DNA of 64,000 nt from an uncultured Flavobacteriales bacterium. GTDB lineage: Bacteria; Bacteroidota; Bacteroidia; Flavobacteriales_D; Crocinitomicaceae. This document shows positions 1-64,000 of the stretch, in pieces. The translations under genes were made by a program, and so were the position numbers. The number at the start of each line of letters is the position of its first letter. The first letter of the stretch is position 1. The notes below the pieces were generated by a model. That model worked only from the letters and a program-made list of their open reading frames with translations. It ran no database searches and was not told the DNA's origin. The DNA is taken from contig CALSTG010000001.1 of NCBI GenBank assembly GCA_943789205.1, forward strand, positions 544,160 to 608,159, read 5' to 3'.

Positions 1-1
1 T

Positions 2-529
2 GACATGAATATTGATCCAGCCTACCTCTACCCCGATATACCCACAACTAATATCTTGAATGAATCTATAGGTGGAGATGCCTTTGTTTGGAACATGGGA
101 GATACCCCACTTGACTTTATGGGCTTTGAACCTGGTGCTTATACCTATAGTCCAAACCTTATAGATACATTTTATGTGAGCCTTACGGCTTATACAGATG
201 AAGGATGCGTAGATTCTACACAAGGATTTGTGGCCTTTTTGAACGACCCCTTCCTTTACGCTCCGAATTCATTTACTCCAGATGCCAATATTTTAAATGA
301 TATATGGATTCCTATATTCTCAAGTCCGCAATATCTGAAACGCTATAATTTGGACATCTACAACCGATGGGGGGAGCGTGTGTTTGAAACTACAGACCTC
401 AATCAAGGTTGGGATGGAACCTATCAGGGAAGCCCAGTTCAAGATGGTACCTATACCTGGAAAATCAACTTCAGATGGTATGATCAAAGAGCATTTGAAC
501 TCACAGGTCATATAACACTCATTAAGTAG
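2..529 (+). CDS. C-terminal end of a T9SS type B (gliding motility-associated CTD) secreted protein, partial
   Basis: The reading frame is open from base 2, so the gene begins upstream of the window and only about 175 C-terminal residues are present. The last ~95 residues have the features of the CHU_C / type B sorting domain: an APNSFTPD start, NDIWIP, LDIYNRWGERVFET, GWDGTYQG and a final GTYTWKINF-type strand. In this family the domain directs export by the type IX secretion system. The part before it has a PKD-like end (YTDEGCVDS). The identity of the N-terminal body is unknown. Confidence 0.85.
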   Translation, partial: DMNIDPAYLYPDIPTTNILNESIGGDAFVWNMGDTPLDFMGFEPGAYTYSPNLIDTFYVSLTAYTDEGCVDSTQGFVAFLNDPFLYAPNSFTPDANILNDIWIPIFSSPQYLKRYNLDIYNRWGERVFETTDLNQGWDGTYQGSPVQDGTYTWKINFRWYDQRAFELTGHITLIK

Positions 530-641
530 GGAACACTGAACATCCAATTCGTTTTTTAAAAAAATGAATCAAAAATATTAACTTCGCCAATAGCCTTTAA
601 GTTTAATCTTTAAAGAGTAGAAGAGCAACACAACATAAAAA

Positions 642-1337
642 ATGAGAAACTTAGCATTATTCCTAGGCGCCATATCACTAACTATGTCAATTTTATCCCA
701 GGCAAATACTTCTTTAAATGAAATTACTTCCATTGTTAATGAAGTAAAAATAGGTGATCAAGTTTGGATGGTCAAAAATCTCAATGTGGATACTTTCAGA
801 AATGGCGACTCCATCATGCATTCCAAAACAGAAGAAGAATGGGACGAAGCAGATAGCAATGAATTACCTGCATGGTGTTATTATAAAAATGACCCGAAAA
901 ACGGAGTTAAGTACGGCAAATTGTACAATTGGCATGCAGTGAGTGACCCGCGCGGTTTAGCTCCCAAAGGATGGCACATACCTACAGATGAGGAATGGAC
1001 AAGTCTCATCTACTATCTAAGCGATAAAGAATCAGAAGAGGTTGATATTTATGGGAATGAAGTTGGTATAAAATTAAAAAACAAAAAGGGCTGGAAACGG
1101 GATAAAACTAAAAGAAGATCAAGTAGGAATAAGGATTATAAAGGAACCAATGAAAGTGGTTTTTCAGCTCTGCCAAGTGGCAGTCGTGAGGGTTTTTTGG
1201 ATTACCGTGGTATTGGTTATCACGGCAGTTGGTGGAGTACTTCTCAGAGTTATTGGGGGCTATCTTTCAATTCACCCATTCTATACAGTGAGGATGAATA
1301 TTGGGGATTTTTCTCTGTTCGTTGTATAAGAAATTAA
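642..1337 (+). CDS. FISUMP-domain secreted protein
   Basis: 231 aa with an N-terminal signal segment (residues 1-22, ending near SQA). The rest matches the Fibrobacter succinogenes major paralogous (FISUMP) domain: IGDQVWMVKNLNVDTFRNGD, YGKLYNWHAV, LAPKGWHIPTDEEW, GFSALPSGSRE, WWSTS and a final VRCIRN. These domains are found in exported surface proteins of Bacteroidota; their biochemical role is unknown. It stands alone, separated by about 110 bp from the preceding T9SS gene and convergent with the next gene. Motif order is intact and the length is typical for a single-domain copy. Confidence 0.85.
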   Translation: MRNLALFLGAISLTMSILSQANTSLNEITSIVNEVKIGDQVWMVKNLNVDTFRNGDSIMHSKTEEEWDEADSNELPAWCYYKNDPKNGVKYGKLYNWHAVSDPRGLAPKGWHIPTDEEWTSLIYYLSDKESEEVDIYGNEVGIKLKNKKGWKRDKTKRRSSRNKDYKGTNESGFSALPSGSREGFLDYRGIGYHGSWWSTSQSYWGLSFNSPILYSEDEYWGFFSVRCIRN

Positions 1338-1383
1338 TTTATTTTTAAATTTCACTGTTACATTTTTGAAAATCGATACAGCT

Positions 1384-2103
1384 TTAAAACAATATATATC
1401 CAAGTCTAATGGACAAGGTCCTATTTAAAACTCGAAAATCAGAATCATTAGACATATCAATATTGCTTAGACCTAAATCATAAGAGGTCTCAATAAAAAA
1501 ACGTTGAATTGAAATACCGATACCAGATGAGATACCAAAATCGACAACATTAATTCCATCTCCTTCTGCACCAAAATCAATTGTTTCATGATTTAATTGA
1601 ATCAAGTCACTACTTGAAAATGGATTGCTATAAGCATAGGTTTGTGTGGTTCTTGAAGAACCAGAAAAAGCAAAGCTACAATACGGTCCAAAAAGGGCAT
1701 ATAAATTAGTCTTTGAACCAATACTTTTATTATAATTAAGCGTTGGTGTAAAATCTAAATAACTTAGCCTAACCTTACTTTCGATTCTTGAATATTCAGA
1801 AAACTCATCAGAACCAACCATATAGACATTTGAATTTTCTGATGTATAGCCGTACCCCTTACCTGAATAGCCAAAACGTAGTCTCAAATCTAAATTTTGA
1901 TACAATTGAAATTCATATTGGCCACTAAAGTTCAAATTAACAATTGAATGGTATCCTTCATAAAATGTATTCGGCGTTTCTGATTGTTTAATATGAATAC
2001 GAGAACTATTTAACCCAGCCGAAATTCCAAATCCTTGTTGAGCCAAAGCCCATGGCCCTAAAAAAAATAAAAGCGTAAGACATGTAACAACTCTTAAAAA
2101 CAT
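1384..2103 (-). CDS. Outer-membrane beta-barrel protein (PorT-like)
   Basis: 239 aa with a signal peptide (residues 1-21, ending ALAQ). The mature part alternates polar and hydrophobic residues in short strands and ends in an aromatic residue (RLGYILF), as expected for a small 8-10-strand barrel of the PorT/OmpW-like type seen throughout Bacteroidota. No catalytic motif is visible and the function is unknown. The gene is divergent from the sirtuin gene; the 79-bp gap holds a TATCTTTA box that may be its promoter. Confidence 0.7.
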   Translation of the reverse strand: MFLRVVTCLTLLFFLGPWALAQQGFGISAGLNSSRIHIKQSETPNTFYEGYHSIVNLNFSGQYEFQLYQNLDLRLRFGYSGKGYGYTSENSNVYMVGSDEFSEYSRIESKVRLSYLDFTPTLNYNKSIGSKTNLYALFGPYCSFAFSGSSRTTQTYAYSNPFSSSDLIQLNHETIDFGAEGDGINVVDFGISSGIGISIQRFFIETSYDLGLSNIDMSNDSDFRVLNRTLSIRLGYILF

Positions 2104-2182
2104 TATTTGGTCTTTTTAAATAAAGATATATCTTTAAATTTAACGTGGTTCACGATTCTTTATCCCTAATCAGATTTACCCA

Positions 2183-2851
2183 ATGAAACATTTAGTAGTT
2201 TTAAGTGGCGCAGGCATGAGTGCTGAAAGCGGACTCAAAACATTCAGAGATAGCAATGGTCTATGGGAAGGTCATGATGTTATGGATGTTGCTTCACCTC
2301 AAGGATTTAAGAGTAACCCTGAATTAGTTCTCGAGTTTTACAACCAAAGAAGGCGACAACTTCTTGAAGTAAAACCTAACAGTGGTCACCAATACTTAGC
2401 CGATCTGGAGCGCGACTTTAAAGTTTCCATTGTGACTCAGAATGTCGATGATCTTCACGAAAGAGCGGGGAGCAAATCAGTATTACACTTGCACGGTGAG
2501 CTTTTTAAAGTAAGAAGCACATATGATTCTAGCGATGTAAAAGAATGGAAAAATGACTTAAATATTGGTGATTTATGTATTAATGGCTATCAGCTAAGAC
2601 CAGATATTGTTTGGTTTGGGGAGGAGGTTCCATTAATACCTGTAGCGGCTTCAATTTGTCAAGATGCAGATGTTTTACTGATTATTGGTACTTCAATGCA
2701 GGTCTATCCTGCCGCTGGTTTAATTAATTATGTTAAAGCTCAAACTAAAATCTATTATATCGATCCTAACCCTGCAACAGTAGAGCACCCGCAGCTCACA
2801 GTTATTGCTGAAAAGGCCTCATCCGGACTTCATAAAATAAACTTGAGGTAA
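2183..2851 (+). CDS. cobB: Sir2-family NAD-dependent protein deacylase
   Basis: 222 aa sirtuin. The NAD-binding GAGMSAESGLKTFRD is at residues 9-23, TQNVDDLHERAG at ~92-103, and the catalytic histidine in LHLHGE follows at ~110. RPDIVWFGEEVP and GTSMQVYPAAGL complete the Rossmann core. The four zinc-binding cysteines of classical CobB are not present (only one cysteine lies between the HGE motif and RPDIVWFGE), as in many short Bacteroidota sirtuins. It would remove acyl groups from protein lysines using NAD+. It is a single gene reading towards the tRNA. Confidence 0.88.
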   Translation: MKHLVVLSGAGMSAESGLKTFRDSNGLWEGHDVMDVASPQGFKSNPELVLEFYNQRRRQLLEVKPNSGHQYLADLERDFKVSIVTQNVDDLHERAGSKSVLHLHGELFKVRSTYDSSDVKEWKNDLNIGDLCINGYQLRPDIVWFGEEVPLIPVAASICQDADVLLIIGTSMQVYPAAGLINYVKAQTKIYYIDPNPATVEHPQLTVIAEKASSGLHKINLR

Positions 2852-2860
2852 AAAAGAAGT

Positions 2861-2934
2861 GGGCTATACTGGATTCGAACCAGTGACTTCCACCCTGTCA
2901 AGGTGACACTCTAAACCAACTGAGTTAATAGCCC
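2861..2934 (-). tRNA. tRNA-Val (anticodon GAC)
   Basis: On the minus strand 74 nt fold as a cloverleaf: acceptor GGGCTAT/ATAGCCC, D-stem ACTC/GAGT, anticodon stem TCACC/GGTGG enclosing loop TTGACAG, and T-arm ACTGG-TTCGAAT-CCAGT. The anticodon (GAC, read on minus) is at 2899-2897, which decodes GUC/GUU valine. CCA is not encoded. Its 5' end directly abuts the stop codon (2937-2935) that the upstream SPFH gene would have after frameshift correction, so it may be made by processing of a shared transcript. Confidence 0.93.
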
Positions 2935-2992
2935 TTAGAAATTATGAATCAGAATGCTTCCTCGGAATTCTTCTTCTGACTTTAATTCATTC

Positions 2993-3892
2993 TCATTTAA
3001 TTTGTTCCCCACAAAAGTCCCTGAGATAATTTGATCTTGGAATGCCCGCATACCACCTGGAGAATGCGGCATCAGATATTGATGAATTCTTGGAATTAGC
3101 CCCGATATCTTTAATCGTATCGAAATACTGAGTCATCAATACGAACTGCATGATCTCCTCATGGGTCACTGTATCAAGAGACTTCTTGAAATCTTCAACA
3201 GATTCTTTGAAACCGCGAACAATCTCTAGTCTTTGCTGCGCAATACCTTCCCCTGACAACCTTTTTGATTCGGCCTCAGCTTCGGCTTGTTTTACAATCA
3301 TGATTTTTTTCGCCTCTCCGTCTTCATGAGCAGCTTCACGATCTCTTTTGGCCGCATTAATTCGGTTCATGGCATCCTTTACTTTGTGGTCAGGGTCAAT
3401 GTCCGTAATGAGTGCTTTAATAATTGCATAACCATATTCAGCCATACTCTGAGAGATATTGTTTTGAACAGCTATTGCTATGTCTTCTTTCTTTGCGAAG
3501 ACATCATCGAGCTCAAGTTTTGGAACCTCTGCCCGCACGTCATCAAAGACATAAGACGCAATTTGATTTTTCGCATTGTCTAAGGAGTAATATGCCTCTT
3601 TAACATATTCTTTGCGAACGCGATACTGAACAGAAACCTGAAGATTTACAAAAACATTATCTAAAGTCTTCGTCTCAATGGTAACATCTAATTGTTGAAC
3701 ACGAAGATTAACTGTAGCCGTTCGGTTGTCAATAAATGGTATCACTAAAGACAATCCTGACTTTCGGATAGATTGGAACTTACCGAATCGTTCAATAACA
3801 GCAGCGGATGCCTCTTTTACAATAATAAATGTTTTTAATATTAGAATTGTCAGTACAACAATCAGCGCTAGGCCTCCATAAGGGATTGACAT
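2993..3892 (-). CDS. SPFH/Band 7 membrane protein (apparent 3' frameshift)
   Basis: 299 aa. An N-terminal membrane anchor (residues 3-25) is followed by a stomatin/prohibitin-type SPFH domain with VKEASAAVIERFGKFQS, SGLSLVIPFIDN and the LDNVFVNLQVSVQYRV region, then a charged helical stretch (AKKIMIVKQAEAEAESKRL). Family members form membrane microdomain scaffolds. The last ~27 residues do not look like the family. Dropping one base near 3076 gives a family-like end (LMPHSPGGMRAFQDQ...) running to a stop at 2937-2935, about 318 aa in total. The start is 6 bp after the dnaA stop, so co-transcription with dnaA is likely. Confidence 0.85.
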   Translation of the reverse strand: MSIPYGGLALIVVLTILILKTFIIVKEASAAVIERFGKFQSIRKSGLSLVIPFIDNRTATVNLRVQQLDVTIETKTLDNVFVNLQVSVQYRVRKEYVKEAYYSLDNAKNQIASYVFDDVRAEVPKLELDDVFAKKEDIAIAVQNNISQSMAEYGYAIIKALITDIDPDHKVKDAMNRINAAKRDREAAHEDGEAKKIMIVKQAEAEAESKRLSGEGIAQQRLEIVRGFKESVEDFKKSLDTVTHEEIMQFVLMTQYFDTIKDIGANSKNSSISDAAFSRWYAGIPRSNYLRDFCGEQIK

Positions 3893-3898
3893 AAATTT

Positions 3899-5329
3899 TT
3901 ATTGAATTGTTAATTTCTTCTCTAACTCCTCTAGATAGTGTCTGAATTGTTTATCCGTTTCAGATAAATTGACAACTGTTCTACAAGCATGAAGGACCGT
4001 TGCGTGATCTTTACCTCCGCAATGAGCACCTATATTTGCCAAAGACGATTTTGTCATTTTTTTAGAGAAATACATTGATATTTGTCGAGCTTGTACAACC
4101 TCACGTTTTCTTGTTTTTGATTTCAACATCTCTATTGGGAGATCAAAATAATCGCAAACTACCTTTTGGATGTATTCTATAGAAACTTCTCGAGCAGTAC
4201 TTCGGACGAATTTATCAACCATTTGCTTGGCTAGGTCTAAAGTAATTGCTTTTTTCGTTAACGAAGCTTGGGCTAAAAGCGTATTTAATGCACCTTCGAT
4301 TTCACGTACATTTGTATTTATAGAATAGGCCAAATACTCGACAACCTCTTTAGGTAACTCGATACCACTACCATACATTTTTTTCTGCAGGATAGCGATT
4401 CTGGTTTCTAAATCTGGCGTACCCAAATCTGCTGATAGACCCCACTTAAATCTTGACAATAATCTCTGCTCCATTCCTTGCATTTCAACTGGCGCTTTAT
4501 CAGAGGTCAAAACAATTTGTTTCCCATTTTGATGCAAGTGATTAAATATGGAGAAAAAGACATCTTGAGTTCTTTCTTTCCCTGCAAAAAACTGAACATC
4601 ATCAATTATGAGGACATCAATCATCTGGTAAAAGTGAACAAAATCGTTTGTTGATTGATTTTTAATCGCGTCGATAAATTGATGCGCAAACTTTTCAGAT
4701 TGTACGTACAAAACGGTCTTATTAGGATAATTTTCCTTAACTGAAATACCTATCGAATGCGCAAGGTGAGTCTTACCTAAACCTACGCCTCCATATATAA
4801 GAAGAGGATTAAATGCTGTACCACCTGGTTTGTTTGAAACTGCAAACCCTGATGCACGAGCGAGTCTGTTATATTCTCCCTCGACAAAATTATCAAAGGT
4901 AAAAGCTGGTATTAAGTTAGATTCAATATTGAGCTTTTTCAATCCAGGAATTACAAACGGATTTCTAATTTGCTTTTCATTTCCACTGATCGGAACATTG
5001 ACAGGAGAATTTTTTAAAGAATTTGAACTTTGAGCAGGTATTTTTACCGTATACGGATTAGAGGATTTATTATTATTTTCCATTACAATACTGTATTCTA
5101 AACTACCGTCTGCACCCAATTGCTTTTTCACCACCTTTCGCAGAAGCGTAATATAATTTTCTTCTAACCACTCGTAAAAGAAATATGAAGGCACTTGAAT
5201 GGTTAAAATATCCTTTTCGAGTTTCACGGGAACGATAGGTTCGAACCATGTTTTAAACGCTTGCAATGAAATGTTGTCTTTAATGACTTTTAGACAGGAG
5301 TCCCATGCACCTTCGTGGTTTTTACTCAT
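3899..5329 (-). CDS. dnaA: Chromosomal replication initiator DnaA
   Basis: 476 aa, full length. Domain I (1-~85) carries the helicase-loading fold, followed by a variable linker (~86-140). The AAA+ domain has Walker A GGVGLGKTHL at ~180-189 and Walker B DVLIIDDVQF. The C-terminal DNA-binding domain carries the DnaA signature GGKDHATVLHACRT. It binds DnaA boxes and melts the origin. No cluster of DnaA boxes is visible in the 216-bp upstream gap, so oriC is probably not here. A near-consensus -7 box (TAATTTTT) ends 4 nt before the ATG. Confidence 0.98.
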   Translation of the reverse strand: MSKNHEGAWDSCLKVIKDNISLQAFKTWFEPIVPVKLEKDILTIQVPSYFFYEWLEENYITLLRKVVKKQLGADGSLEYSIVMENNNKSSNPYTVKIPAQSSNSLKNSPVNVPISGNEKQIRNPFVIPGLKKLNIESNLIPAFTFDNFVEGEYNRLARASGFAVSNKPGGTAFNPLLIYGGVGLGKTHLAHSIGISVKENYPNKTVLYVQSEKFAHQFIDAIKNQSTNDFVHFYQMIDVLIIDDVQFFAGKERTQDVFFSIFNHLHQNGKQIVLTSDKAPVEMQGMEQRLLSRFKWGLSADLGTPDLETRIAILQKKMYGSGIELPKEVVEYLAYSINTNVREIEGALNTLLAQASLTKKAITLDLAKQMVDKFVRSTAREVSIEYIQKVVCDYFDLPIEMLKSKTRKREVVQARQISMYFSKKMTKSSLANIGAHCGGKDHATVLHACRTVVNLSETDKQFRHYLEELEKKLTIQ

Positions 5330-5545
5330 AGTTAAAAATTAATAGTTTGGTCTTAATTTTGACGGCATAAAATCGAAAATTCTACTTCGTCTTTGCATAA
5401 TACAAATGTTCTCATAAAAAAGTTAAAAAAAAACCACTAGGGGTATTGACTTTTTAAAATGTTTTCTTAAGAGGTATTTTCTTTTCAGAAAAGTGATAGT
5501 TTCGCATATGTAAAGTAATAATTTTTTAGCTTTATTAAAAGTTAA

Positions 5546-5962
5546 ATGAAAGGAAAAACAAAACATATTTCGGAAATCCGTGTCAGATACGGTGAAACGG
5601 ATAGAATGGGCTTCTGCTATTACGGAAATTATGCGCAATTTTTAGAAGTTGCTAGAGTTGAACTTCTTAGAAGCCAAGGTGTCTCCTACAAGGAACTTGA
5701 AGATGCTGGAATTCTACTTCCCGTTCGTAATTTTTCTATAAAATATATTGCACCTGCTAAATATGACGATCTATTATTTATTGAAACAGAAATCGTTAAA
5801 ATTAATGGCTCAAGAATTGAATTCATTTACGAAATTCGAAACCAAAAAAAACTCCTCATTGCGACCGCAAACACAGAACTTGTTTTTATACATTCTGACA
5901 CAATGAAACCTACGCATGTCCCGACTGAAATTTTAGAATTTCATGAAACTGAAATAAAATAA
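5546..5962 (+). CDS. YbgC/4-hydroxybenzoyl-CoA-type acyl-CoA thioesterase
   Basis: 138 aa single hot-dog domain. The family active-site region VRYGETDRMGFCYYGNYAQFLE lies at residues 9-30 (the usual YxxTDxMGxVYxxxY pattern), followed by RVELLRSQGVSY. It hydrolyses acyl-CoA thioesters in the cytoplasm. The true substrate cannot be told. Its stop overlaps the next start (TAATG at 5959-5963), so it is translationally coupled to the hutG-like gene. The upstream 216-bp gap shared with dnaA holds TAGTTTCG and TAGCTTTA boxes. Confidence 0.88.
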   Translation: MKGKTKHISEIRVRYGETDRMGFCYYGNYAQFLEVARVELLRSQGVSYKELEDAGILLPVRNFSIKYIAPAKYDDLLFIETEIVKINGSRIEFIYEIRNQKKLLIATANTELVFIHSDTMKPTHVPTEILEFHETEIK

Positions 5963-6777
5963 TGTCAGAAACCAAAAAACCTTTTGAGCTCATCGTACCC
6001 AAGGAAAAAAAAGTGCCTTTTATATTAAGTATTCCTCATTGTGGCACAGCATTTCCAACAGAGCTTAAGCAAACCTATAATCAAAGCTTAATATCTGCTC
6101 CAGACGATACGGACTGGTTCTTGGAAATCTTGTATGACTTCGCAGAAGAAATGGGCATTACAATTATCAAGGCAAAATATTCGAGATGGGTTATTGATTT
6201 AAATAGAACTCCAGAAAATCAATCATTATATAACGATGGCCGCATCATCACCTCATTATGCCCTACCACAGATTTTCTGGGAAATATGATTTATCGTTCG
6301 CAAGAGGACATACCAAATAAAGCAGAAATACAGAGACGTTTGGATTCTTATTATTGGCCCTACCACAATCAAATCGATCTTCTTTTAAAGAATTACAAAA
6401 GTGATTTTGGGAAAGTACTGTTTTGGGATGCCCACTCTATTAGAAGAAACGTCAAAACCATTCAAGAAAACCCATTTCCTGACTTGATTTTAGGAAACAA
6501 TGACCAGAAAACGTCAGGTGTTGAATATATAGATATCGCACTCGAGAACTTGAGCTCAGGTACATTTGAAATCACACACAATACCCCATTCAAGGGGGGG
6601 TTCATTACAAGATCTAAAGGTGATCCATCTCAAAATATTCATGCACTTCAGCTTGAAATGTGTAAGGATTTGTATATGACCTCTAATGAGACAGAATACG
6701 ATCCAATAAAAGCCAGATCAGTAAAAAAAATGTTGAAGAAAACATTTAATCATTTAATAGTAGCATTAAATGCGTGA
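5962..6777 (+). CDS. hutG: N-formylglutamate amidohydrolase
   Basis: 271 aa. It matches the N-formylglutamate deformylase (FGase) family: LSIPHCGTAFP near residue 22, DDTDWFLE, RWVIDLNRTPE, LCPTTDFLG, YWPYHNQI and the metal-site motif FWDAHSI at ~154. It splits N-formyl-L-glutamate into glutamate and formate, the last step of the HutF-type histidine degradation branch. The following gene is HutF, which makes its substrate, and the two overlap by 8 bp. HutH, HutU and HutI are not in this window. Confidence 0.88.
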   Translation: MSETKKPFELIVPKEKKVPFILSIPHCGTAFPTELKQTYNQSLISAPDDTDWFLEILYDFAEEMGITIIKAKYSRWVIDLNRTPENQSLYNDGRIITSLCPTTDFLGNMIYRSQEDIPNKAEIQRRLDSYYWPYHNQIDLLLKNYKSDFGKVLFWDAHSIRRNVKTIQENPFPDLILGNNDQKTSGVEYIDIALENLSSGTFEITHNTPFKGGFITRSKGDPSQNIHALQLEMCKDLYMTSNETEYDPIKARSVKKMLKKTFNHLIVALNA

Positions 6778-8137
6778 ATTCAATTTCAAAGGAATACTTC
6801 AATCAGAAGGCTGGCATCAAAACATGACTGTCTCGGTTAATGAGAAGGGGAACATTCAAAAAATAGAAAAGGCAGATAATATTAAAAAATGTCAAGGTTA
6901 CGCAATACCTGGCTTTCAAAATGCCCATTCACATGCTTTTCAGTATGCCATGGCAGGATTGGCTGAACTGCACGATACCGCTACTAAAAAAAATGATTTT
7001 TGGAGTTGGCGCCAATCTATGTATGAACTTGCACTCAAGGTGCGGCCTGAACAAGTTGAAGCTATAGCAGCGATGCTTTATAAAGAAATGCTGCGTCATG
7101 GTTATACACATGTAGCAGAGTTTCATTATATCCATAATGATGTCAAAGGAAACTTTTATAACAATAGAGCTGAGCTAAGTGAAAGGATTGCAAGAGCAGC
7201 TCAAAGTGTTGGGATTGGACTTACTATAATCCCTATTTATTATGAACAAGGTGGGTTTGGAGTCGTTGCTCAAAAAGAACAACGTCGTTTTTTATCTACC
7301 TCGTTTGAAGACTATCTCGAGCTACACGAAAGTGTAATGAAAATGTCTAGAAACTATGACAACTGTAACGTTGGTATGGGCATTCATTCCATGCGCGGTG
7401 TTTCTTTAAAAAACATAATTAAACTCGCAGATTATCGTCAAGGAAACACTCCCTTTCATATTCATATCGCAGAACAACTCAAAGAAATAAAAGATTGTAT
7501 TGCTTATACTGGAATGAGACCAACCGAATGGTTTATGGAAAATATTGAGCTCAATAAAAACTTTCATTTAGTACATGCAACACACCTGTCTGAAAATGAA
7601 AGTTCGCTGCTTGCGAAGAGCGGCGCTAATGTTGTCATTTGCCCAACCACAGAAGGGAATCTTGGTGATGGCCTTTTCCCCCTTGATACCTTTTTAAAAC
7701 ACAAAGGTAAATGGTGCATAGGCACAGACAGTCATATTGGATTAAATCCATTTGAAGAATTACGGCTACTAGACTATGGACAAAGACTAACATCACATAG
7801 CAGAAATACATTTGGAAACAGTAATTCAGGAGATAATGGTGCAATTGCTATTAATAGTGCACTTGTAAATGGACGACGTGCAATGGGCATAGAAAATGAA
7901 ACCTATTTTAAAGTAGGAACACCTCTTGACACTGTGGTGATTTCTGATGGTCATCCGCTTATAGGAATGACAGGAACGCAACACTTGACAAATACAATTG
8001 TATACGCATCTGATACAAGTATGATTGAAGGAACCATTGCTGGAGGGTCTTGGAAAGTAAGGAAAGGCGAAAATTCAGATACACAAATTGAGCAAAACTT
8101 TATTAAAACAATGAAAGATCTATCGAATAGATTATAA
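6770..8137 (+). CDS. hutF: Formimidoylglutamate deiminase
   Basis: 455 aa amidohydrolase-superfamily enzyme. The metal-binding motif FQNAHSHAFQ is at ~residue 44. VAEFHYIH, GIHSMRGV, FHIHIAEQ (metal histidine), VHATHLSE and GTDSHIGLNPFEEL (catalytic Asp) follow in family order. It converts N-formimidoyl-L-glutamate to N-formyl-L-glutamate plus ammonia, feeding the overlapping upstream hutG. Length and motif order are intact. About 50 bp separates it from the patatin gene. Confidence 0.92.
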   Translation: MREFNFKGILQSEGWHQNMTVSVNEKGNIQKIEKADNIKKCQGYAIPGFQNAHSHAFQYAMAGLAELHDTATKKNDFWSWRQSMYELALKVRPEQVEAIAAMLYKEMLRHGYTHVAEFHYIHNDVKGNFYNNRAELSERIARAAQSVGIGLTIIPIYYEQGGFGVVAQKEQRRFLSTSFEDYLELHESVMKMSRNYDNCNVGMGIHSMRGVSLKNIIKLADYRQGNTPFHIHIAEQLKEIKDCIAYTGMRPTEWFMENIELNKNFHLVHATHLSENESSLLAKSGANVVICPTTEGNLGDGLFPLDTFLKHKGKWCIGTDSHIGLNPFEELRLLDYGQRLTSHSRNTFGNSNSGDNGAIAINSALVNGRRAMGIENETYFKVGTPLDTVVISDGHPLIGMTGTQHLTNTIVYASDTSMIEGTIAGGSWKVRKGENSDTQIEQNFIKTMKDLSNRL

Positions 8138-8187
8138 ATCTAGCATACAGGATTTTTAAATTCGATTTTTCTTTAGTATTTTATTAT

Positions 8188-10401
8188 ATGCTTAAAAACC
8201 TCATACTTGTCAGGGATTTCTTCCCAATTGTGCTTTTGAAAGCCCAGATCAAGTATAACTTTTTCGGATTACTTTATTGGAGCTTATTATTTAGTATTCT
8301 ATTTAATTTATTAGGTGCCAATTTTGGTGTGCCCTTTCTGTTTTATTCTCCGGATTACCTCGGCGAGGTTGGGTTATGGTCTTTTGCACTATTGGGATTT
8401 TCGGTAGGTGGATTCTCCATGGCATTTAACGTATACAGCTATATAAAATTGGGGCCAAGATTTCCATTTCTTGTGGTTGTTTCGACTCCATTTTTTAGAT
8501 TTTGTATTAATAACTTTCTAATCCCACTTGCTTATATCATTATTTATCTTGTAAAAATGTCCATATTTCAGCAGAACGAGGAACTGGCAAGCAGCAGTGA
8601 CATATTGATATATAATATCTCCTTCTTGTCAGGTTTTATGCTTTTTATAATGCTAAGTATACTTTATTTCTTTCCCCTGAGAACGAATAAAGACGCTGAT
8701 GACACCATAACTGAATCCAATCCCGTCTCAACCATTACAAGCAAAGGCCTAGGACAAAAATGGTACAACTATTTTAGAGAAAAACGTACGCGCCCTATTT
8801 ATTATATTGGAAAAAAATTCAAGCTCTACAAAAGTCGTAGTGTTGCTCATTTGGATAAGCATATTGTTGAGAGTGTTTTTTCACAAACAAGAATCAATGC
8901 TTTTATTTTTGAAGTCCTCACCATAAGTGCATTCCTAAGCTTAAGCTTTTTCAGAAATTTTTCATTATTCGAAGTTCCTGCAGCTATGAGTATATTAATG
9001 CTTTTAACCATTTTATCTATGGTCATTGGTGCGCTAAACTCTTGGTTTCATAGATGGACATACCCTTTGATTTTTCTTATTATTATCGTCATGTCAGCGC
9101 TTTCCTCTAAGGTCGGAGTCTTTCGATATACGAGCTATGCATTAGGTTTAAATTATTCAGAAGAAAAAATCATTAATTACAGTCCAGAAAATATTAGACA
9201 AAACCACAAAACGAATGAGGAAACTTTCCCTTCAAAAGAACACATTATTCAAATACTGGAAAATTGGAAAAGGAAAACCGGTGAAGAAAAACCAAAATTG
9301 GTTATTCTTAATACCTCTGGGGGTGGTTTAAGGAGTGCGTTATGGACATTTACGGTACTTTCCAATGCAGATGAAAAGCTAAAATCCAAGCTTTCGCAGA
9401 ACTTGCAAATGATTACGGGAGCCTCTGGCGGGATGATTGGAGCAGCATACTTTAGAGAAATTCAATTGAGGAAAAAACTAAAAACATTGGATGGAAATAC
9501 CGCACTATTCAAAGAAAGATTAAGTAAAGACCTTCTGAATCGTTTGTCTTTTTCAGCATCGACAAGTGATCTTTTTATGCGCTACAAACAGGTAGTTTAT
9601 TACGATAAAAAATATACTCAAGAAAGAGGTTCAGAATTCGAGAAAGAGTTGCATGAAAATCTGAACAACTATTTAGAGCATCCTTTAGGTTATTATCAAG
9701 AATTCGAGAGAAATAGCAGTATACCTTTAATGATATTTAGCCCGACAATTGTAAATGATGGTCGACGTCTACTCATTTCATCACAGAACTTAAGCTTTAT
9801 GATTGGAGACAATAAAGAAACGACGTATGAAAATATAGACTTCCAGTCCTTCTTTAAAAATAATGATCCACATCATATGCGCTTTTCATCTGTATTGCGA
9901 GCCAGTGCCACATTCCCTATGATTATGCCAATGATGGCCTTACCCACCAAACCAGAAATCCAGCTCATGGATGCGGGTATTCGGGATAATTATGGAGGTA
10001 AAGTTTCTGTAGACTATCTATTCGCTTTAAACGAATGGCTTACTGAAAACACATCTGGTGTGGTTATCCTAGAAATCCGAGATACGAAAAGAATAATGAG
10101 CAATGAATTATATAAAGAATTAGGTCTAATTGATAAATTGTTCTTGCCTTTCGGAAACCTACTAACGAATTTTACACGAACCCAAGATTTAGATCAAGAA
10201 CAACTCCTCAAACTTTGTGAGACAAGCTTCAACTTTCCTGTTGATAAGGTTACTTTTAATTTAAGAGAGGATTACAATGAAAGAATATCTCTGTCTTGGC
10301 ATTTAACTAAAAGAGAAAAGCAAAAAATTGAGGCCGCCTTTTCAAGTCAAGAAAACCAAATGGCCTTTGATAAGCTCAGGCGTTTAACAGAAAAACAATA
10401 A
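8188..10401 (+). CDS. Membrane-anchored patatin-like phospholipase
   Basis: 737 aa. Residues 1-~320 hold six or seven hydrophobic segments, e.g. around residues 22-48, 53-75, 90-120, 145-165 and three more between ~235 and ~320. The C-terminal half is a patatin domain with the oxyanion loop SGGGLRSALW, the nucleophile elbow GASGG (Ser) and the catalytic Asp in MDAGIRDNYGG. It is expected to release fatty acids from lipids at the inner membrane. The multi-span anchor is unlike soluble patatins. It is followed by a hairpin terminator. Confidence 0.82.
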   Translation: MLKNLILVRDFFPIVLLKAQIKYNFFGLLYWSLLFSILFNLLGANFGVPFLFYSPDYLGEVGLWSFALLGFSVGGFSMAFNVYSYIKLGPRFPFLVVVSTPFFRFCINNFLIPLAYIIIYLVKMSIFQQNEELASSSDILIYNISFLSGFMLFIMLSILYFFPLRTNKDADDTITESNPVSTITSKGLGQKWYNYFREKRTRPIYYIGKKFKLYKSRSVAHLDKHIVESVFSQTRINAFIFEVLTISAFLSLSFFRNFSLFEVPAAMSILMLLTILSMVIGALNSWFHRWTYPLIFLIIIVMSALSSKVGVFRYTSYALGLNYSEEKIINYSPENIRQNHKTNEETFPSKEHIIQILENWKRKTGEEKPKLVILNTSGGGLRSALWTFTVLSNADEKLKSKLSQNLQMITGASGGMIGAAYFREIQLRKKLKTLDGNTALFKERLSKDLLNRLSFSASTSDLFMRYKQVVYYDKKYTQERGSEFEKELHENLNNYLEHPLGYYQEFERNSSIPLMIFSPTIVNDGRRLLISSQNLSFMIGDNKETTYENIDFQSFFKNNDPHHMRFSSVLRASATFPMIMPMMALPTKPEIQLMDAGIRDNYGGKVSVDYLFALNEWLTENTSGVVILEIRDTKRIMSNELYKELGLIDKLFLPFGNLLTNFTRTQDLDQEQLLKLCETSFNFPVDKVTFNLREDYNERISLSWHLTKREKQKIEAAFSSQENQMAFDKLRRLTEKQ

Positions 10402-10403
10402 AA

Positions 10404-10423
10404 AAGGGGACCGAAGTCCCCTT
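10404..10423 (+). terminator. Hairpin terminator after the patatin gene
   Basis: AAGGGGAC-CGAA-GTCCCCTT is an 8-bp perfect stem with a tetraloop, 3 nt after the stop codon. The 3' T-run is short (TT then GATTTC), so termination may be partial. Confidence 0.75.
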
Positions 10424-10562
10424 GATTTCATTAACCTGTAGCAAAGTTAATCTAAATACAATAGCGTTTAACGGAAGAATTAAAAAATGGTTTCAATAAA
10501 AAATTAACATTTTGGCATTGATAAACTATTTGAGTGCCTTCCAAAGTTTTGTTCTGCATCAA

Positions 10563-10570
10563 TATATTTG
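10563..10570 (+). promoter_or_regulatory. -7 box TATATTTG, 4 nt before ATG
   Basis: Perfect match to the Bacteroidota TAnnTTTG box. It ends 4 nt before the ATG at 10575 and supports that start over the upstream TTG. Transcription would begin at or next to the start codon. Confidence 0.65.
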
Positions 10571-10574
10571 TTCT

Positions 10575-11459
10575 ATGCCGACGGACAAACCTTCAATTTC
10601 AGCATTAGTCAAATTAATAGATGATCCAGATGAAAGTGTTTTCTCTCAAGTAAGGGATGAACTCATTAAATGCGGAAGTATGGCAATCCCATACCTTGAA
10701 AAATCATGGGAAGAAGATTACTATGGCCTTGTATTTCAAAGTAGAATAGAAAACATCATTCATGATATTCAATTTGAAGAAGTGAAAACGGGCTTAGAAA
10801 AATGGAATAACTGTCCTGAAAAAGACCTCCTAGAGGGAGCCATAATAATCGCTAAATACCAATACCCTGGCCTTGATGAAGCATCTATTCGAAGTTTTAT
10901 TGAAACCATTCGCCAAGACATATGGCTTGAACTAAACGACCATCTTACGGCATTTGAGCAAGTTAAAATATTTAATAAAATATTCTTTAAAGTGCATAAG
11001 TTTCATGGTGATAGTAAAAATTATCATGCTCCTGTAAACTCATATATCAATACTGTATTAGAAAGTAAAAAAGGAAATCCATTAAGTATTTGCCTTCTCT
11101 ACAGTATTATAGCCCAATCCCTCGACCTACCTATCTATGGCGTGAACCTTCCAAATCATTTTGTTCTTGCATATATGGACACAAAAGGCTCTGTATCAAT
11201 GATTAACGAGGACAATGAATATGGTGTGCTTTGCTACATAAATGCATTTTCAAACGGTGTGATTTTTAACACCAACGAAATCAAACAATTTCTTAATGAG
11301 CTCAAACGCCCACATCGTAGAGAATATTTTGAACCATGTTCAAACTCAGCAATCATTAAAAGAATGCTCAATAATCTCATTTCATCATTTCAGCGTGTAG
11401 GAAATTCCGAAAAAGTTGAGGAGCTAACAATTCTAAGAGACATCATTCAAGGCAATTAA
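10575..11459 (+). CDS. SirB1/transglutaminase-like family protein
   Basis: 294 aa from the ATG at 10575; a longer frame from 10512 uses TTG and lacks a promoter-start arrangement. The N-terminal ~90 residues are helical and HEAT-like (LVKLIDDPDESVFSQVRDEL). The middle carries the SirB1/UPF0162 transglutaminase-like region: YHAPVNSYINTVLESKKGNPLSICLLY at ~residues 155-181, then YGVNLPNHFVLAY with the conserved histidine. The exact activity of this family is not established. A TATATTTG box ends 4 nt upstream. Confidence 0.8.
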   Translation: MPTDKPSISALVKLIDDPDESVFSQVRDELIKCGSMAIPYLEKSWEEDYYGLVFQSRIENIIHDIQFEEVKTGLEKWNNCPEKDLLEGAIIIAKYQYPGLDEASIRSFIETIRQDIWLELNDHLTAFEQVKIFNKIFFKVHKFHGDSKNYHAPVNSYINTVLESKKGNPLSICLLYSIIAQSLDLPIYGVNLPNHFVLAYMDTKGSVSMINEDNEYGVLCYINAFSNGVIFNTNEIKQFLNELKRPHRREYFEPCSNSAIIKRMLNNLISSFQRVGNSEKVEELTILRDIIQGN

Positions 11460-11477
11460 ATCCTAAGGAATAGGATT
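11459..11477. promoter_or_regulatory. Inverted repeat at the pepT promoter
   Basis: AATCCTA-AGGAA-TAGGATT, a perfect 7-bp inverted repeat that ends 2 nt before the pepT -7 box. It begins on the last base of the preceding stop codon. It could be a weak terminator or an operator over the -33 region. Confidence 0.35.
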
Positions 11478-11479
11478 CG

Positions 11480-11487
11480 TATATTTG
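11480..11487 (+). promoter_or_regulatory. -7 box TATATTTG of pepT, 4 nt before ATG
   Basis: Perfect TAnnTTTG ending 4 nt before the pepT ATG (11492), predicting a leaderless transcript. Confidence 0.65.
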
Positions 11488-11491
11488 AGGT

Positions 11492-12739
11492 ATGAATTAT
11501 AAACATACCGTTGAAGAACGTTTTATACGTTATGCAAAAATAGATACTACAGCAGACCCGTCGTCTTCTACTTTTCCATCGTCTGACATTCAAAAAGACC
11601 TCGGCAGATTATTAGTCTCAGAACTTAAGGGACTAGGAGCTATTAACGTTGAAATGGATAAGTGGGGTTATGTTTTCGGGACAATTCCATCAAATTCTTC
11701 AAAAGAAAATATTCCAACAATTTGCTTTTGCTCGCACATGGATACTGCACCAGATTGCAGTGGTACAAATGTTAAACCTATCGTACACAGAAACTATCAA
11801 GGCACGCCTATTATTCTTCCTGATGATCCATCTCAAGTAATTACAAAAGAAAAGCAAAAATACCTTCAAGGTAAAATAGGTGACGATATTATCACCGCAA
11901 GTGGTGAAACCCTACTCGGCGCTGATGATAAAGCTGGGATTGCTATCATCATGGATTTTGCAAAATATATGATTGAACATCCTGAGCTTAAGCACGGTGA
12001 TATTAGAATATTATTTACTCCTGATGAAGAGATCGGAAAGGGTGTTGACCATCTCGATATGGAAAAACTAAATGCAGATTTCGGTTACACCCTAGATGGA
12101 GGGCCTGAAGGTTCTATCGAAGACGAATCGTTTTCCGCGGATGGCATGAAGGTAACTATAGATGGGCTAAGTGCTCATCCAGGGTATGCAAAAGGAAAAA
12201 TGGTGAATGCTATAAAAATGGCAGCTTTGTTAGTAGACTCGTTGCCTAAGAAAACCCTTACACCGGAGACGACTGCGAGCCGAGAAGGCTTTATACATCC
12301 ATATTCAATTGAAGGGGCTCTAGAGAAAGCAAGTGTAGATTTTATTATCCGTGACCATAAAACGAGTAAACTTTCTGAATATGAACAACTCATTGCGGAC
12401 ACGATGAAAAATATTGCGGAGAAGCATCCAGGAATCACTTATGATATTGAAATAACGGAACAATACCGCAATATGAAAGAGGTTCTTAATGATTACCCAC
12501 AAGTATGTGAATATGCCGGAGAAGCTATGCGAAAGGTTGGAATAACACCTGTTTTTGATTTAATACGTGGAGGAACCGATGGCTCTAGAATGTCATTTAT
12601 GGGAATGCCATGTCCAAATATTTTCACAGGAGAAATGGCTATTCACTCTAGACAAGAATATGTCGTCATACAGGATATGGAAAAATCAGTAAAAACTTTG
12701 ATTGAACTCATTCAAATCTGGGAACATAGACATGAATGA
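11492..12739 (+). CDS. pepT: Peptidase T (tripeptidase)
   Basis: 415 aa M20-family metallopeptidase of normal PepT length. The zinc-site motifs appear in order: CFCSHMDTAPDCSGTNVKP at ~residues 74-92, LLGADDKAGIA (~145), TPDEEIGKG (~178), YTLDGGPEG (~203) and a C-terminal histidine in AIHSRQEYV. It removes N-terminal residues from tripeptides in the cytoplasm. Its last 8 bp overlap the start of holA, so the two are probably co-translated. Confidence 0.95.
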   Translation: MNYKHTVEERFIRYAKIDTTADPSSSTFPSSDIQKDLGRLLVSELKGLGAINVEMDKWGYVFGTIPSNSSKENIPTICFCSHMDTAPDCSGTNVKPIVHRNYQGTPIILPDDPSQVITKEKQKYLQGKIGDDIITASGETLLGADDKAGIAIIMDFAKYMIEHPELKHGDIRILFTPDEEIGKGVDHLDMEKLNADFGYTLDGGPEGSIEDESFSADGMKVTIDGLSAHPGYAKGKMVNAIKMAALLVDSLPKKTLTPETTASREGFIHPYSIEGALEKASVDFIIRDHKTSKLSEYEQLIADTMKNIAEKHPGITYDIEITEQYRNMKEVLNDYPQVCEYAGEAMRKVGITPVFDLIRGGTDGSRMSFMGMPCPNIFTGEMAIHSRQEYVVIQDMEKSVKTLIELIQIWEHRHE

Positions 12740-13733
12740 AAAGTTGATTCTTAAGGAAATTGAAAGTAAAAATTTTCAAACTGTATACTTTCTTCATGGA
12801 GAAGAGCCTTATTTCATAGACCTTATTTCAAATGCCATAAAAAAGCATGCTCTTGAGGACCATGAAAAAGAATTTAATCAGAGCATTCTTTATGGAAAGA
12901 CTACAGACCCTTTAGTTCTTCTAAATGAGCTCAAATCCTTTCCGATGGGAAGTGAAAAAAGACTTGTGATTCTAAAAGAAGCCCAAGACTTTAAAAAATT
13001 AGAAAGCCTCTGCCCCTATTTTGAAAATCCAAACAACTCAACAATTTTTGTGATTTGTCACAAATACAAAAAATACGATGCTCGTAAAAAAGCGCTTAAA
13101 CTCATCGCTAAAAAAGGCTTAGTTTTTCTATCTGAAAAAGTAAAAGAATATCAACTCAATGAGTGGATACAACGCTATGTGACAAATCAAGGTTTTACAC
13201 TTAATTCAAAAGCGACGATGCTTCTTGGAGAGTTTCTAGGAAATGATTTAGGTCGTATTGTAAATGAGGTCAATAAGCTCAGTGTCATTTATCCGAAAGG
13301 GACTCAAATTAACGAAAAACACATTGAAGAAAATATTGGAATCTCAAAAGACTACAATCTATTTGAGCTCACAAACGCTGTAGCAGCACAAGATATTCAC
13401 AAGGCATACAAAATCATACATTATTTCGAAATGAACCCAAAAGCCGTTCATTTACCTCAGGTTGTTTCTTCATTATTTACTTTTTTTTCCAATGTTCTAA
13501 AAATTCACTTTCTAAAATTTAGCGCTCGGGAGGCTATTGCAAAAGAATTGCGAGTACACCCTTTTGTTGCTGGTGAATTAAGTAAGGCTAAAGCAAGGTT
13601 TAGTCCAAAAAAGATTGCTTTTAATATGGAAATCTTACAAGAGTATGATTTAAAATCTAAAGGATATGGAAATAGAACATCAAGTCAGGCTGATTTAATG
13701 AAGGAAATGATTTTTAAATTGCTCAACCCATGA
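12732..13733 (+). CDS. holA: DNA polymerase III subunit delta
   Basis: 333 aa from the ATG at 12732, which overlaps the pepT end by 8 bp. An upstream in-frame alternative at 12702 would run deep inside pepT. HolA features: VYFLHGEEPYFIDLI (degenerate P-loop), LNELKSFPMGSEKRLVILKEA, and NEVNKLSVIYP with a helical collar domain at the end. It loads the sliding clamp as part of the clamp-loader complex. The stop overlaps the rsmE start (ATGA). Confidence 0.9.
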   Translation: MNEKLILKEIESKNFQTVYFLHGEEPYFIDLISNAIKKHALEDHEKEFNQSILYGKTTDPLVLLNELKSFPMGSEKRLVILKEAQDFKKLESLCPYFENPNNSTIFVICHKYKKYDARKKALKLIAKKGLVFLSEKVKEYQLNEWIQRYVTNQGFTLNSKATMLLGEFLGNDLGRIVNEVNKLSVIYPKGTQINEKHIEENIGISKDYNLFELTNAVAAQDIHKAYKIIHYFEMNPKAVHLPQVVSSLFTFFSNVLKIHFLKFSAREAIAKELRVHPFVAGELSKAKARFSPKKIAFNMEILQEYDLKSKGYGNRTSSQADLMKEMIFKLLNP

Positions 13734-14410
13734 TTTTTTATGCTCCAGAATGTTCTATGCAAGAGGACGAATATGTCTTATCTGAGATAGAGTCCAAACA
13801 TTGTATAAGAGTATTAAGAAAGCAGCTTGGCAGCACCATCGAACTCATTAATGGGAAAGGTGGTCATTTTATCTGTGAGATCATTGACCCGCATGTTAAG
13901 CGTTGCAGAGTAAAGATTAATGAGAAAAATCAACATGAAGTATCTCAGGGAAATATTCATATTGCCATGGCAATCCCAAAAAGTAGTGAGCGGCTAGAAT
14001 GGTTTCTTGAAAAAGCTACGGAACTCGGAATTCATACACTTTCACTTATTAATTGCAGAAATAGTGAACGCACGAAAATCAATGAAAAGAGATTAGAAAA
14101 AATTGCCATTTCCGCAATGAAGCAATCCAAAAGATTTCATCTTCCAAGAATTAATAATCCAATAACATTTGAGGCCTTTATAAAATTATACCCTAAAGGA
14201 TTTATTGGTCATTGCTACAGTGGTGAAAAAATGAATGCTAAAGAAATTAAAGCGATTGCTCCCTTTTTAATCGGACCTGAGGGAGATTTTACAAAAGATG
14301 AGGTTCGAGCAGCTCTCAATTCAGGTTACACTGAAATTGAATTGAGTAAGCAGCGTTTGAGAACAGAAACAGCCGCGCTAACAGGTGTTTTTTATTTAAC
14401 AGGTGTATAG
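13730..14410 (+). CDS. rsmE: 16S rRNA (uracil-1498-N3)-methyltransferase
   Basis: 226 aa SPOUT-class methyltransferase. The SAM-binding knot motif LIGPEGDFTKDEV is at ~residue 180 and the closing [18 protein letters not shown] at the C-terminus. It methylates U1498 of 16S rRNA. It is coupled to holA by a 4-bp overlap, and its 3' end overlaps the convergent folA end by 19 bp. Confidence 0.95.
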   Translation: MIFYAPECSMQEDEYVLSEIESKHCIRVLRKQLGSTIELINGKGGHFICEIIDPHVKRCRVKINEKNQHEVSQGNIHIAMAIPKSSERLEWFLEKATELGIHTLSLINCRNSERTKINEKRLEKIAISAMKQSKRFHLPRINNPITFEAFIKLYPKGFIGHCYSGEKMNAKEIKAIAPFLIGPEGDFTKDEVRAALNSGYTEIELSKQRLRTETAALTGVFYLTGV

Positions 14411-14904
14411 CGAAAGACCTTAAAATCATGCTGATGTCTTTCATCAATTGATTGACTCATCAGTAATTCTTTATTCCAATCACTTTCATTAAAATCAGGA
14501 AAAAAGGTATCCGCTTCATAGTCTCCATCAATATGTGTAATGAACATTTCTTCAAGAATATTTGCATCCAATGCGAGCTTATATATCTGACCACCACCTA
14601 TGATAAACAACTTTCGATTCTTGTCACTTTCATATGCGCTCAATGCAGCATCGAGCGAATTGAAAACGCTACAATTAGATGCTTCAAAAGCTGTGTTTTT
14701 AGTTAAAATCACATTTTCTCTATTTGGCAAAGGTCGATATTTTTCAGGGATTGAATCATAATTTTTTCTACCCATAACTACGATTTGATTTTCAGTGGTC
14801 TCTTTGAAAAACCTCATATCATTTGGAAGGTGCCACATGAGGTCATTATCACGACCTATACCCCTGTTCCTATCCATTGCAACGATTAAAGAAACCTTTA
14901 TCAT
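14392..14904 (-). CDS. folA: Dihydrofolate reductase
   Basis: 170 aa. The DHFR motifs are intact: [28 protein letters not shown] at the N-terminus (with the Met20-loop tryptophan), [12 protein letters not shown], and [13 protein letters not shown] for NADPH binding. It reduces dihydrofolate made by the adjacent thyA, whose stop overlaps its start by 4 bp, so the two form an operon. It reads convergently into rsmE with a 19-bp tail overlap. Confidence 0.97.
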
Positions 14905-15695
14905 ATGGCAACTGCAGCTTTTATATGTGGATGCGGATCGTAATTCAAGAGCTCAAAATCTTCATACTTAAAGGCAAATAAATCTTTAATATCAGGATTG
15001 ATTTTCATGGTTGGTAGTGGCCTAAAATCTCTTTCAAGCTGCAATTTGGCCTGATCAAGATGATTTGAATAAAGATGTGCATCACCTAACGTATGTACAA
15101 AATCTCCAAGCTCTAAATCACAAACTTGGGCAATCATCATTGTTAATAAGGCATATGAGGCAATATTAAATGGTACACCTAAAAAAGTATCTGCGCTTCG
15201 CTGATATAGCTGACAGCTAAGTTTATTGTCAGCAACATAAAACTGAAAGAATGCATGACAGGGCGGTAATGCCATACCAGATAATTCACCTACGTTCCAT
15301 GCAGAAACTATAATTCGACGAGAATCTGGTGTTTCCTTTATTTGCTTTAAAATACCTTGAATTTGATCAATATATTCACCATTTCGTGTCGGCCAGCTTC
15401 TCCATTGAGAACCATATACCGGTCCTAAATCACCATTTTCGTCGGCCCACTCATCCCAAATGGAAACCTTATTTTCTTTAAGATACGCGATATTTGTATC
15501 TCCTTTTAAAAACCAAAGCAGCTCATGAATGATCGATCTTAAATGTAATTTTTTGGTGGTTATGCAAGGGAATCCTTCGTTCAAATCATACCGCATTTGA
15601 TAACCAAAAACAGAGCGTGTCCCAGTACCTGTTCGGTCTTCTTTTACTGTACCTTTGTCTAGAATATGCTGTAGCAAATCATGATATTGTTTCAT
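14901..15695 (-). CDS. thyA: Thymidylate synthase
   Basis: 264 aa, the standard ThyA length. Residues seen: [20 protein letters not shown] near the N-terminus, [20 protein letters not shown], the nucleophile Cys in [12 protein letters not shown] (~146) and [19 protein letters not shown]. It makes dTMP from dUMP with methylene-THF. It is first in a thyA-folA operon. The promoter box TATTTTTG lies 4 nt upstream of its ATG. Confidence 0.98.
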
Positions 15696-15699
15696 AGTT

Positions 15700-15707
15700 C
15701 AAAAATA
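15700..15707 (-). promoter_or_regulatory. -7 box TATTTTTG of thyA, 4 nt before ATG
   Basis: On the minus strand TATTTTTG ends 4 nt before the thyA start, the same spacing as seen at seven other genes here. Confidence 0.6.
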
Positions 15708-15801
15708 GAACTTTTTGCCGCTGAGTAATCAACTGTGTTCAATGATTTTTTAACAAGTTAATAACTATTAAAAGACCAAGATTAATGTTAATTTTAGTTA
15801 C

Positions 15802-16173
15802 ATGAAACATGTTCTAATTTGTTTACTGGCTTTTAACGCATTTTACTTTTCAGCACAAATTAAAAAGAAGGATTTAGGCACTTATAAAGGCACTATTCCC
15901 TCTTATAAAATAAATAATGGAAGTCAATTGTTAGAGGTCGCATCATGTAGTATCACAGTTTCCTTAGATAAGGATAGCTTAAAGCTGGTTATCGGCTCAA
16001 AAACATACAGCGGTGCATATGAAGTAAAAAAAATAAAACGAAGAGCATATAACATTCACCTAACCACGCCGCATTCACAAATAGAAGAAGTCTTTAGATT
16101 AGATGGGAAAGAGAGGGAAATGTTACGAAAAGGGATATTTCCTCAACCTGATTGTGAACTCTTTAAGCTTTAA
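15802..16173 (+). CDS. Small secreted protein of unknown function
   Basis: 123 aa. A signal peptide (residues 1-18, ending YFSAQ) is followed by a short lysine-rich, strand-forming domain with two cysteines (one in EVASCSITVSLD, one in QPDCELFKL). I do not recognise a family. The stop overlaps the 3' end of the convergent histidine kinase gene by 11 bp. A TAATTTTA box lies 5 nt upstream of the ATG. Confidence 0.6.
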   Translation: MKHVLICLLAFNAFYFSAQIKKKDLGTYKGTIPSYKINNGSQLLEVASCSITVSLDKDSLKLVIGSKTYSGAYEVKKIKRRAYNIHLTTPHSQIEEVFRLDGKEREMLRKGIFPQPDCELFKL

Positions 16174-17503
16174 AAGGAAGCTTAATTGTGAATACGGTGC
16201 CCTCTTTTGGTATGCTTCGCATTAATATTTTACCTTCGTGCCCTTCTACAATAAGTTTTACATAGTACAAACCCAAACCAAAACCTTTTACATTGTGAAC
16301 GTTTCCCGTAGGCACTCTATAAAACTTATCAAATATTGATTTCTGATGCTCCTTGCTGATTCCTATCCCTTTATCTTCAAATTCAATAATCAAATGGCTC
16401 GAAGATACCTCGGTTGTTATAGCAATATGAATAGCTCCTTCACTATATTTGACGGCATTATCCATTAAATTATAGAGTACGTTGGTGAGATGTACTGGGT
16501 CTCCATTTAGACTATGTGAAGCTTCAGAAAGCGATAGTAATAATTGACTATTTGGGGCCTTTTGAAAGGTTTCAAAATTTTCTTTGAGCTGAAACAATAT
16601 TTCTTTAATATCTATGATCTCTTTGTTTAAAACAAGCTCGTTCTTGTCTAGCTTTGCAACATTAAGGACGCGTTCAACCTGCTGCTCAAGCCGCTTGTTT
16701 TCTTCAAAAATGATACGTGCGTATTTCTTTACGTTCTCCTGACTAATATCTGCCTTGTGGAGTAACATCTCAGAGGATAAACTGATTGTTGAAATCGGCG
16801 TCTTCAACTCATGGGTCATGTTGTTTATGAAATCATTCTTAACCTCTGAAACTTTTTTCTGACGAAAAATAATAACCAATGAATAAATAAAAAAGAAGGA
16901 AACAAGCAACACAATTATTCCAATATATATCCAAGGTGAAATGAACTTAACAGGAACGATAGGTGCCGCAATCACATTTGGAAAAAAAACAGTAAAATAA
17001 TGTCCATCATTCTCTATGGTAACATTTTCGGCAGTCACACCACCTTGATTTTTTGAAGCAGGTTCATAAAGAGATTCCTTGGAAAACTTAATTAAATTAC
17101 CGTATACAATAGAATCCGTGAAACAATCGTATATACCATAGACAAAATCCTGATTGATATTTTGGGCATAAAAAGCCTTCTTTAATAAAGTCTCTAAATA
17201 AAAAGGTTGTAGCTCTTCATTGATGTCGACCATGAATCTATTTGAACGGATTTGCTTAACTGCCCCATAAAGCTCTGAACTGTCCGCTAAAGATGTATTT
17301 ATCTCTGCCAAAACATTGCGCAATGCAACGTGACTTTGCTCTGAAAATTCTTTGATGTTCAAGCTATCCTCTTTTTCCTGAATCGCAATGTTCGTGTTTT
17401 GGAGCTCCATTGTTTTTCTGACCCAAACCAATTGAACAACAAGAATACTTGCTATTGATAAAATTCCAAAAAGAACTAAGGTATTAAGGGAATAACGACT
17501 CAT
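16163..17503 (-). CDS. Membrane sensor histidine kinase, unpartnered
   Basis: 446 aa. Transmembrane segments at ~7-29 and ~190-212 flank a periplasmic sensor region. The phosphorylated histidine is in NNMTHELKTPISTISLSSEM (~230-250). The ATPase domain shows N-box NVLYNLMDNAVKYSEG, G1 FEDKGIGIS and G2 GFGLGLYYVKLI. No response regulator is adjacent. The OmpR-type regulators at 32.3 and 33.2 kb are possible partners, an inference from their lack of adjacent kinases. The signal sensed is unknown. Confidence 0.9.
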   Translation of the reverse strand: MSRYSLNTLVLFGILSIASILVVQLVWVRKTMELQNTNIAIQEKEDSLNIKEFSEQSHVALRNVLAEINTSLADSSELYGAVKQIRSNRFMVDINEELQPFYLETLLKKAFYAQNINQDFVYGIYDCFTDSIVYGNLIKFSKESLYEPASKNQGGVTAENVTIENDGHYFTVFFPNVIAAPIVPVKFISPWIYIGIIVLLVSFFFIYSLVIIFRQKKVSEVKNDFINNMTHELKTPISTISLSSEMLLHKADISQENVKKYARIIFEENKRLEQQVERVLNVAKLDKNELVLNKEIIDIKEILFQLKENFETFQKAPNSQLLLSLSEASHSLNGDPVHLTNVLYNLMDNAVKYSEGAIHIAITTEVSSSHLIIEFEDKGIGISKEHQKSIFDKFYRVPTGNVHNVKGFGLGLYYVKLIVEGHEGKILMRSIPKEGTVFTIKLPFKA

Positions 17504-17544
17504 AGGAGTTTAACTTATTCAATAAAGATATAAAATTCAAAGAT

Positions 17545-18555
17545 TTAGAAACCTTGAACCCCATTCACAGTGGTATACTTTAAGATATTCTTTTTGTCAG
17601 GATGGATTCTGGCAAAAGCAGACTGAACAGCTAATGTTCCTTCATGAAAACCACATAAAATTAGCTTCAGCTTGTTGATATATGTATTGACATCGCCAAT
17701 AGCATAAATACCTGGGATGTTAGTTGAATAATCTGTGGTGTCTACTTTTATTGCATTTTTTTCAATTTCTAAGCCCCAATCTGAAATTGGACCCAAAGAG
17801 GGTTTTAAGCCGAAAAGTGGAATGAAATGATCTGTATTTTCAACAAACATGCCATCTTTCTGATGCTTAATAATCACACGCTCCAATTGCGCTCCACCTT
17901 CAATACCTGTAACCTCTGCCTCTGTAACCAGCTTGATTCTGTTTTGATCCGCAAGATCAATAACGCGCTGCACAGAGTCTAAATGACCCCTGAAAGAGCT
18001 ACTACGATGTACGAGAACGACCTCTTTTGCAATTTTCTTTTCTGCTAAAAATATGGACCAATCAAGCGCGGAGTCTCCCCCACCCGCTATTACACATTTC
18101 TTTCCACGATAAAGTTCAGGGTCTTTGATAATATATTCCACCCCTTTATCTTCAAATTCGGTAATGTTCGCTATTGGAGGTTTTCGCGGCTGAAAAACAC
18201 CTAAACCGCCTGCAATAATTACAACTGGCGCCTCATGTTTTGTTCCTTTAATTGTAGTAACAACAAATTTGCCATCATCTTGCTTGTCAATAGACATCGC
18301 TGCTTCTCCTAGAGTAAATCCTGGCTTAAAGGGTTCCGCTTGTAACATTAAATTATCTATCAATTCTCCTGCAAGAACTGATGGAAAACCTGGGATATCA
18401 TAAATTGGTTTTTTTGGGTATATTTCAGCACATTGACCACCTGGAACTGGTAATGAATCTATTAAATGGCATTTCAGCTTTAAAAGACCTGCTTCAAATA
18501 CTGTAAATAAGCCTACAGGGCCAGCACCAATAATAAGTATATCTGTTTTAATCAT
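17545..18555 (-). CDS. Ferredoxin-NADP reductase, thioredoxin-reductase-like
   Basis: 336 aa flavoprotein. The FAD-binding GAGPVGLFTVFEAGL is at residue ~10 and PVPGGQCAEIYPKKPIYDIPGFP at ~41. The NADPH-binding GGGDSALDW is at ~160 and the closing IYAIGDVNTY at ~285. The CxxC redox pair of true thioredoxin reductases is absent, pointing to the YumC-type ferredoxin/flavodoxin-NADP reductase. It transfers electrons between NADPH and a small redox carrier. It is not tightly linked to a ferredoxin gene here. Confidence 0.88.
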   Translation of the reverse strand: MIKTDILIIGAGPVGLFTVFEAGLLKLKCHLIDSLPVPGGQCAEIYPKKPIYDIPGFPSVLAGELIDNLMLQAEPFKPGFTLGEAAMSIDKQDDGKFVVTTIKGTKHEAPVVIIAGGLGVFQPRKPPIANITEFEDKGVEYIIKDPELYRGKKCVIAGGGDSALDWSIFLAEKKIAKEVVLVHRSSSFRGHLDSVQRVIDLADQNRIKLVTEAEVTGIEGGAQLERVIIKHQKDGMFVENTDHFIPLFGLKPSLGPISDWGLEIEKNAIKVDTTDYSTNIPGIYAIGDVNTYINKLKLILCGFHEGTLAVQSAFARIHPDKKNILKYTTVNGVQGF

Positions 18556-18627
18556 AACCTAAATTTTCTCGCGTGTAAAATTAAAGAATTCGTCTAAATA
18601 AATACCATTAGATAGATTCACCCAGAT

Positions 18628-19611
18628 TTAAAACAAAGGGCTTTCAGGTGTATTGTCTATAATCGAATGAATTTGTTCCATAACCGACGCATTAACGATT
18701 TCTAAATCATCCATACTCGACAAATTCTCCTTAAGCTGAGACAAATTTGAAGCTCCAAGAATAACGGTACTCACATCTGGGTTTTTTAAACACCAAATCA
18801 AACTCATTTTTGGAAGAGACAAACCTATTTTCTTAGCTAGTTGATGAAGCAACCTGACTTTTTCAAGCCTATCCTCAGTCAAGTTTTTTTCCTTCAACCA
18901 CTCTAAGCCATCAGCGCCGAGTCTTGTGCCTTCAGGGAATTTAGACAAGTATTTTTCTGTAAGAACACCACTAGCTAGTGGCGACCAGATAGTAGTGCCT
19001 AATCCAACTCCCTTGTACAATTGACCAAACTCTACCTCTACTTTTTTTCTTGCGAACATATTATATTCAGGTTGCTCTACAATGGGTCCAATAAGATGAT
19101 TTTGCTTAGCGAACATATGGGCTTCCATAATTTCTTGTGCACTCCATTCCGAAGTTCCCCAATACAGGATTTTCCCCTGTGTAATTAAATTATGCATGGA
19201 CCAAACAGTCTCCTCGATAGGGGTGCTCTTGTCAGGGCGATGGCAAAAATACAAATCTAAATAATCCACCTGAAGTCGATTTAAGGCTTGATGACATGCT
19301 TCAAAAACATGCTTTCTGTTCAATCCTTTTTGTGTCGGAAGCTGCCCTCCTGAACCAAAAAACACCTTACTACTTACAATAAAGCTATCTCTAGACCAAT
19401 TGCTCTTTTTTAAGATATTACCCATTACCAACTCACTTTGACCACGGGCATATATTTCTGCATTATCAAAAAAATTGACCCCTTCATTATAGGCATAATG
19501 CATAAGCTTCTCTGCAACACCATCTTCAATGAATTTGCCAAAAGTCAGCCATGAGCCCAACGACAACCGACTTACTTTCAGTCCAGATTTTCCAAGATTA
19601 TTATATTCCAT
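18628..19611 (-). CDS. Aldo/keto reductase
   Basis: 327 aa TIM-barrel oxidoreductase of the Kv-beta/YghZ type. YNNLGKSGLKVSRLSLGSW opens the protein. FFDNAEIYARG carries the catalytic Asp/Tyr, VDYLDLYFCHRPD the catalytic His, and VILGASNLSQLKENL the NADPH-binding end. It reduces carbonyls with NADPH; the substrate is unknown. Neighbours give no pathway hint. Confidence 0.9.
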   Translation of the reverse strand: MEYNNLGKSGLKVSRLSLGSWLTFGKFIEDGVAEKLMHYAYNEGVNFFDNAEIYARGQSELVMGNILKKSNWSRDSFIVSSKVFFGSGGQLPTQKGLNRKHVFEACHQALNRLQVDYLDLYFCHRPDKSTPIEETVWSMHNLITQGKILYWGTSEWSAQEIMEAHMFAKQNHLIGPIVEQPEYNMFARKKVEVEFGQLYKGVGLGTTIWSPLASGVLTEKYLSKFPEGTRLGADGLEWLKEKNLTEDRLEKVRLLHQLAKKIGLSLPKMSLIWCLKNPDVSTVILGASNLSQLKENLSSMDDLEIVNASVMEQIHSIIDNTPESPLF

Positions 19612-19643
19612 TTTATAATTGCTATAGTTATTTTTGATTCAAA

Positions 19644-20543
19644 TTAGTGCAAGGAACGAAGGCTTCTTTTTTTTTGTTGGTTTTTAATGATGCCATTCGC
19701 AATAACTGTCATAATAATTAACACCGATCCGATATAAAAGTTTGTTCCCAATTGCTCGTGCTCTTTTAAAATAAAAATAGCAAGTATTATTGTATATACA
19801 GGCTCAAGATTTATACTTAACGAAACTGTAAACGCCCCTAGTTTTTTAACGATATCAATAGTGACTAAAAAAGCAAAAGAAGTGCATATGATCGCAAGAA
19901 ACAATAACCATGAAAGGTCAGAGATTGTCATCGAAAACATAGCGGCATCAATTTTACCCGCAAAAGCTAAATAAATTGACAGTCCAACAAAACCCATAGC
20001 CAATTCGTACATACTTATATGTGTTGATGGAAGATCTTCGACAAATCGCGCATTACTTACCGCAAAAAACGCGGCTAAAAATGCAGAAATGCAACCCGCT
20101 AAAACAGCCCAATATTCCTCTGGCGAAAAATCTCCTGAAACAAAATAGATGCCGCCTACAACCACAAGACCTAACAAAAATTCAATCCAAGAAAATTTCT
20201 TTTTCATTATGATGGGCTCCAACCAAGCTACATGCAGTGTCGTAGTTGATAAGCACAAGATTCCTAATGATGCTGTAGAAAGCTGTATTGAGGTATAAAA
20301 AGTAACCCAATGAGCTGCAACTACAAGACCTACAAACGAGACTTTTATAATATGAGATTTAGGAATACTAAGCTTCTTACCTTTTAAAAGAAGAAATAAA
20401 AAAATTACAAAAGAAGCTATTCCTACACGATACCATACAATATACATAGCCTCTAAGGCTATAAGCTTTCCGAGTATGCCAGTAAAGCCCCAAAGAAAAA
20501 TTATACAATGAAGAAGTAAGTGATACTTATATTTTGAAAACAA
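19644..20543 (-). CDS. EamA/DMT-family transporter
   Basis: 299 aa with about ten hydrophobic segments arranged as two EamA repeats; the N-terminal repeat begins IIFLWGFTGILGKLI. Family members export metabolites across the inner membrane; the substrate cannot be assigned. The start is TTG, 3 bp after the stop of the DUF2911 gene, since no ATG precedes the first membrane helix. The two are probably one operon. The C-terminus is basic (QQKKRSLRSLH). Confidence 0.85.
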   Translation of the reverse strand: MFSKYKYHLLLHCIIFLWGFTGILGKLIALEAMYIVWYRVGIASFVIFLFLLLKGKKLSIPKSHIIKVSFVGLVVAAHWVTFYTSIQLSTASLGILCLSTTTLHVAWLEPIIMKKKFSWIEFLLGLVVVGGIYFVSGDFSPEEYWAVLAGCISAFLAAFFAVSNARFVEDLPSTHISMYELAMGFVGLSIYLAFAGKIDAAMFSMTISDLSWLLFLAIICTSFAFLVTIDIVKKLGAFTVSLSINLEPVYTIILAIFILKEHEQLGTNFYIGSVLIIMTVIANGIIKNQQKKRSLRSLH

Positions 20544-20546
20544 CCT

Positions 20547-21407
20547 TTATTGCTTTTTAGACCATTCCTTAATGGAATCCTCATTCATCTTCACATAGTT
20601 CTCATTTCCTGCTTTTGTTGCAGCCTTTATCGAAAGCTTAGCAGCTTCTATGGCCTGCGAATAATTTCCGTTTTTTGCCAAAAGCTCGGCTTGTACTCGA
20701 GTCATCCAGTAAGCAGATTCACCTCGAAGCTCAACTGCCTTATTTATCCAATCCAAGGCTTGTTCAGGATTTAAATCTTCAGTCAAATAATATTTTGCAG
20801 ATCTGTAATAGTCTGAGGCAGATGGGCCAGCCATTACCTTCTCAATATTTTCAACTACTTGCTTTTGAGTTTTAAGTTTAAAGGGATAGACAACCTGCAC
20901 TTGATCCCATGAAATAGCAATTGTAGCAGACGCTGTTCCTATATTCTCAATAGAAATCTCCATAGTTTCTATAGGTTTATCGAGAACAATAACAGGCGCT
21001 TTTAATTTAAGAACTACTTTAGATTCGTCCCATGTGTCAGGAGTCCCCCAATTCGAAAAATCAGCATAGAAATTAAGCTCCCAACTCTCCTTATTAGGCT
21101 TTATGAACATGGCATATGTCCCTTCTGGTAGCGTATCTTGTCCAAAATAGATCTCGTCGGAAATTGTGATAGTTGAATTCTTGTTCGCTCCAAACCGCCA
21201 CATTTTGTCATATGGTACAACATTACCAAATACAACCCTATCTCTTTTTGAAGGTCGAGAGTAAGAAAAGTTAATTTCAGTAAGCCCTACATTTTGATTG
21301 AATTCGCAAACAGGACTAAGTTGCGGAGTTTCAACTTGGCTTTGAATATTCGATGTACATACAGCTTGAAAAAGAATAATTAATAGGGAAAAGTAAATAG
21401 TTTTCAT
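20547..21407 (-). CDS. DUF2911 protein with TPR-like C-terminus
   Basis: 286 aa. A signal peptide (1-~24) is followed by a DUF2911 domain with FSYSRPSKRDRVVFG, VPYDKMWRFGANK, LPEGTYAMFI and WGTPDTWDESKV. The last ~100 residues form a tetratricopeptide-like helical repeat (ALDWINKAVEL, QAIEAAKLSIKAATKAGN). The protein is exported, but its role is unknown. A TACCTTTG box on the minus strand (21446-21453) sits 38 nt before the ATG and is the likely promoter. Confidence 0.85.
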   Translation of the reverse strand: MKTIYFSLLIILFQAVCTSNIQSQVETPQLSPVCEFNQNVGLTEINFSYSRPSKRDRVVFGNVVPYDKMWRFGANKNSTITISDEIYFGQDTLPEGTYAMFIKPNKESWELNFYADFSNWGTPDTWDESKVVLKLKAPVIVLDKPIETMEISIENIGTASATIAISWDQVQVVYPFKLKTQKQVVENIEKVMAGPSASDYYRSAKYYLTEDLNPEQALDWINKAVELRGESAYWMTRVQAELLAKNGNYSQAIEAAKLSIKAATKAGNENYVKMNEDSIKEWSKKQ

Positions 21408-21445
21408 TCGAAATTTGAATTTAGGTTTAGATAATATTTAAGTGA

Positions 21446-21453
21446 CAAAGGTA
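21446..21453 (-). promoter_or_regulatory. -7 box TACCTTTG of the DUF2911 gene
   Basis: Perfect TAnnTTTG on the minus strand, 38 nt upstream of the start, so this transcript would have a conventional short leader. Confidence 0.5.
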
Positions 21454-21556
21454 CGTGCAATCCAATAGATATTAACAATGTAGTATGGTAAAAAAATAAA
21501 TTATCAATCTTTCATGGCCAAGAAATCATCTAATTTACAGCTACACACTAGCCAAT

Positions 21557-21910
21557 ATGGAAGAATTAGGAGGAAATCGAGAAGAGTTAGATGATGAATT
21601 AGAAAGGTTTATTACGTTACTTAACCAATTGCTGCCACATTATCATGGTCTTTTGAAAAAAGAAACACTTGATAAAGATGAGCGCACAAGGCTTGGAGAA
21701 ATTGAGCACTATCTGATTGGCGTAAACTCTAAAATCATGGAAATCAAAGGCAAACTTGAACAAGACCTATTTGGACGATCAATTGATACACTCTACAAAT
21801 TAAAAGACCTTGCTTATGGAGGGGATCCACATTCAAAATTAAAGCTTGAAAAAATGAGAGATGAAATGGCAGAATCTCTAAAGGCGGGAGACCTTATCAA
21901 TTTTAATTAA
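21557..21910 (+). CDS. Small cytoplasmic helical protein of unknown function
   Basis: 117 aa, highly charged and predicted all-helical, with no signal peptide or membrane segment. It contains LDDELERFITLLNQLLPHYHGLL and YGGDPHSKLKLEKMRDEM. I do not recognise a family. It lies 33 bp upstream of gpsA, but gpsA has its own -7 box in that gap. Base composition and codon use match the neighbours, so it is likely a real gene. Confidence 0.55.
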   Translation: MEELGGNREELDDELERFITLLNQLLPHYHGLLKKETLDKDERTRLGEIEHYLIGVNSKIMEIKGKLEQDLFGRSIDTLYKLKDLAYGGDPHSKLKLEKMRDEMAESLKAGDLINFN

Positions 21911-21931
21911 GCACTACAATCTAGTTTATAC

Positions 21932-21939
21932 TATTTTTG
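21932..21939 (+). promoter_or_regulatory. -7 box TATTTTTG of gpsA, 4 nt before ATG
   Basis: Perfect TAnnTTTG ending 4 nt before the gpsA ATG (21944). Confidence 0.6.
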
Positions 21940-21943
21940 CAGC

Positions 21944-22948
21944 ATGGATTTGGCTAAACATTCAAGAATTCTTGTAATCGGAGGAGGAAGCTGGGCAACT
22001 GCGCTGATAAAAATATTAAGCCAAAATCAATCACCCCTTTCTTGGTGGATGCGTGATCAGAGTGCCATTGCGCATTTAAAAGAACATTCTCACAATCCAA
22101 AGTATCTTCAATCTGCAACATTCGATACACAGCGCATAGAAATATCGGGAGATTTACGACAACTCGTTACAAGCGCTAAAATCATTATAATTGCGGTTCC
22201 GTCCGCTTTTGTCCATGAAACATTACAACACATTCCTAAGGAACTTTTCAGGAATAAAATTGTATTCTCAGCATTAAAAGGTATGATCCCTGAAATGAAG
22301 GCAATTCCTGCAAGATACCTTCATAAAACTTTTGAAATTCCCTATGAAAATATTGGAATCATATGCGGGCCATGTCATGCAGAAGAGGTTGCGATGGAAA
22401 GACTTTCATATTTGACCGTTGCCTGCTCAAATGTCAAGATTGCCCAAATCATGGCTCAGAAACTTTCTTGTCGCTATATTAAAACTTCAATTTCGGACGA
22501 TCTTTTTGGTACTGAATTCTCAGCAATTCTAAAAAATGTATATGCCTTGGCAACCGGTATATGTGCAGGAATCGGATATGGAGATAATTTTCAGGCCGTA
22601 CTAATTTCCAATTCCATACGAGAAATTGAAAAATTTATAGATGCGATTCATCCGATTCACAGAGATACGAAAACAAGTGCATATCTAGGAGACCTGCTCG
22701 TCACGGCCTATTCAAAATTTTCAAGGAATAGAACGTTTGGCTTCATGATTGGCAAAGGTTACTCTGTAAAGACAGCGCAACTAGAAATGAATATGATTGC
22801 GGAAGGCTACTACGCTGTTAAATCTCTGCATGAAATAAAGAAAGAATTTGATGTGGAAATGCCTATTCTTGAGACCGTTTACAGTATCTTGTATGAACGA
22901 AAAGCACCAAAAAAAGAATTAAAATCATTGACAGATCAATTGGACTAA
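21944..22948 (+). CDS. gpsA: NAD(P)H-dependent glycerol-3-phosphate dehydrogenase
   Basis: 334 aa. It has the Rossmann motif VIGGGSWATALIKIL at residue ~11, the substrate-loop GPCHAEEVAMER at ~144 and the catalytic lysine region LKNVYALATGICAGIGYGDN at ~195. It reduces dihydroxyacetone phosphate to sn-glycerol 3-phosphate for phospholipid synthesis. It is followed after 7 bp by an aspartate kinase gene, probably in the same transcript. Confidence 0.95.
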   Translation: MDLAKHSRILVIGGGSWATALIKILSQNQSPLSWWMRDQSAIAHLKEHSHNPKYLQSATFDTQRIEISGDLRQLVTSAKIIIIAVPSAFVHETLQHIPKELFRNKIVFSALKGMIPEMKAIPARYLHKTFEIPYENIGIICGPCHAEEVAMERLSYLTVACSNVKIAQIMAQKLSCRYIKTSISDDLFGTEFSAILKNVYALATGICAGIGYGDNFQAVLISNSIREIEKFIDAIHPIHRDTKTSAYLGDLLVTAYSKFSRNRTFGFMIGKGYSVKTAQLEMNMIAEGYYAVKSLHEIKKEFDVEMPILETVYSILYERKAPKKELKSLTDQLD

Positions 22949-22955
22949 ACAACCT

Positions 22956-24242
22956 ATGAAAAAGTCTTTACTTGTATTCAAGTTTGGTGGTGCCTCCGTT
23001 AAGGATGCCGACGCCATTTCAAATGTTGTTGCGATACTTGAACGATACAGTACTCAGAATATATTACTCGTTGTTTCGGCAATGGGCAAAACGACAAACA
23101 ATCTTGAGCATGCATTTGAAGCCTTCATGGAAAAAGACGTTGAGGCCTTTAAAATAAGGGTTGAAATCATTAAAAAGTATCATTTAAATATTTTAAATAA
23201 TCTATTTTACAAAGACAAAGGTGCCCTGTTAAGAGAAGAAATTGAATCAATTTTTAATCAAGTTGAAACCTATTACAATCAAGACATATTAAAACCTAGA
23301 GCACAGCTTTATGATGGATTCATATCATTCGGAGAGCTATTGTCGAGTAAGATTCTACAGTTTAAAATAAATGCAGATTTAAAAATCAGCAAATGGCTAG
23401 ATGTAAGGAAGCAAATTTTAACTGACACGCTTTATCAAAAAGCAAATGTCAATTGGCCAAAAACGATAACTTCTATTCGTGAAATATGTATTCCTGAATT
23501 AGAAAAACATACCATTCTTGTAACCCAAGGTTTTATTGCAGGCAACGAAAGTGGAGAAACGACAACACTCGGTAGGGAAGGCTCAGATTATACTGCAGGA
23601 ATATTTGCACATGCTTTGGAGTCTGATTCAGTAACCATTTGGAAGGATGTTCCAGGGATGTTAAATGCAGATCCAAAGTTCTTTGAAAACACGATAAAAT
23701 TAGATCGGATTTCATTTAGAGAAGCTATTGAGCTGTCTTATTATGGTGCCAGTGTCATTCACCCTAAAACCTTAAAACCACTTCAAAACAAAAAAATTCC
23801 ACTACTTGTAAAATCATTTGCTGATCCTTCGGCACCTGGAACTATAATTGATGTTGACACATCCAACGACCATATGGTTCCATCTTTTATATTTAAAAAA
23901 AATCAAGTTTTATTCTCCATAACACCCAAAGATTTTTCATTCTTAATCGAGGCCAATTTAAGTGATATTTTTTCCAAATTATCTGCAGCAAAGGCCGAAA
24001 TAAACATCATGCAAAACTCTGCTTTGAGCTTCTCTTTTCTTATTGACCATAATGCCAATAAAATAAAATCAATATTGAATGTTCTTAGCTCGCACTACGA
24101 GGTGAAATACAATACCAATCTAGAGCTGGTCACTGTTAGGCACTACGACAAAAAAACAAATGAATTCGTTTGTAAAAACAAGAAAATTTTGTTGCAACAG
24201 AGCACCAGAAAAACAGCACGATTTGTGCTTTCCGAGGACTAG
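22956..24242 (+). CDS. Aspartate kinase
   Basis: 428 aa. The ATP-binding start VFKFGGASVKDADAI, the KTTNNLE stretch, FGELLSSKIL, TTLGREGSDYTAG and SYYGASVIHPKTLKPL are all in family positions. The C-terminal ~120 residues form a short ACT-like regulatory region. It phosphorylates aspartate as the first step to lysine, threonine and methionine. It is a stand-alone kinase rather than the bifunctional ThrA fusion. The symbol is left open because Bacteroidota have several isoforms. Confidence 0.93.
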   Translation: MKKSLLVFKFGGASVKDADAISNVVAILERYSTQNILLVVSAMGKTTNNLEHAFEAFMEKDVEAFKIRVEIIKKYHLNILNNLFYKDKGALLREEIESIFNQVETYYNQDILKPRAQLYDGFISFGELLSSKILQFKINADLKISKWLDVRKQILTDTLYQKANVNWPKTITSIREICIPELEKHTILVTQGFIAGNESGETTTLGREGSDYTAGIFAHALESDSVTIWKDVPGMLNADPKFFENTIKLDRISFREAIELSYYGASVIHPKTLKPLQNKKIPLLVKSFADPSAPGTIIDVDTSNDHMVPSFIFKKNQVLFSITPKDFSFLIEANLSDIFSKLSAAKAEINIMQNSALSFSFLIDHNANKIKSILNVLSSHYEVKYNTNLELVTVRHYDKKTNEFVCKNKKILLQQSTRKTARFVLSED

Positions 24243-24304
24243 AAGGAAAAATACCCGATTGTAGTTATCTGAAATTTTTAATATAGCCTTATCTTTACAT
24301 TCGA

Positions 24305-24541
24305 ATGCAAAAGCGATTATCAGACTGTCTGCTTGGTGAAGCAATAGAAGTCCTTTCAATTGAGGATGACTTTATGGCAACCAAACTTATTGAAATGGGT
24401 ATGACCGAACATCTTAAGACAAAAATAGTCTTGATTGCGCCATTAGGAGATCCTATAGCAATTGACATAAAAGGATTTACGCTCTCCCTTCGCATATCTG
24501 AAGCAGAAAAAATATTGGTAAAAAAACTGAGCCAACACTAA
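24305..24541 (+). CDS. feoA: Ferrous iron transport protein A
   Basis: 78 aa SH3-like FeoA: RLSDCLLGEAIEVLSIEDD, then KLIEMGMTEHLKTKIVLIAPLGDPIAIDIKGFTLSLR, which covers the whole family profile (E-GM-G, PLGDP, LSLR). It is a small cytoplasmic partner of the FeoB transporter, which starts 3 bp downstream. A TATCTTTA box lies 7 nt upstream of the ATG. Confidence 0.93.
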   Translation: MQKRLSDCLLGEAIEVLSIEDDFMATKLIEMGMTEHLKTKIVLIAPLGDPIAIDIKGFTLSLRISEAEKILVKKLSQH

Positions 24542-24544
24542 GCT

Positions 24545-26491
24545 ATGAAAATCGCGCTTTTAGGGAATCCAAATACGGGCAAGAGCTCATTATTCAACCT
24601 CTTAACTGGCTTAAGACAGCAGGTTGGTAATTTTCCAGGTGTAACGGTTGAGAAAAAATCAGGTTTTTTTACTGATAAAAATCAAAAATTTGACATCGTT
24701 GATTTTCCAGGAACTTACAGTCTTGACCCACGAAGTCTCGATGAACAAGTGGTTTCAAAGGTTTTAGGTGATCCGCAAAATCCTGATTATCCTGATTTAA
24801 TTCTAGCTGTTGTAGATGCTTCAAGGTTGGAGAATAATTTATTTCTTTTTACCCAGCTCTATGAATTTAACATCCCAATGGTATTAGTATTAAACATGTG
24901 GGATGTTGCAAAAAAACAAGGAATTCAAATTGACATTGAAAAACTAAAACAACTCTTTCCCGATATAACAATTGTAGCTACAAATGCCCGATTAGGATTG
25001 GGAAAAGAAAGAATACTAAATGCTTTAAATGCTGTCAAAAAAAGAAATGGGAAAGGATTTATGGGTGTAGCTCCCTCCAGTAATAAAGCAATTGATGATA
25101 AAATCAAAAGACAAGAAGCAAAGCTCAGAAAGGAAAAAATAGAAATTGTAATCCATGAAACCCTAACCAAATCAAATACATCAAAACAAAGCCGTCTAGA
25201 CGCTTTTTTTGTTCATCCTTTGTGGGGTTACCTTTTTTTCTTGGGTGTTTTACTCGTTATGTTTCAGTTTATATTTTCATTTGCGGCTTATCCAATGGAT
25301 TTTATTGATGGCTCTTTTGGAAAATTTGCGCACTGGATGTCAAATATTCTACCCAGCGGTGTGCTAAATGATTTAATCAGTGAAGGAATCATTCCTGGTA
25401 TTGGTGGCGTTGTTATTTTCGTACCACAAATCGCTCTTTTATTCTTTTTCATAGGAATTTTGGAGGAGACCGGATATTTATCTCGCGTCGTATTTATTAT
25501 GGATCGCATCATGCGACCGCTAGGGTTAAATGGAAAAAGTTTAGTACCGCTAATGTCAAGTTTAGCCTGTGCTATACCTGGTGTGATGTCTGCTCGAACA
25601 ATCAGTAATTGGAAGGAACGTTTAATAACCATACTCATTGCTCCACTCATGAGCTGCAGTGCGAGAATTCCAGTATATACCTTACTAATTGCGCTCGTAA
25701 TACCTGAAGGATATTTATTTGGGTTTATAAATATCCAAGGAATTGTGTTGTTTGGATTGTATTTTCTAGGAGTCGTTGGAGCATTATTAACGGCACTTGT
25801 TTTAAAGCTTCTAATTCGCAGTAAGTCTAAAGGATTTATGCTATTAGAGTTGCCGGCTCTTAAACCGCCAAGATGGGCTGATGTGTTCACATCAGTTCTG
25901 GAAAAAGTAAAAATTTTTATTTTCGATGCGGGTAAAATCATTGTAGCTATATCGATTGTTTTATGGTTCTTGGCAAGCTATGGACCAGGTAATAGCATAA
26001 ACAATGCTCGAGAAAACATACGTAAAACAGCGGATTATCAATCTGCTGATAAAGAGGAAAAGAAGAATCTAGAATCATCTGCAGGACTGAAACATTCCTA
26101 CATAGGGGAGTTAGGACAAATCATAGAACCCATTATTGCACCTTTAGGTTATGATTGGAAAATTGGTATTTCATTAATTACTTCATTTGCGGCACGTGAG
26201 GTTTTCGTTGGGTCACTTTCTACCATTTATGCGGTACAAGATGAAGGCGACGAACCAACAAAACTTATAGACTCTATGAGGAATGAAAAACGCACAGATG
26301 GATCTCCTACCTATTCTTTAGCAGCCGGAATATCACTTATGGTCTTTTATGTGTTTGCAATGCAATGTATGTCCACCGTAGCAATAGTGAAAAGAGAAAC
26401 ACAATCTTGGAAATGGCCACTGACGCAATTTGCCTTTATGGGCATTATGGCTTATGCCTTTTCATGGCTTACGTATGTCATTTTAACTTAA
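24545..26491 (+). CDS. feoB: Ferrous iron transporter B
   Basis: 648 aa. An N-terminal GTPase domain (GNPNTGKSSLFNLLTG at 7-22, DFPGTYSL at 53-60, LNMWD) is joined by a helical spacer to a membrane domain with two Gate motifs (SSLACAIPGVMSARTI; FAAREVFVGSLSTIYA) and about eight helices. It imports Fe2+ across the inner membrane. It lies between feoA (3 bp) and a tiny Cys-rich membrane gene (9 bp), which forms a complete feo operon. Confidence 0.97.
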   Translation: MKIALLGNPNTGKSSLFNLLTGLRQQVGNFPGVTVEKKSGFFTDKNQKFDIVDFPGTYSLDPRSLDEQVVSKVLGDPQNPDYPDLILAVVDASRLENNLFLFTQLYEFNIPMVLVLNMWDVAKKQGIQIDIEKLKQLFPDITIVATNARLGLGKERILNALNAVKKRNGKGFMGVAPSSNKAIDDKIKRQEAKLRKEKIEIVIHETLTKSNTSKQSRLDAFFVHPLWGYLFFLGVLLVMFQFIFSFAAYPMDFIDGSFGKFAHWMSNILPSGVLNDLISEGIIPGIGGVVIFVPQIALLFFFIGILEETGYLSRVVFIMDRIMRPLGLNGKSLVPLMSSLACAIPGVMSARTISNWKERLITILIAPLMSCSARIPVYTLLIALVIPEGYLFGFINIQGIVLFGLYFLGVVGALLTALVLKLLIRSKSKGFMLLELPALKPPRWADVFTSVLEKVKIFIFDAGKIIVAISIVLWFLASYGPGNSINNARENIRKTADYQSADKEEKKNLESSAGLKHSYIGELGQIIEPIIAPLGYDWKIGISLITSFAAREVFVGSLSTIYAVQDEGDEPTKLIDSMRNEKRTDGSPTYSLAAGISLMVFYVFAMQCMSTVAIVKRETQSWKWPLTQFAFMGIMAYAFSWLTYVILT

Positions 26492-26500
26492 CTTTACAAA

Positions 26501-26635
26501 ATGCTTCAACAAATCATGTCTGTTTTGCTATTAATTTGCGCTTTAGGGTTCTTAGCCATTAGATTAATCAGACGCTTTATGAAGCAGAGCTCGTGCCAAA
26601 GCTGCGCTTTACAAAAGGCACAAAGCAAGCAATAA
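26501..26635 (+). CDS. FeoB-associated Cys-rich small membrane protein
   Basis: 44 aa, starting 9 bp after feoB. One membrane helix (residues ~6-21, MSVLLLICALGFLAI) is followed by a basic stretch (RLIRRFMKQ) and a CxxC pair (SCQSC at ~31-35). This matches the FeoB-associated Cys-rich membrane protein family in position, size and layout. Its proposed role is in Fe2+ uptake or regulation beside FeoB; this is inference from position. Confidence 0.78.
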   Translation: MLQQIMSVLLLICALGFLAIRLIRRFMKQSSCQSCALQKAQSKQ

Positions 26636-26714
26636 TTGTTCTTGTTAATGTTCTGTTAATTTTTTTTTTGAAAGACTTCTTCTTTGTAGTTTAGAGGTAT
26701 CAAAAAAAAATAAA

Positions 26715-27158
26715 ATGAAAAAATTCCTAATCCTCTCTATCCTATTTATCGGCGCTTTAGCCATGAATGTAAATGCCCAAACTGAAGTACAAAAAGGTGC
26801 AAAAATCGAATTTACCAAAGAAGTACACAACTATGGTAAAATCAAATACAACGGTGACCCATATTGTACATTTGAATTTAAGAATACTGGAGATGAACCT
26901 CTAATCATCTCAAACTCTAAAGGTTCATGTGGTTGTACTGTTCCAACTTGGCCAAAAGAGCCTATCGCTCCAGGAGCAACAGGAAGCATTAAAGTTAAAT
27001 ATGACACTAAAAGACCAGGTCCTATTAACAAAAGTGTAACCATCACTTCTAACGCTGTGAATGCCTCAACTAAAGTTCTTAGAATTAAAGGAGAGGTTGG
27101 ACAAGCACCTAAAAGTGGCGCTCCAGTAAATAGCTCTGGCGCACCAGCAAAAATGTAA
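26715..27158 (+). CDS. DUF1573 secreted protein
   Basis: 147 aa. A signal peptide (1-21, ending VNA) is followed by one DUF1573 immunoglobulin-like domain: FTKEVHNYGKIKYNGDPYCTFEFKNTGDEPLII, then SCGCTVPTWPKEPIAPG and GPINKSVTITSN. The tail is rich in Gly/Pro/Ser/Ala. It is exported and its function is unknown. It is followed after 1 bp by a second DUF1573 gene, with a terminator-like hairpin 35 nt past its stop. Confidence 0.88.
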   Translation: MKKFLILSILFIGALAMNVNAQTEVQKGAKIEFTKEVHNYGKIKYNGDPYCTFEFKNTGDEPLIISNSKGSCGCTVPTWPKEPIAPGATGSIKVKYDTKRPGPINKSVTITSNAVNASTKVLRIKGEVGQAPKSGAPVNSSGAPAKM

Positions 27159-27159
27159 G

Positions 27160-27558
27160 TTGAAAGTACAATTACTTTTAATCCTATTATTTAAAACCGC
27201 CCTTGTCTTTGGACAAGCGGCGGTTTTTTCTGTAAAATATAAAACCATTAAGTTTCCTCCTACTCCAGAAGGTGAAGTGCTAACTTTCAGCTATGAAGTG
27301 AAAAATACTGGAAAGATTCCTTTGGAAATATATAGTTCAGAGACAGAGTGCTCTTGTACAGATGTTATACTCCCCACAGAAAACATTCCGCCGGGAGGGT
27401 TTGGCACCGTAAAAGTCATCTTTAATACACAAGGAAAGTATTATTTTCAAAATCGAATGATTTACCTTAACACGAATAGCAGAAAGAAAAGAGAATTGGT
27501 TCGCTTTAAGGTTTATGTTGAACCCGATCCGAGCAGGCAATTGAATCAAGATCCCTAA
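27160..27558 (+). CDS. Second DUF1573 secreted protein, TTG start, hairpin in signal sequence
   Basis: 132 aa. The only plausible start is TTG at 27160, one base after the upstream stop; there is no methionine before the DUF1573 core. Signal segment VQLLLILLFKTALVFGQA is followed by a DUF1573 domain (SYEVKNTGKIPLEIYSSETECSCTDVILP, PPGGFGTVKVIFNT). Codons 12-24 encode a long GC-rich hairpin with a T-run (27193-27229) that looks like an intrinsic terminator. Expression may therefore depend on translation coupled to the gene before. Confidence 0.75.
   Translation: MKVQLLLILLFKTALVFGQAAVFSVKYKTIKFPPTPEGEVLTFSYEVKNTGKIPLEIYSSETECSCTDVILPTENIPPGGFGTVKVIFNTQGKYYFQNRMIYLNTNSRKKRELVRFKVYVEPDPSRQLNQDP
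27193..27229 (+). terminator. Terminator-like hairpin inside the second DUF1573 gene
   Basis: AAAACCGCCCTTGTC-TTTG-GACAAGCGGCGG plus TTTTTT: 11 GC-rich pairs with one bulged C, then a T6 run. It lies 35 nt after the first DUF1573 stop and within the signal-peptide codons of the second. It could terminate the first gene or act as an attenuator. Confidence 0.7.
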
Positions 27559-29393
27559 TCAGCCTTCAGCACTTTTATTACCTCATTATGATTTGGTGAG
27601 GAAAAGTTCACGAAGTAAACACCTGCCAGAATATTTTTAATCGTAAAATCACAAACCCAGCCATCAAATGTTTCTTGACGAACCATGGAGATTGGGATTT
27701 CTTTACCGTTAACATCTTTAATTTTAATATCAAAATCTTCAGATTGATAGCCTTTAATTCTTAATCTTATCGTTTCTGAGAATGGATTGGGAAAGACCTC
27801 TAAAATCAGGTCTTGCAGTTCCTGAGGCGCACAAATCGCATCACTAATCAACTGTATGAATGCATCCGGAGCAACAACGCGAACCCCTTGATCTAATAGA
27901 GACTGAACAAATAGCAAGCTATCAACTGAATTAGACCAAGCATGCACGGCAACTAAAGTATAGGCGTCCGTCTTGTATGGGTCTCTCGAGGCATTATTAA
28001 TTTTTTGCGCAAGACTTTCACAGGTTTCAAAACCACCCCATAAATTGTATCGAGCAGCAACAACGGGCTTCAATGCATAACAATCAAGCTGACCTTTCAT
28101 TTTGCTATAATTTGAATAATCGTAATAAAAAAGACCTCCCACCTGGTCTTGCTTCAAATATTGCTTTAACTCTGGCTGGAAAACAGTCTCACTAGGATTG
28201 TTTCCAAGGATATTAACAATAGTTAAACCTGACTTTTCAAGATAATCGTTCATTAAAGAACAAGAGGCTTCAAGTTCTGGGAAAAGTTCTGGGAAATGAT
28301 AGGAATGCCCAGAAGGTCCAGCTACGAAATAATCAAGACCTATATCAGTAGATGCAGCCATACTATAAATTTTAGCCATCACAGTAGGTGCTATTTCCGA
28401 AAGCGAGGGTGGTATTGTCCATCCAATATCCATTAATCCTCTATTTTCAGAGCCAAACCATCGGTTGTCTTCAGCAAATAAATTAAGCATCCATTGGATG
28501 TTGTCTCCGTCGGACATTAAAAAGCAAACGGTGTGAGTCTCTGGCTCAATATCATGTTTCATACTTGAAACCTGCTGTTCGGTATTCGCATTGAAATTTG
28601 TTAAAGTTGAAATGTTAAAACCCCAATCAGCGGGATGAACGCCAATAGAAAATTCAGAAGATTTAGAAACGGTTTGATACTCATCATCACCCCACCCAAA
28701 AAGTAAAGAATTTGGAGACATTCTTGAAAACGCATTTTCCGTAGTCAATCCATGAATCTCATCATAAAAATGAAAAGAATTTGTAAAAATGGAGTAATCA
28801 CCTAAAAATAGTGCTTTATCTTCCCTTTGATACGTCACAAGTTGATCATTTAGTAAAGTATCATAATTATCAAGCACCCATTGTTCATCTCTATCTCTAA
28901 CGTCCAGAAGCTGAACGTAGCCTTTCGCTTCAACAAGATTTTGTAATTGTGAGGTGACCGCAATCGCATTTAAAGGCCCACACAAAGAATTGGCAACATT
29001 GGTTGAATTGTCATTCAAGTTACATAGAATATAACCGGTTACACCTTCAGGAATTAAAGTCATTAAGGTATCAATATTACCGTCCATTTCGTCAGAGATG
29101 TACACACCATAATTATCAGCTAAATCTTGAATCCAAATTGAGCTTCCACTTCCTTTATCACGATATATTTTAGGTTCAACTTTTGAGCATAGACCTTGAA
29201 TACTTTGAAGTAAAAGGAGCTCGTCATGTGTAAATAAATCGTCATGAAAAATATACAACGTATCAGGTTGGCTTGATGAAGGATAGGGACTGTTCTCGAT
29301 ACGTTCAATCTGCGCTTGTGAGTGACTGACAAAAACAAAACAAACACCTAAAAGAAGATAAATTAATCTATGTAACTTTCTGATTTTAGGCAT
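27555..29393 (-). CDS. GxGYxYP-domain secreted protein with T9SS sorting domain
   Basis: 612 aa. Signal peptide 1-~27. The N-terminal region (DTLYIFHDDLFTHDELLLLQSIQGL) and the central block with CFLMSDGDNIQWM and MDIGWTIPPSLSEIAP match the GxGYxYP family; the naming motif is degenerate (GPSGHSYHFP). The last ~80 residues, starting VFPNPFSETIRLRI and ending VIKVLKAD, are a T9SS type A sorting domain, so it is exported to the surface. A glycan-related role is usually suspected for the family. Its 3' end overlaps the DUF1573 gene by 4 bp. Confidence 0.82.
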   Translation of the reverse strand: MPKIRKLHRLIYLLLGVCFVFVSHSQAQIERIENSPYPSSSQPDTLYIFHDDLFTHDELLLLQSIQGLCSKVEPKIYRDKGSGSSIWIQDLADNYGVYISDEMDGNIDTLMTLIPEGVTGYILCNLNDNSTNVANSLCGPLNAIAVTSQLQNLVEAKGYVQLLDVRDRDEQWVLDNYDTLLNDQLVTYQREDKALFLGDYSIFTNSFHFYDEIHGLTTENAFSRMSPNSLLFGWGDDEYQTVSKSSEFSIGVHPADWGFNISTLTNFNANTEQQVSSMKHDIEPETHTVCFLMSDGDNIQWMLNLFAEDNRWFGSENRGLMDIGWTIPPSLSEIAPTVMAKIYSMAASTDIGLDYFVAGPSGHSYHFPELFPELEASCSLMNDYLEKSGLTIVNILGNNPSETVFQPELKQYLKQDQVGGLFYYDYSNYSKMKGQLDCYALKPVVAARYNLWGGFETCESLAQKINNASRDPYKTDAYTLVAVHAWSNSVDSLLFVQSLLDQGVRVVAPDAFIQLISDAICAPQELQDLILEVFPNPFSETIRLRIKGYQSEDFDIKIKDVNGKEIPISMVRQETFDGWVCDFTIKNILAGVYFVNFSSPNHNEVIKVLKAD

Positions 29394-29409
29394 ATATACA
29401 AGTACAATA

Positions 29410-30939
29410 TTATTTGGCGTAATTTACAGCTCTTTTCTCGCGAATCACAGTGATTCTAACCTGTCCTGGATAAGTCATTTCAGTTTGAATTTTTTCTGAA
29501 ATCTGAAAAGAAAGTTCTTCTGCTTTTTTATCAGAAACCCTTTCTGATTCAACCATGACTCTTAGCTCTCTTCCTGCCTGAATAGCATATGCACTTGCAA
29601 CTCCATCAAAGGACATTGCCAATGACTCTAAATCTTTAATTCTTTTGATGTATGCCTCGACTATTTCTCTTCGAGCTCCCGGTCTAGCGCCAGAAACGGC
29701 ATCACATACTTGCACTAAAGGTGAAATCAAGGTAGTCATCTCGATTTCATCGTGATGGGCTCCAATTGCATTTAAAACATCTGGCTTTTCACCATACTTT
29801 TCTGCTAATTTCATTCCTAAAATAGCATGCGGTAATTCAGGCTCATCTTCTGGCACTTTACCAATGTCATGAAGTAATCCTGCTCTTTTAGCAATTTTTG
29901 GATTCAGACCTAATTCAGAGGCCATTGTTGCACATAGATTAGCAACCTCTCTAGAATGCTTTAATAAATTCTGTCCATAGGAAGAACGATATTTCATTCG
30001 TCCTACCATTTTCATTAAAGCAGGATGCAATCCATGAATACCGAGATCAATACAAGTTCTTTTTCCTGTTTCCGCAATCTCTTCGTCTAACTGCTTTCTT
30101 GTTTTCGCAACAATCTCTTCAATTCGAGCAGGGTGTATGCGGCCATCAGTAACCAATTGATGCAGGGCCAATCGAGCAATTTCTCTACGAACAGGATCAA
30201 AACAAGACAGCATAATTGCTTCAGGAGTATCATCAACAATAATTTCAACACCCGTAGCAGCTTCCAAAGCTCTTATGTTACGTCCCTCTCTACCAATGAT
30301 TCTTCCTTTAACCTCATCAGAATCTATATTAAAAACGGAAACAGCATTCTCTATAGCCTGCTCTGTAGCCACGCGTTGAATAGATTGGATTACAATTTTT
30401 CGCGCTTCTTTATTTGCATTGAGTTTAGCTTCTTCTGTAATTTCTTTGATTTGAGCCATAGCCGCTGTTTTCGCCTCATCAACCAATGCTTTCATTAGGG
30501 ATTCTTTAGCATCTTCAGCAGACATACCACTTATTTTAGACAGCTCATTAACCCTCTTTTCTTGGGTCTTATCTAGCTCTTTCATTTTAAGCGCAATCCC
30601 TTGATATTTAATATCAAAATCTGATTTGATTTTTTCGATGTCTTTTTCTTTCCGGTTTATATCCGACAGCTTGTGTTCCAGCTTATTTTCTTTAGCCTTG
30701 GCACGATCTTCGGTCGATTGCATGCGACGCTCGCGTTCTTTAATTTTTGTTTCATGTTCCTGTTTGAGCTTAAGAAAGCGCTCTTTAGCCTGAAACATTT
30801 TGTCTTTTTTGATTGATTCTGCCTTGAATTCGGCATCGCTAATAATTTTATCAGCTTTTCCTTTGAGAAGCATTTTCTGTACTAAAAACCCAAGTACAAT
30901 TCCACCAACAAGACCTGCTATCACATATACTATTTCCAT
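29410..30939 (-). CDS. rny: Ribonuclease Y
   Basis: 509 aa. An N-terminal membrane anchor (3-23) is followed by a long charged coiled coil (~30-200), a KH domain ([22 protein letters not shown] at ~210-231) and an HD phosphohydrolase domain ([24 protein letters not shown]). It is the endonuclease that starts mRNA decay at the membrane. It probably shares a transcript with zapA and the coiled-coil gene upstream. Confidence 0.97.
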
Positions 30940-30977
30940 CCTTACACAATTAAAATTAATAATCGTGCTACCGCTAG

Positions 30978-31280
30978 CTATGCCTTTTTATTGGCTTCAT
31001 CTAATCTCTTTGAAAGCGCTTGAAGCGCAATATCAATAGCACCGATATCTTCTGTGCCATTACTTGATGCTGTCTGATTTGAATCTTTCTTCATTAACAA
31101 TTGAAGAGCTGTCATGGCAATTAGATCTTGTGGATCCTTAACAGCATAATTCTTCCTTAAGCTTTCAATAGCGTTGTTAATCGTATCCACAGCGGATAAA
31201 ACACCCTCTTTTTCGTTGTCATTAACGGTTAAGGGATAGCTCCTTCCTGCAATATTTACTTTTAATGATATCTTAGCCAT
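30978..31280 (-). CDS. zapA: Cell division protein ZapA
   Basis: 100 aa. The N-terminal fold [22 protein letters not shown] is followed by a helical region ([32 protein letters not shown]) that matches ZapA head and coiled-coil parts. It binds and bundles FtsZ at the division ring. It is 2 bp downstream of a coiled-coil gene and 38 bp upstream of rny. Confidence 0.88.
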
Positions 31281-31282
31281 GG

Positions 31283-31576
31283 CTATTTTTTAAGCTCATC
31301 TATACAGATTTCAATTTCTCTAACTAGTGCGTCTATCTCCTGATTCTTTAATTTAAGATTTTTAGAGCTAGACTCGGTAACATTTTGTTTTGTAGTTGCA
31401 ATGGTGGTCGAAAGTTCGCTCTTATGTCTTTCTCGTAAATCATTCAATTCTTGCTCTTTTTTCAAAAGTGCATTCTCTAAATTTTGATTTTCTGACTTAA
31501 GGGCTGATATACCTTGAACAAGCAAGCTCACTTTTTCTGAAATTTCAGAAATACGATTTTGAATTTGATCAACCAT
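31283..31576 (-). CDS. Small coiled-coil protein, possible ZapA partner
   Basis: 97 aa, almost entirely heptad-like (VSLLVQGISALKSENQNLENALLKKEQELNDL), with no signal or membrane segment. It lies 2 bp upstream of zapA in the same frame direction. In function it might resemble ZapB or other division coiled coils, but this is inference from position only. A TAACTTTG -7 box lies about 17 nt upstream of the ATG. Confidence 0.65.
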   Translation of the reverse strand: MVDQIQNRISEISEKVSLLVQGISALKSENQNLENALLKKEQELNDLRERHKSELSTTIATTKQNVTESSSKNLKLKNQEIDALVREIEICIDELKK

Positions 31577-31593
31577 TGCAGACTACTTTAATA

Positions 31594-31601
31594 CAAAGTT
31601 A
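31594..31601 (-). promoter_or_regulatory. -7 box TAACTTTG of the coiled-coil/zapA/rny operon
   Basis: Perfect TAnnTTTG on the minus strand, 17 nt before the first gene's ATG. Confidence 0.55.
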
Positions 31602-31666
31602 AGATTGTAACTAAATTTTGATGAAATAATAGGATTTATTTTTTAAAATAGGTGACACTTCTGCAT

Positions 31667-32329
31667 TTAAGTATTTACACCAAATTGTTTTAAATAGAGT
31701 GGTTTGCATTGTACTAGAGTGTCAAATGACTTTTTCTTTAGGCGTTCATGTGCAAGTTTCACCTGCCCAATAGCAGTAATAGAAATATCAGGATCAAAAT
31801 GAGCGGATCTTGATTTCCAAATATTTTCAAGTTTGGCCGCTCCATCACCAAAATAAATAAATGGCTCATGCTCTTTGAAGGTTTCCGCCTCAATAACCTT
31901 AGAGGAACGCTCTTGAATTGTCAAATCTTTCTCATCAATAGATTTGGTATACACCTCCATTCTTCTTGCATCTAACATAGCACAAAGTGTTGCATTTGGA
32001 TATTTTGACCTAGCTGTAACTAACAAGCTATCCAAAGTTTCAATACAAATAATAGGAATTTCTAAGCCAAAACATAAGCCTTTAGCTGTGGATAACCCTA
32101 TTCGGAGTCCAGTATATGAACCGGGGCCAATAGACACAGAAACGGCATCTAAATCTGAAAGTTGAATACGTGCTTTGATACAAACTTTTTCAATGAACAA
32201 TGTCAGCTGTTCTCCATGAACATAATTGTCAGGATGTTCTTCATGAAACGCCAATATATTACCGGCCTCGGAAACTGCTACAGAACATATTTTGGTAGCC
32301 GTCTCGATATGTAAAATAACTTCTTTCAT
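31667..32329 (-). CDS. tsaB: tRNA threonylcarbamoyladenosine modification protein TsaB
   Basis: 220 aa. The ASKHA-type start ILHIETATKICSVAVSEAGNIL, the EQLTLFIEK helix, VSIGPGSYTGLRIGLSTAKGLC at ~66-87 and CAMLDARRMEVY are all characteristic of TsaB/YeaZ. It dimerises with TsaD in t6A synthesis on ANN-decoding tRNAs. Its ATG overlaps the stop of the response regulator gene by one base (32329). Confidence 0.93.
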   Translation of the reverse strand: MKEVILHIETATKICSVAVSEAGNILAFHEEHPDNYVHGEQLTLFIEKVCIKARIQLSDLDAVSVSIGPGSYTGLRIGLSTAKGLCFGLEIPIICIETLDSLLVTARSKYPNATLCAMLDARRMEVYTKSIDEKDLTIQERSSKVIEAETFKEHEPFIYFGDGAAKLENIWKSRSAHFDPDISITAIGQVKLAHERLKKKSFDTLVQCKPLYLKQFGVNT

Positions 32330-33015
32330 TACTCAGGAACTTCAAACTTGAAACCAACACCATGTAAGTTGGAAATAACAATTCGTTCGTCTTCAGCAAA
32401 ATATTTTCTTAGTTTGGTTATGAAAACATCTAAACTGCGACCAACAAAATAATCATCTTGACCCCAAACACCCTTTAATATAATCTCTCGGGAAATCACC
32501 TGATTCTTGTGTTTGAATAAAATTTTTAAAATCTGGGCTTCCTTTTTCGTAAGTGTCTTATGAGTTTGGTTAATATTGAGCACTTGATTTTCAACATCAT
32601 ATCGATAAGCTCCAATAGCATAGGTCATTTCTTCTGTAACAGGCTCTGACTTAGATCTTCGAAGTAAGGCTTTTACCCTAAGCTCAAACTCCTGAATGCT
32701 AAAAGGTTTGGTTAGATAATCGTCACCACCGGACTCAAAACCCTTTATTTTATCTTCAGTCATAGACTTTGCCGTCAGAAAAAGAATTGGAATATCTTTA
32801 TTTATTTTTCGAATATCCTTGGCTAAGGAAAAACCATCTAATACGGGCAACATAACATCTAGGATACAAAGATTAAATTGTTCTTCATTAAACTTCACAA
32901 GACCCTCAGCACCATCTTCTGCGGAAATAACTTCATAATCTTGCGTCCTGAGATGATCTGCAATTACCAAACCTAAATTAAGGTCATCTTCTACCAATAA
33001 TATCCTCATTTTCAT
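32329..33015 (-). CDS. OmpR-family response regulator
   Basis: 228 aa. The receiver domain has acidic pair VEDD near residue 9, phospho-acceptor Asp in CILDVMLPVLDG (~53) and Lys in YLTKPF (~104). The winged-helix DNA-binding domain ends VFITKLRKYFAEDERIVISNLHGVGFKF. No kinase gene is adjacent; the unpartnered kinase at 16.2 kb is a candidate. The start used is the ATG at 33015; one at 33009 is also possible. A TACATTCG box lies 5 nt upstream. Confidence 0.92.
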   Translation of the reverse strand: MKMRILLVEDDLNLGLVIADHLRTQDYEVISAEDGAEGLVKFNEEQFNLCILDVMLPVLDGFSLAKDIRKINKDIPILFLTAKSMTEDKIKGFESGGDDYLTKPFSIQEFELRVKALLRRSKSEPVTEEMTYAIGAYRYDVENQVLNINQTHKTLTKKEAQILKILFKHKNQVISREIILKGVWGQDDYFVGRSLDVFITKLRKYFAEDERIVISNLHGVGFKFEVPE

Positions 33016-33032
33016 AAAAGCGAATGTACAAA

Positions 33033-33059
33033 AAAAGAGCTCATTTTCTGAGCTCTTTT
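33033..33059 (-). terminator. Hairpin between divergent response-regulator genes
   Basis: AAAAGAGCTCA-TTTTC-TGAGCTCTTTT is an 11-bp palindromic stem. Read on the minus strand it is followed by a T-rich run (TTTTTTTG), like an intrinsic terminator, just before the -7-like box of the 33015 gene. It would stop any transcript entering from the 33.06-33.19 kb gap. Confidence 0.6.
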
Positions 33060-33179
33060 ACTAAATCAACCTAACCTACCGTACTTTAAATTTAAACATT
33101 CACTAACCTTTTTTCACGAATTAGATTTTAGTTTTACAAACATGTTATTCACATTGTCAGGTCTAAAATGAGTTAATTG

Positions 33180-33187
33180 TATATTTG
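33180..33187 (+). promoter_or_regulatory. -7 box TATATTTG, 4 nt before ATG
   Basis: Perfect TAnnTTTG ending 4 nt before the ATG at 33192; it excludes the longer TTG-initiated reading from 33177, which would overlap the box. Confidence 0.65.
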
Positions 33188-33191
33188 TTAT

Positions 33192-33860
33192 ATGAATGAT
33201 ACCCCTATTCTAATTGTTGATGATGAGGAGGACATAAGGGACCTACTCTTATACAATCTACAAAAAGCCGGTTTCGCTGTTGAAGCGGCATCAAATGGCT
33301 TGGAATGTCTTCAAAAAATAAAAACGATTAAACCTCGGCTAATATTACTGGATATTATGATGCCAGAAATGGACGGTGTTGAAGTTTGTCAGCAAATTAA
33401 GTCTGATCCCAAAAACAATGATATTCTCATCTGTTTTTTAACTGCCAGAAGTGAGGACTACAGTCAAATTGCTGCTTTAGAAGCAGGTGGTGATGACTAT
33501 GTAACCAAACCAATTAAACCCAAAGTATTAATCAGTCGTATCAATGCAATTTTAAGAAGATCAATTAAAGAATCGGTTGCAACTGTCGATAAAGGAATTC
33601 ACATTAACTACGACAAATACATAGTGCATAAAGATGGGAATGAAATCATCTTACCTAAAAAAGAATTTGAACTTCTTTCTCTATTGATGTCTAAAACCAA
33701 CCACGTCTTTCGTAGAGATGAAATATTACGCACCGTTTGGGGAACTGAAATTATAGTTGGTGACCGAACTATTGATGTACACATCAGAAAACTAAGAAGT
33801 AAACTTGGAGGTGATTATATTTCTACTATTAAAGGAGTAGGTTATAAATTCAACAATTAA
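33192..33860 (+). CDS. PhoB/OmpR-type response regulator, unpartnered
   Basis: 222 aa from ATG 33192. The receiver has VDDEEDIRD near residue 9, the phospho-Asp in LILLDIMMPEMDG (~53) and YVTKPIKPK. The winged-helix output domain ends DVHIRKLRSKLGGDYISTIKGVGYKF. It resembles the PhoP/PhoB type, but no PhoR-like kinase follows; the next 750 bp are a tandem small-RNA array on the opposite strand and then a phosphatase. A regulatory link to phosphate is only an inference from the neighbouring phosphatase. Confidence 0.9.
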   Translation: MNDTPILIVDDEEDIRDLLLYNLQKAGFAVEAASNGLECLQKIKTIKPRLILLDIMMPEMDGVEVCQQIKSDPKNNDILICFLTARSEDYSQIAALEAGGDDYVTKPIKPKVLISRINAILRRSIKESVATVDKGIHINYDKYIVHKDGNEIILPKKEFELLSLLMSKTNHVFRRDEILRTVWGTEIIVGDRTIDVHIRKLRSKLGGDYISTIKGVGYKFNN

Positions 33861-33868
33861 AATTCTTC

Positions 33869-33929
33869 AAAAAAAAAAACACTGCTTAGCAGCAGTGTCT
33901 TTAGTGATTGAGTTAAAAGTCTTAGTGTT
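33869..33929 (-). ncRNA. Tandem small RNA 1 of 5 (ECF-type promoter, intrinsic terminator)
   Basis: Minus strand. A TGCAAC/CGTC promoter at 33961-33935 is followed by about 30 nt of A/C/T-rich body containing CACTAAGACTTTTAACTCAA. Then comes an 8-bp hairpin ACACTGCT-GCTA-AGCAGTGT (33898-33879) and a run of about ten T. The predicted RNA is ~60 nt; the 5' end is estimated as ~7 nt after CGTC. The same hairpin sits 18 bp after the convergent response-regulator stop and may terminate it too. No ORF is visible. Confidence 0.7.
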
Positions 33930-33934
33930 ATTAT

Positions 33935-33961
33935 GACGTGTGACTTTTAATAATAGTTGCA
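33935..33961 (-). promoter_or_regulatory. ECF-sigma-type promoter of small RNA 1
   Basis: Minus strand: TGCAAC (33961-33956), 17-nt spacer, CGTC (33938-33935). Confidence 0.65.
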
Positions 33962-34005
33962 TGGCAAAAAAAATCTAAAAATCCCTTGAATCAAAAAACA
34001 ATTAA

Positions 34006-34064
34006 TAAAAAAAACACCATCCGAGGATAGTGTTCTTTTGTGATTGAGTTAAAAGTCTTAGTGT
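34006..34064 (-). ncRNA. Tandem small RNA 2 of 5
   Basis: Minus strand. Its body is nearly identical to small RNA 1, sharing a 27-nt block with CACTAAGACTTTTAACTCAA. The terminator stem AACAC-ATC / GAT-GTGTT (34034-34013) has a different loop and one internal mismatch, and a run of eight T follows. Promoter at 34097-34071. Predicted length ~58 nt. The stem differs in sequence from copy 1 but keeps its position, which suggests selection for the hairpin rather than a simple recent duplication. Confidence 0.7.
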
Positions 34065-34070
34065 TAATAT

Positions 34071-34097
34071 GACGCATGATTATTTATAAAAGTTGCA
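34071..34097 (-). promoter_or_regulatory. ECF-sigma-type promoter of small RNA 2
   Basis: Minus strand: TGCAAC (34097-34092), 17-nt spacer, GCGTC/CGTC (CGTC at 34074-34071). Confidence 0.68.
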
Positions 34098-34157
34098 TCA
34101 TTTAATTAATTTAATTTCAGTACCGTTAAACCGTTATTTTAATTTCAACTTAGTAAA

Positions 34158-34213
34158 CAAAAAAAACACTGCCCGTGAGCAGTGTTAATTTTTTTGAATA
34201 ATAGTGTTAGCAT
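34158..34213 (-). ncRNA. Tandem small RNA 3 of 5
   Basis: Minus strand. This is the most divergent body (GCTAACACTATTATTC), with an 8-bp terminator hairpin AACACTGC-TCACGG-GCAGTGTT (34186-34165) and a T8 run. Promoter at 34246-34220. A TATGTTTG sequence overlaps its promoter spacer, so a housekeeping sigma could also act here. Predicted length ~55 nt. Confidence 0.68.
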
Positions 34214-34219
34214 TATGAT

Positions 34220-34246
34220 GACGCAAACATATTAAAAGAAGTTGCA
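34220..34246 (-). promoter_or_regulatory. ECF-sigma-type promoter of small RNA 3
   Basis: Minus strand: TGCAAC (34246-34241), 17-nt spacer, CGTC (34223-34220). The spacer end contains TATGTTTG, a TAnnTTTG match. Confidence 0.66.
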
Positions 34247-34314
34247 TCGTAATTTAAAAAGAATATTTGAAGGCTATTTGAAATGAAAAATCGCCCTAAA
34301 CTTGCACACTACAA

Positions 34315-34379
34315 TAAAAAAAGCACTGCCTAAGCAGTGCTTTCGATAAGAGTAAAATGTTTAAGTTTTCGTAGTCTAT
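34315..34379 (-). ncRNA. Tandem small RNA 4 of 5
   Basis: Minus strand. The body includes AACTTAAACATTTTACTCTT, shared with copy 5. The terminator hairpin AAGCACTGC-TTAG-GCAGTGCTT (34342-34321, 9 bp) is followed by a T7 run. Promoter at 34412-34386. Predicted length ~65 nt. Confidence 0.7.
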
Positions 34380-34385
34380 CTTATA

Positions 34386-34412
34386 GACGCTTGACAATTT
34401 ATTAAAGTTGCA
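34386..34412 (-). promoter_or_regulatory. ECF-sigma-type promoter of small RNA 4
   Basis: Minus strand: TGCAAC (34412-34407), 17-nt spacer, CGTC (34389-34386). Confidence 0.68.
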
Positions 34413-34480
34413 TCAATCTGTTTTTTATTTTTTTTATTAGCATTAACGGTAATAAAAATAGAAAAAAACAAAACCCTGTA

Positions 34481-34546
34481 AAAGACAAAAACACCGCTCG
34501 TTTGCGGTGTTTTTGCTGATAAGAGTAAAAATGTTTTAAGTTTCAA
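34481..34546 (-). ncRNA. Tandem small RNA 5 of 5
   Basis: Minus strand. The body includes AACTTAAAACATTTTTACTC, close to copy 4. The terminator hairpin AAAAACACCGC-AAACGA-GCGGTGTTTTT (34514-34487) has an 11-bp stem with a U-run on either strand, so it may work in both directions. Promoter at 34579-34553. Predicted length ~65 nt. It is the copy nearest the phosphatase gene and the first unit read on the minus strand. Confidence 0.7.
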
Positions 34547-34552
34547 TTTAGA

Positions 34553-34579
34553 GACGCAAGTGTATTTCTAAAAGTTGCA
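34553..34579 (-). promoter_or_regulatory. ECF-sigma-type promoter of small RNA 5
   Basis: Minus strand: TGCAAC (34579-34574; preceded by G instead of A), 17-nt spacer, CGTC (34556-34553). Confidence 0.66.
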
Positions 34580-34627
34580 CAGAGAAATAAAATGTTTATC
34601 CAAACAATTAATTCTTACATTTAGTTC

Positions 34628-36253
34628 ATGAAAAAAATATATCTTTTTATCTTTCTCACACTAGGTTCAATAGCCTATTGCCAAAAGGATTTACCTAAAA
34701 TAATTGTAGGGATTGTTGTTGATCAAATGTGTTATGATTATTTGAATCGTTTTGGTACTAATTTTTCACAAAACGGATTTAACAAGATCATAAATGAAGG
34801 CGCTCACTTAAAAAATATGCACTATAATTATATCCCGACCTACACGGGGCCAGGACATGCATCGATTTATACAGGAACTACACCTGATCATCATGGAATT
34901 ATTGCAAATGATTGGATACAAAGAGAAACAAGAACACAGGTCAATTGTGTAGGTGACGCGACAGTTTATGGTATTGGAAGCAATTCGCTTTATGGTCAAT
35001 CTTCGCCGCATCGGCTTAGTAAAAAAACCATAACAGATATGCTAAAAGAAACATATCCCGAGTCAAAAGTTGTTTCAGTTTCTATAAAAGACCGAGGAGC
35101 CGTATTACCTGGTGGTCAGCAAAGTGATGGAAGCTATTGGTTTGATTACTCAAATGGCACCTTCATAACAAGCTCCTTCTACATGAGTGAATTACCATGC
35201 TGGCTGGATAAATTCAATAAAAAAAACAATGCTCAAAGCTATGCTAAAGTTTGGGAACCTCTTCTTAATCCTGAAGCATACAGCGCGGAGGACGATAGCC
35301 CCTATGAAAGAATTTTAAGAGGAAAAACAAAACCTATATTTCCATATGATATAAAACAACTATGTGATATAAGCGGTTCTCTTACTCCTTTTACAACCTC
35401 ACCTTTTGCAAACACTTTACTTACTGACTTGGCTTTACGTGCTATAAAAAAAGAAAAGCTCGGAAAGGGTTCAAGCCCGGATATGCTATGTATCAGCTAT
35501 TCCTCACCTGACATTGCGGGTCATGCATTTGGTCCTGATTCTAAAGAAATTGAGGATATGTATATTCGTCTCGATCTTGAGCTAGCTCGGTTATTAAATT
35601 CACTGGAGCGCTCTTTTGGAAAGTCAAACATATTATTGTTTTTAACGGCTGACCATGGAGTTGTCCCCGTGCCTCAAAAGCTAATTGATGATGGTGAAAA
35701 GGGTGGTTATGTTTTTATTGATCAATTAATAAATGAGCTTAGAAATAAAAGTATTAATGCTTTCGGTGTCGACTTTATACTAGGTCAGGACAATCTTAAT
35801 ATTTATCTAGATTATCAAAAAATCACAAGCTCTGGTGTAGATAAAGAAGAGATACTAAACCTACTAGAACTTAACATCAAAGGAAAAAAAGGGATTAAAC
35901 AATCGGCTAAAGGAAAAGAGCTTGAAAAGCTTGAAACTGATGATGGCCTTTTAAAAATGCTATCTAAAGGTTTTTATCCTACAAGAAGTGGAGACCTTTT
36001 ACTCATATTAGAGCATGGATATTTACCTAAAACAAACCTGAGTGTAGAACCTTTCAAAGGAACGTCACATGGTTCAGGGTATGCCTATGACACGCATGTG
36101 CCGTGTTTATGGTACGGCATGGATTTAGAAAAAATAGAAATCACACGCAGATTGGCAATAACTGATATTTCAACGACATTATCAAAAATTTTAAAATTGA
36201 AAAAAGGACAAGAAACTGGAACTGAAATAAAAGAATTGATTACCGCTGATTAA
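34628..36253 (+). CDS. PafA-like alkaline phosphatase (type I phosphodiesterase superfamily)
   Basis: 541 aa. Signal peptide 1-~18. The alkaline phosphatase/NPP fold shows IVGIVVDQMCYDYL (metal Asp), the nucleophile-Thr region YIPTYTGPGHASIYTGTTPD at ~61-80, SYSSPDIAGHAFGPDS (metal Asp/His), FLTADHGVVPVP and GTSHGSGYAYDTHVP (final metal His). This matches PafA-type periplasmic monoesterases of Flavobacteria that release phosphate. It is 4 bp upstream of an aminotransferase. A TACATTTA box ends 4 nt before the ATG. Confidence 0.88.
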   Translation: MKKIYLFIFLTLGSIAYCQKDLPKIIVGIVVDQMCYDYLNRFGTNFSQNGFNKIINEGAHLKNMHYNYIPTYTGPGHASIYTGTTPDHHGIIANDWIQRETRTQVNCVGDATVYGIGSNSLYGQSSPHRLSKKTITDMLKETYPESKVVSVSIKDRGAVLPGGQQSDGSYWFDYSNGTFITSSFYMSELPCWLDKFNKKNNAQSYAKVWEPLLNPEAYSAEDDSPYERILRGKTKPIFPYDIKQLCDISGSLTPFTTSPFANTLLTDLALRAIKKEKLGKGSSPDMLCISYSSPDIAGHAFGPDSKEIEDMYIRLDLELARLLNSLERSFGKSNILLFLTADHGVVPVPQKLIDDGEKGGYVFIDQLINELRNKSINAFGVDFILGQDNLNIYLDYQKITSSGVDKEEILNLLELNIKGKKGIKQSAKGKELEKLETDDGLLKMLSKGFYPTRSGDLLLILEHGYLPKTNLSVEPFKGTSHGSGYAYDTHVPCLWYGMDLEKIEITRRLAITDISTTLSKILKLKKGQETGTEIKELITAD

Positions 36254-36256
36254 ATA

Positions 36257-37444
36257 ATGAAACAAAAAAAAGAATTTCTTGAACACCTTGGTCAAACTAC
36301 AGAGCATCCACTTCTTTTAGAAGTTGAATCGGCAGAAGGTATTTATATAAAAGATACAAATGGACGACAATATATGGACATGATTGCAGGTATTGCTGTC
36401 AGTAGCCTTGGACATGGTCATCCGAGAATCAAAAAGGCGCTTAAAAAGCAAATAGACAAACATCTTCACGTCATGGTCTACGGTGAATTCATTCAAGAAC
36501 CTCAGCTGAGACTCTCTAAGAATTTAAGAAAACTTCTACCAAAAGAACTAGATGGCTTATACATCGTAAATTCAGGAACTGAAGCTATTGAGGCAGCAAT
36601 AAAATTATGTCGTGCTTTTACAGGGAGAAAAAACATTATTGCATTCGAGGGTGCTTATCACGGAAGTACAAATGGTTCCTTAAGTATTTCAAGCAATGAC
36701 AAAAGAAAAAAAAACTTTGAGCCTCTCCTCCCAAATATTGATTTCATATCGTTAAATAATTTAGAGAGCCTTGACTTAATTTCAAACCAAACAGCAGGAG
36801 TGTTTTTGGAAACAATACAAGGAGATGCCGGCGTTCAAATACCCACATATTGTTTCATGAAAGCACTCCGGAAAAAATGTTCAGAAACAGGAACACTTCT
36901 AATTCTCGATGAAATTCAGTGTGGCTTGGGAAGAACAGGAGCCAACTTCGCATTTGAACATTTTGATATTATCCCAGATATACTAACCCTTGGTAAAGCA
37001 CTTGGTGGAGGGCTACCCATCGGGGCATTAGTGGCTTCGCAACAAATGTTAGGTACCTTTAGCAATAATCCTGAGCTTGGACACATAACTACATTTGGTG
37101 GACACCCACTAAACGCGGCTTCAGCGGCTGAATTCTGTGCAATACTCGATGAGGAAATTGATTTAAAAGAAGTTGAACGATTGGGGCAATTATTAGAAAA
37201 GGAAATTAGCAGACATCCTGCCATTATCGCATCAAGAAGAAAAGGTATGCTTTTTGCTTTTGACATGAAGGACAGTCAAAAAGTAGCTAAAGTTGTAGCG
37301 CATTGTTTAAAGAATGGATTAATCTTATTTTGGTTTCTTTCTCATCCGAATAGCTTCAGAATAGCACCACCACTAAATATTTCTGAAAATGAAATTTTAA
37401 AAGCTCGTAAAATCATCCTTGAGGCAATTCAAGAAAGTATTTAA
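36257..37444 (+). CDS. Class III aminotransferase (acetylornithine/ornithine type)
   Basis: 395 aa PLP enzyme. IAVSSLGHGHPRI near the N-terminus, NSGTEAIEAAIKLCRA at ~98, GAYHGSTNGSLSIS, LILDEIQCGLGRTG and TLGKALGGGLPIGALVAS with the PLP lysine at ~245 are in family order. It could act in arginine/ornithine metabolism, but the substrate cannot be fixed; no arg genes adjoin it. It follows the phosphatase after only 3 bp, suggesting co-transcription. Confidence 0.85.
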   Translation: MKQKKEFLEHLGQTTEHPLLLEVESAEGIYIKDTNGRQYMDMIAGIAVSSLGHGHPRIKKALKKQIDKHLHVMVYGEFIQEPQLRLSKNLRKLLPKELDGLYIVNSGTEAIEAAIKLCRAFTGRKNIIAFEGAYHGSTNGSLSISSNDKRKKNFEPLLPNIDFISLNNLESLDLISNQTAGVFLETIQGDAGVQIPTYCFMKALRKKCSETGTLLILDEIQCGLGRTGANFAFEHFDIIPDILTLGKALGGGLPIGALVASQQMLGTFSNNPELGHITTFGGHPLNAASAAEFCAILDEEIDLKEVERLGQLLEKEISRHPAIIASRRKGMLFAFDMKDSQKVAKVVAHCLKNGLILFWFLSHPNSFRIAPPLNISENEILKARKIILEAIQESI

Positions 37445-37500
37445 ACATATTCCTTATATCAACGTTGGTATTCTTTACATTTACACTTTGATTCATTAAA

Positions 37501-38451
37501 ATGAAAGTTACAGATTACATACAAAATTCAAAACAAACATTATTTTCATTCGAAATACTACCCCCTCTAAAAGGAAAAAGCATTCAATCTATTTATGATG
37601 GTATTGATCCCTTAATGGAATTCAATCCTAAGTTTGTGAATGTAACCTATCACAGAGAGGAGTATTTATATAAAGAGAAAGGGAATGGTCTATTAGAGAA
37701 GGTCTCCATTCGCAAAAGACCAGGAACAGTAGGAATATGTGCGGCAATAATGAATAAGTATAAAGTAGATGCCGTGCCACATTTAATTTGCGGTGGTTTT
37801 AGTAAAGAAGAAACGGAAAATGCGTTAATTGACCTTCAATTTTTGGGTATTGATAACGTATTGGCGCTGAGAGGAGATCCAATAAAAACAGAAAGCACAT
37901 TCAAAGCACATTCTAACGGACACCACTACGCTTCTGAATTAATACATCAAGTCAATGATATGAATCATGGTAAATATTATGTAGATGATATTAAAATGGC
38001 ACCAACTGATTTTTGCATCGGAGCTGCAGGTTATCCAGAAAAACATTTCGAGGCAATGAACCTTAAAACAGATTTAATTCATTTGAAAGAAAAAGTTGAG
38101 GCTGGTGCATCCTATATAGTAACTCAAATGTTTTTTGACAATCAAAAATACTTTGACTTTGTAAAAGCCTGCCGTGATTTTGGAATTAATGTCCCAATAA
38201 TACCAGGGCTGAAACCCATAAAGACTTTAAATCACATTACCTTTCTTCCAAAATTTTTTCATATTGATTATCCTGAAGCTCTTTCTAACGAGCTGTTAAA
38301 ATGTAAAACAAATGACGCTGTTGCCCAGGTAGGAATTGAATGGGGTATTCAACAATCCAAGGAGCTTATGGCTCAGAAGGCACCATGCATTCACTATTAT
38401 ACCATGTCAAATTCAGATGCGGTAAAAGCAATAGCCAAAAACATCTTTTAA
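37501..38451 (+). CDS. metF: 5,10-methylenetetrahydrofolate reductase
   Basis: 316 aa FAD-dependent TIM barrel. LFSFEILPPLKGKS at ~14 includes the catalytic Glu. FVNVTYHREEYL, HLICGGFSKEE, NVLALRGDP, DFCIGAAGYPEKH and YIVTQMFFD follow. It makes 5-methyl-THF for methionine synthesis. It is directly followed (no gap) by a small secreted-protein gene. A TACATTTA/CACTTTG stretch lies upstream, with about a 10-nt leader. Confidence 0.95.
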   Translation: MKVTDYIQNSKQTLFSFEILPPLKGKSIQSIYDGIDPLMEFNPKFVNVTYHREEYLYKEKGNGLLEKVSIRKRPGTVGICAAIMNKYKVDAVPHLICGGFSKEETENALIDLQFLGIDNVLALRGDPIKTESTFKAHSNGHHYASELIHQVNDMNHGKYYVDDIKMAPTDFCIGAAGYPEKHFEAMNLKTDLIHLKEKVEAGASYIVTQMFFDNQKYFDFVKACRDFGINVPIIPGLKPIKTLNHITFLPKFFHIDYPEALSNELLKCKTNDAVAQVGIEWGIQQSKELMAQKAPCIHYYTMSNSDAVKAIAKNIF

Positions 38452-38994
38452 ATGAAAAAGACCGTATTCCTAATATTATTTTCTTTTTGTGCAAATTTTT
38501 TGATGGCACAAGAATTAGCACCTAAACTAAAAACACTTGTAATAGGCCAATTTGACAAACCTGATGAACGTTATGCAATAGAGGTGGCAATCACTGATTT
38601 ATTCACAAAAAATGGTATACCGTCAATACCATCATTAAATGTCATAAAGCAAGGTTCAGACCCTTCGATTTTAGCATCTGACAGCTTACAAAAGGAGTTA
38701 AAAGCAATGCAAATCGATAATATTGCAATAGTCAATGTAAGAGGATATGACCGTAAATTCAAAATAAGTGACAAAGAGGGTGACCTCAAAGATGCTTTGG
38801 AACGAACTAGCATTTACCATATCTACAGGGATGAAGCAACATCAGTTAGTTTCGAATTCACCTTTTACAAAGAAGGATCGATGGTGTTTCGTGACATTCT
38901 TAAATGCAGCAATATTTCAGATAGAGACTCCGTAATTAAGCGTATCAGAAAAAAACTCCCAAAACGAATGGCTAAAAAATGGGGTAAAAACTAG
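38452..38994 (+). CDS. Secreted protein of unknown function
   Basis: 180 aa. A signal peptide (1-~19, ending FLMAQ) precedes a mixed alpha/beta domain: KTLVIGQFDKPDERYAIEVAITDLF, then IDNIAIVNVRGYDRKF and SFEFTFYKEGSMVFRDILKC. I do not recognise a specific family. It begins right after the metF stop, so it is likely co-transcribed. Its 3' end overlaps the convergent gene by 4 bp. Confidence 0.6.
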   Translation: MKKTVFLILFSFCANFLMAQELAPKLKTLVIGQFDKPDERYAIEVAITDLFTKNGIPSIPSLNVIKQGSDPSILASDSLQKELKAMQIDNIAIVNVRGYDRKFKISDKEGDLKDALERTSIYHIYRDEATSVSFEFTFYKEGSMVFRDILKCSNISDRDSVIKRIRKKLPKRMAKKWGKN

Positions 38995-39884
38995 AAGTTT
39001 CCGGATCGAAACTTTTTATCAAAATTCATTTCGCTTGGATCTCCATAGGCTCCGCACTTTGGAACACGCTCAAAAAGCTTTATAAATTTTAGCTTGAAAA
39101 GAACAGGCCAAAATTGAGAAGAGAACCAATTCCATTTCCCATGAACTCCATTCCATTCATGGATGCCGATTAAGGGAACTTCGAGTGTTGGTATCATCAT
39201 CCAAGCTCGATTAAACCTTACACCAATACCCAAACTATAATGAAATTGTAAGTTATATGCCCCTTGAAATTCGTGTGGCAGCGGAAAAGAGGTTACACCT
39301 GAATTATAAACTGTATCAGCCGTATTAGGTCGGTATTCAAAATTTACCCCGAATGCATTATCAATGAAATGTTTTCGTGCTTTATCTATTTTTTTCTTAC
39401 CAATATAAATTAATGAATGTGCAGACAGTCTGGCCGAATACATCTTCAGGTCAAAGTCTCCATTCCCCTCTTCACTCGCAACTAATTCACCCGCTGCATC
39501 TGAAATATCAATACGTGTAGACTCCTGTCCTGAAAAAACTTTATAACCTAAACCCCAATCAAAATAATCCCAAATTCTACTTTTCCTTAGAAACTTGATT
39601 GGAATCCCCTTCCATTTTGGAAAATGTGCAAATCCCAACTCTGCAGAATAACCCAAGCGGCCAGAAGGGTTTATGGAATAGGATTCTCTTTGACCTGTTA
39701 GTAAATCTTGCGCACCTTTTCTGTCTTGACCTGGTATTAGAAACGTTGCACCCACTGAAAACTGAATACCATCATTAACAACAACAATATAATCGTTACC
39801 CTTCGCTGCTTTCGTAAATGCACCTTGAGCAACGGAAACATAGGACCAACATAACATTGTGATATACAAACATGATCTTATCAT
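38991..39884 (-). CDS. Exported, probable outer-membrane protein of unknown function
   Basis: 297 aa. Signal peptide 1-~19 (ending VAQG). The remainder alternates amphipathic strands with aromatic residues (YSAELGFAHFP, WDYFDWGLGYKVFSG, FHYSLGIGVRFNRAWMMIP), which fits a beta-barrel. I know no family name. It overlaps kmo by 4 bp (ATG within the kmo stop region), so the two are translationally coupled. Confidence 0.6.
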   Translation of the reverse strand: MIRSCLYITMLCWSYVSVAQGAFTKAAKGNDYIVVVNDGIQFSVGATFLIPGQDRKGAQDLLTGQRESYSINPSGRLGYSAELGFAHFPKWKGIPIKFLRKSRIWDYFDWGLGYKVFSGQESTRIDISDAAGELVASEEGNGDFDLKMYSARLSAHSLIYIGKKKIDKARKHFIDNAFGVNFEYRPNTADTVYNSGVTSFPLPHEFQGAYNLQFHYSLGIGVRFNRAWMMIPTLEVPLIGIHEWNGVHGKWNWFSSQFWPVLFKLKFIKLFERVPKCGAYGDPSEMNFDKKFRSGNF

Positions 39885-41251
39885 AATTCAAAATTAAAAG
39901 ACTTACTCTCCTCGGCAATTAAATCCATAACCTCATCATGATCCCAATTCTCCTCGATATTCGGATATTGCATGACACGTTCCATGATCCCATCTTGAAT
40001 TTTACCTTGCTTGTATGCCACACTGTATGGAATTGTGCTAAAGGTTACTTGAGAATATAACGGGAGCCACTTTTTTGGATACAGTTTTGTATACTTTGCT
40101 TCAATTTTTTTTCGCAGAAGAAATTGTTCATCTGCAACATAATCTCTCATTTCAAAGTAATTATCTAAGGATAGGTCTTGGAGTGCATCACCATCAGGTT
40201 TTCTTGTTAGGTTATATTCTTTAAATACAGCATCCCAATCTTCATTGTGCTTCAACATCAAGTCGTTCAATACAGTACAGTCCTCAAATCCTGAATTCAT
40301 CCCTTGACCGTAAAATGGCACCGTGGCATGAGCTGAATCACCCATCAAAGCTACTTTTCCTTGTGTCCAAGGGTGGCACCTAATTATAGCCAAAGAGGCC
40401 AGCGGGTGATCTTCCCAAGCTTCTCCGACGGACGGCATCATCTCATAAAAGTCAGGGAATACTTCCTTGAAAAACTCGTCGACATCTGCTTTTGATTTTA
40501 ATTTATCAAAAGCATATTTATGGTTTTCATGAGGCATAAATAAGGTGCAAGTAAAAGAACCATCTTCATTCGCTAAAGCAATCATCATAAAGCGACCTCT
40601 CGGCCATATATGCAGGGCATTTTTATCCATAACATACTCCCCGTTGGGACCCGCTGGAAGCAAGACCTCTCTGTATCCGTCATCAATAAAACGTTGACTA
40701 AAATTAAAACGAGGAAGCTTTTGCATTGAATTGTAACGAATTGCAGAAAAAGCACCGTCCGTTGCAAAAATCAAGTCTGACTTCGCTTCGAAAGTTTCTT
40801 GTGTTTGGTTATTTTTAATAAAGGCAATAGAATTTTCAAAATCTACTTTATAACATTCGTGATGGTAATGAATGGTTGCTTTACCCTCTTTCTCGGCTAT
40901 ATCCATCATTCTTGCATTGATATGACCTCTAGAAACCGAATAAATAGCCTGTCCTTCCTCGCCGTATGGTTGGTAAGTAAGCTCTCCCGATTCGGCATGC
41001 ATTACTCTCCCATACATCGGAATTGCAATTTCACGAACAGTATCTCCAACGCCCACATCATCAAGAGCCTTCCATCCTCTCACGGACAAAGCTAGGTTTA
41101 TAGACTTTCCTGCGGCAATATCTGCTTTTCTAATATCTGACCTTCTCTCATATATCGTAACAGAATATCCAGCTCTAGAAAGATATACTGCCCACAATGA
41201 GCCGACAAGCCCTGCTCCTATTATTGTTGCTTTTTTTTGATTTGATTCCAT
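39881..41251 (-). CDS. kmo: Kynurenine 3-monooxygenase
   Basis: 456 aa FAD-dependent aromatic hydroxylase. The dinucleotide-binding IIGAGLVGSLWAVYLSRAGYSV is at residue ~10, YERRSDIRKA, KSINLALSVRGWKAL, and the second FAD motif LMGDSAHATVPFYGQGMNSGFEDC at ~305. The C-terminal helical membrane-type extension is present. It hydroxylates kynurenine in the tryptophan-to-quinolinate route. No other kynurenine genes are in the window. Confidence 0.93.
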   Translation of the reverse strand: MESNQKKATIIGAGLVGSLWAVYLSRAGYSVTIYERRSDIRKADIAAGKSINLALSVRGWKALDDVGVGDTVREIAIPMYGRVMHAESGELTYQPYGEEGQAIYSVSRGHINARMMDIAEKEGKATIHYHHECYKVDFENSIAFIKNNQTQETFEAKSDLIFATDGAFSAIRYNSMQKLPRFNFSQRFIDDGYREVLLPAGPNGEYVMDKNALHIWPRGRFMMIALANEDGSFTCTLFMPHENHKYAFDKLKSKADVDEFFKEVFPDFYEMMPSVGEAWEDHPLASLAIIRCHPWTQGKVALMGDSAHATVPFYGQGMNSGFEDCTVLNDLMLKHNEDWDAVFKEYNLTRKPDGDALQDLSLDNYFEMRDYVADEQFLLRKKIEAKYTKLYPKKWLPLYSQVTFSTIPYSVAYKQGKIQDGIMERVMQYPNIEENWDHDEVMDLIAEESKSFNFEL

Positions 41252-41253
41252 TT

Positions 41254-41463
41254 TTATTTTCTCCAGTGTTTCGAATATGAAGACTCAAAATAGGTGCTTT
41301 TGAATCTCGATTTGTCTTTTTTGTTATGGTATGCAATCAACACCCTCCAAACCAATATACCAATGATTAGTATCCCAACCGTCTGTGCAGAAATATTCAT
41401 GTAGTCTCTTACGATTGAGACAGAGCCTGAGTATTTAACTTGTATAAGTTCTTGTGGTGTCAT
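41254..41463 (-). CDS. Small membrane protein of unknown function
   Basis: 69 aa. One hydrophobic segment (~25-46, SAQTVGILIIGILVWRVLIAYH) is followed by a basic, tyrosine/serine-rich tail. It is 2 bp upstream of kmo and on the same strand, so probably co-transcribed. A TACATTCG box lies about 21 nt upstream of the ATG. Function unknown. Confidence 0.55.
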   Translation of the reverse strand: MTPQELIQVKYSGSVSIVRDYMNISAQTVGILIIGILVWRVLIAYHNKKDKSRFKSTYFESSYSKHWRK

Positions 41464-41539
41464 TTCGATTTCTTAAACACGAATGTACTGAGTTTGTTGT
41501 CATTAGTATCGAGATAAAATGAAGATTTATTCACATTAG

Positions 41540-42472
41540 CTACTTAGCACTTGGATTAATAAAAGTCAAATTCCGCTTAAGCCCTTTAAATTTAGTTCGC
41601 TTTAAAGGACTTCGTTTTAATAATTCACGATAGGTTTCTTCATTTAAATCCATCCAATCCTTTTTTGTAAAATCGAGTAATTTTGGATTAGAAAGCCGCT
41701 CTTCTTTGTGCTGTTTTGAAAATCGATTCCAAGGACAAACATCCTGACAAACATCACAACCAAAAGCCCAATTGTCCATTTTTCCTCTAAATTCCGATGG
41801 AAGTATTTCATCTTTAAGCTCAATTGTGAGGTATGAAATACATTTGGAACCATCGACAACATAAGGTTCAATAATTGCATCAGTCGGGCAGTCATCGATA
41901 CATTTCGTGCATGTCCCACAATAATCTTTCATTGGAGCATCTTGATCAAATTGCAGATCTGTTATAAGCTCTGCAATAAAGAAAAAGCTTCCTTCTTTTG
42001 GATGAATTAAATTTGAATTTTTACCCACCCAACCTAATCCTGACTTTTTTGCCCATGCTTTATCCATTACGGGTGCAGAATCTACAAAGGCACGGCCTTC
42101 AATAGTTCCGATTGTTTCATTTAAAAAATCAAACAATTGAGAAAGTCTCTCTTTTACAATATAATGGTAATCCTCTCCAAACGCATATTTTGAGATTTTC
42201 GGTGCATTCGAATCTTTTTGTTTGGCGTTTGTTGCATAGTTAAACAATAAAGAAATTACAGATTTTGCCCCTGGAACCAGCTTCGTCGGATCCAATCTTT
42301 TATCAAAATGATTTTCCATGTAGGACATCTTGCCATGACGATTGTTTTTCAACCAATTTTCCAATCTCGGAACCTCATCTTCAAGAAAACCTGCCTCTGA
42401 GAAACCACAATAAAAAAACCCCAGTTCTTTTGCCTTAGCTGTAATAGATTGCTTATGTTTACTGGCATTCAT
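41540..42472 (-). CDS. queG: Epoxyqueuosine reductase
   Basis: 310 aa. The cobalamin-binding N-terminal half ([57 protein letters not shown]) is followed by two 4Fe-4S clusters: [16 protein letters not shown] and [13 protein letters not shown]. It converts epoxyqueuosine to queuosine in tRNA. It is somewhat shorter than forms with a HEAT-repeat tail. It lies 1 bp after the ruvB stop, in one operon. Confidence 0.95.
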
Positions 42473-42473
42473 T

Positions 42474-43514
42474 CTAAAACAAACCTCCTTGACTGAACCC
42501 TATGTCAATTCCAAGATGTTTGTATGATTTTTCCGTTGCCTTTCTGCCTCTCGGAGTGCGCATTAAAAAACCTTCTTGAATTAAAAAAGGTTCATATACC
42601 TCCTCTATTGTACCTGCGTTTTCTCCAATTGCTGTTGCTATAGTTGTCAAGCCGACAGGTCCTCCAGCAAATTTTTCAACAACCGCTTTTAAGATTCTTA
42701 AATCCATTTCATCTAGCCCATTTGCATCTACATTTAAAGCTTTTAATGCGATTTCAGTTATGGGCTCATCAATTTTTCCAGAACCTTTGATTTGTGCAAA
42801 ATCACGAACTCTTCTTAACAATGCATTTGCAATTCTTGGCGTACCTCTACTTCTACTCGCGATTTTTATTGCAGCACGTTCGTCAATTTCAATTTCCAAA
42901 AGGCCAGCCGATCTCTGAATAATTGCCGTTAAAGTTTCCGTGTTATAATACTCTAGTCTTGAATTGATCCCAAATCTAGCCCTCAAAGGACTTGTAAGCA
43001 AACCAGATCGAGTGGTGGCACCAATTAGTGTGAATGGATTTAAAGTGATTTGAACCGTTCGAGCATTTGGTCCTGAATCGATCATAATGTCAATAGCATA
43101 ATCTTCCATTGCAGAATACAAATACTCCTCAACAACAGGACTTAAACGATGAATCTCATCTATGAATAAGACATCGCCTGTAGCAAGATTGGTTAACAAG
43201 CCCGCCAAATCTCCAGGCTTATCTAGGACAGGTCCACTCGTTACTTTGAAGCCCACAGCCATTTCATTGGCTATAATATTAGCCAAAGTTGTTTTACCTA
43301 ATCCTGGAGGCCCATGCAAAAGGACATGATCAAGAGGTTCATTTCGAAGCGTAGCTGCTTGAACAAAAACCTCAAGATTTTCGACGATACTTGGTTGTCC
43401 AGCAAAATCAATAAGCTTTTGTGGTCGCAGAACTTTATCAAATTCCTTTTCAGAATTATTCTCAGCCTCTTCTTGATAATCAAACGAATCTTCCAACGAT
43501 AGTCTTTCTAACAA
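42474..43514 (-). CDS. ruvB: Holliday junction branch-migration helicase RuvB
   Basis: 346 aa. The Walker [17 protein letters not shown] is at ~65, Walker [13 protein letters not shown], sensor-1 [19 protein letters not shown], and the DNA-binding wing [20 protein letters not shown] near the C-terminus. It drives branch migration with RuvA. The start is uncertain: no ATG is in frame, and the TTG at 43514 overlaps a TAAATTTG box. Confidence 0.96.
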
Positions 43515-43572
43515 ATTTACAAAAGAAACAATAGCATTCTACGAATACTTAAAAGGAAAATGATGAGGGGTT

Positions 43573-44247
43573 CTATACGTTTTTTAGAACATCAAGCATT
43601 TTTGACATATCGTCAAAAATATAATCCGCTAAATTGAGCTTAAGATTTGGTTCATGGGTTTTCTCTGGAATACAAACAACATCCATTTTTGCCGCTTTAC
43701 CTGATATAACACCATTAAAAGAATCCTCTATAACGAGACATTTGGAGGGCTGAATAGAAAGGGCTTTTGCTGCTGATATATATACTGCAGGATGTGGTTT
43801 TCCGTAGGGCTCCTTTTCTGCGGAATGTACAAAGTCAAAATATTTTTCAATATTCATTGCTGATAATACTGCGTTAAGAAGACGGTAAGGGGAAGAGGTC
43901 GCCAAACCAATTTTAATATTTACTTTTTTTAAATAATCAAGTGTATCATGCACTCCTCGCAATGGCATTGGGTTTTTATGAACCAATTCAATCATTTGAT
44001 CAATAATTGCATCTTCAACTGCTTTTTCATCCTGAACACCAAGATTTTTGTTTTGATTCCAAAATGCAATCACCTCATCAATCCTTAATCCAACTGTTTT
44101 TTGAAAATCCTTTCTTTCCATATCTAAACCAACAGATTTAAAGACATGCTCCATTGCGATTTTCCATTGAGGTTCAGAATCGATTAAAACACCGTCCATA
44201 TCAAAGATGACTGCTTCATAATTGGCTATAGATAGTCTTGTATTCAT
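43573..44247 (-). CDS. HAD-superfamily sugar-phosphatase-like hydrolase
   Basis: 224 aa, subfamily IA. The nucleophile motif VIFDMDGVLIDSEPQW is at ~14-29, the motif II region IGLATSSPYRLL, and motif III/IV GKPHPAVY plus CLVIEDSFNGVISGKAAKM. It resembles beta-phosphoglucomutase / hexitol phosphatases; which phosphate ester it acts on is unknown. It overlaps the interrupted lipoprotein gene by 4 bp. Confidence 0.88.
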   Translation of the reverse strand: MNTRLSIANYEAVIFDMDGVLIDSEPQWKIAMEHVFKSVGLDMERKDFQKTVGLRIDEVIAFWNQNKNLGVQDEKAVEDAIIDQMIELVHKNPMPLRGVHDTLDYLKKVNIKIGLATSSPYRLLNAVLSAMNIEKYFDFVHSAEKEPYGKPHPAVYISAAKALSIQPSKCLVIEDSFNGVISGKAAKMDVVCIPEKTHEPNLKLNLADYIFDDMSKMLDVLKNV

Positions 44248-45104
44248 AGTTTAATTATTTTCATCTTTTGTTTACCTAAGCGACTTTTTTCAGCCACAAT
44301 TCTGACCTCACTTTCTGATTCAACAGATATGCCCTCCCATTGTTGAAGCCGTCCAAGATTCTTTTTACGAAGCAATTTGAATTGACCATTTATACGCTCA
44401 TAAATATATAACCGTTTATAGGTCAACACATACAATTTGTTATTCAAATAATCACAACCAGTTACCGATCCTGTTAACCAAGAAACACCTTTTAGTTGAA
44501 TTTCTTGAAGAAATTTCACCTCGAGCTTGTTGTTTACAGATGTCTGGCTTCATAAATTTTACATTGAGCCCTTGTATGGCTTCGATCTGTCTTTAGATAA
44601 AATCAAAAGCTTACCGTCCGCATATGCAAGGGCTTCTGCATCAAAGTTCATATCATCCTCCTCGGGCGGAAACTTCTTTTGATCGGGATATTTAAATGGA
44701 TAACGTTCAGCTTTGACGGTGTCAGGAAAGTTATGATTAAACTTTCCATCAATATAATTCCATCCCCATTGTTTTATTATAGGAATGCGATAAACCATCA
44801 AGTCATTCCTATTGTTTCGATTGTTACCAATATCTCCAATGTATAAAAAATCACGATCAGAAGAAAGATCCTCCCAATCTATATTTTTGGCGCCGGACAC
44901 AAAGATTTTATGAATAAGAACACCATCATGCCCTAAAACATAAACATATGGTTCATCTCCACTATCGTTTATTGAAAAATAAAAATCACGAAACGATTCA
45001 TCAATACCTGAAATCTCATTTAGTTCACTCGATAATTTATATTTTTTCGAGGCACAAGAAGCTAAAAAAAAGAGACAAACAATGATGTAGTTGCACTTTT
45101 TCAT
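44244..45104 (-). pseudogene. Lipoprotein gene interrupted by two in-frame stops
   Basis: One reading frame runs from ATG 45104 to 44244 but is broken by TAA (44561-44559) and TGA (44552-44550). The first part (181 codons) has a lipobox (LFFLASC) and a beta-propeller-like body (SELNEISGIDES; IDWEDLSSDRDFLYIGDIGNN; FDAEALAYADGKLLILSKDRS). The second resumes with TGCDYLNNKLYVLTYKRLYIYE, the continuation of the same fold. Between the stops the +1 frame reads CKIYEA, which fits the fold, so two compensating single-base indels are likely. It may be a recent pseudogene or a sequencing error. Confidence 0.75.
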
Positions 45105-46357
45105 GACTTAAGGTATACACTAACGATTTCAATTCTGCGGTCTGTAACGTCCTCTACAACGAATGCAAAGCCACCCATTTTTAACTTAGAATTTTTCTCA
45201 GGAATATTGGCAAGTTCAAAAAGGATTAAGCCTCCTAAAGTTTCATACTCTTCGGACTCGGGAATATTCAGACTATACTGTTCATTAATGTAATCTATTT
45301 CTACTCTGGCAGAAAATCGAAAATGTTTATCTGAAATTTTCTGCTCAATTAAATCGTCTTTATCATGCTCATCCTCAATTTCACCAAAAATCTCCTCGAT
45401 GACATCCTCTAAAGTAACCATACCTGCTGTACCACCATACTCATCAGATACAATAGCTATATTCCCTGATTGTTCGGTGAATTTTGCCAAGAGTTCTTCT
45501 CCTGTAGTAACAGAAGGCACAAAATGTATGGGTAATAAAATTTGTTTAATCGATTCAGGTGATTTAAACAGATCATAGGAATGAACGTATCCAATTATAT
45601 TATCTATTGAGTCTCTGTAAATAATAACCTTTGAAAGCCCCTTAGCTATAAACAGCTGCATCACTGTTTTTAGAGAATCATTGATATCAACAGCAATTAT
45701 TTCCGTTCGTGGTATCATACAATCCCTTGCCTTAACATTAGAAAAATCTAAAGCGTTTTTCAATAAATTCATGTCTTCCGTAGAAATCTCTTCGCTATCG
45801 ATTCTCTCTGATATATCCTCAACAAAGTGTTCCAAATCAACCTTTGAGAATACTTTTTGATTGGTTTTTTGATCGTAGCCAAACGCCTTTAAAACAATCC
45901 AACTGATAGCTAAAATAACATGCGTTGGAATGAATAGCAGAATGTAAAGTATAAATAAGGGAAAGGTTCCTATTTTTAGGAAACGATTGGGATTGTATTG
46001 AACAAGACTTTTTGGAATAAACTCAGCTGCAATAAGAACCAGTATGGTAGATAACAGTGTTTGTAAGAGAAGCAGTCCCGCTTCTGAAGTAATTCCCCAA
46101 CCATAAAGGACAGGATCTAGAATCTGTGCAGCAGATATACCGTAAACAACTAGCGATACATTATTTCCAAGTAAAATAAAAGCAATGATTTTAGATTCAT
46201 TGCGGTAAAAAATAGATTGTATTTTACTTAGAAGTGTCCCTTTGCTCTTATCTACTTCGATTTTTAATCGATTTGATGCAAGAAATGCAATCTCCATCGC
46301 AGAGAAGAATGCAGAAAAAACAAGCGCCACGAATAAAAAACAAATCGCGTTGAACAT
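45101..46357 (-). CDS. CNNM/CorC-type hemolysin-family membrane protein
   Basis: 418 aa from the ATG at 46357; an upstream TTG is less likely. An N-terminal CNNM domain with about four helices (ALVFSAFFSAMEIAFLASNRLKI; FILLGNNVSLVVYG) is followed by a CBS pair (ARDCMIPRTEIIAVD; IIGYVHSYDLF; GNIAIVSDEYGGTAGMVTLEDVIEEIFGEIEDEHD) and a CorC/HlyC C-terminal domain. GldE of gliding bacteria belongs to this family, but that identity cannot be set here. Roles include Mg/Co efflux or membrane protein assembly. Confidence 0.85.
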   Translation of the reverse strand: MFNAICFLFVALVFSAFFSAMEIAFLASNRLKIEVDKSKGTLLSKIQSIFYRNESKIIAFILLGNNVSLVVYGISAAQILDPVLYGWGITSEAGLLLLQTLLSTILVLIAAEFIPKSLVQYNPNRFLKIGTFPLFILYILLFIPTHVILAISWIVLKAFGYDQKTNQKVFSKVDLEHFVEDISERIDSEEISTEDMNLLKNALDFSNVKARDCMIPRTEIIAVDINDSLKTVMQLFIAKGLSKVIIYRDSIDNIIGYVHSYDLFKSPESIKQILLPIHFVPSVTTGEELLAKFTEQSGNIAIVSDEYGGTAGMVTLEDVIEEIFGEIEDEHDKDDLIEQKISDKHFRFSARVEIDYINEQYSLNIPESEEYETLGGLILFELANIPEKNSKLKMGGFAFVVEDVTDRRIEIVSVYLKS

Positions 46358-46377
46358 AGAGTACAACAATGTAAGGA

Positions 46378-47655
46378 TTATTTGATTAAATCAGAACCTA
46401 TATCCTTTCTGTAATTCATACCATCAAAGCTTATCTTCTCAATAGATTCGTAAGATTTTTTCATGGCAAATTCAATATTCTTACCATAGGAGGTTACTGC
46501 GATCACCCTTCCTCCTGAGGTAACCGAAGAAGGTCCGTCAGACTGTGTTCCAGCATGAAAACATAAACTATCAACCACACTATTCAGACCATAAATAGGT
46601 TTTCCCTTCTTATACGACTTCGGGTATCCTCCTGAAACAAGCATAATTGTTGCCGCACTTTTATCGTAAAATTGAATATCTCTTTCAGATAAGGTGTTTG
46701 TTGCGATACCTTCAAATAAATCCAAAATATCAGATTTTAGACGAGGTAACACTACTTCAGTTTCAGGATCTCCCAATCGGCAGTTGTATTCAATTACATA
46801 GGGATCTCCCTTCACGTTGATAAGGCCAAAAAATATAAACCCTTTATAGTTTATACCTTCAGACTTCAATCCTTTCGTTGTTGGCACAATGACTTGATTG
46901 TGCACTTTATCCATAAATGCAGCATCTGCAAAGGGCACTGGGCTGACAGCTCCCATACCACCAGTATTCAAACCTGTATCACCCTCACCTATTCTTTTGT
47001 AATCTTTTGCTTCTGGAAGCAGCTTAAATGATTGACCATCTGTAATTACGAATACAGAAACTTCTCTTCCGTCTAAAAATTGTTCAATTACTACTTTTTC
47101 ACTAGCATTACCAAATTTGGAATCCATGAGCATACTTGTAAGCTCGCGCTCCGCTTCAGCCAAATCGTTGAGAATTAAAACTCCTTTTCCGGCTGCCAAT
47201 CCATCAGCTTTAAGAACATAAGGTGCATTCATTGCCTTTAGGAAAGCAATACCTTTTTCAAGTGTACCCTTTGTGAAGGTCCCGTATTTTGCAGTAGGAA
47301 TATTGTGTCTTTTCATAAAGGCTTTGGCAAAATCTTTACTTCCTTCAAGCTGGGCACCTTCTTTATCTGGACCAATGACGGAAACTTCACGAAGTGCATC
47401 ATCCGCATTAAAATAATCAGCAATACCATTTACTAAAGGCTCCTCAGGTCCGACAACAACAAGCTCAATATTATTTTCTAAAACAAACGCTTTTACCGCG
47501 TCAAAATCATTTGGATCAATGGCTATATTTTTACCGTGCTTACGTGTTCCTGAATTGCCTGGAGCGATATATAATTCGTCCAATATAGAACTTTGTGCCA
47601 TTTTCCATGCAAGTGCATGCTCTCGACCACCGGATCCCAACAATAAAATTTTCAT
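46378..47655 (-). CDS. purD: Phosphoribosylamine-glycine ligase
   Basis: 425 aa. The start is ATG 47655, sharing one base with the purQ stop (TAATG). The ATP-grasp enzyme begins MKILLLGSGGREHALAWKM, with GPEEPLVNGIAD, LKADGLAAGKGVLI, MGAVSPVPF and EYNCRLGDPETEVVLPRLKSD at ~280. It is the second step of purine synthesis. It is coupled to purQ. Confidence 0.97.
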   Translation of the reverse strand: MKILLLGSGGREHALAWKMAQSSILDELYIAPGNSGTRKHGKNIAIDPNDFDAVKAFVLENNIELVVVGPEEPLVNGIADYFNADDALREVSVIGPDKEGAQLEGSKDFAKAFMKRHNIPTAKYGTFTKGTLEKGIAFLKAMNAPYVLKADGLAAGKGVLILNDLAEAERELTSMLMDSKFGNASEKVVIEQFLDGREVSVFVITDGQSFKLLPEAKDYKRIGEGDTGLNTGGMGAVSPVPFADAAFMDKVHNQVIVPTTKGLKSEGINYKGFIFFGLINVKGDPYVIEYNCRLGDPETEVVLPRLKSDILDLFEGIATNTLSERDIQFYDKSAATIMLVSGGYPKSYKKGKPIYGLNSVVDSLCFHAGTQSDGPSSVTSGGRVIAVTSYGKNIEFAMKKSYESIEKISFDGMNYRKDIGSDLIK

Positions 47656-48341
47656 TAGCAATATTTTAATAAGGATTCAAAGAGCATCGCTCCATCCTTG
47701 GTCTTTAAAATTGGATCTGATGATCTTTCAGGGTGAGGCATCATACCAAATACATTTTTCGTTTTATTGGTTACACCCGCAATATTTAGAATGGAACCGT
47801 TTGGATTAACTGCATCTGAATCCACACCATTTTTATCACAATATTTAAACAATATCTGATCGTTATTTTGAAGTTTTGCAATAGTATCCTCTCCGGCGTA
47901 ATATCTCCCTTCACCATGCGCAATTGGAACGGAATAGGCCATATTGTGGTCTAATCCTTTTGATATCGCGGCACTCGATGAAACTGGTTTTAAATAAACA
48001 TTTTTACAAATGAATTTTTGATTATTGTTATGTAATAATGCCCCATCAAGCAAACCTGTTTCAGTTAGTATTTGAAAGCCGTTACATATACCCAGAACAT
48101 ATCCACCCTTTTCAGCATGAGTAATTACGTCATTCATGATTGGAGAAAATTTAGCTATTGCCCCTGATCGCAGATAATCTCCAAATGAGAAACCTCCAGG
48201 AAGTACAACCATATCAACTCCTTTCAAATCTCTTTCTTTATGCCATAAAGAAACGACCTCTTGCTTTAATACCTTCTCAAGAATATAAACCATATCCTGA
48301 TCGCAGTTTGAACCAGGAAATGTTACTACACCAAATTTCAT
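47655..48341 (-). CDS. purQ: Phosphoribosylformylglycinamidine synthase, glutaminase subunit
   Basis: 228 aa class I glutamine amidotransferase. FPGSNCDQDM at ~10, LPGGFSFGDYLRSGAIAKFSP, nucleophile Cys in GICNGFQILTETGLL (~84), and HGEGRYYA plus HPE (MMPHPERSSDP) as catalytic His/Glu. It supplies ammonia for FGAM synthesis. A TAATTTTG box lies about 19 nt upstream. It is first of a purQ-purD operon. Confidence 0.96.
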   Translation of the reverse strand: MKFGVVTFPGSNCDQDMVYILEKVLKQEVVSLWHKERDLKGVDMVVLPGGFSFGDYLRSGAIAKFSPIMNDVITHAEKGGYVLGICNGFQILTETGLLDGALLHNNNQKFICKNVYLKPVSSSAAISKGLDHNMAYSVPIAHGEGRYYAGEDTIAKLQNNDQILFKYCDKNGVDSDAVNPNGSILNIAGVTNKTKNVFGMMPHPERSSDPILKTKDGAMLFESLLKYC

Positions 48342-48388
48342 CTTAAACGTCTTTAGACTGCAAAATTAGTTAAATATACATTTTCAAT

Positions 48389-49339
48389 CTAGGAGAAAAT
48401 GAAAAACTTGATAACAGAAAAAGACAAGAGCAAATAAAACACACCACTTGAGGCCATACCTAGTGTCTCACTTCGGAATGCGAAGGGTAATAAAAGACAT
48501 AATGGCAGTAGTAAAAGACTAAAAAATGAGATTTGTTGAAAACTTAGCATATAAAAAATGCTAATCAAAAGCAGGACAATAAAAAGAACCAAAAGCATCT
48601 GAAATTGTCTCTTTGAACGAATGGCACTTTTTTGCCATTGGGATATGAACGCTACAAATCCAATAATCGAAGCAAAAAATAAAACACCTAAAACTACGAG
48701 CCAATCTGCACGAAGCAAACCTTTTTCAGGGTATAATGAAACATCTAATGACGGCCAACCCAAAAGGTAAATTGCTGATAAATGATAAAAGAAAGGAAGT
48801 GCTGATGCTAAAATACCTACGATAACATCTCTGAAAGATAAAGGCCGCATAAACCTGACAATCCCGAGCATAAAAGGCAACATTAAAAGTAGCGCTGGGA
48901 GCACAGAGGATGCTAATCCACCAAGTAACATAATATTAAACACAGTAGAAATCCTTGTCTCATTTTGGTTTAAATTAAACAGTTGCTGAATCATTAAAAT
49001 CAAAAAGAAATGTGCGATAAGAACGCCATTTAAGGTAAAAGAAATGCCAAAAAAACTAATAAAAACAACATAGCAAGGAGCAACTAGATAGGTTATTCTA
49101 TCGAAAAAATTGGACTTATTAAAAATCCTATTCAAAACGATAGCATTTATCAAAACTAATAGCGTGGCACAAAGATTTGTATTGAACATGCTAATTTTAA
49201 GAAAGCCATCCCAATAACCGAAAACATTGCTATCCGTTGTATAAAACCTTGTGGTAATGTTTAAGAAATGAAACAGCCCCAGAAACAGCGGTAAAAGCAG
49301 TAATACGATTGTTCTATTTCCAGAAAATAGCTTAAGCAA
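48389..49339 (-). CDS. Multi-pass membrane protein (DUF6427-like)
   Basis: 316 aa with about eight hydrophobic segments (e.g. IVLLLLPLFLGLFHF, FFGISFTLNGVLIAHFFLILMIQQL, LLMLPFMLGIVRFMRPLSFRDVIVGILASALPFF). The RFMRPLSFRDVIVG loop is a recurrent feature of a Flavobacteriales-restricted family of unknown function. The start is TTG at 49339; no in-frame ATG precedes the first helix. Confidence 0.7.
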   Translation of the reverse strand: MLKLFSGNRTIVLLLLPLFLGLFHFLNITTRFYTTDSNVFGYWDGFLKISMFNTNLCATLLVLINAIVLNRIFNKSNFFDRITYLVAPCYVVFISFFGISFTLNGVLIAHFFLILMIQQLFNLNQNETRISTVFNIMLLGGLASSVLPALLLMLPFMLGIVRFMRPLSFRDVIVGILASALPFFYHLSAIYLLGWPSLDVSLYPEKGLLRADWLVVLGVLFFASIIGFVAFISQWQKSAIRSKRQFQMLLVLFIVLLLISIFYMLSFQQISFFSLLLLPLCLLLPFAFRSETLGMASSGVFYLLLSFSVIKFFIFS

Positions 49340-49454
49340 ATCAATAAATTTAAATGTAAACTAAAAGTGTAAAATTAATAGAATTAAAGTCTTAGCGTGA
49401 ACAAAAAAGAATCGAAATAATACTTAATTATTGGCGCTAGAACGCTAAAAATGA

Positions 49455-49462
49455 TATCTTTG
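49455..49462 (+). promoter_or_regulatory. -7 box TATCTTTG of the dksA-like/lspA operon
   Basis: Perfect TAnnTTTG, 35 nt before the ATG at 49498. A TTGG lies about 21 nt upstream, consistent with a -33 element. Confidence 0.6.
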
Positions 49463-49497
49463 GGCGACTAATTTCTTTACAATTCAAACCATATTTT

Positions 49498-49881
49498 ATG
49501 GCAAAGCAAAAAAATAGATATTCAGACAAAGAACTCAAAGAGTTTAAAGATTTGATTTTGGGTAAACTCAAAGAAGCACAGGACGATTATAATCTATTGA
49601 TTGGTTCACTATCGCATAATGATGATCACGGTACAAACGATACAGGTAGGACATTCAACATGATGGAGGATGGCTCAGAAACTTTGTCTAGAGAAGAGCT
49701 TGCATCCCTCGCAGCGCGACAAGAAAAGTTTATTAATAATCTTCAGGCCGCACTAGTTCGAATTGAAAATAAAACTTACGGTATTTGTCGAGTTAATGGC
49801 ACCCTAATTCAAAAAGAAAGGTTAAAACTTGTCCCGCACGCTACAATGAGTATTGATGCGAAAAATGCGCAAAACAAGTAG
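49498..49881 (+). CDS. TraR/DksA-family transcription regulator
   Basis: 127 aa. A coiled-coil N-terminal half with the acidic tip region is followed by GTNDTGRTFNMMEDGSETLSREEL and the DksA C-terminal block YGICRVNGTLIQKERLKLVPHATMSI. The four zinc cysteines of E. coli DksA are reduced to one, as in many Bacteroidota members. It would bind RNA polymerase's secondary channel. The lspA GTG follows directly. Confidence 0.88.
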   Translation: MAKQKNRYSDKELKEFKDLILGKLKEAQDDYNLLIGSLSHNDDHGTNDTGRTFNMMEDGSETLSREELASLAARQEKFINNLQAALVRIENKTYGICRVNGTLIQKERLKLVPHATMSIDAKNAQNK

Positions 49882-50544
49882 GTGAAAAAAAAGCTAGGGA
49901 TTCTTCTACTTTTCATTGTTAGTTTCATCTTTATCGATCAACTCATAAAGTTTGGAATCAAGCTTAATTTTGTTGAAGGTCAAAGTCAACCTTTGATTGG
50001 AAATTGGTTGGTGTTAAATTACATTGAGAATCCTGGTATGGCCTTTGGGACTACATTTGGCACATCGATATGGGCAAAAATCGGCCTGAGTCTTTTTCGT
50101 GTCGTCGCAATTTTGGCAATCGGTTATTATTTGTGGTTGGAAATTAAGAAAGGTTCGAGGTTTGAATACCTTTTTGCAGTATCATTAATATTTGTTGGAG
50201 CGCTAGGTAATTTATTTGACTCCATGTTTTATGATTTTATTTTCTCATTTGATCCCTGTAATTATTATAATTATATGGAAGGAACGGGAAACTTTGAAAA
50301 CTGTGTGCAAACCATTCATGGACAGACATACTCTAGACCTATTGAAGTAAGGCACCATGGTTTTCTATTGGGTAATGTCGTTGATATGTTTCAATTTAAT
50401 GTACAATGGCCAAACTTCATTCCCTATCTTGGAGGTAAACAAATTTTTCCTGCAATTTGGAATTTTGCAGATTTCTGTATTTCGAGTGGCGTAGGAATGA
50501 TTTTGATTCGAAATAGAACTTATTTCCCAAAAGTAAAGAAATAA
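49882..50544 (+). CDS. lspA: Lipoprotein signal peptidase II
   Basis: 220 aa, GTG start directly after the dksA-like stop. Four membrane helices; the two catalytic aspartates are in GALGNLFDSMFYD (~113) and GNVVDMFQFN (~172). The insertion between them (FDPCNYYNYMEGTGNFENC) is long, as in other Bacteroidota LspA. It cleaves prolipoproteins after lipidation, serving the several lipoproteins in this window. Confidence 0.93.
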   Translation: MKKKLGILLLFIVSFIFIDQLIKFGIKLNFVEGQSQPLIGNWLVLNYIENPGMAFGTTFGTSIWAKIGLSLFRVVAILAIGYYLWLEIKKGSRFEYLFAVSLIFVGALGNLFDSMFYDFIFSFDPCNYYNYMEGTGNFENCVQTIHGQTYSRPIEVRHHGFLLGNVVDMFQFNVQWPNFIPYLGGKQIFPAIWNFADFCISSGVGMILIRNRTYFPKVKK

Positions 50545-50550
50545 GCGACT

Positions 50551-53007
50551 TTAAAAATCCCACTTCATATTTCGATCGTCAAGAATTGCAAAAGATATTT
50601 TCCAGTCGGCTCTAGGTGCAGATTTATTTGCATTGGATAGCACACCATAGATACCAACTCTGAGTCTTCTTCGAGAGAGTTTAAAATTTCTTTCTAATCC
50701 TACAAGCCCCTCATAATGGAACCAATCATGTTCGCGAACATACAAAGCACCTGCGCCAAAAACTAGTCCTATTCTTGTTTTTTTCATAAAAGGAATCTTA
50801 TTGATAATCGATCCATTATCATGATGAACAAAATGAGCTTCGATTGAAAGGTCACTTGTTCTGAGTAAAGTATCCAGGCCTTGGAATGAATATAATGGAT
50901 TGGAAAACCACAAAGGATCACTTCTTCTCTGAAATTTAAAATCTGGATCACGGAGTATTTTAGCACTTAAAAATTTACCGCCCGAAATACGATAATTAGA
51001 AGTTCCTATAGTTCCTATTTTAAAGGTTTGTTCAATACTTGCTTGTATATAATGATGGTTGATATCACTTCCAAACAGATCTGGTATACCACACTCATAA
51101 TTAATACTAAATGTTGGCCAGGCAGAACCTAATATCACCTTACGATAGGGCTCTCGCATATACTTCTGTCTTGGCACAAACCAGAGATCAATATCACCTA
51201 TTAAAGCCTGATAGGGTTCAAATGTTGAGGGTTGATTGTTAGGGAGCACATCATCTACAGATTCTAAGAACTCATAACCATCAAGGCTACGTCTTTCACA
51301 AAATTCGCCACCTACACTCATATAAAAACCATTAAATAGCTCATACTCAATTGATGTATTTAATTGGGTAGCCTCAATAAAATTTTCTCTCTTATATATC
51401 TGTGTAATTGCATCGTAGCCTCGAATTACATCAAAATCATGATTTAGAGAAGCGCGCAGTTTACCTTGACGAAAGGGGTCAAACTTATATTTCCACCAGG
51501 TATCTCCCTTGATATCATTATTTAAAAATCCATATGAAATCTGAGTATAAGAATCTAAAGTTCGTTCATCATTCCATTTTTTGAAGTAATCGAAATTTGG
51601 AGAAACTCTCGGTCCCGCAATATATACAGGCCTAATCAATGTGGCCAATGAACCGATTGTCCATTGGTGTCTTTTTGTTCGATTTCTATGGTCTACACCA
51701 AACCAAGCAACTTTAAGGAAAGTAACCTTGTTAAATGCCTCATCTACACTATCACGATATTCTTGACGATTTTTATAATCTCGTATACTGTCCTTTTTAA
51801 TAATAAATGCAATTTCCTCCGCTGTCAATTTATCTTGACGTTGACCTTCCCAAAATGAACTATCCTTTTCATAGGCCTCAAGCTCTGTAATCGCTAATTC
51901 GCGATTGAAAAACTTTTTAGAAAACTTAGGGTCAAAGTCATAATCTGAAAAAATAGCAGTCGTATTGCAAACCGAAGTTTCATTTTTGTTTTTCACACCA
52001 TAGTTCAAGGTTTGTTTCGATAAGACACAAATTGAATCACCTGGATGCTCATATTCTTGCAGAATGGTAAAATAATCGTAGAATAATAAATTGCCTTTCT
52101 TCATGGTTAACGCAAGCTTTTCTACAAGCCATAATGAGTCAACGATCCATATAAAACCCTCAAGCGTAGTAGTTGCCGTGGCTCGGGATTGTATTTTTAT
52201 TTTAGATATTTTACGTCCATTTTCTTCATATTGATCAACAAGTCTATACTTGTAAGATAAAATTCCTGGAATTGATATGGGTGAGCTTATTGGATTTTGA
52301 TGCAAATCGTCTAAGCGCAATAAGTTCTCAAAAAAATTAAAATTCGATTTAACTGTTGTTTTGTAATAGAGGTTTCGATCTCGGCCTCTAAGCGTATAGG
52401 CATTTCTTATCTCTTTAACTTTATTGCTTGGTGCATAATTTCTTTGTATTTGAACTTCTAATAAGTTCATGGTATCCTTATCTTCGAAAGCATCGTCTAG
52501 CAAATCATCGTCATTTCTTGAGCGGTCCTCCTTTCTTAAAATCTTTTCTTTCGCTTTAATATACACATTAACCTTATGAGGATAATTCCATAAATTGATT
52601 TGATCGCGTTTCGCTACCACCTTTTTCATGATCTCCCTCCCCGGGTTCGTTCGCTTTGTCGTAATATTTACCGCCTCTAAATCCTGTATTTTACTCGGGA
52701 AAAGCTGCATATTCTTAACAATATTACTTTCGTTAATTGAAACATAGGCTTCACGAGTATCAAAACCTGTAGCACTGAACACAAGAAAGTATTCGCCTCG
52801 AGCAGTGCTAATCTGATACTTACCATTTACATCGGCTACTGTGCGCTGAGATGGTGCATTTTTTATAAAAATTTTAGCAAAAGGAATAGGGATTCGATTT
52901 TCGTCAACAACGACTCCATCAACAAAATACTGCGCACTTATTTGTGATGACATAAAAACTGTCATCAATAAAAGTGTAGTTAGCTTAATTTGATAGAGCA
53001 AATTCAT
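50551..53007 (-). CDS. DUF5686/carboxypeptidase-regulatory-like outer-membrane protein
   Basis: 818 aa from ATG 53007; the GTG one codon earlier is less likely. Signal peptide 1-~24. A carboxypeptidase-regulatory-like domain (FVDGVVVDENRIPIPFAKIFI; DVNGKYQISTARGEYFLVFSATGFD) at ~26-100 is followed by a DUF5686-type beta-barrel body. The layout resembles TonB-linked proteins but there is no plug motif. It is probably an outer-membrane protein; function unknown. Confidence 0.82.
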   Translation of the reverse strand: MNLLYQIKLTTLLLMTVFMSSQISAQYFVDGVVVDENRIPIPFAKIFIKNAPSQRTVADVNGKYQISTARGEYFLVFSATGFDTREAYVSINESNIVKNMQLFPSKIQDLEAVNITTKRTNPGREIMKKVVAKRDQINLWNYPHKVNVYIKAKEKILRKEDRSRNDDDLLDDAFEDKDTMNLLEVQIQRNYAPSNKVKEIRNAYTLRGRDRNLYYKTTVKSNFNFFENLLRLDDLHQNPISSPISIPGILSYKYRLVDQYEENGRKISKIKIQSRATATTTLEGFIWIVDSLWLVEKLALTMKKGNLLFYDYFTILQEYEHPGDSICVLSKQTLNYGVKNKNETSVCNTTAIFSDYDFDPKFSKKFFNRELAITELEAYEKDSSFWEGQRQDKLTAEEIAFIIKKDSIRDYKNRQEYRDSVDEAFNKVTFLKVAWFGVDHRNRTKRHQWTIGSLATLIRPVYIAGPRVSPNFDYFKKWNDERTLDSYTQISYGFLNNDIKGDTWWKYKFDPFRQGKLRASLNHDFDVIRGYDAITQIYKRENFIEATQLNTSIEYELFNGFYMSVGGEFCERRSLDGYEFLESVDDVLPNNQPSTFEPYQALIGDIDLWFVPRQKYMREPYRKVILGSAWPTFSINYECGIPDLFGSDINHHYIQASIEQTFKIGTIGTSNYRISGGKFLSAKILRDPDFKFQRRSDPLWFSNPLYSFQGLDTLLRTSDLSIEAHFVHHDNGSIINKIPFMKKTRIGLVFGAGALYVREHDWFHYEGLVGLERNFKLSRRRLRVGIYGVLSNANKSAPRADWKISFAILDDRNMKWDF

Positions 53008-53017
53008 CACTACTTAT

Positions 53018-53251
53018 CTACTTGAGCTCATGTTCAGATGATTCCTTATTCCTCATGTAAGCAATATGTTTCTCCATACGCTTCATCATCCATATCTTAA
53101 AAAAGTACATGCCAACTGCCAATAGTACAAAAGGATAAAACATCCACCATCTCTCAAAGCCTTCAGAAAAACCTTTGAAGGTTATTACTACAAATAATAT
53201 AACGGCAAAAACAAGCCAAAACATTTTCATTATTTTATTATACGTGTTCAT
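53018..53251 (-). CDS. Small two-helix membrane protein
   Basis: 77 aa with hydrophobic segments at ~9-27 and ~37-53, then a charged tail (MMKRMEKHIAYMRNKESSEHELK). Its ATG overlaps the lptC stop (TAATG), so it is translated with it. Function unknown; the position suggests a link to the cell envelope. Confidence 0.6.
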   Translation of the reverse strand: MNTYNKIMKMFWLVFAVILFVVITFKGFSEGFERWWMFYPFVLLAVGMYFFKIWMMKRMEKHIAYMRNKESSEHELK

Positions 53252-53793
53252 TATTCTTTATTTAAAGTCATTTTACCTGTTGGCTCAAGTATCTCAAAAA
53301 AACTAAAATCTTGTTTTGTGATGAGGCCTTTACCCTTTATAATTTCTTTTGGAGAACGAACTATCACATTTCTATCCGTACGAATCGTGCTGTCTTCCTT
53401 ATTCCAAATTAGATATTCTGTTTCAAGAACCTGTTGTTTTGAAAAATTAATTAATCTAACTGAATCTCGAACCTCAACAATACCCTGGTCGTGATTGAAA
53501 TTACCTATCAAAGAGGTCAAACGAGAAATCTTATCACCCGAGTTGTTAAAAAAATCAACTGAAAGGAAGCCTTTAAAATTTGTTACGTGCTCTGGTTTAT
53601 AATATGTTTCTGCTGATTCAGCGTATAAATCGACCTTCCTAACTCCTGAGTCACTATGGACCATTTGTAAGTTCTCGGTATATTCATCAGGAGCCTTTTC
53701 AAAATGCGTAATCCGTCTAATTTCACCGGAACTATTTTCACAAGAAACAACAACCAATATAATGAAACCAAAGGTTATTGAAGTTCGAAGCAT
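53251..53793 (-). CDS. lptC: LPS export ABC transporter periplasmic protein LptC
   Basis: 180 aa from ATG 53793; a TTG-initiated extension to 53817 would overlap the upstream gene. Lipobox IILVVVSCENSS marks it as a lipoprotein. The body has the OstA/LptC beta pattern (VDLYAESAETYYKPEHVTNFKGFLSVDFF; LIGNFNHDQGIVEVRDSVRLIN; LIWNKEDSTIRTD). It bridges LPS from the inner-membrane LptBFG to LptA. Other lpt genes are not adjacent. Confidence 0.85.
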   Translation of the reverse strand: MLRTSITFGFIILVVVSCENSSGEIRRITHFEKAPDEYTENLQMVHSDSGVRKVDLYAESAETYYKPEHVTNFKGFLSVDFFNNSGDKISRLTSLIGNFNHDQGIVEVRDSVRLINFSKQQVLETEYLIWNKEDSTIRTDRNVIVRSPKEIIKGKGLITKQDFSFFEILEPTGKMTLNKE

Positions 53794-53803
53794 TTTAAGG
53801 GCC

Positions 53804-55051
53804 TTACTTGATATCAACCGTGACCCCCCAACAAGATAGCGTTACTTGAGCTGGACTGTTGTTGCTAAATATCTCATCTGAAGTTGGACAGTTTTCACGA
53901 TATTTTGCCGCTAGACTAGACTCTCCGGCCTTTGTTGCAAGTTGTGCAGCATAATAGTAATTACATTTTCTATCAAAGGTACTTGAACCACAAGTATTTG
54001 CTAGCTTTGCAACACAATTTGAAGCTACCATTAATGCTTTTGACCTATTGGATCCGCTTATGGACAATGCCGTATTATAAGCACTCTTGTAGCTGCTTAG
54101 ATTTGTATATTGAATCTCCAGAATAGCCAATTTGATATCTCCTTTTAGCGTGTCGTTCTCTGCCATTTCTAAGGCAGTTCTCAGAACCTCAATAGATGCT
54201 TTATATTTCTTTTTCACCTTTAACAAATCTGCTTTAGCCAATACGGCATCTACGGTATTGTCAATTGAAATAATTGTATCTATCAACATTGCATATTCGT
54301 CACTTTCAGTGCATTGCTTATCCTTAAGCAGGTTTAAGAAATTATTGACGGCTTTTTTCTTCTTTGCCTTATCTTGAGGCAAATCACTCATGAATCCATT
54401 TAAATCTGGTAGGATATCGTCACATGTACGAACTACATTGTTGAAGTAGTTTGTCATTGACTCTTGCGTTCTTGCCTTAAAACCTTCATTTTCAATCTTT
54501 CTTGAAAGTCTGAAATAATCTGATATAATTCTTTTCTTGTAGACCTGTTTTAAGTCATCTTTTGCTTTCGTATACATGGTATACAAATTATAATAGTAAT
54601 AGCTCAATTGCGCATCTTTAAAAGTATTATTTGCTGCGAACGCTACAGTAAACAAAGAATCTGCCTTTTCACGATTAGGAACAGAGGATTGCAAAATATA
54701 CAAACCACGAATAGAAGCTTCTGCAGCATTAAAGAATCCTTTTTGTTCTGCACGATCATAAGCTGCAATTAGTGTATCTATGTATAGTTTCTTGTTTGCT
54801 TTATCCTTTTCTGTCGCCACTGTATTTCGCATGGTTTGAATCATGTTCTTATACTTCTTCGCATCATAATTACCACAGATTGTTTCACCTTTTAAGTAAT
54901 ACATAGTTGCTCTTGCGTAATCTTTTACCTTTAGCTCTTGCCCGACAAAAAGCTGCATTCTTTTGCACTCTCTATCTTGCAGAGAATCTTGTTGACCAAA
55001 GGTCATAGAAACCATAAAAACCACCACTAATCCTAATCCAAACTTCTTCAT
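53804..55051 (-). CDS. Exported tetratricopeptide-like protein
   Basis: 415 aa. Signal peptide 1-~19 (ending TFGQ). The remainder is helical repeats (DYARATMYYLKGETICGNYDAKKYK; YKASIEVLRTALEMAENDTLKGDI), with cysteines clustered at the C-terminal third (CVAKLANTCGSSTFDRKC). It lies between an outer-membrane protein gene and lptC in one operon. A role in envelope assembly is inference from context. Confidence 0.7.
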   Translation of the reverse strand: MKKFGLGLVVVFMVSMTFGQQDSLQDRECKRMQLFVGQELKVKDYARATMYYLKGETICGNYDAKKYKNMIQTMRNTVATEKDKANKKLYIDTLIAAYDRAEQKGFFNAAEASIRGLYILQSSVPNREKADSLFTVAFAANNTFKDAQLSYYYYNLYTMYTKAKDDLKQVYKKRIISDYFRLSRKIENEGFKARTQESMTNYFNNVVRTCDDILPDLNGFMSDLPQDKAKKKKAVNNFLNLLKDKQCTESDEYAMLIDTIISIDNTVDAVLAKADLLKVKKKYKASIEVLRTALEMAENDTLKGDIKLAILEIQYTNLSSYKSAYNTALSISGSNRSKALMVASNCVAKLANTCGSSTFDRKCNYYYAAQLATKAGESSLAAKYRENCPTSDEIFSNNSPAQVTLSCWGVTVDIK

Positions 55052-55058
55052 GTCTATT

Positions 55059-56405
55059 TTAATCTAATTTTCTTTTTCTAAACCACTTTTCAAAATTGGA
55101 TGGTGAAAATACCATACCAAACTTAAATCCAATGTACTGTTCTTTCAAATCTGCATCAACTCCCGTTGCTTTCTCTCCTAGCACAAAAGCAAGATTGAGA
55201 GAGGATAGCGACATTTGAGCAAGTATCGGAATACCAATTCCAAATGTCGTGCCACGATCAAAATAAGTTTGACCATTCGAAGTGAAAGGCAACTCACGTT
55301 GAAAATAACCAACTCGATAATTCAACTTTTCTAACATTTTCAATGTGGCAACATTTTCGAACAATCTGGTCTCAGGAGAATAGCTTAAACCAAAAGACAT
55401 CATGTTTGAGGCATCAATCGACCAATCATCAGATGGGTCAAGTTCAGAGCGAATACCTTGATTCACTTTATATGACACGGCTAATGTCAAATTTGGTCGT
55501 CTCGTAGTTGCTTTTCGTTTTGTCTCTTTAAAGAACAACTTATACTTAATGCCGATTTCATACGAATTTAACACCCTAACTGCACCTGAGGTATTTGTGG
55601 TAAATACGGTGTCATATATTGAGGGAGCGTCAATATTGGCAGAAGCATAAAGACTATTTTCAAATGAGGCATTAAAGCTTTGTTCGGGATTCATTGTAAA
55701 ACCTATGAGCATGGTTTGCCGCTGACCTATTTGCTGTTCAAAATGCGCTCCTATTTCATAATGAAATGCTGAAAGCCTTGTAAGGTTGGTTGATAAACCT
55801 CCTGGATTTGTATCGGCATTTAACAATTCGCTCTTTCGTTCATTCGAAACAAAGCCAAAAAGATAGGAGACATTTGCACCGATAGATAAATGGGTACGTT
55901 TGGAAGCAATAGGAGCAAAAGAAAATCCTAAAAATGCGTCCTGAAGGTTCCCTCGTCCATTGTACGTATATCTAATGGAATCAATTCCAGTAAATATGGA
56001 TTGACTAAATTCATAACCCACATTTGAATATGGTTTTAAACCAAAGGCAAACCCACTTCGCTTGGTGGCTTTAAAGGCAAGAGAAAAATGATCAAAAATG
56101 GTAGAGGTTTTAAATTCATTTATCCCTGCTTGTTGGAAAAAAGAAAATCGGGAGTCAATACTTAAAGACAAAAGCGTATTTCCTTTACTCAATCTTGAAT
56201 ATGATGAGGGATTAAAAAAATTAACATTCGTAGAATCTATCCAAACACTATTTACATTTCCCAAGGCACCGGTAATAGCGTTCACTCCTGAATTGTATTC
56301 ACCTATGCCGTATGAGGAAAGGGGATGACTTGTATTGACTTGAGCATAAGAAAGCTGAAGTATTAGTCCAAAAGCAAAAGTTAATTTATAACGTATTAAT
56401 CTCAT
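55059..56405 (-). CDS. Outer-membrane protein of unknown function (FadL-like shape)
   Basis: 448 aa from ATG 56405; an upstream start at 56417 is also possible. Signal peptide 1-~21 (ending LSYAQ). The N-terminal part TSHPLSSYGIGEYNSGVNAITGALGNV and the strand-rich body with a final FKFGMVFSPSNFEKWFRKRKL resemble the Bacteroidota outer-membrane barrel usually encoded next to coaX. It overlaps coaX by about 20 bp. Transport function is unproven. Confidence 0.75.
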   Translation of the reverse strand: MRLIRYKLTFAFGLILQLSYAQVNTSHPLSSYGIGEYNSGVNAITGALGNVNSVWIDSTNVNFFNPSSYSRLSKGNTLLSLSIDSRFSFFQQAGINEFKTSTIFDHFSLAFKATKRSGFAFGLKPYSNVGYEFSQSIFTGIDSIRYTYNGRGNLQDAFLGFSFAPIASKRTHLSIGANVSYLFGFVSNERKSELLNADTNPGGLSTNLTRLSAFHYEIGAHFEQQIGQRQTMLIGFTMNPEQSFNASFENSLYASANIDAPSIYDTVFTTNTSGAVRVLNSYEIGIKYKLFFKETKRKATTRRPNLTLAVSYKVNQGIRSELDPSDDWSIDASNMMSFGLSYSPETRLFENVATLKMLEKLNYRVGYFQRELPFTSNGQTYFDRGTTFGIGIPILAQMSLSSLNLAFVLGEKATGVDADLKEQYIGFKFGMVFSPSNFEKWFRKRKLD

Positions 56406-57108
56406 ATATCTCAACAATTCCTTCGAGTGTCAAATTTTTGTTTGCAAAGATGTTACTTTTTTGAGGGAAATCAAAATAAGTAGCATCCCCTCCAGTGATT
56501 AATATTTGCAAATCATTAAAGTCACGCTGATAACGAGAAATTAAGCCTTCTATTTCATGATGCATACCATTAATTACACCTGATTGAATTGCACGTGTTG
56601 TATTTTCGCCTATGATATGGGTATGCTCTTTTATATTTAATAAGGGCAACTTACTGGTGCACTCATGAAGTGATTGATATCTCAAAGATATTCCAGGAGC
56701 AATCGAACCTCCTCTGTAAAGGTTATCTGCTGATAAAAAATCAAACTTAACACATGTCCCGATATCAATGATCAATGAATTACTCAAAGGAAACTTTGCA
56801 GCCGCCGCAGCAACATTACACAAGCGGTCAACTCCTATCGTATCCATCGAAGTATATTCACTCTTAAATGGTAATTTGAGATTGTAACTAATTTGGAAAA
56901 ACAGACCATTATTATCTTCAACCAATTTTTTGAAATCTTGATGCGTTACAGAAATGCAAACAACCACTTTGTTAATAATAAAAGGAATAATTTCATCCAA
57001 TGAACTAAAACGATCTACCGTGGATAATTTACCGTTTTTAATTACAGCCAATTTGATAGCGGTATTCCCTGCATCGATTATTACATAGTCCTTTTCTCGC
57101 TTGAACAT
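56386..57108 (-). CDS. coaX: Type III pantothenate kinase
   Basis: 240 aa from the ATG at 57108. DAGNTAIKLAVIKNG near residue 11 is the phosphate-binding start. MDTIGVDRLCNVAAAAAKF and SLIIDIGTCVKFDFLSAD (catalytic Asp) follow, then RGGSIAPGISLRYQSLHE. It phosphorylates pantothenate, the first step of CoA synthesis. A TATCTTTG box ends exactly 4 nt before this ATG and excludes the longer start at 57123. Confidence 0.95.
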   Translation of the reverse strand: MFKREKDYVIIDAGNTAIKLAVIKNGKLSTVDRFSSLDEIIPFIINKVVVCISVTHQDFKKLVEDNNGLFFQISYNLKLPFKSEYTSMDTIGVDRLCNVAAAAAKFPLSNSLIIDIGTCVKFDFLSADNLYRGGSIAPGISLRYQSLHECTSKLPLLNIKEHTHIIGENTTRAIQSGVINGMHHEIEGLISRYQRDFNDLQILITGGDATYFDFPQKSNIFANKNLTLEGIVEIYEINTL

Positions 57109-57112
57109 GTCA

Positions 57113-57120
57113 CAAAGATA
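57113..57120 (-). promoter_or_regulatory. -7 box TATCTTTG of coaX, 4 nt before ATG
   Basis: Perfect TAnnTTTG on the minus strand ending 4 nt before the ATG at 57108. Confidence 0.65.
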
Positions 57121-57172
57121 CAAGTAACGCTATATTTTTCGAGAATAATTGCATACTAAACCAAAATATTCA

Positions 57173-57180
57173 TATTTTTG
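57173..57180 (+). promoter_or_regulatory. -7 box TATTTTTG of tRNA-Phe
   Basis: Perfect TAnnTTTG ending 14 nt before the mature tRNA 5' end; divergent from the coaX promoter. Confidence 0.6.
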
Positions 57181-57194
57181 CCTCCGCAATGGCT

Positions 57195-57267
57195 GGTGCC
57201 TTAGCTCAGTTGGTAGAGCAATGGACTGAAAATCCATGTGTCCCTGGTTCGATTCCTGGAGGCACCA
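57195..57267 (+). tRNA. tRNA-Phe (anticodon GAA)
   Basis: 73 nt: acceptor GGTGCCT/AGGCACC, D-arm GCTC/GAGC, anticodon stem ATGGA/TCCAT around CTGAAAA (anticodon GAA), T-arm CCTGG-TTCGATT-CCTGG. The T-stem has a T-T mismatch at its middle pair. CCA is not encoded. A strong terminator follows 9 nt later. Confidence 0.95.
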
Positions 57268-57275
57268 CAAAAGAA

Positions 57276-57310
57276 AAGCCCCTCAATTAATGAGGGGCTT
57301 TTTTTGTTTG
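57276..57310 (+). terminator. Bidirectional terminator after tRNA-Phe
   Basis: AAGCCCCTCA-ATTAA-TGAGGGGCTT, a 10-bp perfect stem followed by TTTTTTGTTT. On the minus strand the run after the stem is TTCTTTTG, so it can also end the 57347-57706 gene. Confidence 0.9.
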
Positions 57311-57346
57311 AAATAAGGAAAGTGCCTTATTGAAACAAGGAGATTT

Positions 57347-57706
57347 TTAATGTGATACAATTAAAGTTTCAGAGGCCATACATTTCTTTTTATAAAAATA
57401 TCCGACCTGATATAAACCTACCTTCAATCGTCTCACAGTAAGGTTTTTAGAAAGGTCACCTGCTAAAATTGTCACAGCTCCATCTGATTTATTAATCAAG
57501 ATGACCTTGTCTATAGGTTGTGAAACATCCCAGTCCAAATTTACATTGGATTCTTTCTTGGATACTTCTAATTTAGCACTGGAAGAACCGAGGTCAGTCT
57601 CATTGCTAAATGAATTTAAAAATATGTCTTCGTGAAATTGATTTTGTTGTGAAAATGTAAAGTTGTTAATGATAACGAGACATATTATTGTAACTATTCT
57701 ATTCAT
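57347..57706 (-). CDS. Small secreted protein, mostly a T9SS-like C-terminal domain
   Basis: 119 aa. Signal peptide 1-~19 (ending FTFSQ), then a ~30-residue linker, then a strand-rich C-terminal half (VNLDWDVSQPIDKVILIN; LTVRRLKVGLYQVGYFYKKKCMASETLIV) that resembles type A sorting domains, although the usual PNP start is missing. No other domain is present. It is the first of three small secreted genes in this stretch. Confidence 0.6.
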   Translation of the reverse strand: MNRIVTIICLVIINNFTFSQQNQFHEDIFLNSFSNETDLGSSSAKLEVSKKESNVNLDWDVSQPIDKVILINKSDGAVTILAGDLSKNLTVRRLKVGLYQVGYFYKKKCMASETLIVSH

Positions 57707-57805
57707 TTGTTTTTTTAATTCTTTTGTTATTTGTTGCTACAAATTTACGCTGACAATTAAAGTTTTATGACAAATAAAGTTTGGCAGTTGTTCAAAATAC
57801 CTATG

Positions 57806-57828
57806 CATATGTAGTTAGCACTAAGTGT
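57806..57828. promoter_or_regulatory. Degenerate palindrome upstream of the 57706 gene
   Basis: ATGTA-GTTA-G-CACTAAGTG, related to the CTAAGTA-N4-TACTTAG motif at 58203 and 58807. It lies 100 nt upstream of the start. Confidence 0.35.
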
Positions 57829-57943
57829 TTATTTGTAGGGTGTGATGCGTGAAGAGAATTCATCATTAACAATCAATAGTTATTTGAGATTCTATGTTTA
57901 AGTCTATAAATGATACTTTGTGCCAATTCCTTTTAAAATGCAT

Positions 57944-58099
57944 TTATGTAATTAAGATCTTTCTGTAGACCTTCATAAAGTATAAAGTAATTGATGTAAT
58001 AAAAACAGGCCCACCTTTCTGTAATGAATAATTATCGTCTTGCGATAGCAACAAACCAAGAAGAAACACAAGGCATAATAAAAGGTGGGCTGCTTTCAT
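57944..58099 (-). CDS. 51-residue secreted peptide, or structured RNA
   Basis: A 51-codon ORF with a clear signal peptide (residues 1-20, MKAAHLLLCLVFLLGLLLSQ) and a short mature part DDNYSLQKGGPVFITSITLY. It sits between two small secreted genes on the same strand, with a similar A/C-rich stretch before the ATG. The same DNA contains a 10-bp inverted repeat GCCCACCTTT/AAAGGTGGGC (58081-58090 and 58009-58018) around a 5-bp hairpin, so a structured RNA is an alternative. Function unknown. Confidence 0.5.
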   Translation of the reverse strand: MKAAHLLLCLVFLLGLLLSQDDNYSLQKGGPVFITSITLYFMKVYRKILIT

Positions 58100-58202
58100 T
58101 GTTTGTTGTTTGCTGTGTTTATCAAAAGTATAAGCTAATATTTAATGAGGTTTCATTTATAAGCTGATAAATCAATATATACGCCTTTAGAATTAGTAAT
58201 AG

Positions 58203-58220
58203 CTAAGTAATTATACTTAG
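58203..58220. promoter_or_regulatory. Perfect palindrome upstream of the 51-residue gene
   Basis: CTAAGTA-ATTA-TACTTAG, an exact 7-bp inverted repeat with a 4-nt spacer, 104 nt upstream of the 58099 start. A near copy lies upstream of the 58684 gene. Candidate operator. Confidence 0.5.
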
Positions 58221-58239
58221 TGACAAAAAAGAACAAAAA

Positions 58240-58259
58240 AAAAGGCCCGAAGGCCTTTT
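58240..58259 (-). terminator. Terminator of the 58292-58684 gene
   Basis: Minus strand: AAAAGGCC-TTCG-GGCCTTTT, an 8-bp stem with a stable TTCG loop, followed by a run of T. It lies 33 nt past the stop. Confidence 0.88.
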
Positions 58260-58291
58260 GCTAACTAAACTATAAACTATGAAATAAAATT

Positions 58292-58684
58292 TTAATTAAT
58301 CACTTTTAATTTTTGTATCCCTAGGATTTCATTCTTGCGAATGAATCTAATGATATAGACACCTTCTTCTAGATTCGAAGCTGTAATTAATGTTTGTCCT
58401 TCTTCTACGGAAAGCACCTTAATTTGATTTGTTGCGGCTAAAATCATTTGAACTTCTGTTATCTCTGCCCAATCTGGCCAAGACATTTTCACTTTTGCAA
58501 TTAATGTTGGGTTTGGGAAAATGTTTGCCCTGAATATTTCTGAGGTTGTCGGGTTTAAAAGATCTCCACTTACAGTAGATTCTACGCTAAATGGATTTTT
58601 TTGTTGAAGATCATCCTGACTCATAGCGTTTCCAGAAATTAAAATAAACGCGCCTAAAAAGATTTTTGTAATAGTTGTTTTCAT
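58292..58684 (-). CDS. Small secreted protein with T9SS sorting domain only
   Basis: 130 aa. Signal peptide 1-~22 (ending NAMSQ). After a ~30-residue linker the protein is a T9SS type A sorting domain: ANIFPNPTLIAKVKMSWPDWAEITEVQMI, then LEEGVYIIRFIRKNEILGIQKLKVIN. No catalytic or binding domain is present in front. It has its own terminator, and a palindrome lies 123 nt upstream. Confidence 0.78.
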   Translation of the reverse strand: MKTTITKIFLGAFILISGNAMSQDDLQQKNPFSVESTVSGDLLNPTTSEIFRANIFPNPTLIAKVKMSWPDWAEITEVQMILAATNQIKVLSVEEGQTLITASNLEEGVYIIRFIRKNEILGIQKLKVIN

Positions 58685-58806
58685 TTGTCTGTTGTTTTAA
58701 ATGTTGTTTTGTTTTGTTTATGGGTCAAAGGTGCTGACTCTTTTGTAATGAATATCTAATAATCCTTTAATTGAAAACCAAAATAAACCCAAGCACTGAA
58801 AAGAAG

Positions 58807-58824
58807 CTAAGTAGTAATACCTAG
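58807..58824. promoter_or_regulatory. Palindrome upstream of the 58684 gene
   Basis: CTAAGTA-GTAA-TACCTAG, one mismatch from a perfect inverted repeat; same motif as at 58203. Confidence 0.45.
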
Positions 58825-58928
58825 TAGGTCTTGGGTGTGAGTAGCAAGAAGAAATGAGAAAATAGTTATTAAATTGCTGAAAAACAGATCGTTAAATAAC
58901 AATAATACGTAGTGTTTTCGTGAGTTAG

Positions 58929-59507
58929 CTATTTCTGTAAAAATTGAATAAAATCAATATGTAAGTTTGACAATCGCGCGTTATAGGTATCTCTTAAGTC
59001 GGTTGGAAGTTCTGGATACGCAAGCAAACGCTCATATGCATCACGTATGAGCATCGTATCACGATTTTCCATATTAAAGTCTAGAATTGCCGCATTTTTT
59101 TCTAAAACTATTAGCAGGTCTTTAAAGTCCGGATATAATAATGCAATAGAATCTCCATAATCAATAGCCCTTTGATAAACACCAGCGTCATCATAAAGCT
59201 GCTGCACATCTGCTAGACAGTATGCCGACAATGAATCTTCGGGGAATGCCTTATAATATGCAAGGTTTCGATTAATTAGTTCTATTCTTACTAATGATAC
59301 ATCCGTCTTATACTTAATAATATCTTCTTTACCGTAGCTACGCAAAACTTCCTGAGAAAGATTATATATTGACATTAAAGAATCATTCATCGTCCTAATG
59401 TCATTTTGAAGCTGTTCTTTCGTATCAATCTTATTTATGGTATCTTTTTTGGGTGTGGACTGACAACCTAAAAATATTAAGAAGAAGATTATTGGTATTT
59501 TTTTCAT
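58929..59507 (-). CDS. Lipoprotein of unknown function
   Basis: 192 aa. Lipobox FLIFLGCQS gives a lipoprotein with a helical body (LQNDIRTMNDSLMSIYNLSQEV; YKAFPEDSLSAYCLADVQQLYDDAG) that resembles tetratricopeptide repeats. It overlaps def by 4 bp and is co-transcribed with def and probably ruvX. Function unknown. Confidence 0.7.
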   Translation of the reverse strand: MKKIPIIFFLIFLGCQSTPKKDTINKIDTKEQLQNDIRTMNDSLMSIYNLSQEVLRSYGKEDIIKYKTDVSLVRIELINRNLAYYKAFPEDSLSAYCLADVQQLYDDAGVYQRAIDYGDSIALLYPDFKDLLIVLEKNAAILDFNMENRDTMLIRDAYERLLAYPELPTDLRDTYNARLSNLHIDFIQFLQK

Positions 59508-60094
59508 TTTCTCGTTTTTTTAGGGAACCTCATTTTATAATCAATATCAATTTCACCACTTGATATATTGTTAAGCTTTTTTTGAATCATTTTGCGTTTT
59601 AGAGGACCTAAATAATCGGTAAATAAAACCCCTTCAATATGATCGTATTCATGTTGAAAAATGCGAGCCGCATAACCAGAATATGATTCCTCTTTTAATA
59701 CCCAATTTTCGTCATAGTAAGAAACCGTAATATTTGGCTTTCTTGAGACATTTTCTCTGATTTTCGGGATGGATAAACACCCCTCCTGAAATGGCCATTC
59801 TTTACCCTCCTCTTCCTCTATAATAGGATTAATAAACACTTTCTTAAAATCCTCAATACCTTCAGCTCGCGGGTCGTCTTCACCATCTTCATCCTCAGCG
59901 AATGGGCTTCCGTCAACAATGAACAAACGTATATTCTTGCCTATTTGAGGAGCGGCAAGCCCAACTCCTTTCGCCTTGTACATCGTCTCAAACATGTCAG
60001 AAATCAACTGCTTTAAATCTTTATAATTCTCATCAATTTCTTCACAATCTTTTTTGAGAATTGGATCTCCGTAAGCAACTATTGGTAAAATCAT
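59504..60094 (-). CDS. def: Peptide deformylase
   Basis: 196 aa. Motif I GVGLAAPQIG (~43-52), motif II EGCLSIP with the metal Cys, and motif III FQHEYDHIEGVLF with the two metal His and catalytic Glu. An acidic insertion (DEDGEDDPRAEGIED) lies between I and II. It removes the N-formyl group from new proteins. It is 32 bp downstream of ruvX. Confidence 0.97.
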   Translation of the reverse strand: MILPIVAYGDPILKKDCEEIDENYKDLKQLISDMFETMYKAKGVGLAAPQIGKNIRLFIVDGSPFAEDEDGEDDPRAEGIEDFKKVFINPIIEEEEGKEWPFQEGCLSIPKIRENVSRKPNITVSYYDENWVLKEESYSGYAARIFQHEYDHIEGVLFTDYLGPLKRKMIQKKLNNISSGEIDIDYKMRFPKKTRK

Positions 60095-60126
60095 GTTCGT
60101 ATTTTTTGTAAAATTAAAATTTTAGG

Positions 60127-60537
60127 CTAACTGTTTGCGCTCAAATAATCTTGTAATATAATTGTGGCACTAAGACGATCAAGCCTTCCCTTATCTTGTC
60201 GTTTTTTCTTTGAAACAGTTTGAATCAAGGTTTGTTGTGCGATTTTTGAAGTCATTCTCTCATCATACAAGGCAACATTACATTGAGAAAATTGTTTTTC
60301 GATCGCCGTCTTTAACAAGCGCACATTTGCTGTTATATCAGTATCTTTACCACTAAGGTCGAGAGGATATCCAATGACTATAGTCTGAATGAATTCATTC
60401 GCTACCAGATTTTCAATTTCTTGCATTAAATCAACAGATGCTACAGTTTTTAACGGAGTAGCTATTATTCCTAGGTCATCTGAAATAGAAATACCTGTTC
60501 TCTTTAAACCAAAATCAATTCCAATTGCTTTATTCAT
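60127..60537 (-). CDS. ruvX: Putative pre-16S rRNA nuclease / Holliday junction resolvase RuvX
   Basis: 136 aa RNase-H-fold protein (YqgF). IDFGLKRTGISISD with the metal Asp at residue ~8, TIVIGYPLDLSGKDTD, and YDERMTSKIAQQ are conserved motifs; SATIILQDYL closes it. It probably trims pre-16S rRNA. A TACTTTTG box ends 4 nt before the ATG, indicating a leaderless transcript for ruvX-def-lipoprotein. Confidence 0.93.
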   Translation of the reverse strand: MNKAIGIDFGLKRTGISISDDLGIIATPLKTVASVDLMQEIENLVANEFIQTIVIGYPLDLSGKDTDITANVRLLKTAIEKQFSQCNVALYDERMTSKIAQQTLIQTVSKKKRQDKGRLDRLSATIILQDYLSANS

Positions 60538-60541
60538 TGAG

Positions 60542-60549
60542 CAAAAGTA
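60542..60549 (-). promoter_or_regulatory. -7 box TACTTTTG of ruvX, 4 nt before ATG
   Basis: Perfect TAnnTTTG on the minus strand ending 4 nt before the ruvX ATG. Confidence 0.62.
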
Positions 60550-60625
60550 TAAAATAGAACATTACTAAACTTTACTCTATTTACACTTTTAACATATTTA
60601 AAGTTTCCTTAGTGAATAATGTATC

Positions 60626-60633
60626 TATATTTG
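60626..60633 (+). promoter_or_regulatory. -7 box TATATTTG of the efflux operon, 4 nt before GTG
   Basis: Perfect TAnnTTTG ending 4 nt before the GTG start at 60638. The same spacing occurs with ATG starts elsewhere, which supports GTG as the real start. Confidence 0.62.
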
Positions 60634-60637
60634 CACC

Positions 60638-61252
60638 GTGAATACAAAACAAATTGATTTATTGGAACGCTCTGCAAAGCTTTTTATGAAGCTCGGTATA
60701 CGCAGTGTTACAATGGATGATATTGCCAATCATCTGGGTATATCAAAAAAAACGTTGTATAACCACTTTAAAGACAAAAGTCAACTCGTTAGAGAAATAA
60801 TTAGGTTAAGGATTGCCCAAGATCAAGCAGTATGTAAATCTTTTGCCCTTAAATCCATCAATGCTATTGATGAATTAATGCATATCTCCAAATTCGTAAT
60901 TGAATCTCTTTCCTCAATTAATACTACTGTTTTTCATGACTTAAAAAAAAGCCATCCAGATGCGTGGAAAATGTTAGAAGAGCATCGTTTTGGATTTGTA
61001 TACAATCAATTTGTAAAGAATTTACAGCGGGGAATTAAGGAAGGTTTATATCGTGAAAAAATACATAAAGAAATCTATGCAAAACTCCATATAGTAAACA
61101 TAGATGCGATCATTAATGGTTCTATTTTTCCTTGGCCAGAATTTAAATTTGAGACCGTCTTTCTAGAAACTTTTAGAATTCATATTAGAGCCATTACTAA
61201 CGATGCAGGGCTAAATTATTTTAAAACACATTTATTAAATATCAACGAATGA
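60638..61252 (+). CDS. TetR/AcrR-family transcription regulator
   Basis: 204 aa, GTG start. The N-terminal helix-turn-helix VTMDDIANHLGISKKTLYNHFKDKSQLV is at ~24-51; the rest is the helical ligand-binding domain. It is the first gene of an operon with TolC, adaptor and RND pump genes (4-bp overlap with the TolC gene), so it probably controls that pump. The inducer is unknown. Confidence 0.9.
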   Translation: MNTKQIDLLERSAKLFMKLGIRSVTMDDIANHLGISKKTLYNHFKDKSQLVREIIRLRIAQDQAVCKSFALKSINAIDELMHISKFVIESLSSINTTVFHDLKKSHPDAWKMLEEHRFGFVYNQFVKNLQRGIKEGLYREKIHKEIYAKLHIVNIDAIINGSIFPWPEFKFETVFLETFRIHIRAITNDAGLNYFKTHLLNINE

Positions 61253-62574
61253 AACATTTACTAACGCTTCTTATACTCTCAGGGCTCTTTCAAGCGAATG
61301 CTCAGGTTGGACGTTCATTTTCGCTGTTAGAGGCTAAAGAGTATGCGCTCAAAAATCATATCAAAGTTAAAAATGCAGATCTAGAGTATAATAAAGCCGT
61401 TGAGAAGAAAAAGGAATATTTAGCAGCTGGTATGCCAGAAGTAAATATAGCGGGATCATTTAATCAATTTTTAAACTTACCTGTTCAAGTGCTGCCGATT
61501 TCCTTTTTTGATCCTACGGCACCCGAAGATGATATTATTGCCTTTCGTGCAGGAACTGAATTTAACTCTAGTGCGAATCTTCAAGTAAATCAACTTTTGT
61601 TCGATGGCTCTTACTTTATTGGAATTCAAGCATCTAAACTCTTAATTGATGTGCAAAAGATTCAAAAAACAAGAACGAATGAGGAGGTTCTTTTCTCAGT
61701 TATAGAGGCCTATCATATTGCAGCTGTGGCTCAAGAAAATTTAATGTTTTCAGATTCCATTTACAAGATTACTTCCAAATTAGAGGAGAAACAAAAAAAA
61801 TATTTAGAGGCAGGACTCCTAAGTAATGAAGAGCTTGACCAAATGACTTACGCTGTTCTTAGCGCGAAGAATGCCTATGAAAATTCCCAATTGCAATACA
61901 GCAATACGATTGCACTGCTTAAGTATGCCATGGGTTTTCCACAAGATTCAATATGCGTATTGAGCAATGGGTTGGTTGACCTTGATGAAAATGCTTCTCA
62001 AATCAATTTGGGCTCAATAGACGACAATTCATTACTCCCCCTACTTCAGACACAAATTCAGCTGTCACAATGCAATGTTAAAAATAATAAAGCCGGATTT
62101 TTACCATCCCTATCGGCATACTTTCAACAAGGCTACAATGCCTATCGAACTAAATTTGACTTCTTCCAAGACAAACCATGGTACTCACAAACTAATTGGG
62201 GTTTACAAATGAATATTCCTGTATTTTCCAGTGGAAAAGGACGCGCAGTAGTTAAACAATCTGAAATTCAACTGTTACAAGATGAATACAACTTTGAATT
62301 GACTAAGCAAGGTCTAAAGCTTCAAGAAGTGCAGCTTAAAAATACGATTGCTTCAGCTTTAAAAAAGAAAGAACTTCAAAAAGAAAATCATCTATTGGCG
62401 GAAAAAATATATAGAAATGCCATCAATAAAGAGAAGCTTGGAAATGGGAACAACTTACTGGTTACTCAAAAACTCAATCAAACGATGATTGCTCAAGCTG
62501 AATATACCGCAAGCCTTATTGAAGTATACAGAAGCAAACTTGAACTCGACAAACTTTACAATAAATTAAAATAA
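61249..62574 (+). CDS. TolC-family outer-membrane efflux protein
   Basis: 441 aa. Signal peptide 1-~18. Two outer-membrane efflux protein repeats form the long alpha-helical barrel (LLEAKEYALKNHIKVKNADLEYNKA; LQLSQCNVKNNKAGFLPSLSAYFQQG). It forms the outer-membrane channel of the tripartite pump whose other parts follow directly (6-bp gap). Confidence 0.92.
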   Translation: MKHLLTLLILSGLFQANAQVGRSFSLLEAKEYALKNHIKVKNADLEYNKAVEKKKEYLAAGMPEVNIAGSFNQFLNLPVQVLPISFFDPTAPEDDIIAFRAGTEFNSSANLQVNQLLFDGSYFIGIQASKLLIDVQKIQKTRTNEEVLFSVIEAYHIAAVAQENLMFSDSIYKITSKLEEKQKKYLEAGLLSNEELDQMTYAVLSAKNAYENSQLQYSNTIALLKYAMGFPQDSICVLSNGLVDLDENASQINLGSIDDNSLLPLLQTQIQLSQCNVKNNKAGFLPSLSAYFQQGYNAYRTKFDFFQDKPWYSQTNWGLQMNIPVFSSGKGRAVVKQSEIQLLQDEYNFELTKQGLKLQEVQLKNTIASALKKKELQKENHLLAEKIYRNAINKEKLGNGNNLLVTQKLNQTMIAQAEYTASLIEVYRSKLELDKLYNKLK

Positions 62575-62580
62575 ATCCTG

Positions 62581-63642
62581 ATGAAAAAAACAATCATTTT
62601 CGGAACACTCCTGTTTACATTATTGAGCTGTGCCGAAACAGAAACAAAAGATTCTGAAAAAGAAGAAAATAAAAAGACATCTGCATTGTTGCCTTTAGTT
62701 CGCTCAGCGAAAGTACAAAACACAAGTTTTAACCATAAAATTTCAATTCAGGGTAATATAGAGACTGCTCAAGATATTCTTATTAACTCAGAGATGTCAG
62801 GAATGATTGAAAACGTTGCAGTTTCAGCAGGAGATCAAGTCAAAGCAGGAGCTATTTTACTGACTATGGATGCCGCCATTTTAAATGCCAATATTAGAGA
62901 GCTAAAGTCACAGTTGGAATTTGCTCAATATATGCTCGGCCAACAAGAAAAATTATTTGAACAAAATCTCGGTTCAGAATTCGATAAAAAAAGTGCGGAA
63001 AATCAAGTGAATTCACTTGAAGCAAAACTAAATACAATGGAAGTCCAGCTTTCAAAAATGATTGTCCGTGCACCCTTTAGTGGTACAATTGATCAGGTTT
63101 ATGCAAAAACAGGTCAGCTTTCCGGTCCTCAAATGCCTTTGATGAGGCTTGTAAATATGTCAAATACTGAGGTAGTAGCATCGGTCTCTGAAAAACACTT
63201 TAAAAGCATAAAAAAAGGAACCAAATTAACCGTTAATTTTCCAAATTATCAACTTGATCCGATTGCCACAAAAGTATCTAGTGTTGGGAGCTACATTGAA
63301 CCGACCAATAGAACCTTTACAATTCGCGCTGATATCATGAACAAAATCGGTTTAATGCCAAATATGCTTACAGAACTTGAAATAATGGATTTCGAAATTG
63401 AGTCAGGACTTGTAATACCATCTAAAAGTATATTGAAAAATGCTAAAAGTGAAGACTATATATGGGTACTTGAACCGGCTAAAAAAGAAAGCTTCAGTGT
63501 TCAGCAGGTATTTATCAATAAATTAAAAGCTTATGATGGTCAAGCACTTATTGAACAAAACGATTTGATTAAAGAGGGCGCTTTAATTATTGAAGGTGGT
63601 GCAAGAGGTATTACTAAAAAGGATTTGGTTAGAATCAAGTAA
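62581..63642 (+). CDS. RND efflux periplasmic adaptor, lipoprotein
   Basis: 353 aa. Lipobox TLLSCAETE at ~14-22. A barrel-sandwich (biotinyl-lipoyl-like) region (SGMIENVAVSAGDQVKAGAIL), a coiled-coil hairpin (~95-150) and a beta-barrel (RAPFSGTIDQVYAKTGQL) match MexA/AcrA adaptors. It bridges the RND pump to the TolC channel. Confidence 0.92.
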   Translation: MKKTIIFGTLLFTLLSCAETETKDSEKEENKKTSALLPLVRSAKVQNTSFNHKISIQGNIETAQDILINSEMSGMIENVAVSAGDQVKAGAILLTMDAAILNANIRELKSQLEFAQYMLGQQEKLFEQNLGSEFDKKSAENQVNSLEAKLNTMEVQLSKMIVRAPFSGTIDQVYAKTGQLSGPQMPLMRLVNMSNTEVVASVSEKHFKSIKKGTKLTVNFPNYQLDPIATKVSSVGSYIEPTNRTFTIRADIMNKIGLMPNMLTELEIMDFEIESGLVIPSKSILKNAKSEDYIWVLEPAKKESFSVQQVFINKLKAYDGQALIEQNDLIKEGALIIEGGARGITKKDLVRIK

Positions 63643-63652
63643 CATATAAAAC

Positions 63653-64000
63653 ATGAGTAATTTTAAAGGATTCGGCTTAACAACATTATCGGTTAAAAAC
63701 ACAAAAACAGTGTTTTTAATTGCAATTGTTATTGTTATTGGGGGTATGCTTGCCTATCAATCTATGCCCAAGGAAAATTTCCCAGAATTAAAAATTCCAG
63801 AGATCTATATAGGAATCGCGAAGCCAGGTTCCTCTCCACAATACATGTCTGAGAAAATATCCCAGTCAATTGAGAAAGAAATAGGTGGCATCAAACTGGT
63901 TGATGAAATTAATTCCAACTCCGTGCACGGTTACACAACTATTCGTGTAAAATTTGACTTTAAAATGCCCGTTGATGAGGCCTTACAAAAGGTGAAAGAT
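63653..64000 (+). CDS. RND-family efflux permease, N-terminal part
   Basis: 116 codons visible, cut by the window end. TM1 (VFLIAIVIVIGGMLAY) is followed by the porter-domain start MPKENFPELKIPEIYIGIAKPGSSPQYMSEKISQSIEKEIGGI, typical of the AcrB/MdtB superfamily. It is the inner-membrane proton/drug antiporter of the tripartite pump, 10 bp after the adaptor. Confidence 0.9.
   Translation, partial: MSNFKGFGLTTLSVKNTKTVFLIAIVIVIGGMLAYQSMPKENFPELKIPEIYIGIAKPGSSPQYMSEKISQSIEKEIGGIKLVDEINSNSVHGYTTIRVKFDFKMPVDEALQKVKD

Follow-up and report, generated by a model that had tools for sequence, protein, structure and literature searches.

The stretch of DNA considered here (the window) comprises 64,000 nucleotides from an uncultured Flavobacteriales bacterium. 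Within it, a gap of 767 bp between a gene for a PhoB-like response regulator and one for a PafA-like alkaline phosphatase holds an array of five short units, all on the minus strand and each headed by an exact TGCAAC-N17-CGTC (Table 1). The mean number of such sites in 100 dinucleotide shuffles of the window was 0.02, and none of the shuffles had five. From unit to unit the spacing is 136, 149, 166 and 167 bp, and 48 bp lie between the phosphatase start and the first array promoter. The original prediction had described five minus-strand units with a constant 17-nt spacer, placed 136-167 bp apart between a response regulator and a phosphatase, and these features were all recovered; the distance from CGTC to the hairpin, given there as 33-43 nt, was measured as 31-41 nt across the five units. 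In the whole genome (2.59 Mb), seven exact sites were found, five of them within the array, and because a reversed-pattern control also gave five sites genome-wide, it is by clustering that the array motif stands out.

Table 1. Features of the array locus and of related loci in the same genome. Positions are those of the window unless a contig is named; bit scores of units 1-5 are matches to a covariance model of array units.
Feature	Position	Strand	Details
PhoB-like response regulator	33177..33860	+	convergent with array; TIGR02154 209 bits, below its cut-off of 296
Unit 5 (type D)	33869..33961	-	promoter 33935-33961; core as unit 4; terminator 33875-33902; 89.4 bits
Unit 4 (type D)	34004..34097	-	promoter 34071-34097; core AACACTAAGACTTTTAACTCAATCAC; terminator 34008-34039; 92.0 bits
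Unit 3 (type C)	34156..34246	-	promoter 34220-34246; core ATGCTAACACTATTATTCAAAAAAATT; terminator 34165-34186; 82.0 bits
Unit 2 (type B)	34313..34412	-	promoter 34386-34412; core GACTACGAAAACTTAAACATTTTACTCTTATC; terminator 34319-34344; 75.6 bits
Unit 1 (type A)	34481..34579	-	promoter 34553-34579; core GAAACTTAAAACATTTTTACTCTTATCA; hairpin 34485-34516; 80.6 bits
PafA-like alkaline phosphatase	34628..36253	+	divergent from array; NF042991 568.8 bits, below its cut-off of 650
ECF sigma gene (L099), 177 aa	G000:C1:1247025-1247555, outside window		promoter TGCAACTTTTAGAAACAAATTGTAGTC, 15 nt from ATG
Gene behind sigma gene, probable anti-sigma factor	L099:1964-2893, G000:C1		one likely membrane helix
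Single RRM-domain protein, 182 aa	L301:1492-2040 (G000:C1:366302)		86.6 bits

As expected of ECF-sigma-dependent small-RNA (sRNA) genes, an intrinsic terminator was found after a short non-coding unit, the T-run of unit 1 being weak. A terminator scan of positions 33000-35500 returned seven sites against 1.0 expected. Units 2-5 account for one site each and unit 5 for a second, nested one; of the other two, one is on the strand opposite unit 3 and one lies elsewhere. Unit 1 is absent from this list; it has a strong hairpin followed by a broken T-run (TTTTTGTCTTTT), the weakest T-run of the five. The hairpin with T-run that had been predicted for every unit is borne out for units 2-5, while in unit 1 the T-run is interrupted. 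In MFE folds, for which a start 7 nt after CGTC was assumed, the 5' half of the RNAs is mostly unpaired. On searching the array against Rfam, no family reached its gathering score, and a known Rfam family was set aside as the identity of the array for this reason; the 46 weak matches included neither Flavo-1, with which a comparison had been proposed at the outset, nor LhrC.

The distribution of the array was followed in 53 phosphatase-bearing contigs, obtained from a scan of one-per-species genomes. Units occupy the same gap in at least nine of them (L037, L038, L039, L040, L041, L042, L056, L065 and L066), several of the 53 having little sequence upstream of the phosphatase, and all nine are labelled as Crocinitomicaceae or Flavobacteriales. 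The PhoB-like gene is the left neighbour in all seven array contigs long enough to show that side. Loci that are complete between both flanking genes hold five units (window, L037, L039, L041, L066) or six (L040, L056); that of L065 contains a run of N. Counted from the phosphatase side, the window, L039 and L041 share the type order A, B, C, D, D, and L040 has the same order with a third D. Type B is absent among the five units read in L056, and L066 has unit types of its own, E and F. In this last locus (L066:5406-5956, G030:C49) the differing unit types include four near-identical copies spaced 110-113 bp apart, probably the result of recent duplication in tandem within a single lineage.

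A covariance model of 43 units was also run against 60 genomes, with 70 candidates scored per genome and strict filters, and matched in six of them: the genome of the window, G018, G025, G026, G030 and G032. These are six of the 37 genomes of its genus (own included), and none of the 23 genomes from other families was among them. Promoter and hairpin, on whose conservation in relatives the original prediction had depended, are kept in the relatives that have an array. Outside the arrays, the model gave one partial match (G018:C17) among the 70 candidates scored per genome, and a mobile repeat was rejected as the nature of the units, dispersed copies other than this match not being found under the same filters. 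Weak model matches (E 0.008 to 1) across the phosphatase contigs fell on the reverse strand inside arrays, on a tRNA-adjacent terminator (window 57268-57371), and in L086 and L087.

Identity was determined element by element, by transferring the labels of the window onto pairwise alignments of the whole gap. Between the window and L039, the -35 boxes (30/30) and -10 boxes (20/20) are identical, and core (148/159) and terminator (118/133) are far closer than the promoter spacer (53/85) and the linkers (153/305). The corresponding values for core, terminator and linkers are 141/159, 105/133 and 152/305 for L040, and 143/159, 108/133 and 151/305 for L041; L037 is nearer to the window overall (linkers 219/305). 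In four relatives, promoter boxes, core and terminator are 79-100% identical to those of the window and the linkers 50-72%, and the fifth relative is lower (L056: core 108/159, terminator 94/133, linkers 135/305). This pattern suggests that selection acts on promoter, RNA and terminator.

Stem covariation was assessed in an alignment of 43 units, which were picked by exact promoter, so that promoter invariance within this alignment is by construction. Duplicate contigs (L038, L090-L092) and units that were cut short or contained N (L042, L065, contig ends) were excluded, as were three units without an exact promoter that were found later (L037 5241-5332, L038 454-552, L056 5210-5302). Pairing is kept in 97.7% of 344 stem cells, and six of the eight pairs have changed on both sides. 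Such double-sided changes amount to 41 cells as compared with 12.2 in shuffles, none of 500 shuffles reaching 41, and in type D units alone all 126 stem cells are paired. Each unit type keeps a distinct extended core of about 20-30 nt between species. Conserved cores and terminators, a covarying stem and siblings in relatives together support the earlier suggestion that these are probably sibling sRNA genes.

A profile of sigma region 2 had 12 matches in the genome, one of them below cut-off and two RpoD-like by length. At N17 spacing, the ECF gene of Table 1 is the only one of these 12 sigma-like genes with the array motif upstream of its start; the remaining 11 show 2-4 mismatches of 9 at the same spacing. 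All 30 sigma orthologue loci read have TGCAAC-N17-NGTC upstream, at 7-15 nt from the earliest possible start; they are the best 30 loci, each from a different genome of the genus (G004, G007 and G024 matched and had no locus). As its own -10, the sigma gene has AGTC in place of CGTC in the five array genomes where it was found; about ten other genomes have CGTC. In G030, where the array is present, the best sigma match is weak (E 1e-13) and no close orthologue was found in an assembly that is 68% complete. The ECF-type promoter proposed from the window alone is therefore one that an ECF sigma gene itself carries, and the shared motif points to the L099 factor as the probable user of the array promoters.

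The wider pattern TGCAACTT-N15-MGTC occurs at 41 sites in the six array genomes, against three for the reversed control. It precedes array units at 26 sites, the sigma gene at five, a cargo gene of the type IX secretion system (T9SS) at three (own genome, G032, G025) and a lipoprotein gene at two (own genome, G032); among the five other sites, three of which were read, one lies opposite a coding frame. With 26 of the 41 sites, array promoters are the commonest motif sites in the array clade. An unexplained counter-point is provided by an RpoD-like gene (L098), which has TCCAAC-N16-CGTC, one mismatch to the motif, about 23 nt before its start; a second RpoD-like factor could be under ECF control. 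In array-less congeners (G010, G011, G013, G021, G022, G027, G034), single promoters of the array motif were observed, with spacers similar between species, and the few that were read lie upstream of the sigma gene and of secreted-protein genes. The leader of the lipoprotein gene (L267, L281), about 80 nt long behind a sigma-type promoter, contains the conserved blocks TTAACTCCG, TTATTTCATCGTAG and AACGAATTCAATCAAAACGATG, which resemble short stretches of the sRNA cores.

The gene behind the sigma gene encodes about 270-320 residues in orthologues, a single membrane helix being likely near residue 50, and by position and helix its product is a probable anti-sigma factor. At its C-terminus, the protein from the genome of the window has a T9SS sorting domain (matches to TIGR04131 and CHU_C). 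A script recovered the frame in 15 of the 30 loci, and ten of these were scanned for domains together with L099; CHU_C was present in all ten further orthologues, which brings the sorting domain to 11 of 11 tested. It is possible that a putative anti-sigma factor with such a domain serves as a direct gauge of T9SS export. The product of the cargo gene, of 1026 aa, carries a C-terminal TIGR04183. Three species (L283, L284, L285) share a 21-nt block, GAGAGATAAGAAGTTATGAGT, without a single difference across the cargo start codon, while the sequence on either side differs.

For the array RNAs, pairing in trans would be the likeliest action. No match to Hfq (PF17209) was found in the genome, the assembly of which is 94.85% complete. 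In the same genome a single RRM-domain protein is encoded (Table 1), scoring below the cut-off of 100 of an NCBIfam RNA-binding regulator family. No conserved target that would pair over about 13 bases or more emerged from antisense searches, in which matches of long cores and seeds outside the arrays were near or below the control level. Long core D (wobble allowed, up to 3 mismatches) had 15 matches in five genomes, ten of them in arrays, as compared with 19 when the pattern was reversed; of the five outside, two (G000, G026) are antisense within a single coding region, which by eye resembles that of a receptor. With the 13-nt A/B seed, 69 sites were obtained (8 in arrays) as compared with 90 in the control, and with the D seed 45 (10 in arrays) as compared with 33; among the sites listed (30 per seed search and 20 further stretches) no conserved start-region seed site was found.

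When duplex energies were ranked over 67 start regions, the cargo gene came first for core B and third for core A, with a cargo stretch that extended into the promoter; on the leader alone, the value for core B changes from -17.1 to -12.9. The neighbours phoB (-14.6) and pafA (-13.6) also rank high for core A. A shuffled-core test covered eight leaders and four window cores, i.e. 32 pairs with 2000 shuffles each. Core A on the cargo leader was matched by 60, 69 and 93 of 2000 shuffles in three genomes, core B on the same leader by 181, 198 and 187, and core D on the sigma leader by 138, 159 and 1132; other pairs were weaker, and none of the 32 was significant after correction. The best target lead, weakly favoured by the shuffles, would be the cargo start region GAGAGATAAGAAGTTATGAGT facing cores A and B.

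We consider it probable that the array consists of five sibling, Hfq-independent regulatory sRNA genes driven by one autoregulated, T9SS-linked ECF sigma factor. Each unit would be transcribed leftward from its own promoter by the L099 factor, which by promoter motif would also drive its own gene, the T9SS cargo gene and the lipoprotein gene. The transcripts are predicted to start about 7 nt after CGTC and to end at the intrinsic terminator, which would make them roughly 55-70 nt long, their 5' half being poor in G and mostly unpaired. Release of the sigma factor from the probable anti-sigma factor, a putative membrane protein with a T9SS sorting domain at its end, would switch the array on. 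The array would thereby multiply and diversify trans-acting base-pairing RNAs, and the most likely effect of these would be that certain mRNAs for surface or secreted proteins are translated less, with no part played by Hfq and perhaps one by the RRM protein. A more specific proposal, which we regard as tentative and rather doubtful, is a relief circuit for the T9SS similar to that of sigma-E, MicA and RybB. The sorting domain of the anti-sigma factor would gauge export capacity. A block in export would free the sigma factor, which would then devote most of its promoters to the sibling sRNAs of the array, and these would shut down the translation of T9SS cargo, among it the cargo transcribed by the factor itself (through core A or B on GAGAGATAAGAAGTTATGAGT). 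Little is known of how small RNAs act in Bacteroidota, and control by those of the array would operate without Hfq. An ECF sigma factor, a promoter motif and a conserved sRNA array are here linked by sequence alone, and the type IX secretion signal on the probable anti-sigma factor makes this a testable case of RNA feedback on a secretion system that is in wide use in the phylum.

CsrB-type RNAs titrate CsrA, and the array RNAs could act as a sponge in which a common protein-binding motif (around ACTC-ATC) titrates an RNA-binding protein such as the RRM protein, in place of pairing with mRNAs. A short motif before the terminator is indeed common to types A, B, D and E (it is less clear in C and F), there are several copies per locus and one RRM protein in the genome, and long conserved targets were not found in the antisense searches; however, the distinct cores kept by each unit type exceed the need of a short binding site, and we hold this explanation to be unlikely. 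Far less probable is a role of the DNA itself with inert RNAs, either as a decoy titrating the ECF sigma factor or as a block of terminators that shields the divergent phosphatase. The presence in one gap of several terminators and of promoter boxes in five identical pairs would suit both roles, but neither requires a core conserved at least as well as the terminator, as was seen against L039 with its diverged linkers. Least probable is that the units encode very small proteins, for although a 56-aa ORF with a TTG start spans units 1-2 and unit 1 reads ATGAAACTTAAAACA in L039 and L056, the codon at the start place of the unit 1 frame drifts among relatives (TTG, ATG, ACG or TGG) and the frame enters the terminator stem, so that the original statement that no ORF is present holds in substance and not to the letter.

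The preferred reading, of sibling sRNA genes under an ECF sigma factor, can be compared with several known systems. MicA and RybB of enterobacteria are short terminated sRNAs made by sigma-E, an ECF factor, in an envelope stress circuit; they are Hfq-dependent and encoded by unlinked single genes. Unlike for these, Hfq was not found in the array genome, so that of the parallel originally drawn the circuit logic stands and the machinery does not. In Porphyromonas gingivalis, the ECF sigma factor SigP is tied to the T9SS together with PorXY, and the CTD protein PorA feeds the pathway (PMC4800418, PMC7712824). The available text of these reports suggests another promoter motif and two-component control, and sRNAs are not mentioned in it. 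The FopS family and GibS of Bacteroides thetaiotaomicron are described as paralogous sRNAs that are bound by RbpB and repress an outer-membrane SusC mRNA (PMC11697453). According to the accessible portion of that paper, FopS comprises 14 copies at multiple loci with canonical sigma-ABfr promoters, whereas the array occupies one locus and has ECF-type promoters.

LhrC1-5 of Listeria monocytogenes are, in the portion of the report at hand, five closely similar sRNAs, siblings controlled by a single regulator of envelope stress, the LisRK two-component system; a CU-rich loop in them pairs with an AG-rich start region (PMC5880928). The array resembles them in having sibling copies with one promoter type and differs in its assignment to an ECF sigma factor, in phylum and in the absence of LhrC from its Rfam matches. 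The original prediction knew of no description of an ECF-controlled sibling array in Bacteroidota. A single ECF-promoter sRNA has a published precedent in the phylum, Rfp11 of Flavobacterium psychrophilum, behind an ECF-type SM6 promoter with a CGT -10 box (PMC9723704); for a tandem array of sibling sRNAs under an ECF sigma factor in Bacteroidota, no report was found in the open-access literature searched. Rfp11, likened to the array by description alone, is listed there as one RNA, and the part of the paper available does not mention tandem siblings (PMC9723704). Precedents for the parts are thus provided, within the text available, by Rfp11 for an sRNA with an ECF promoter, by FopS for paralogous sRNAs in Bacteroidota and by LhrC1-5 for siblings under one stress regulator. 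The SM6 list of F. psychrophilum, as given in the same available text, also holds an ECF/anti-sigma pair and T9SS genes (PMC9723704), a set that by analogy fits the same kind of circuit as that proposed for the array.
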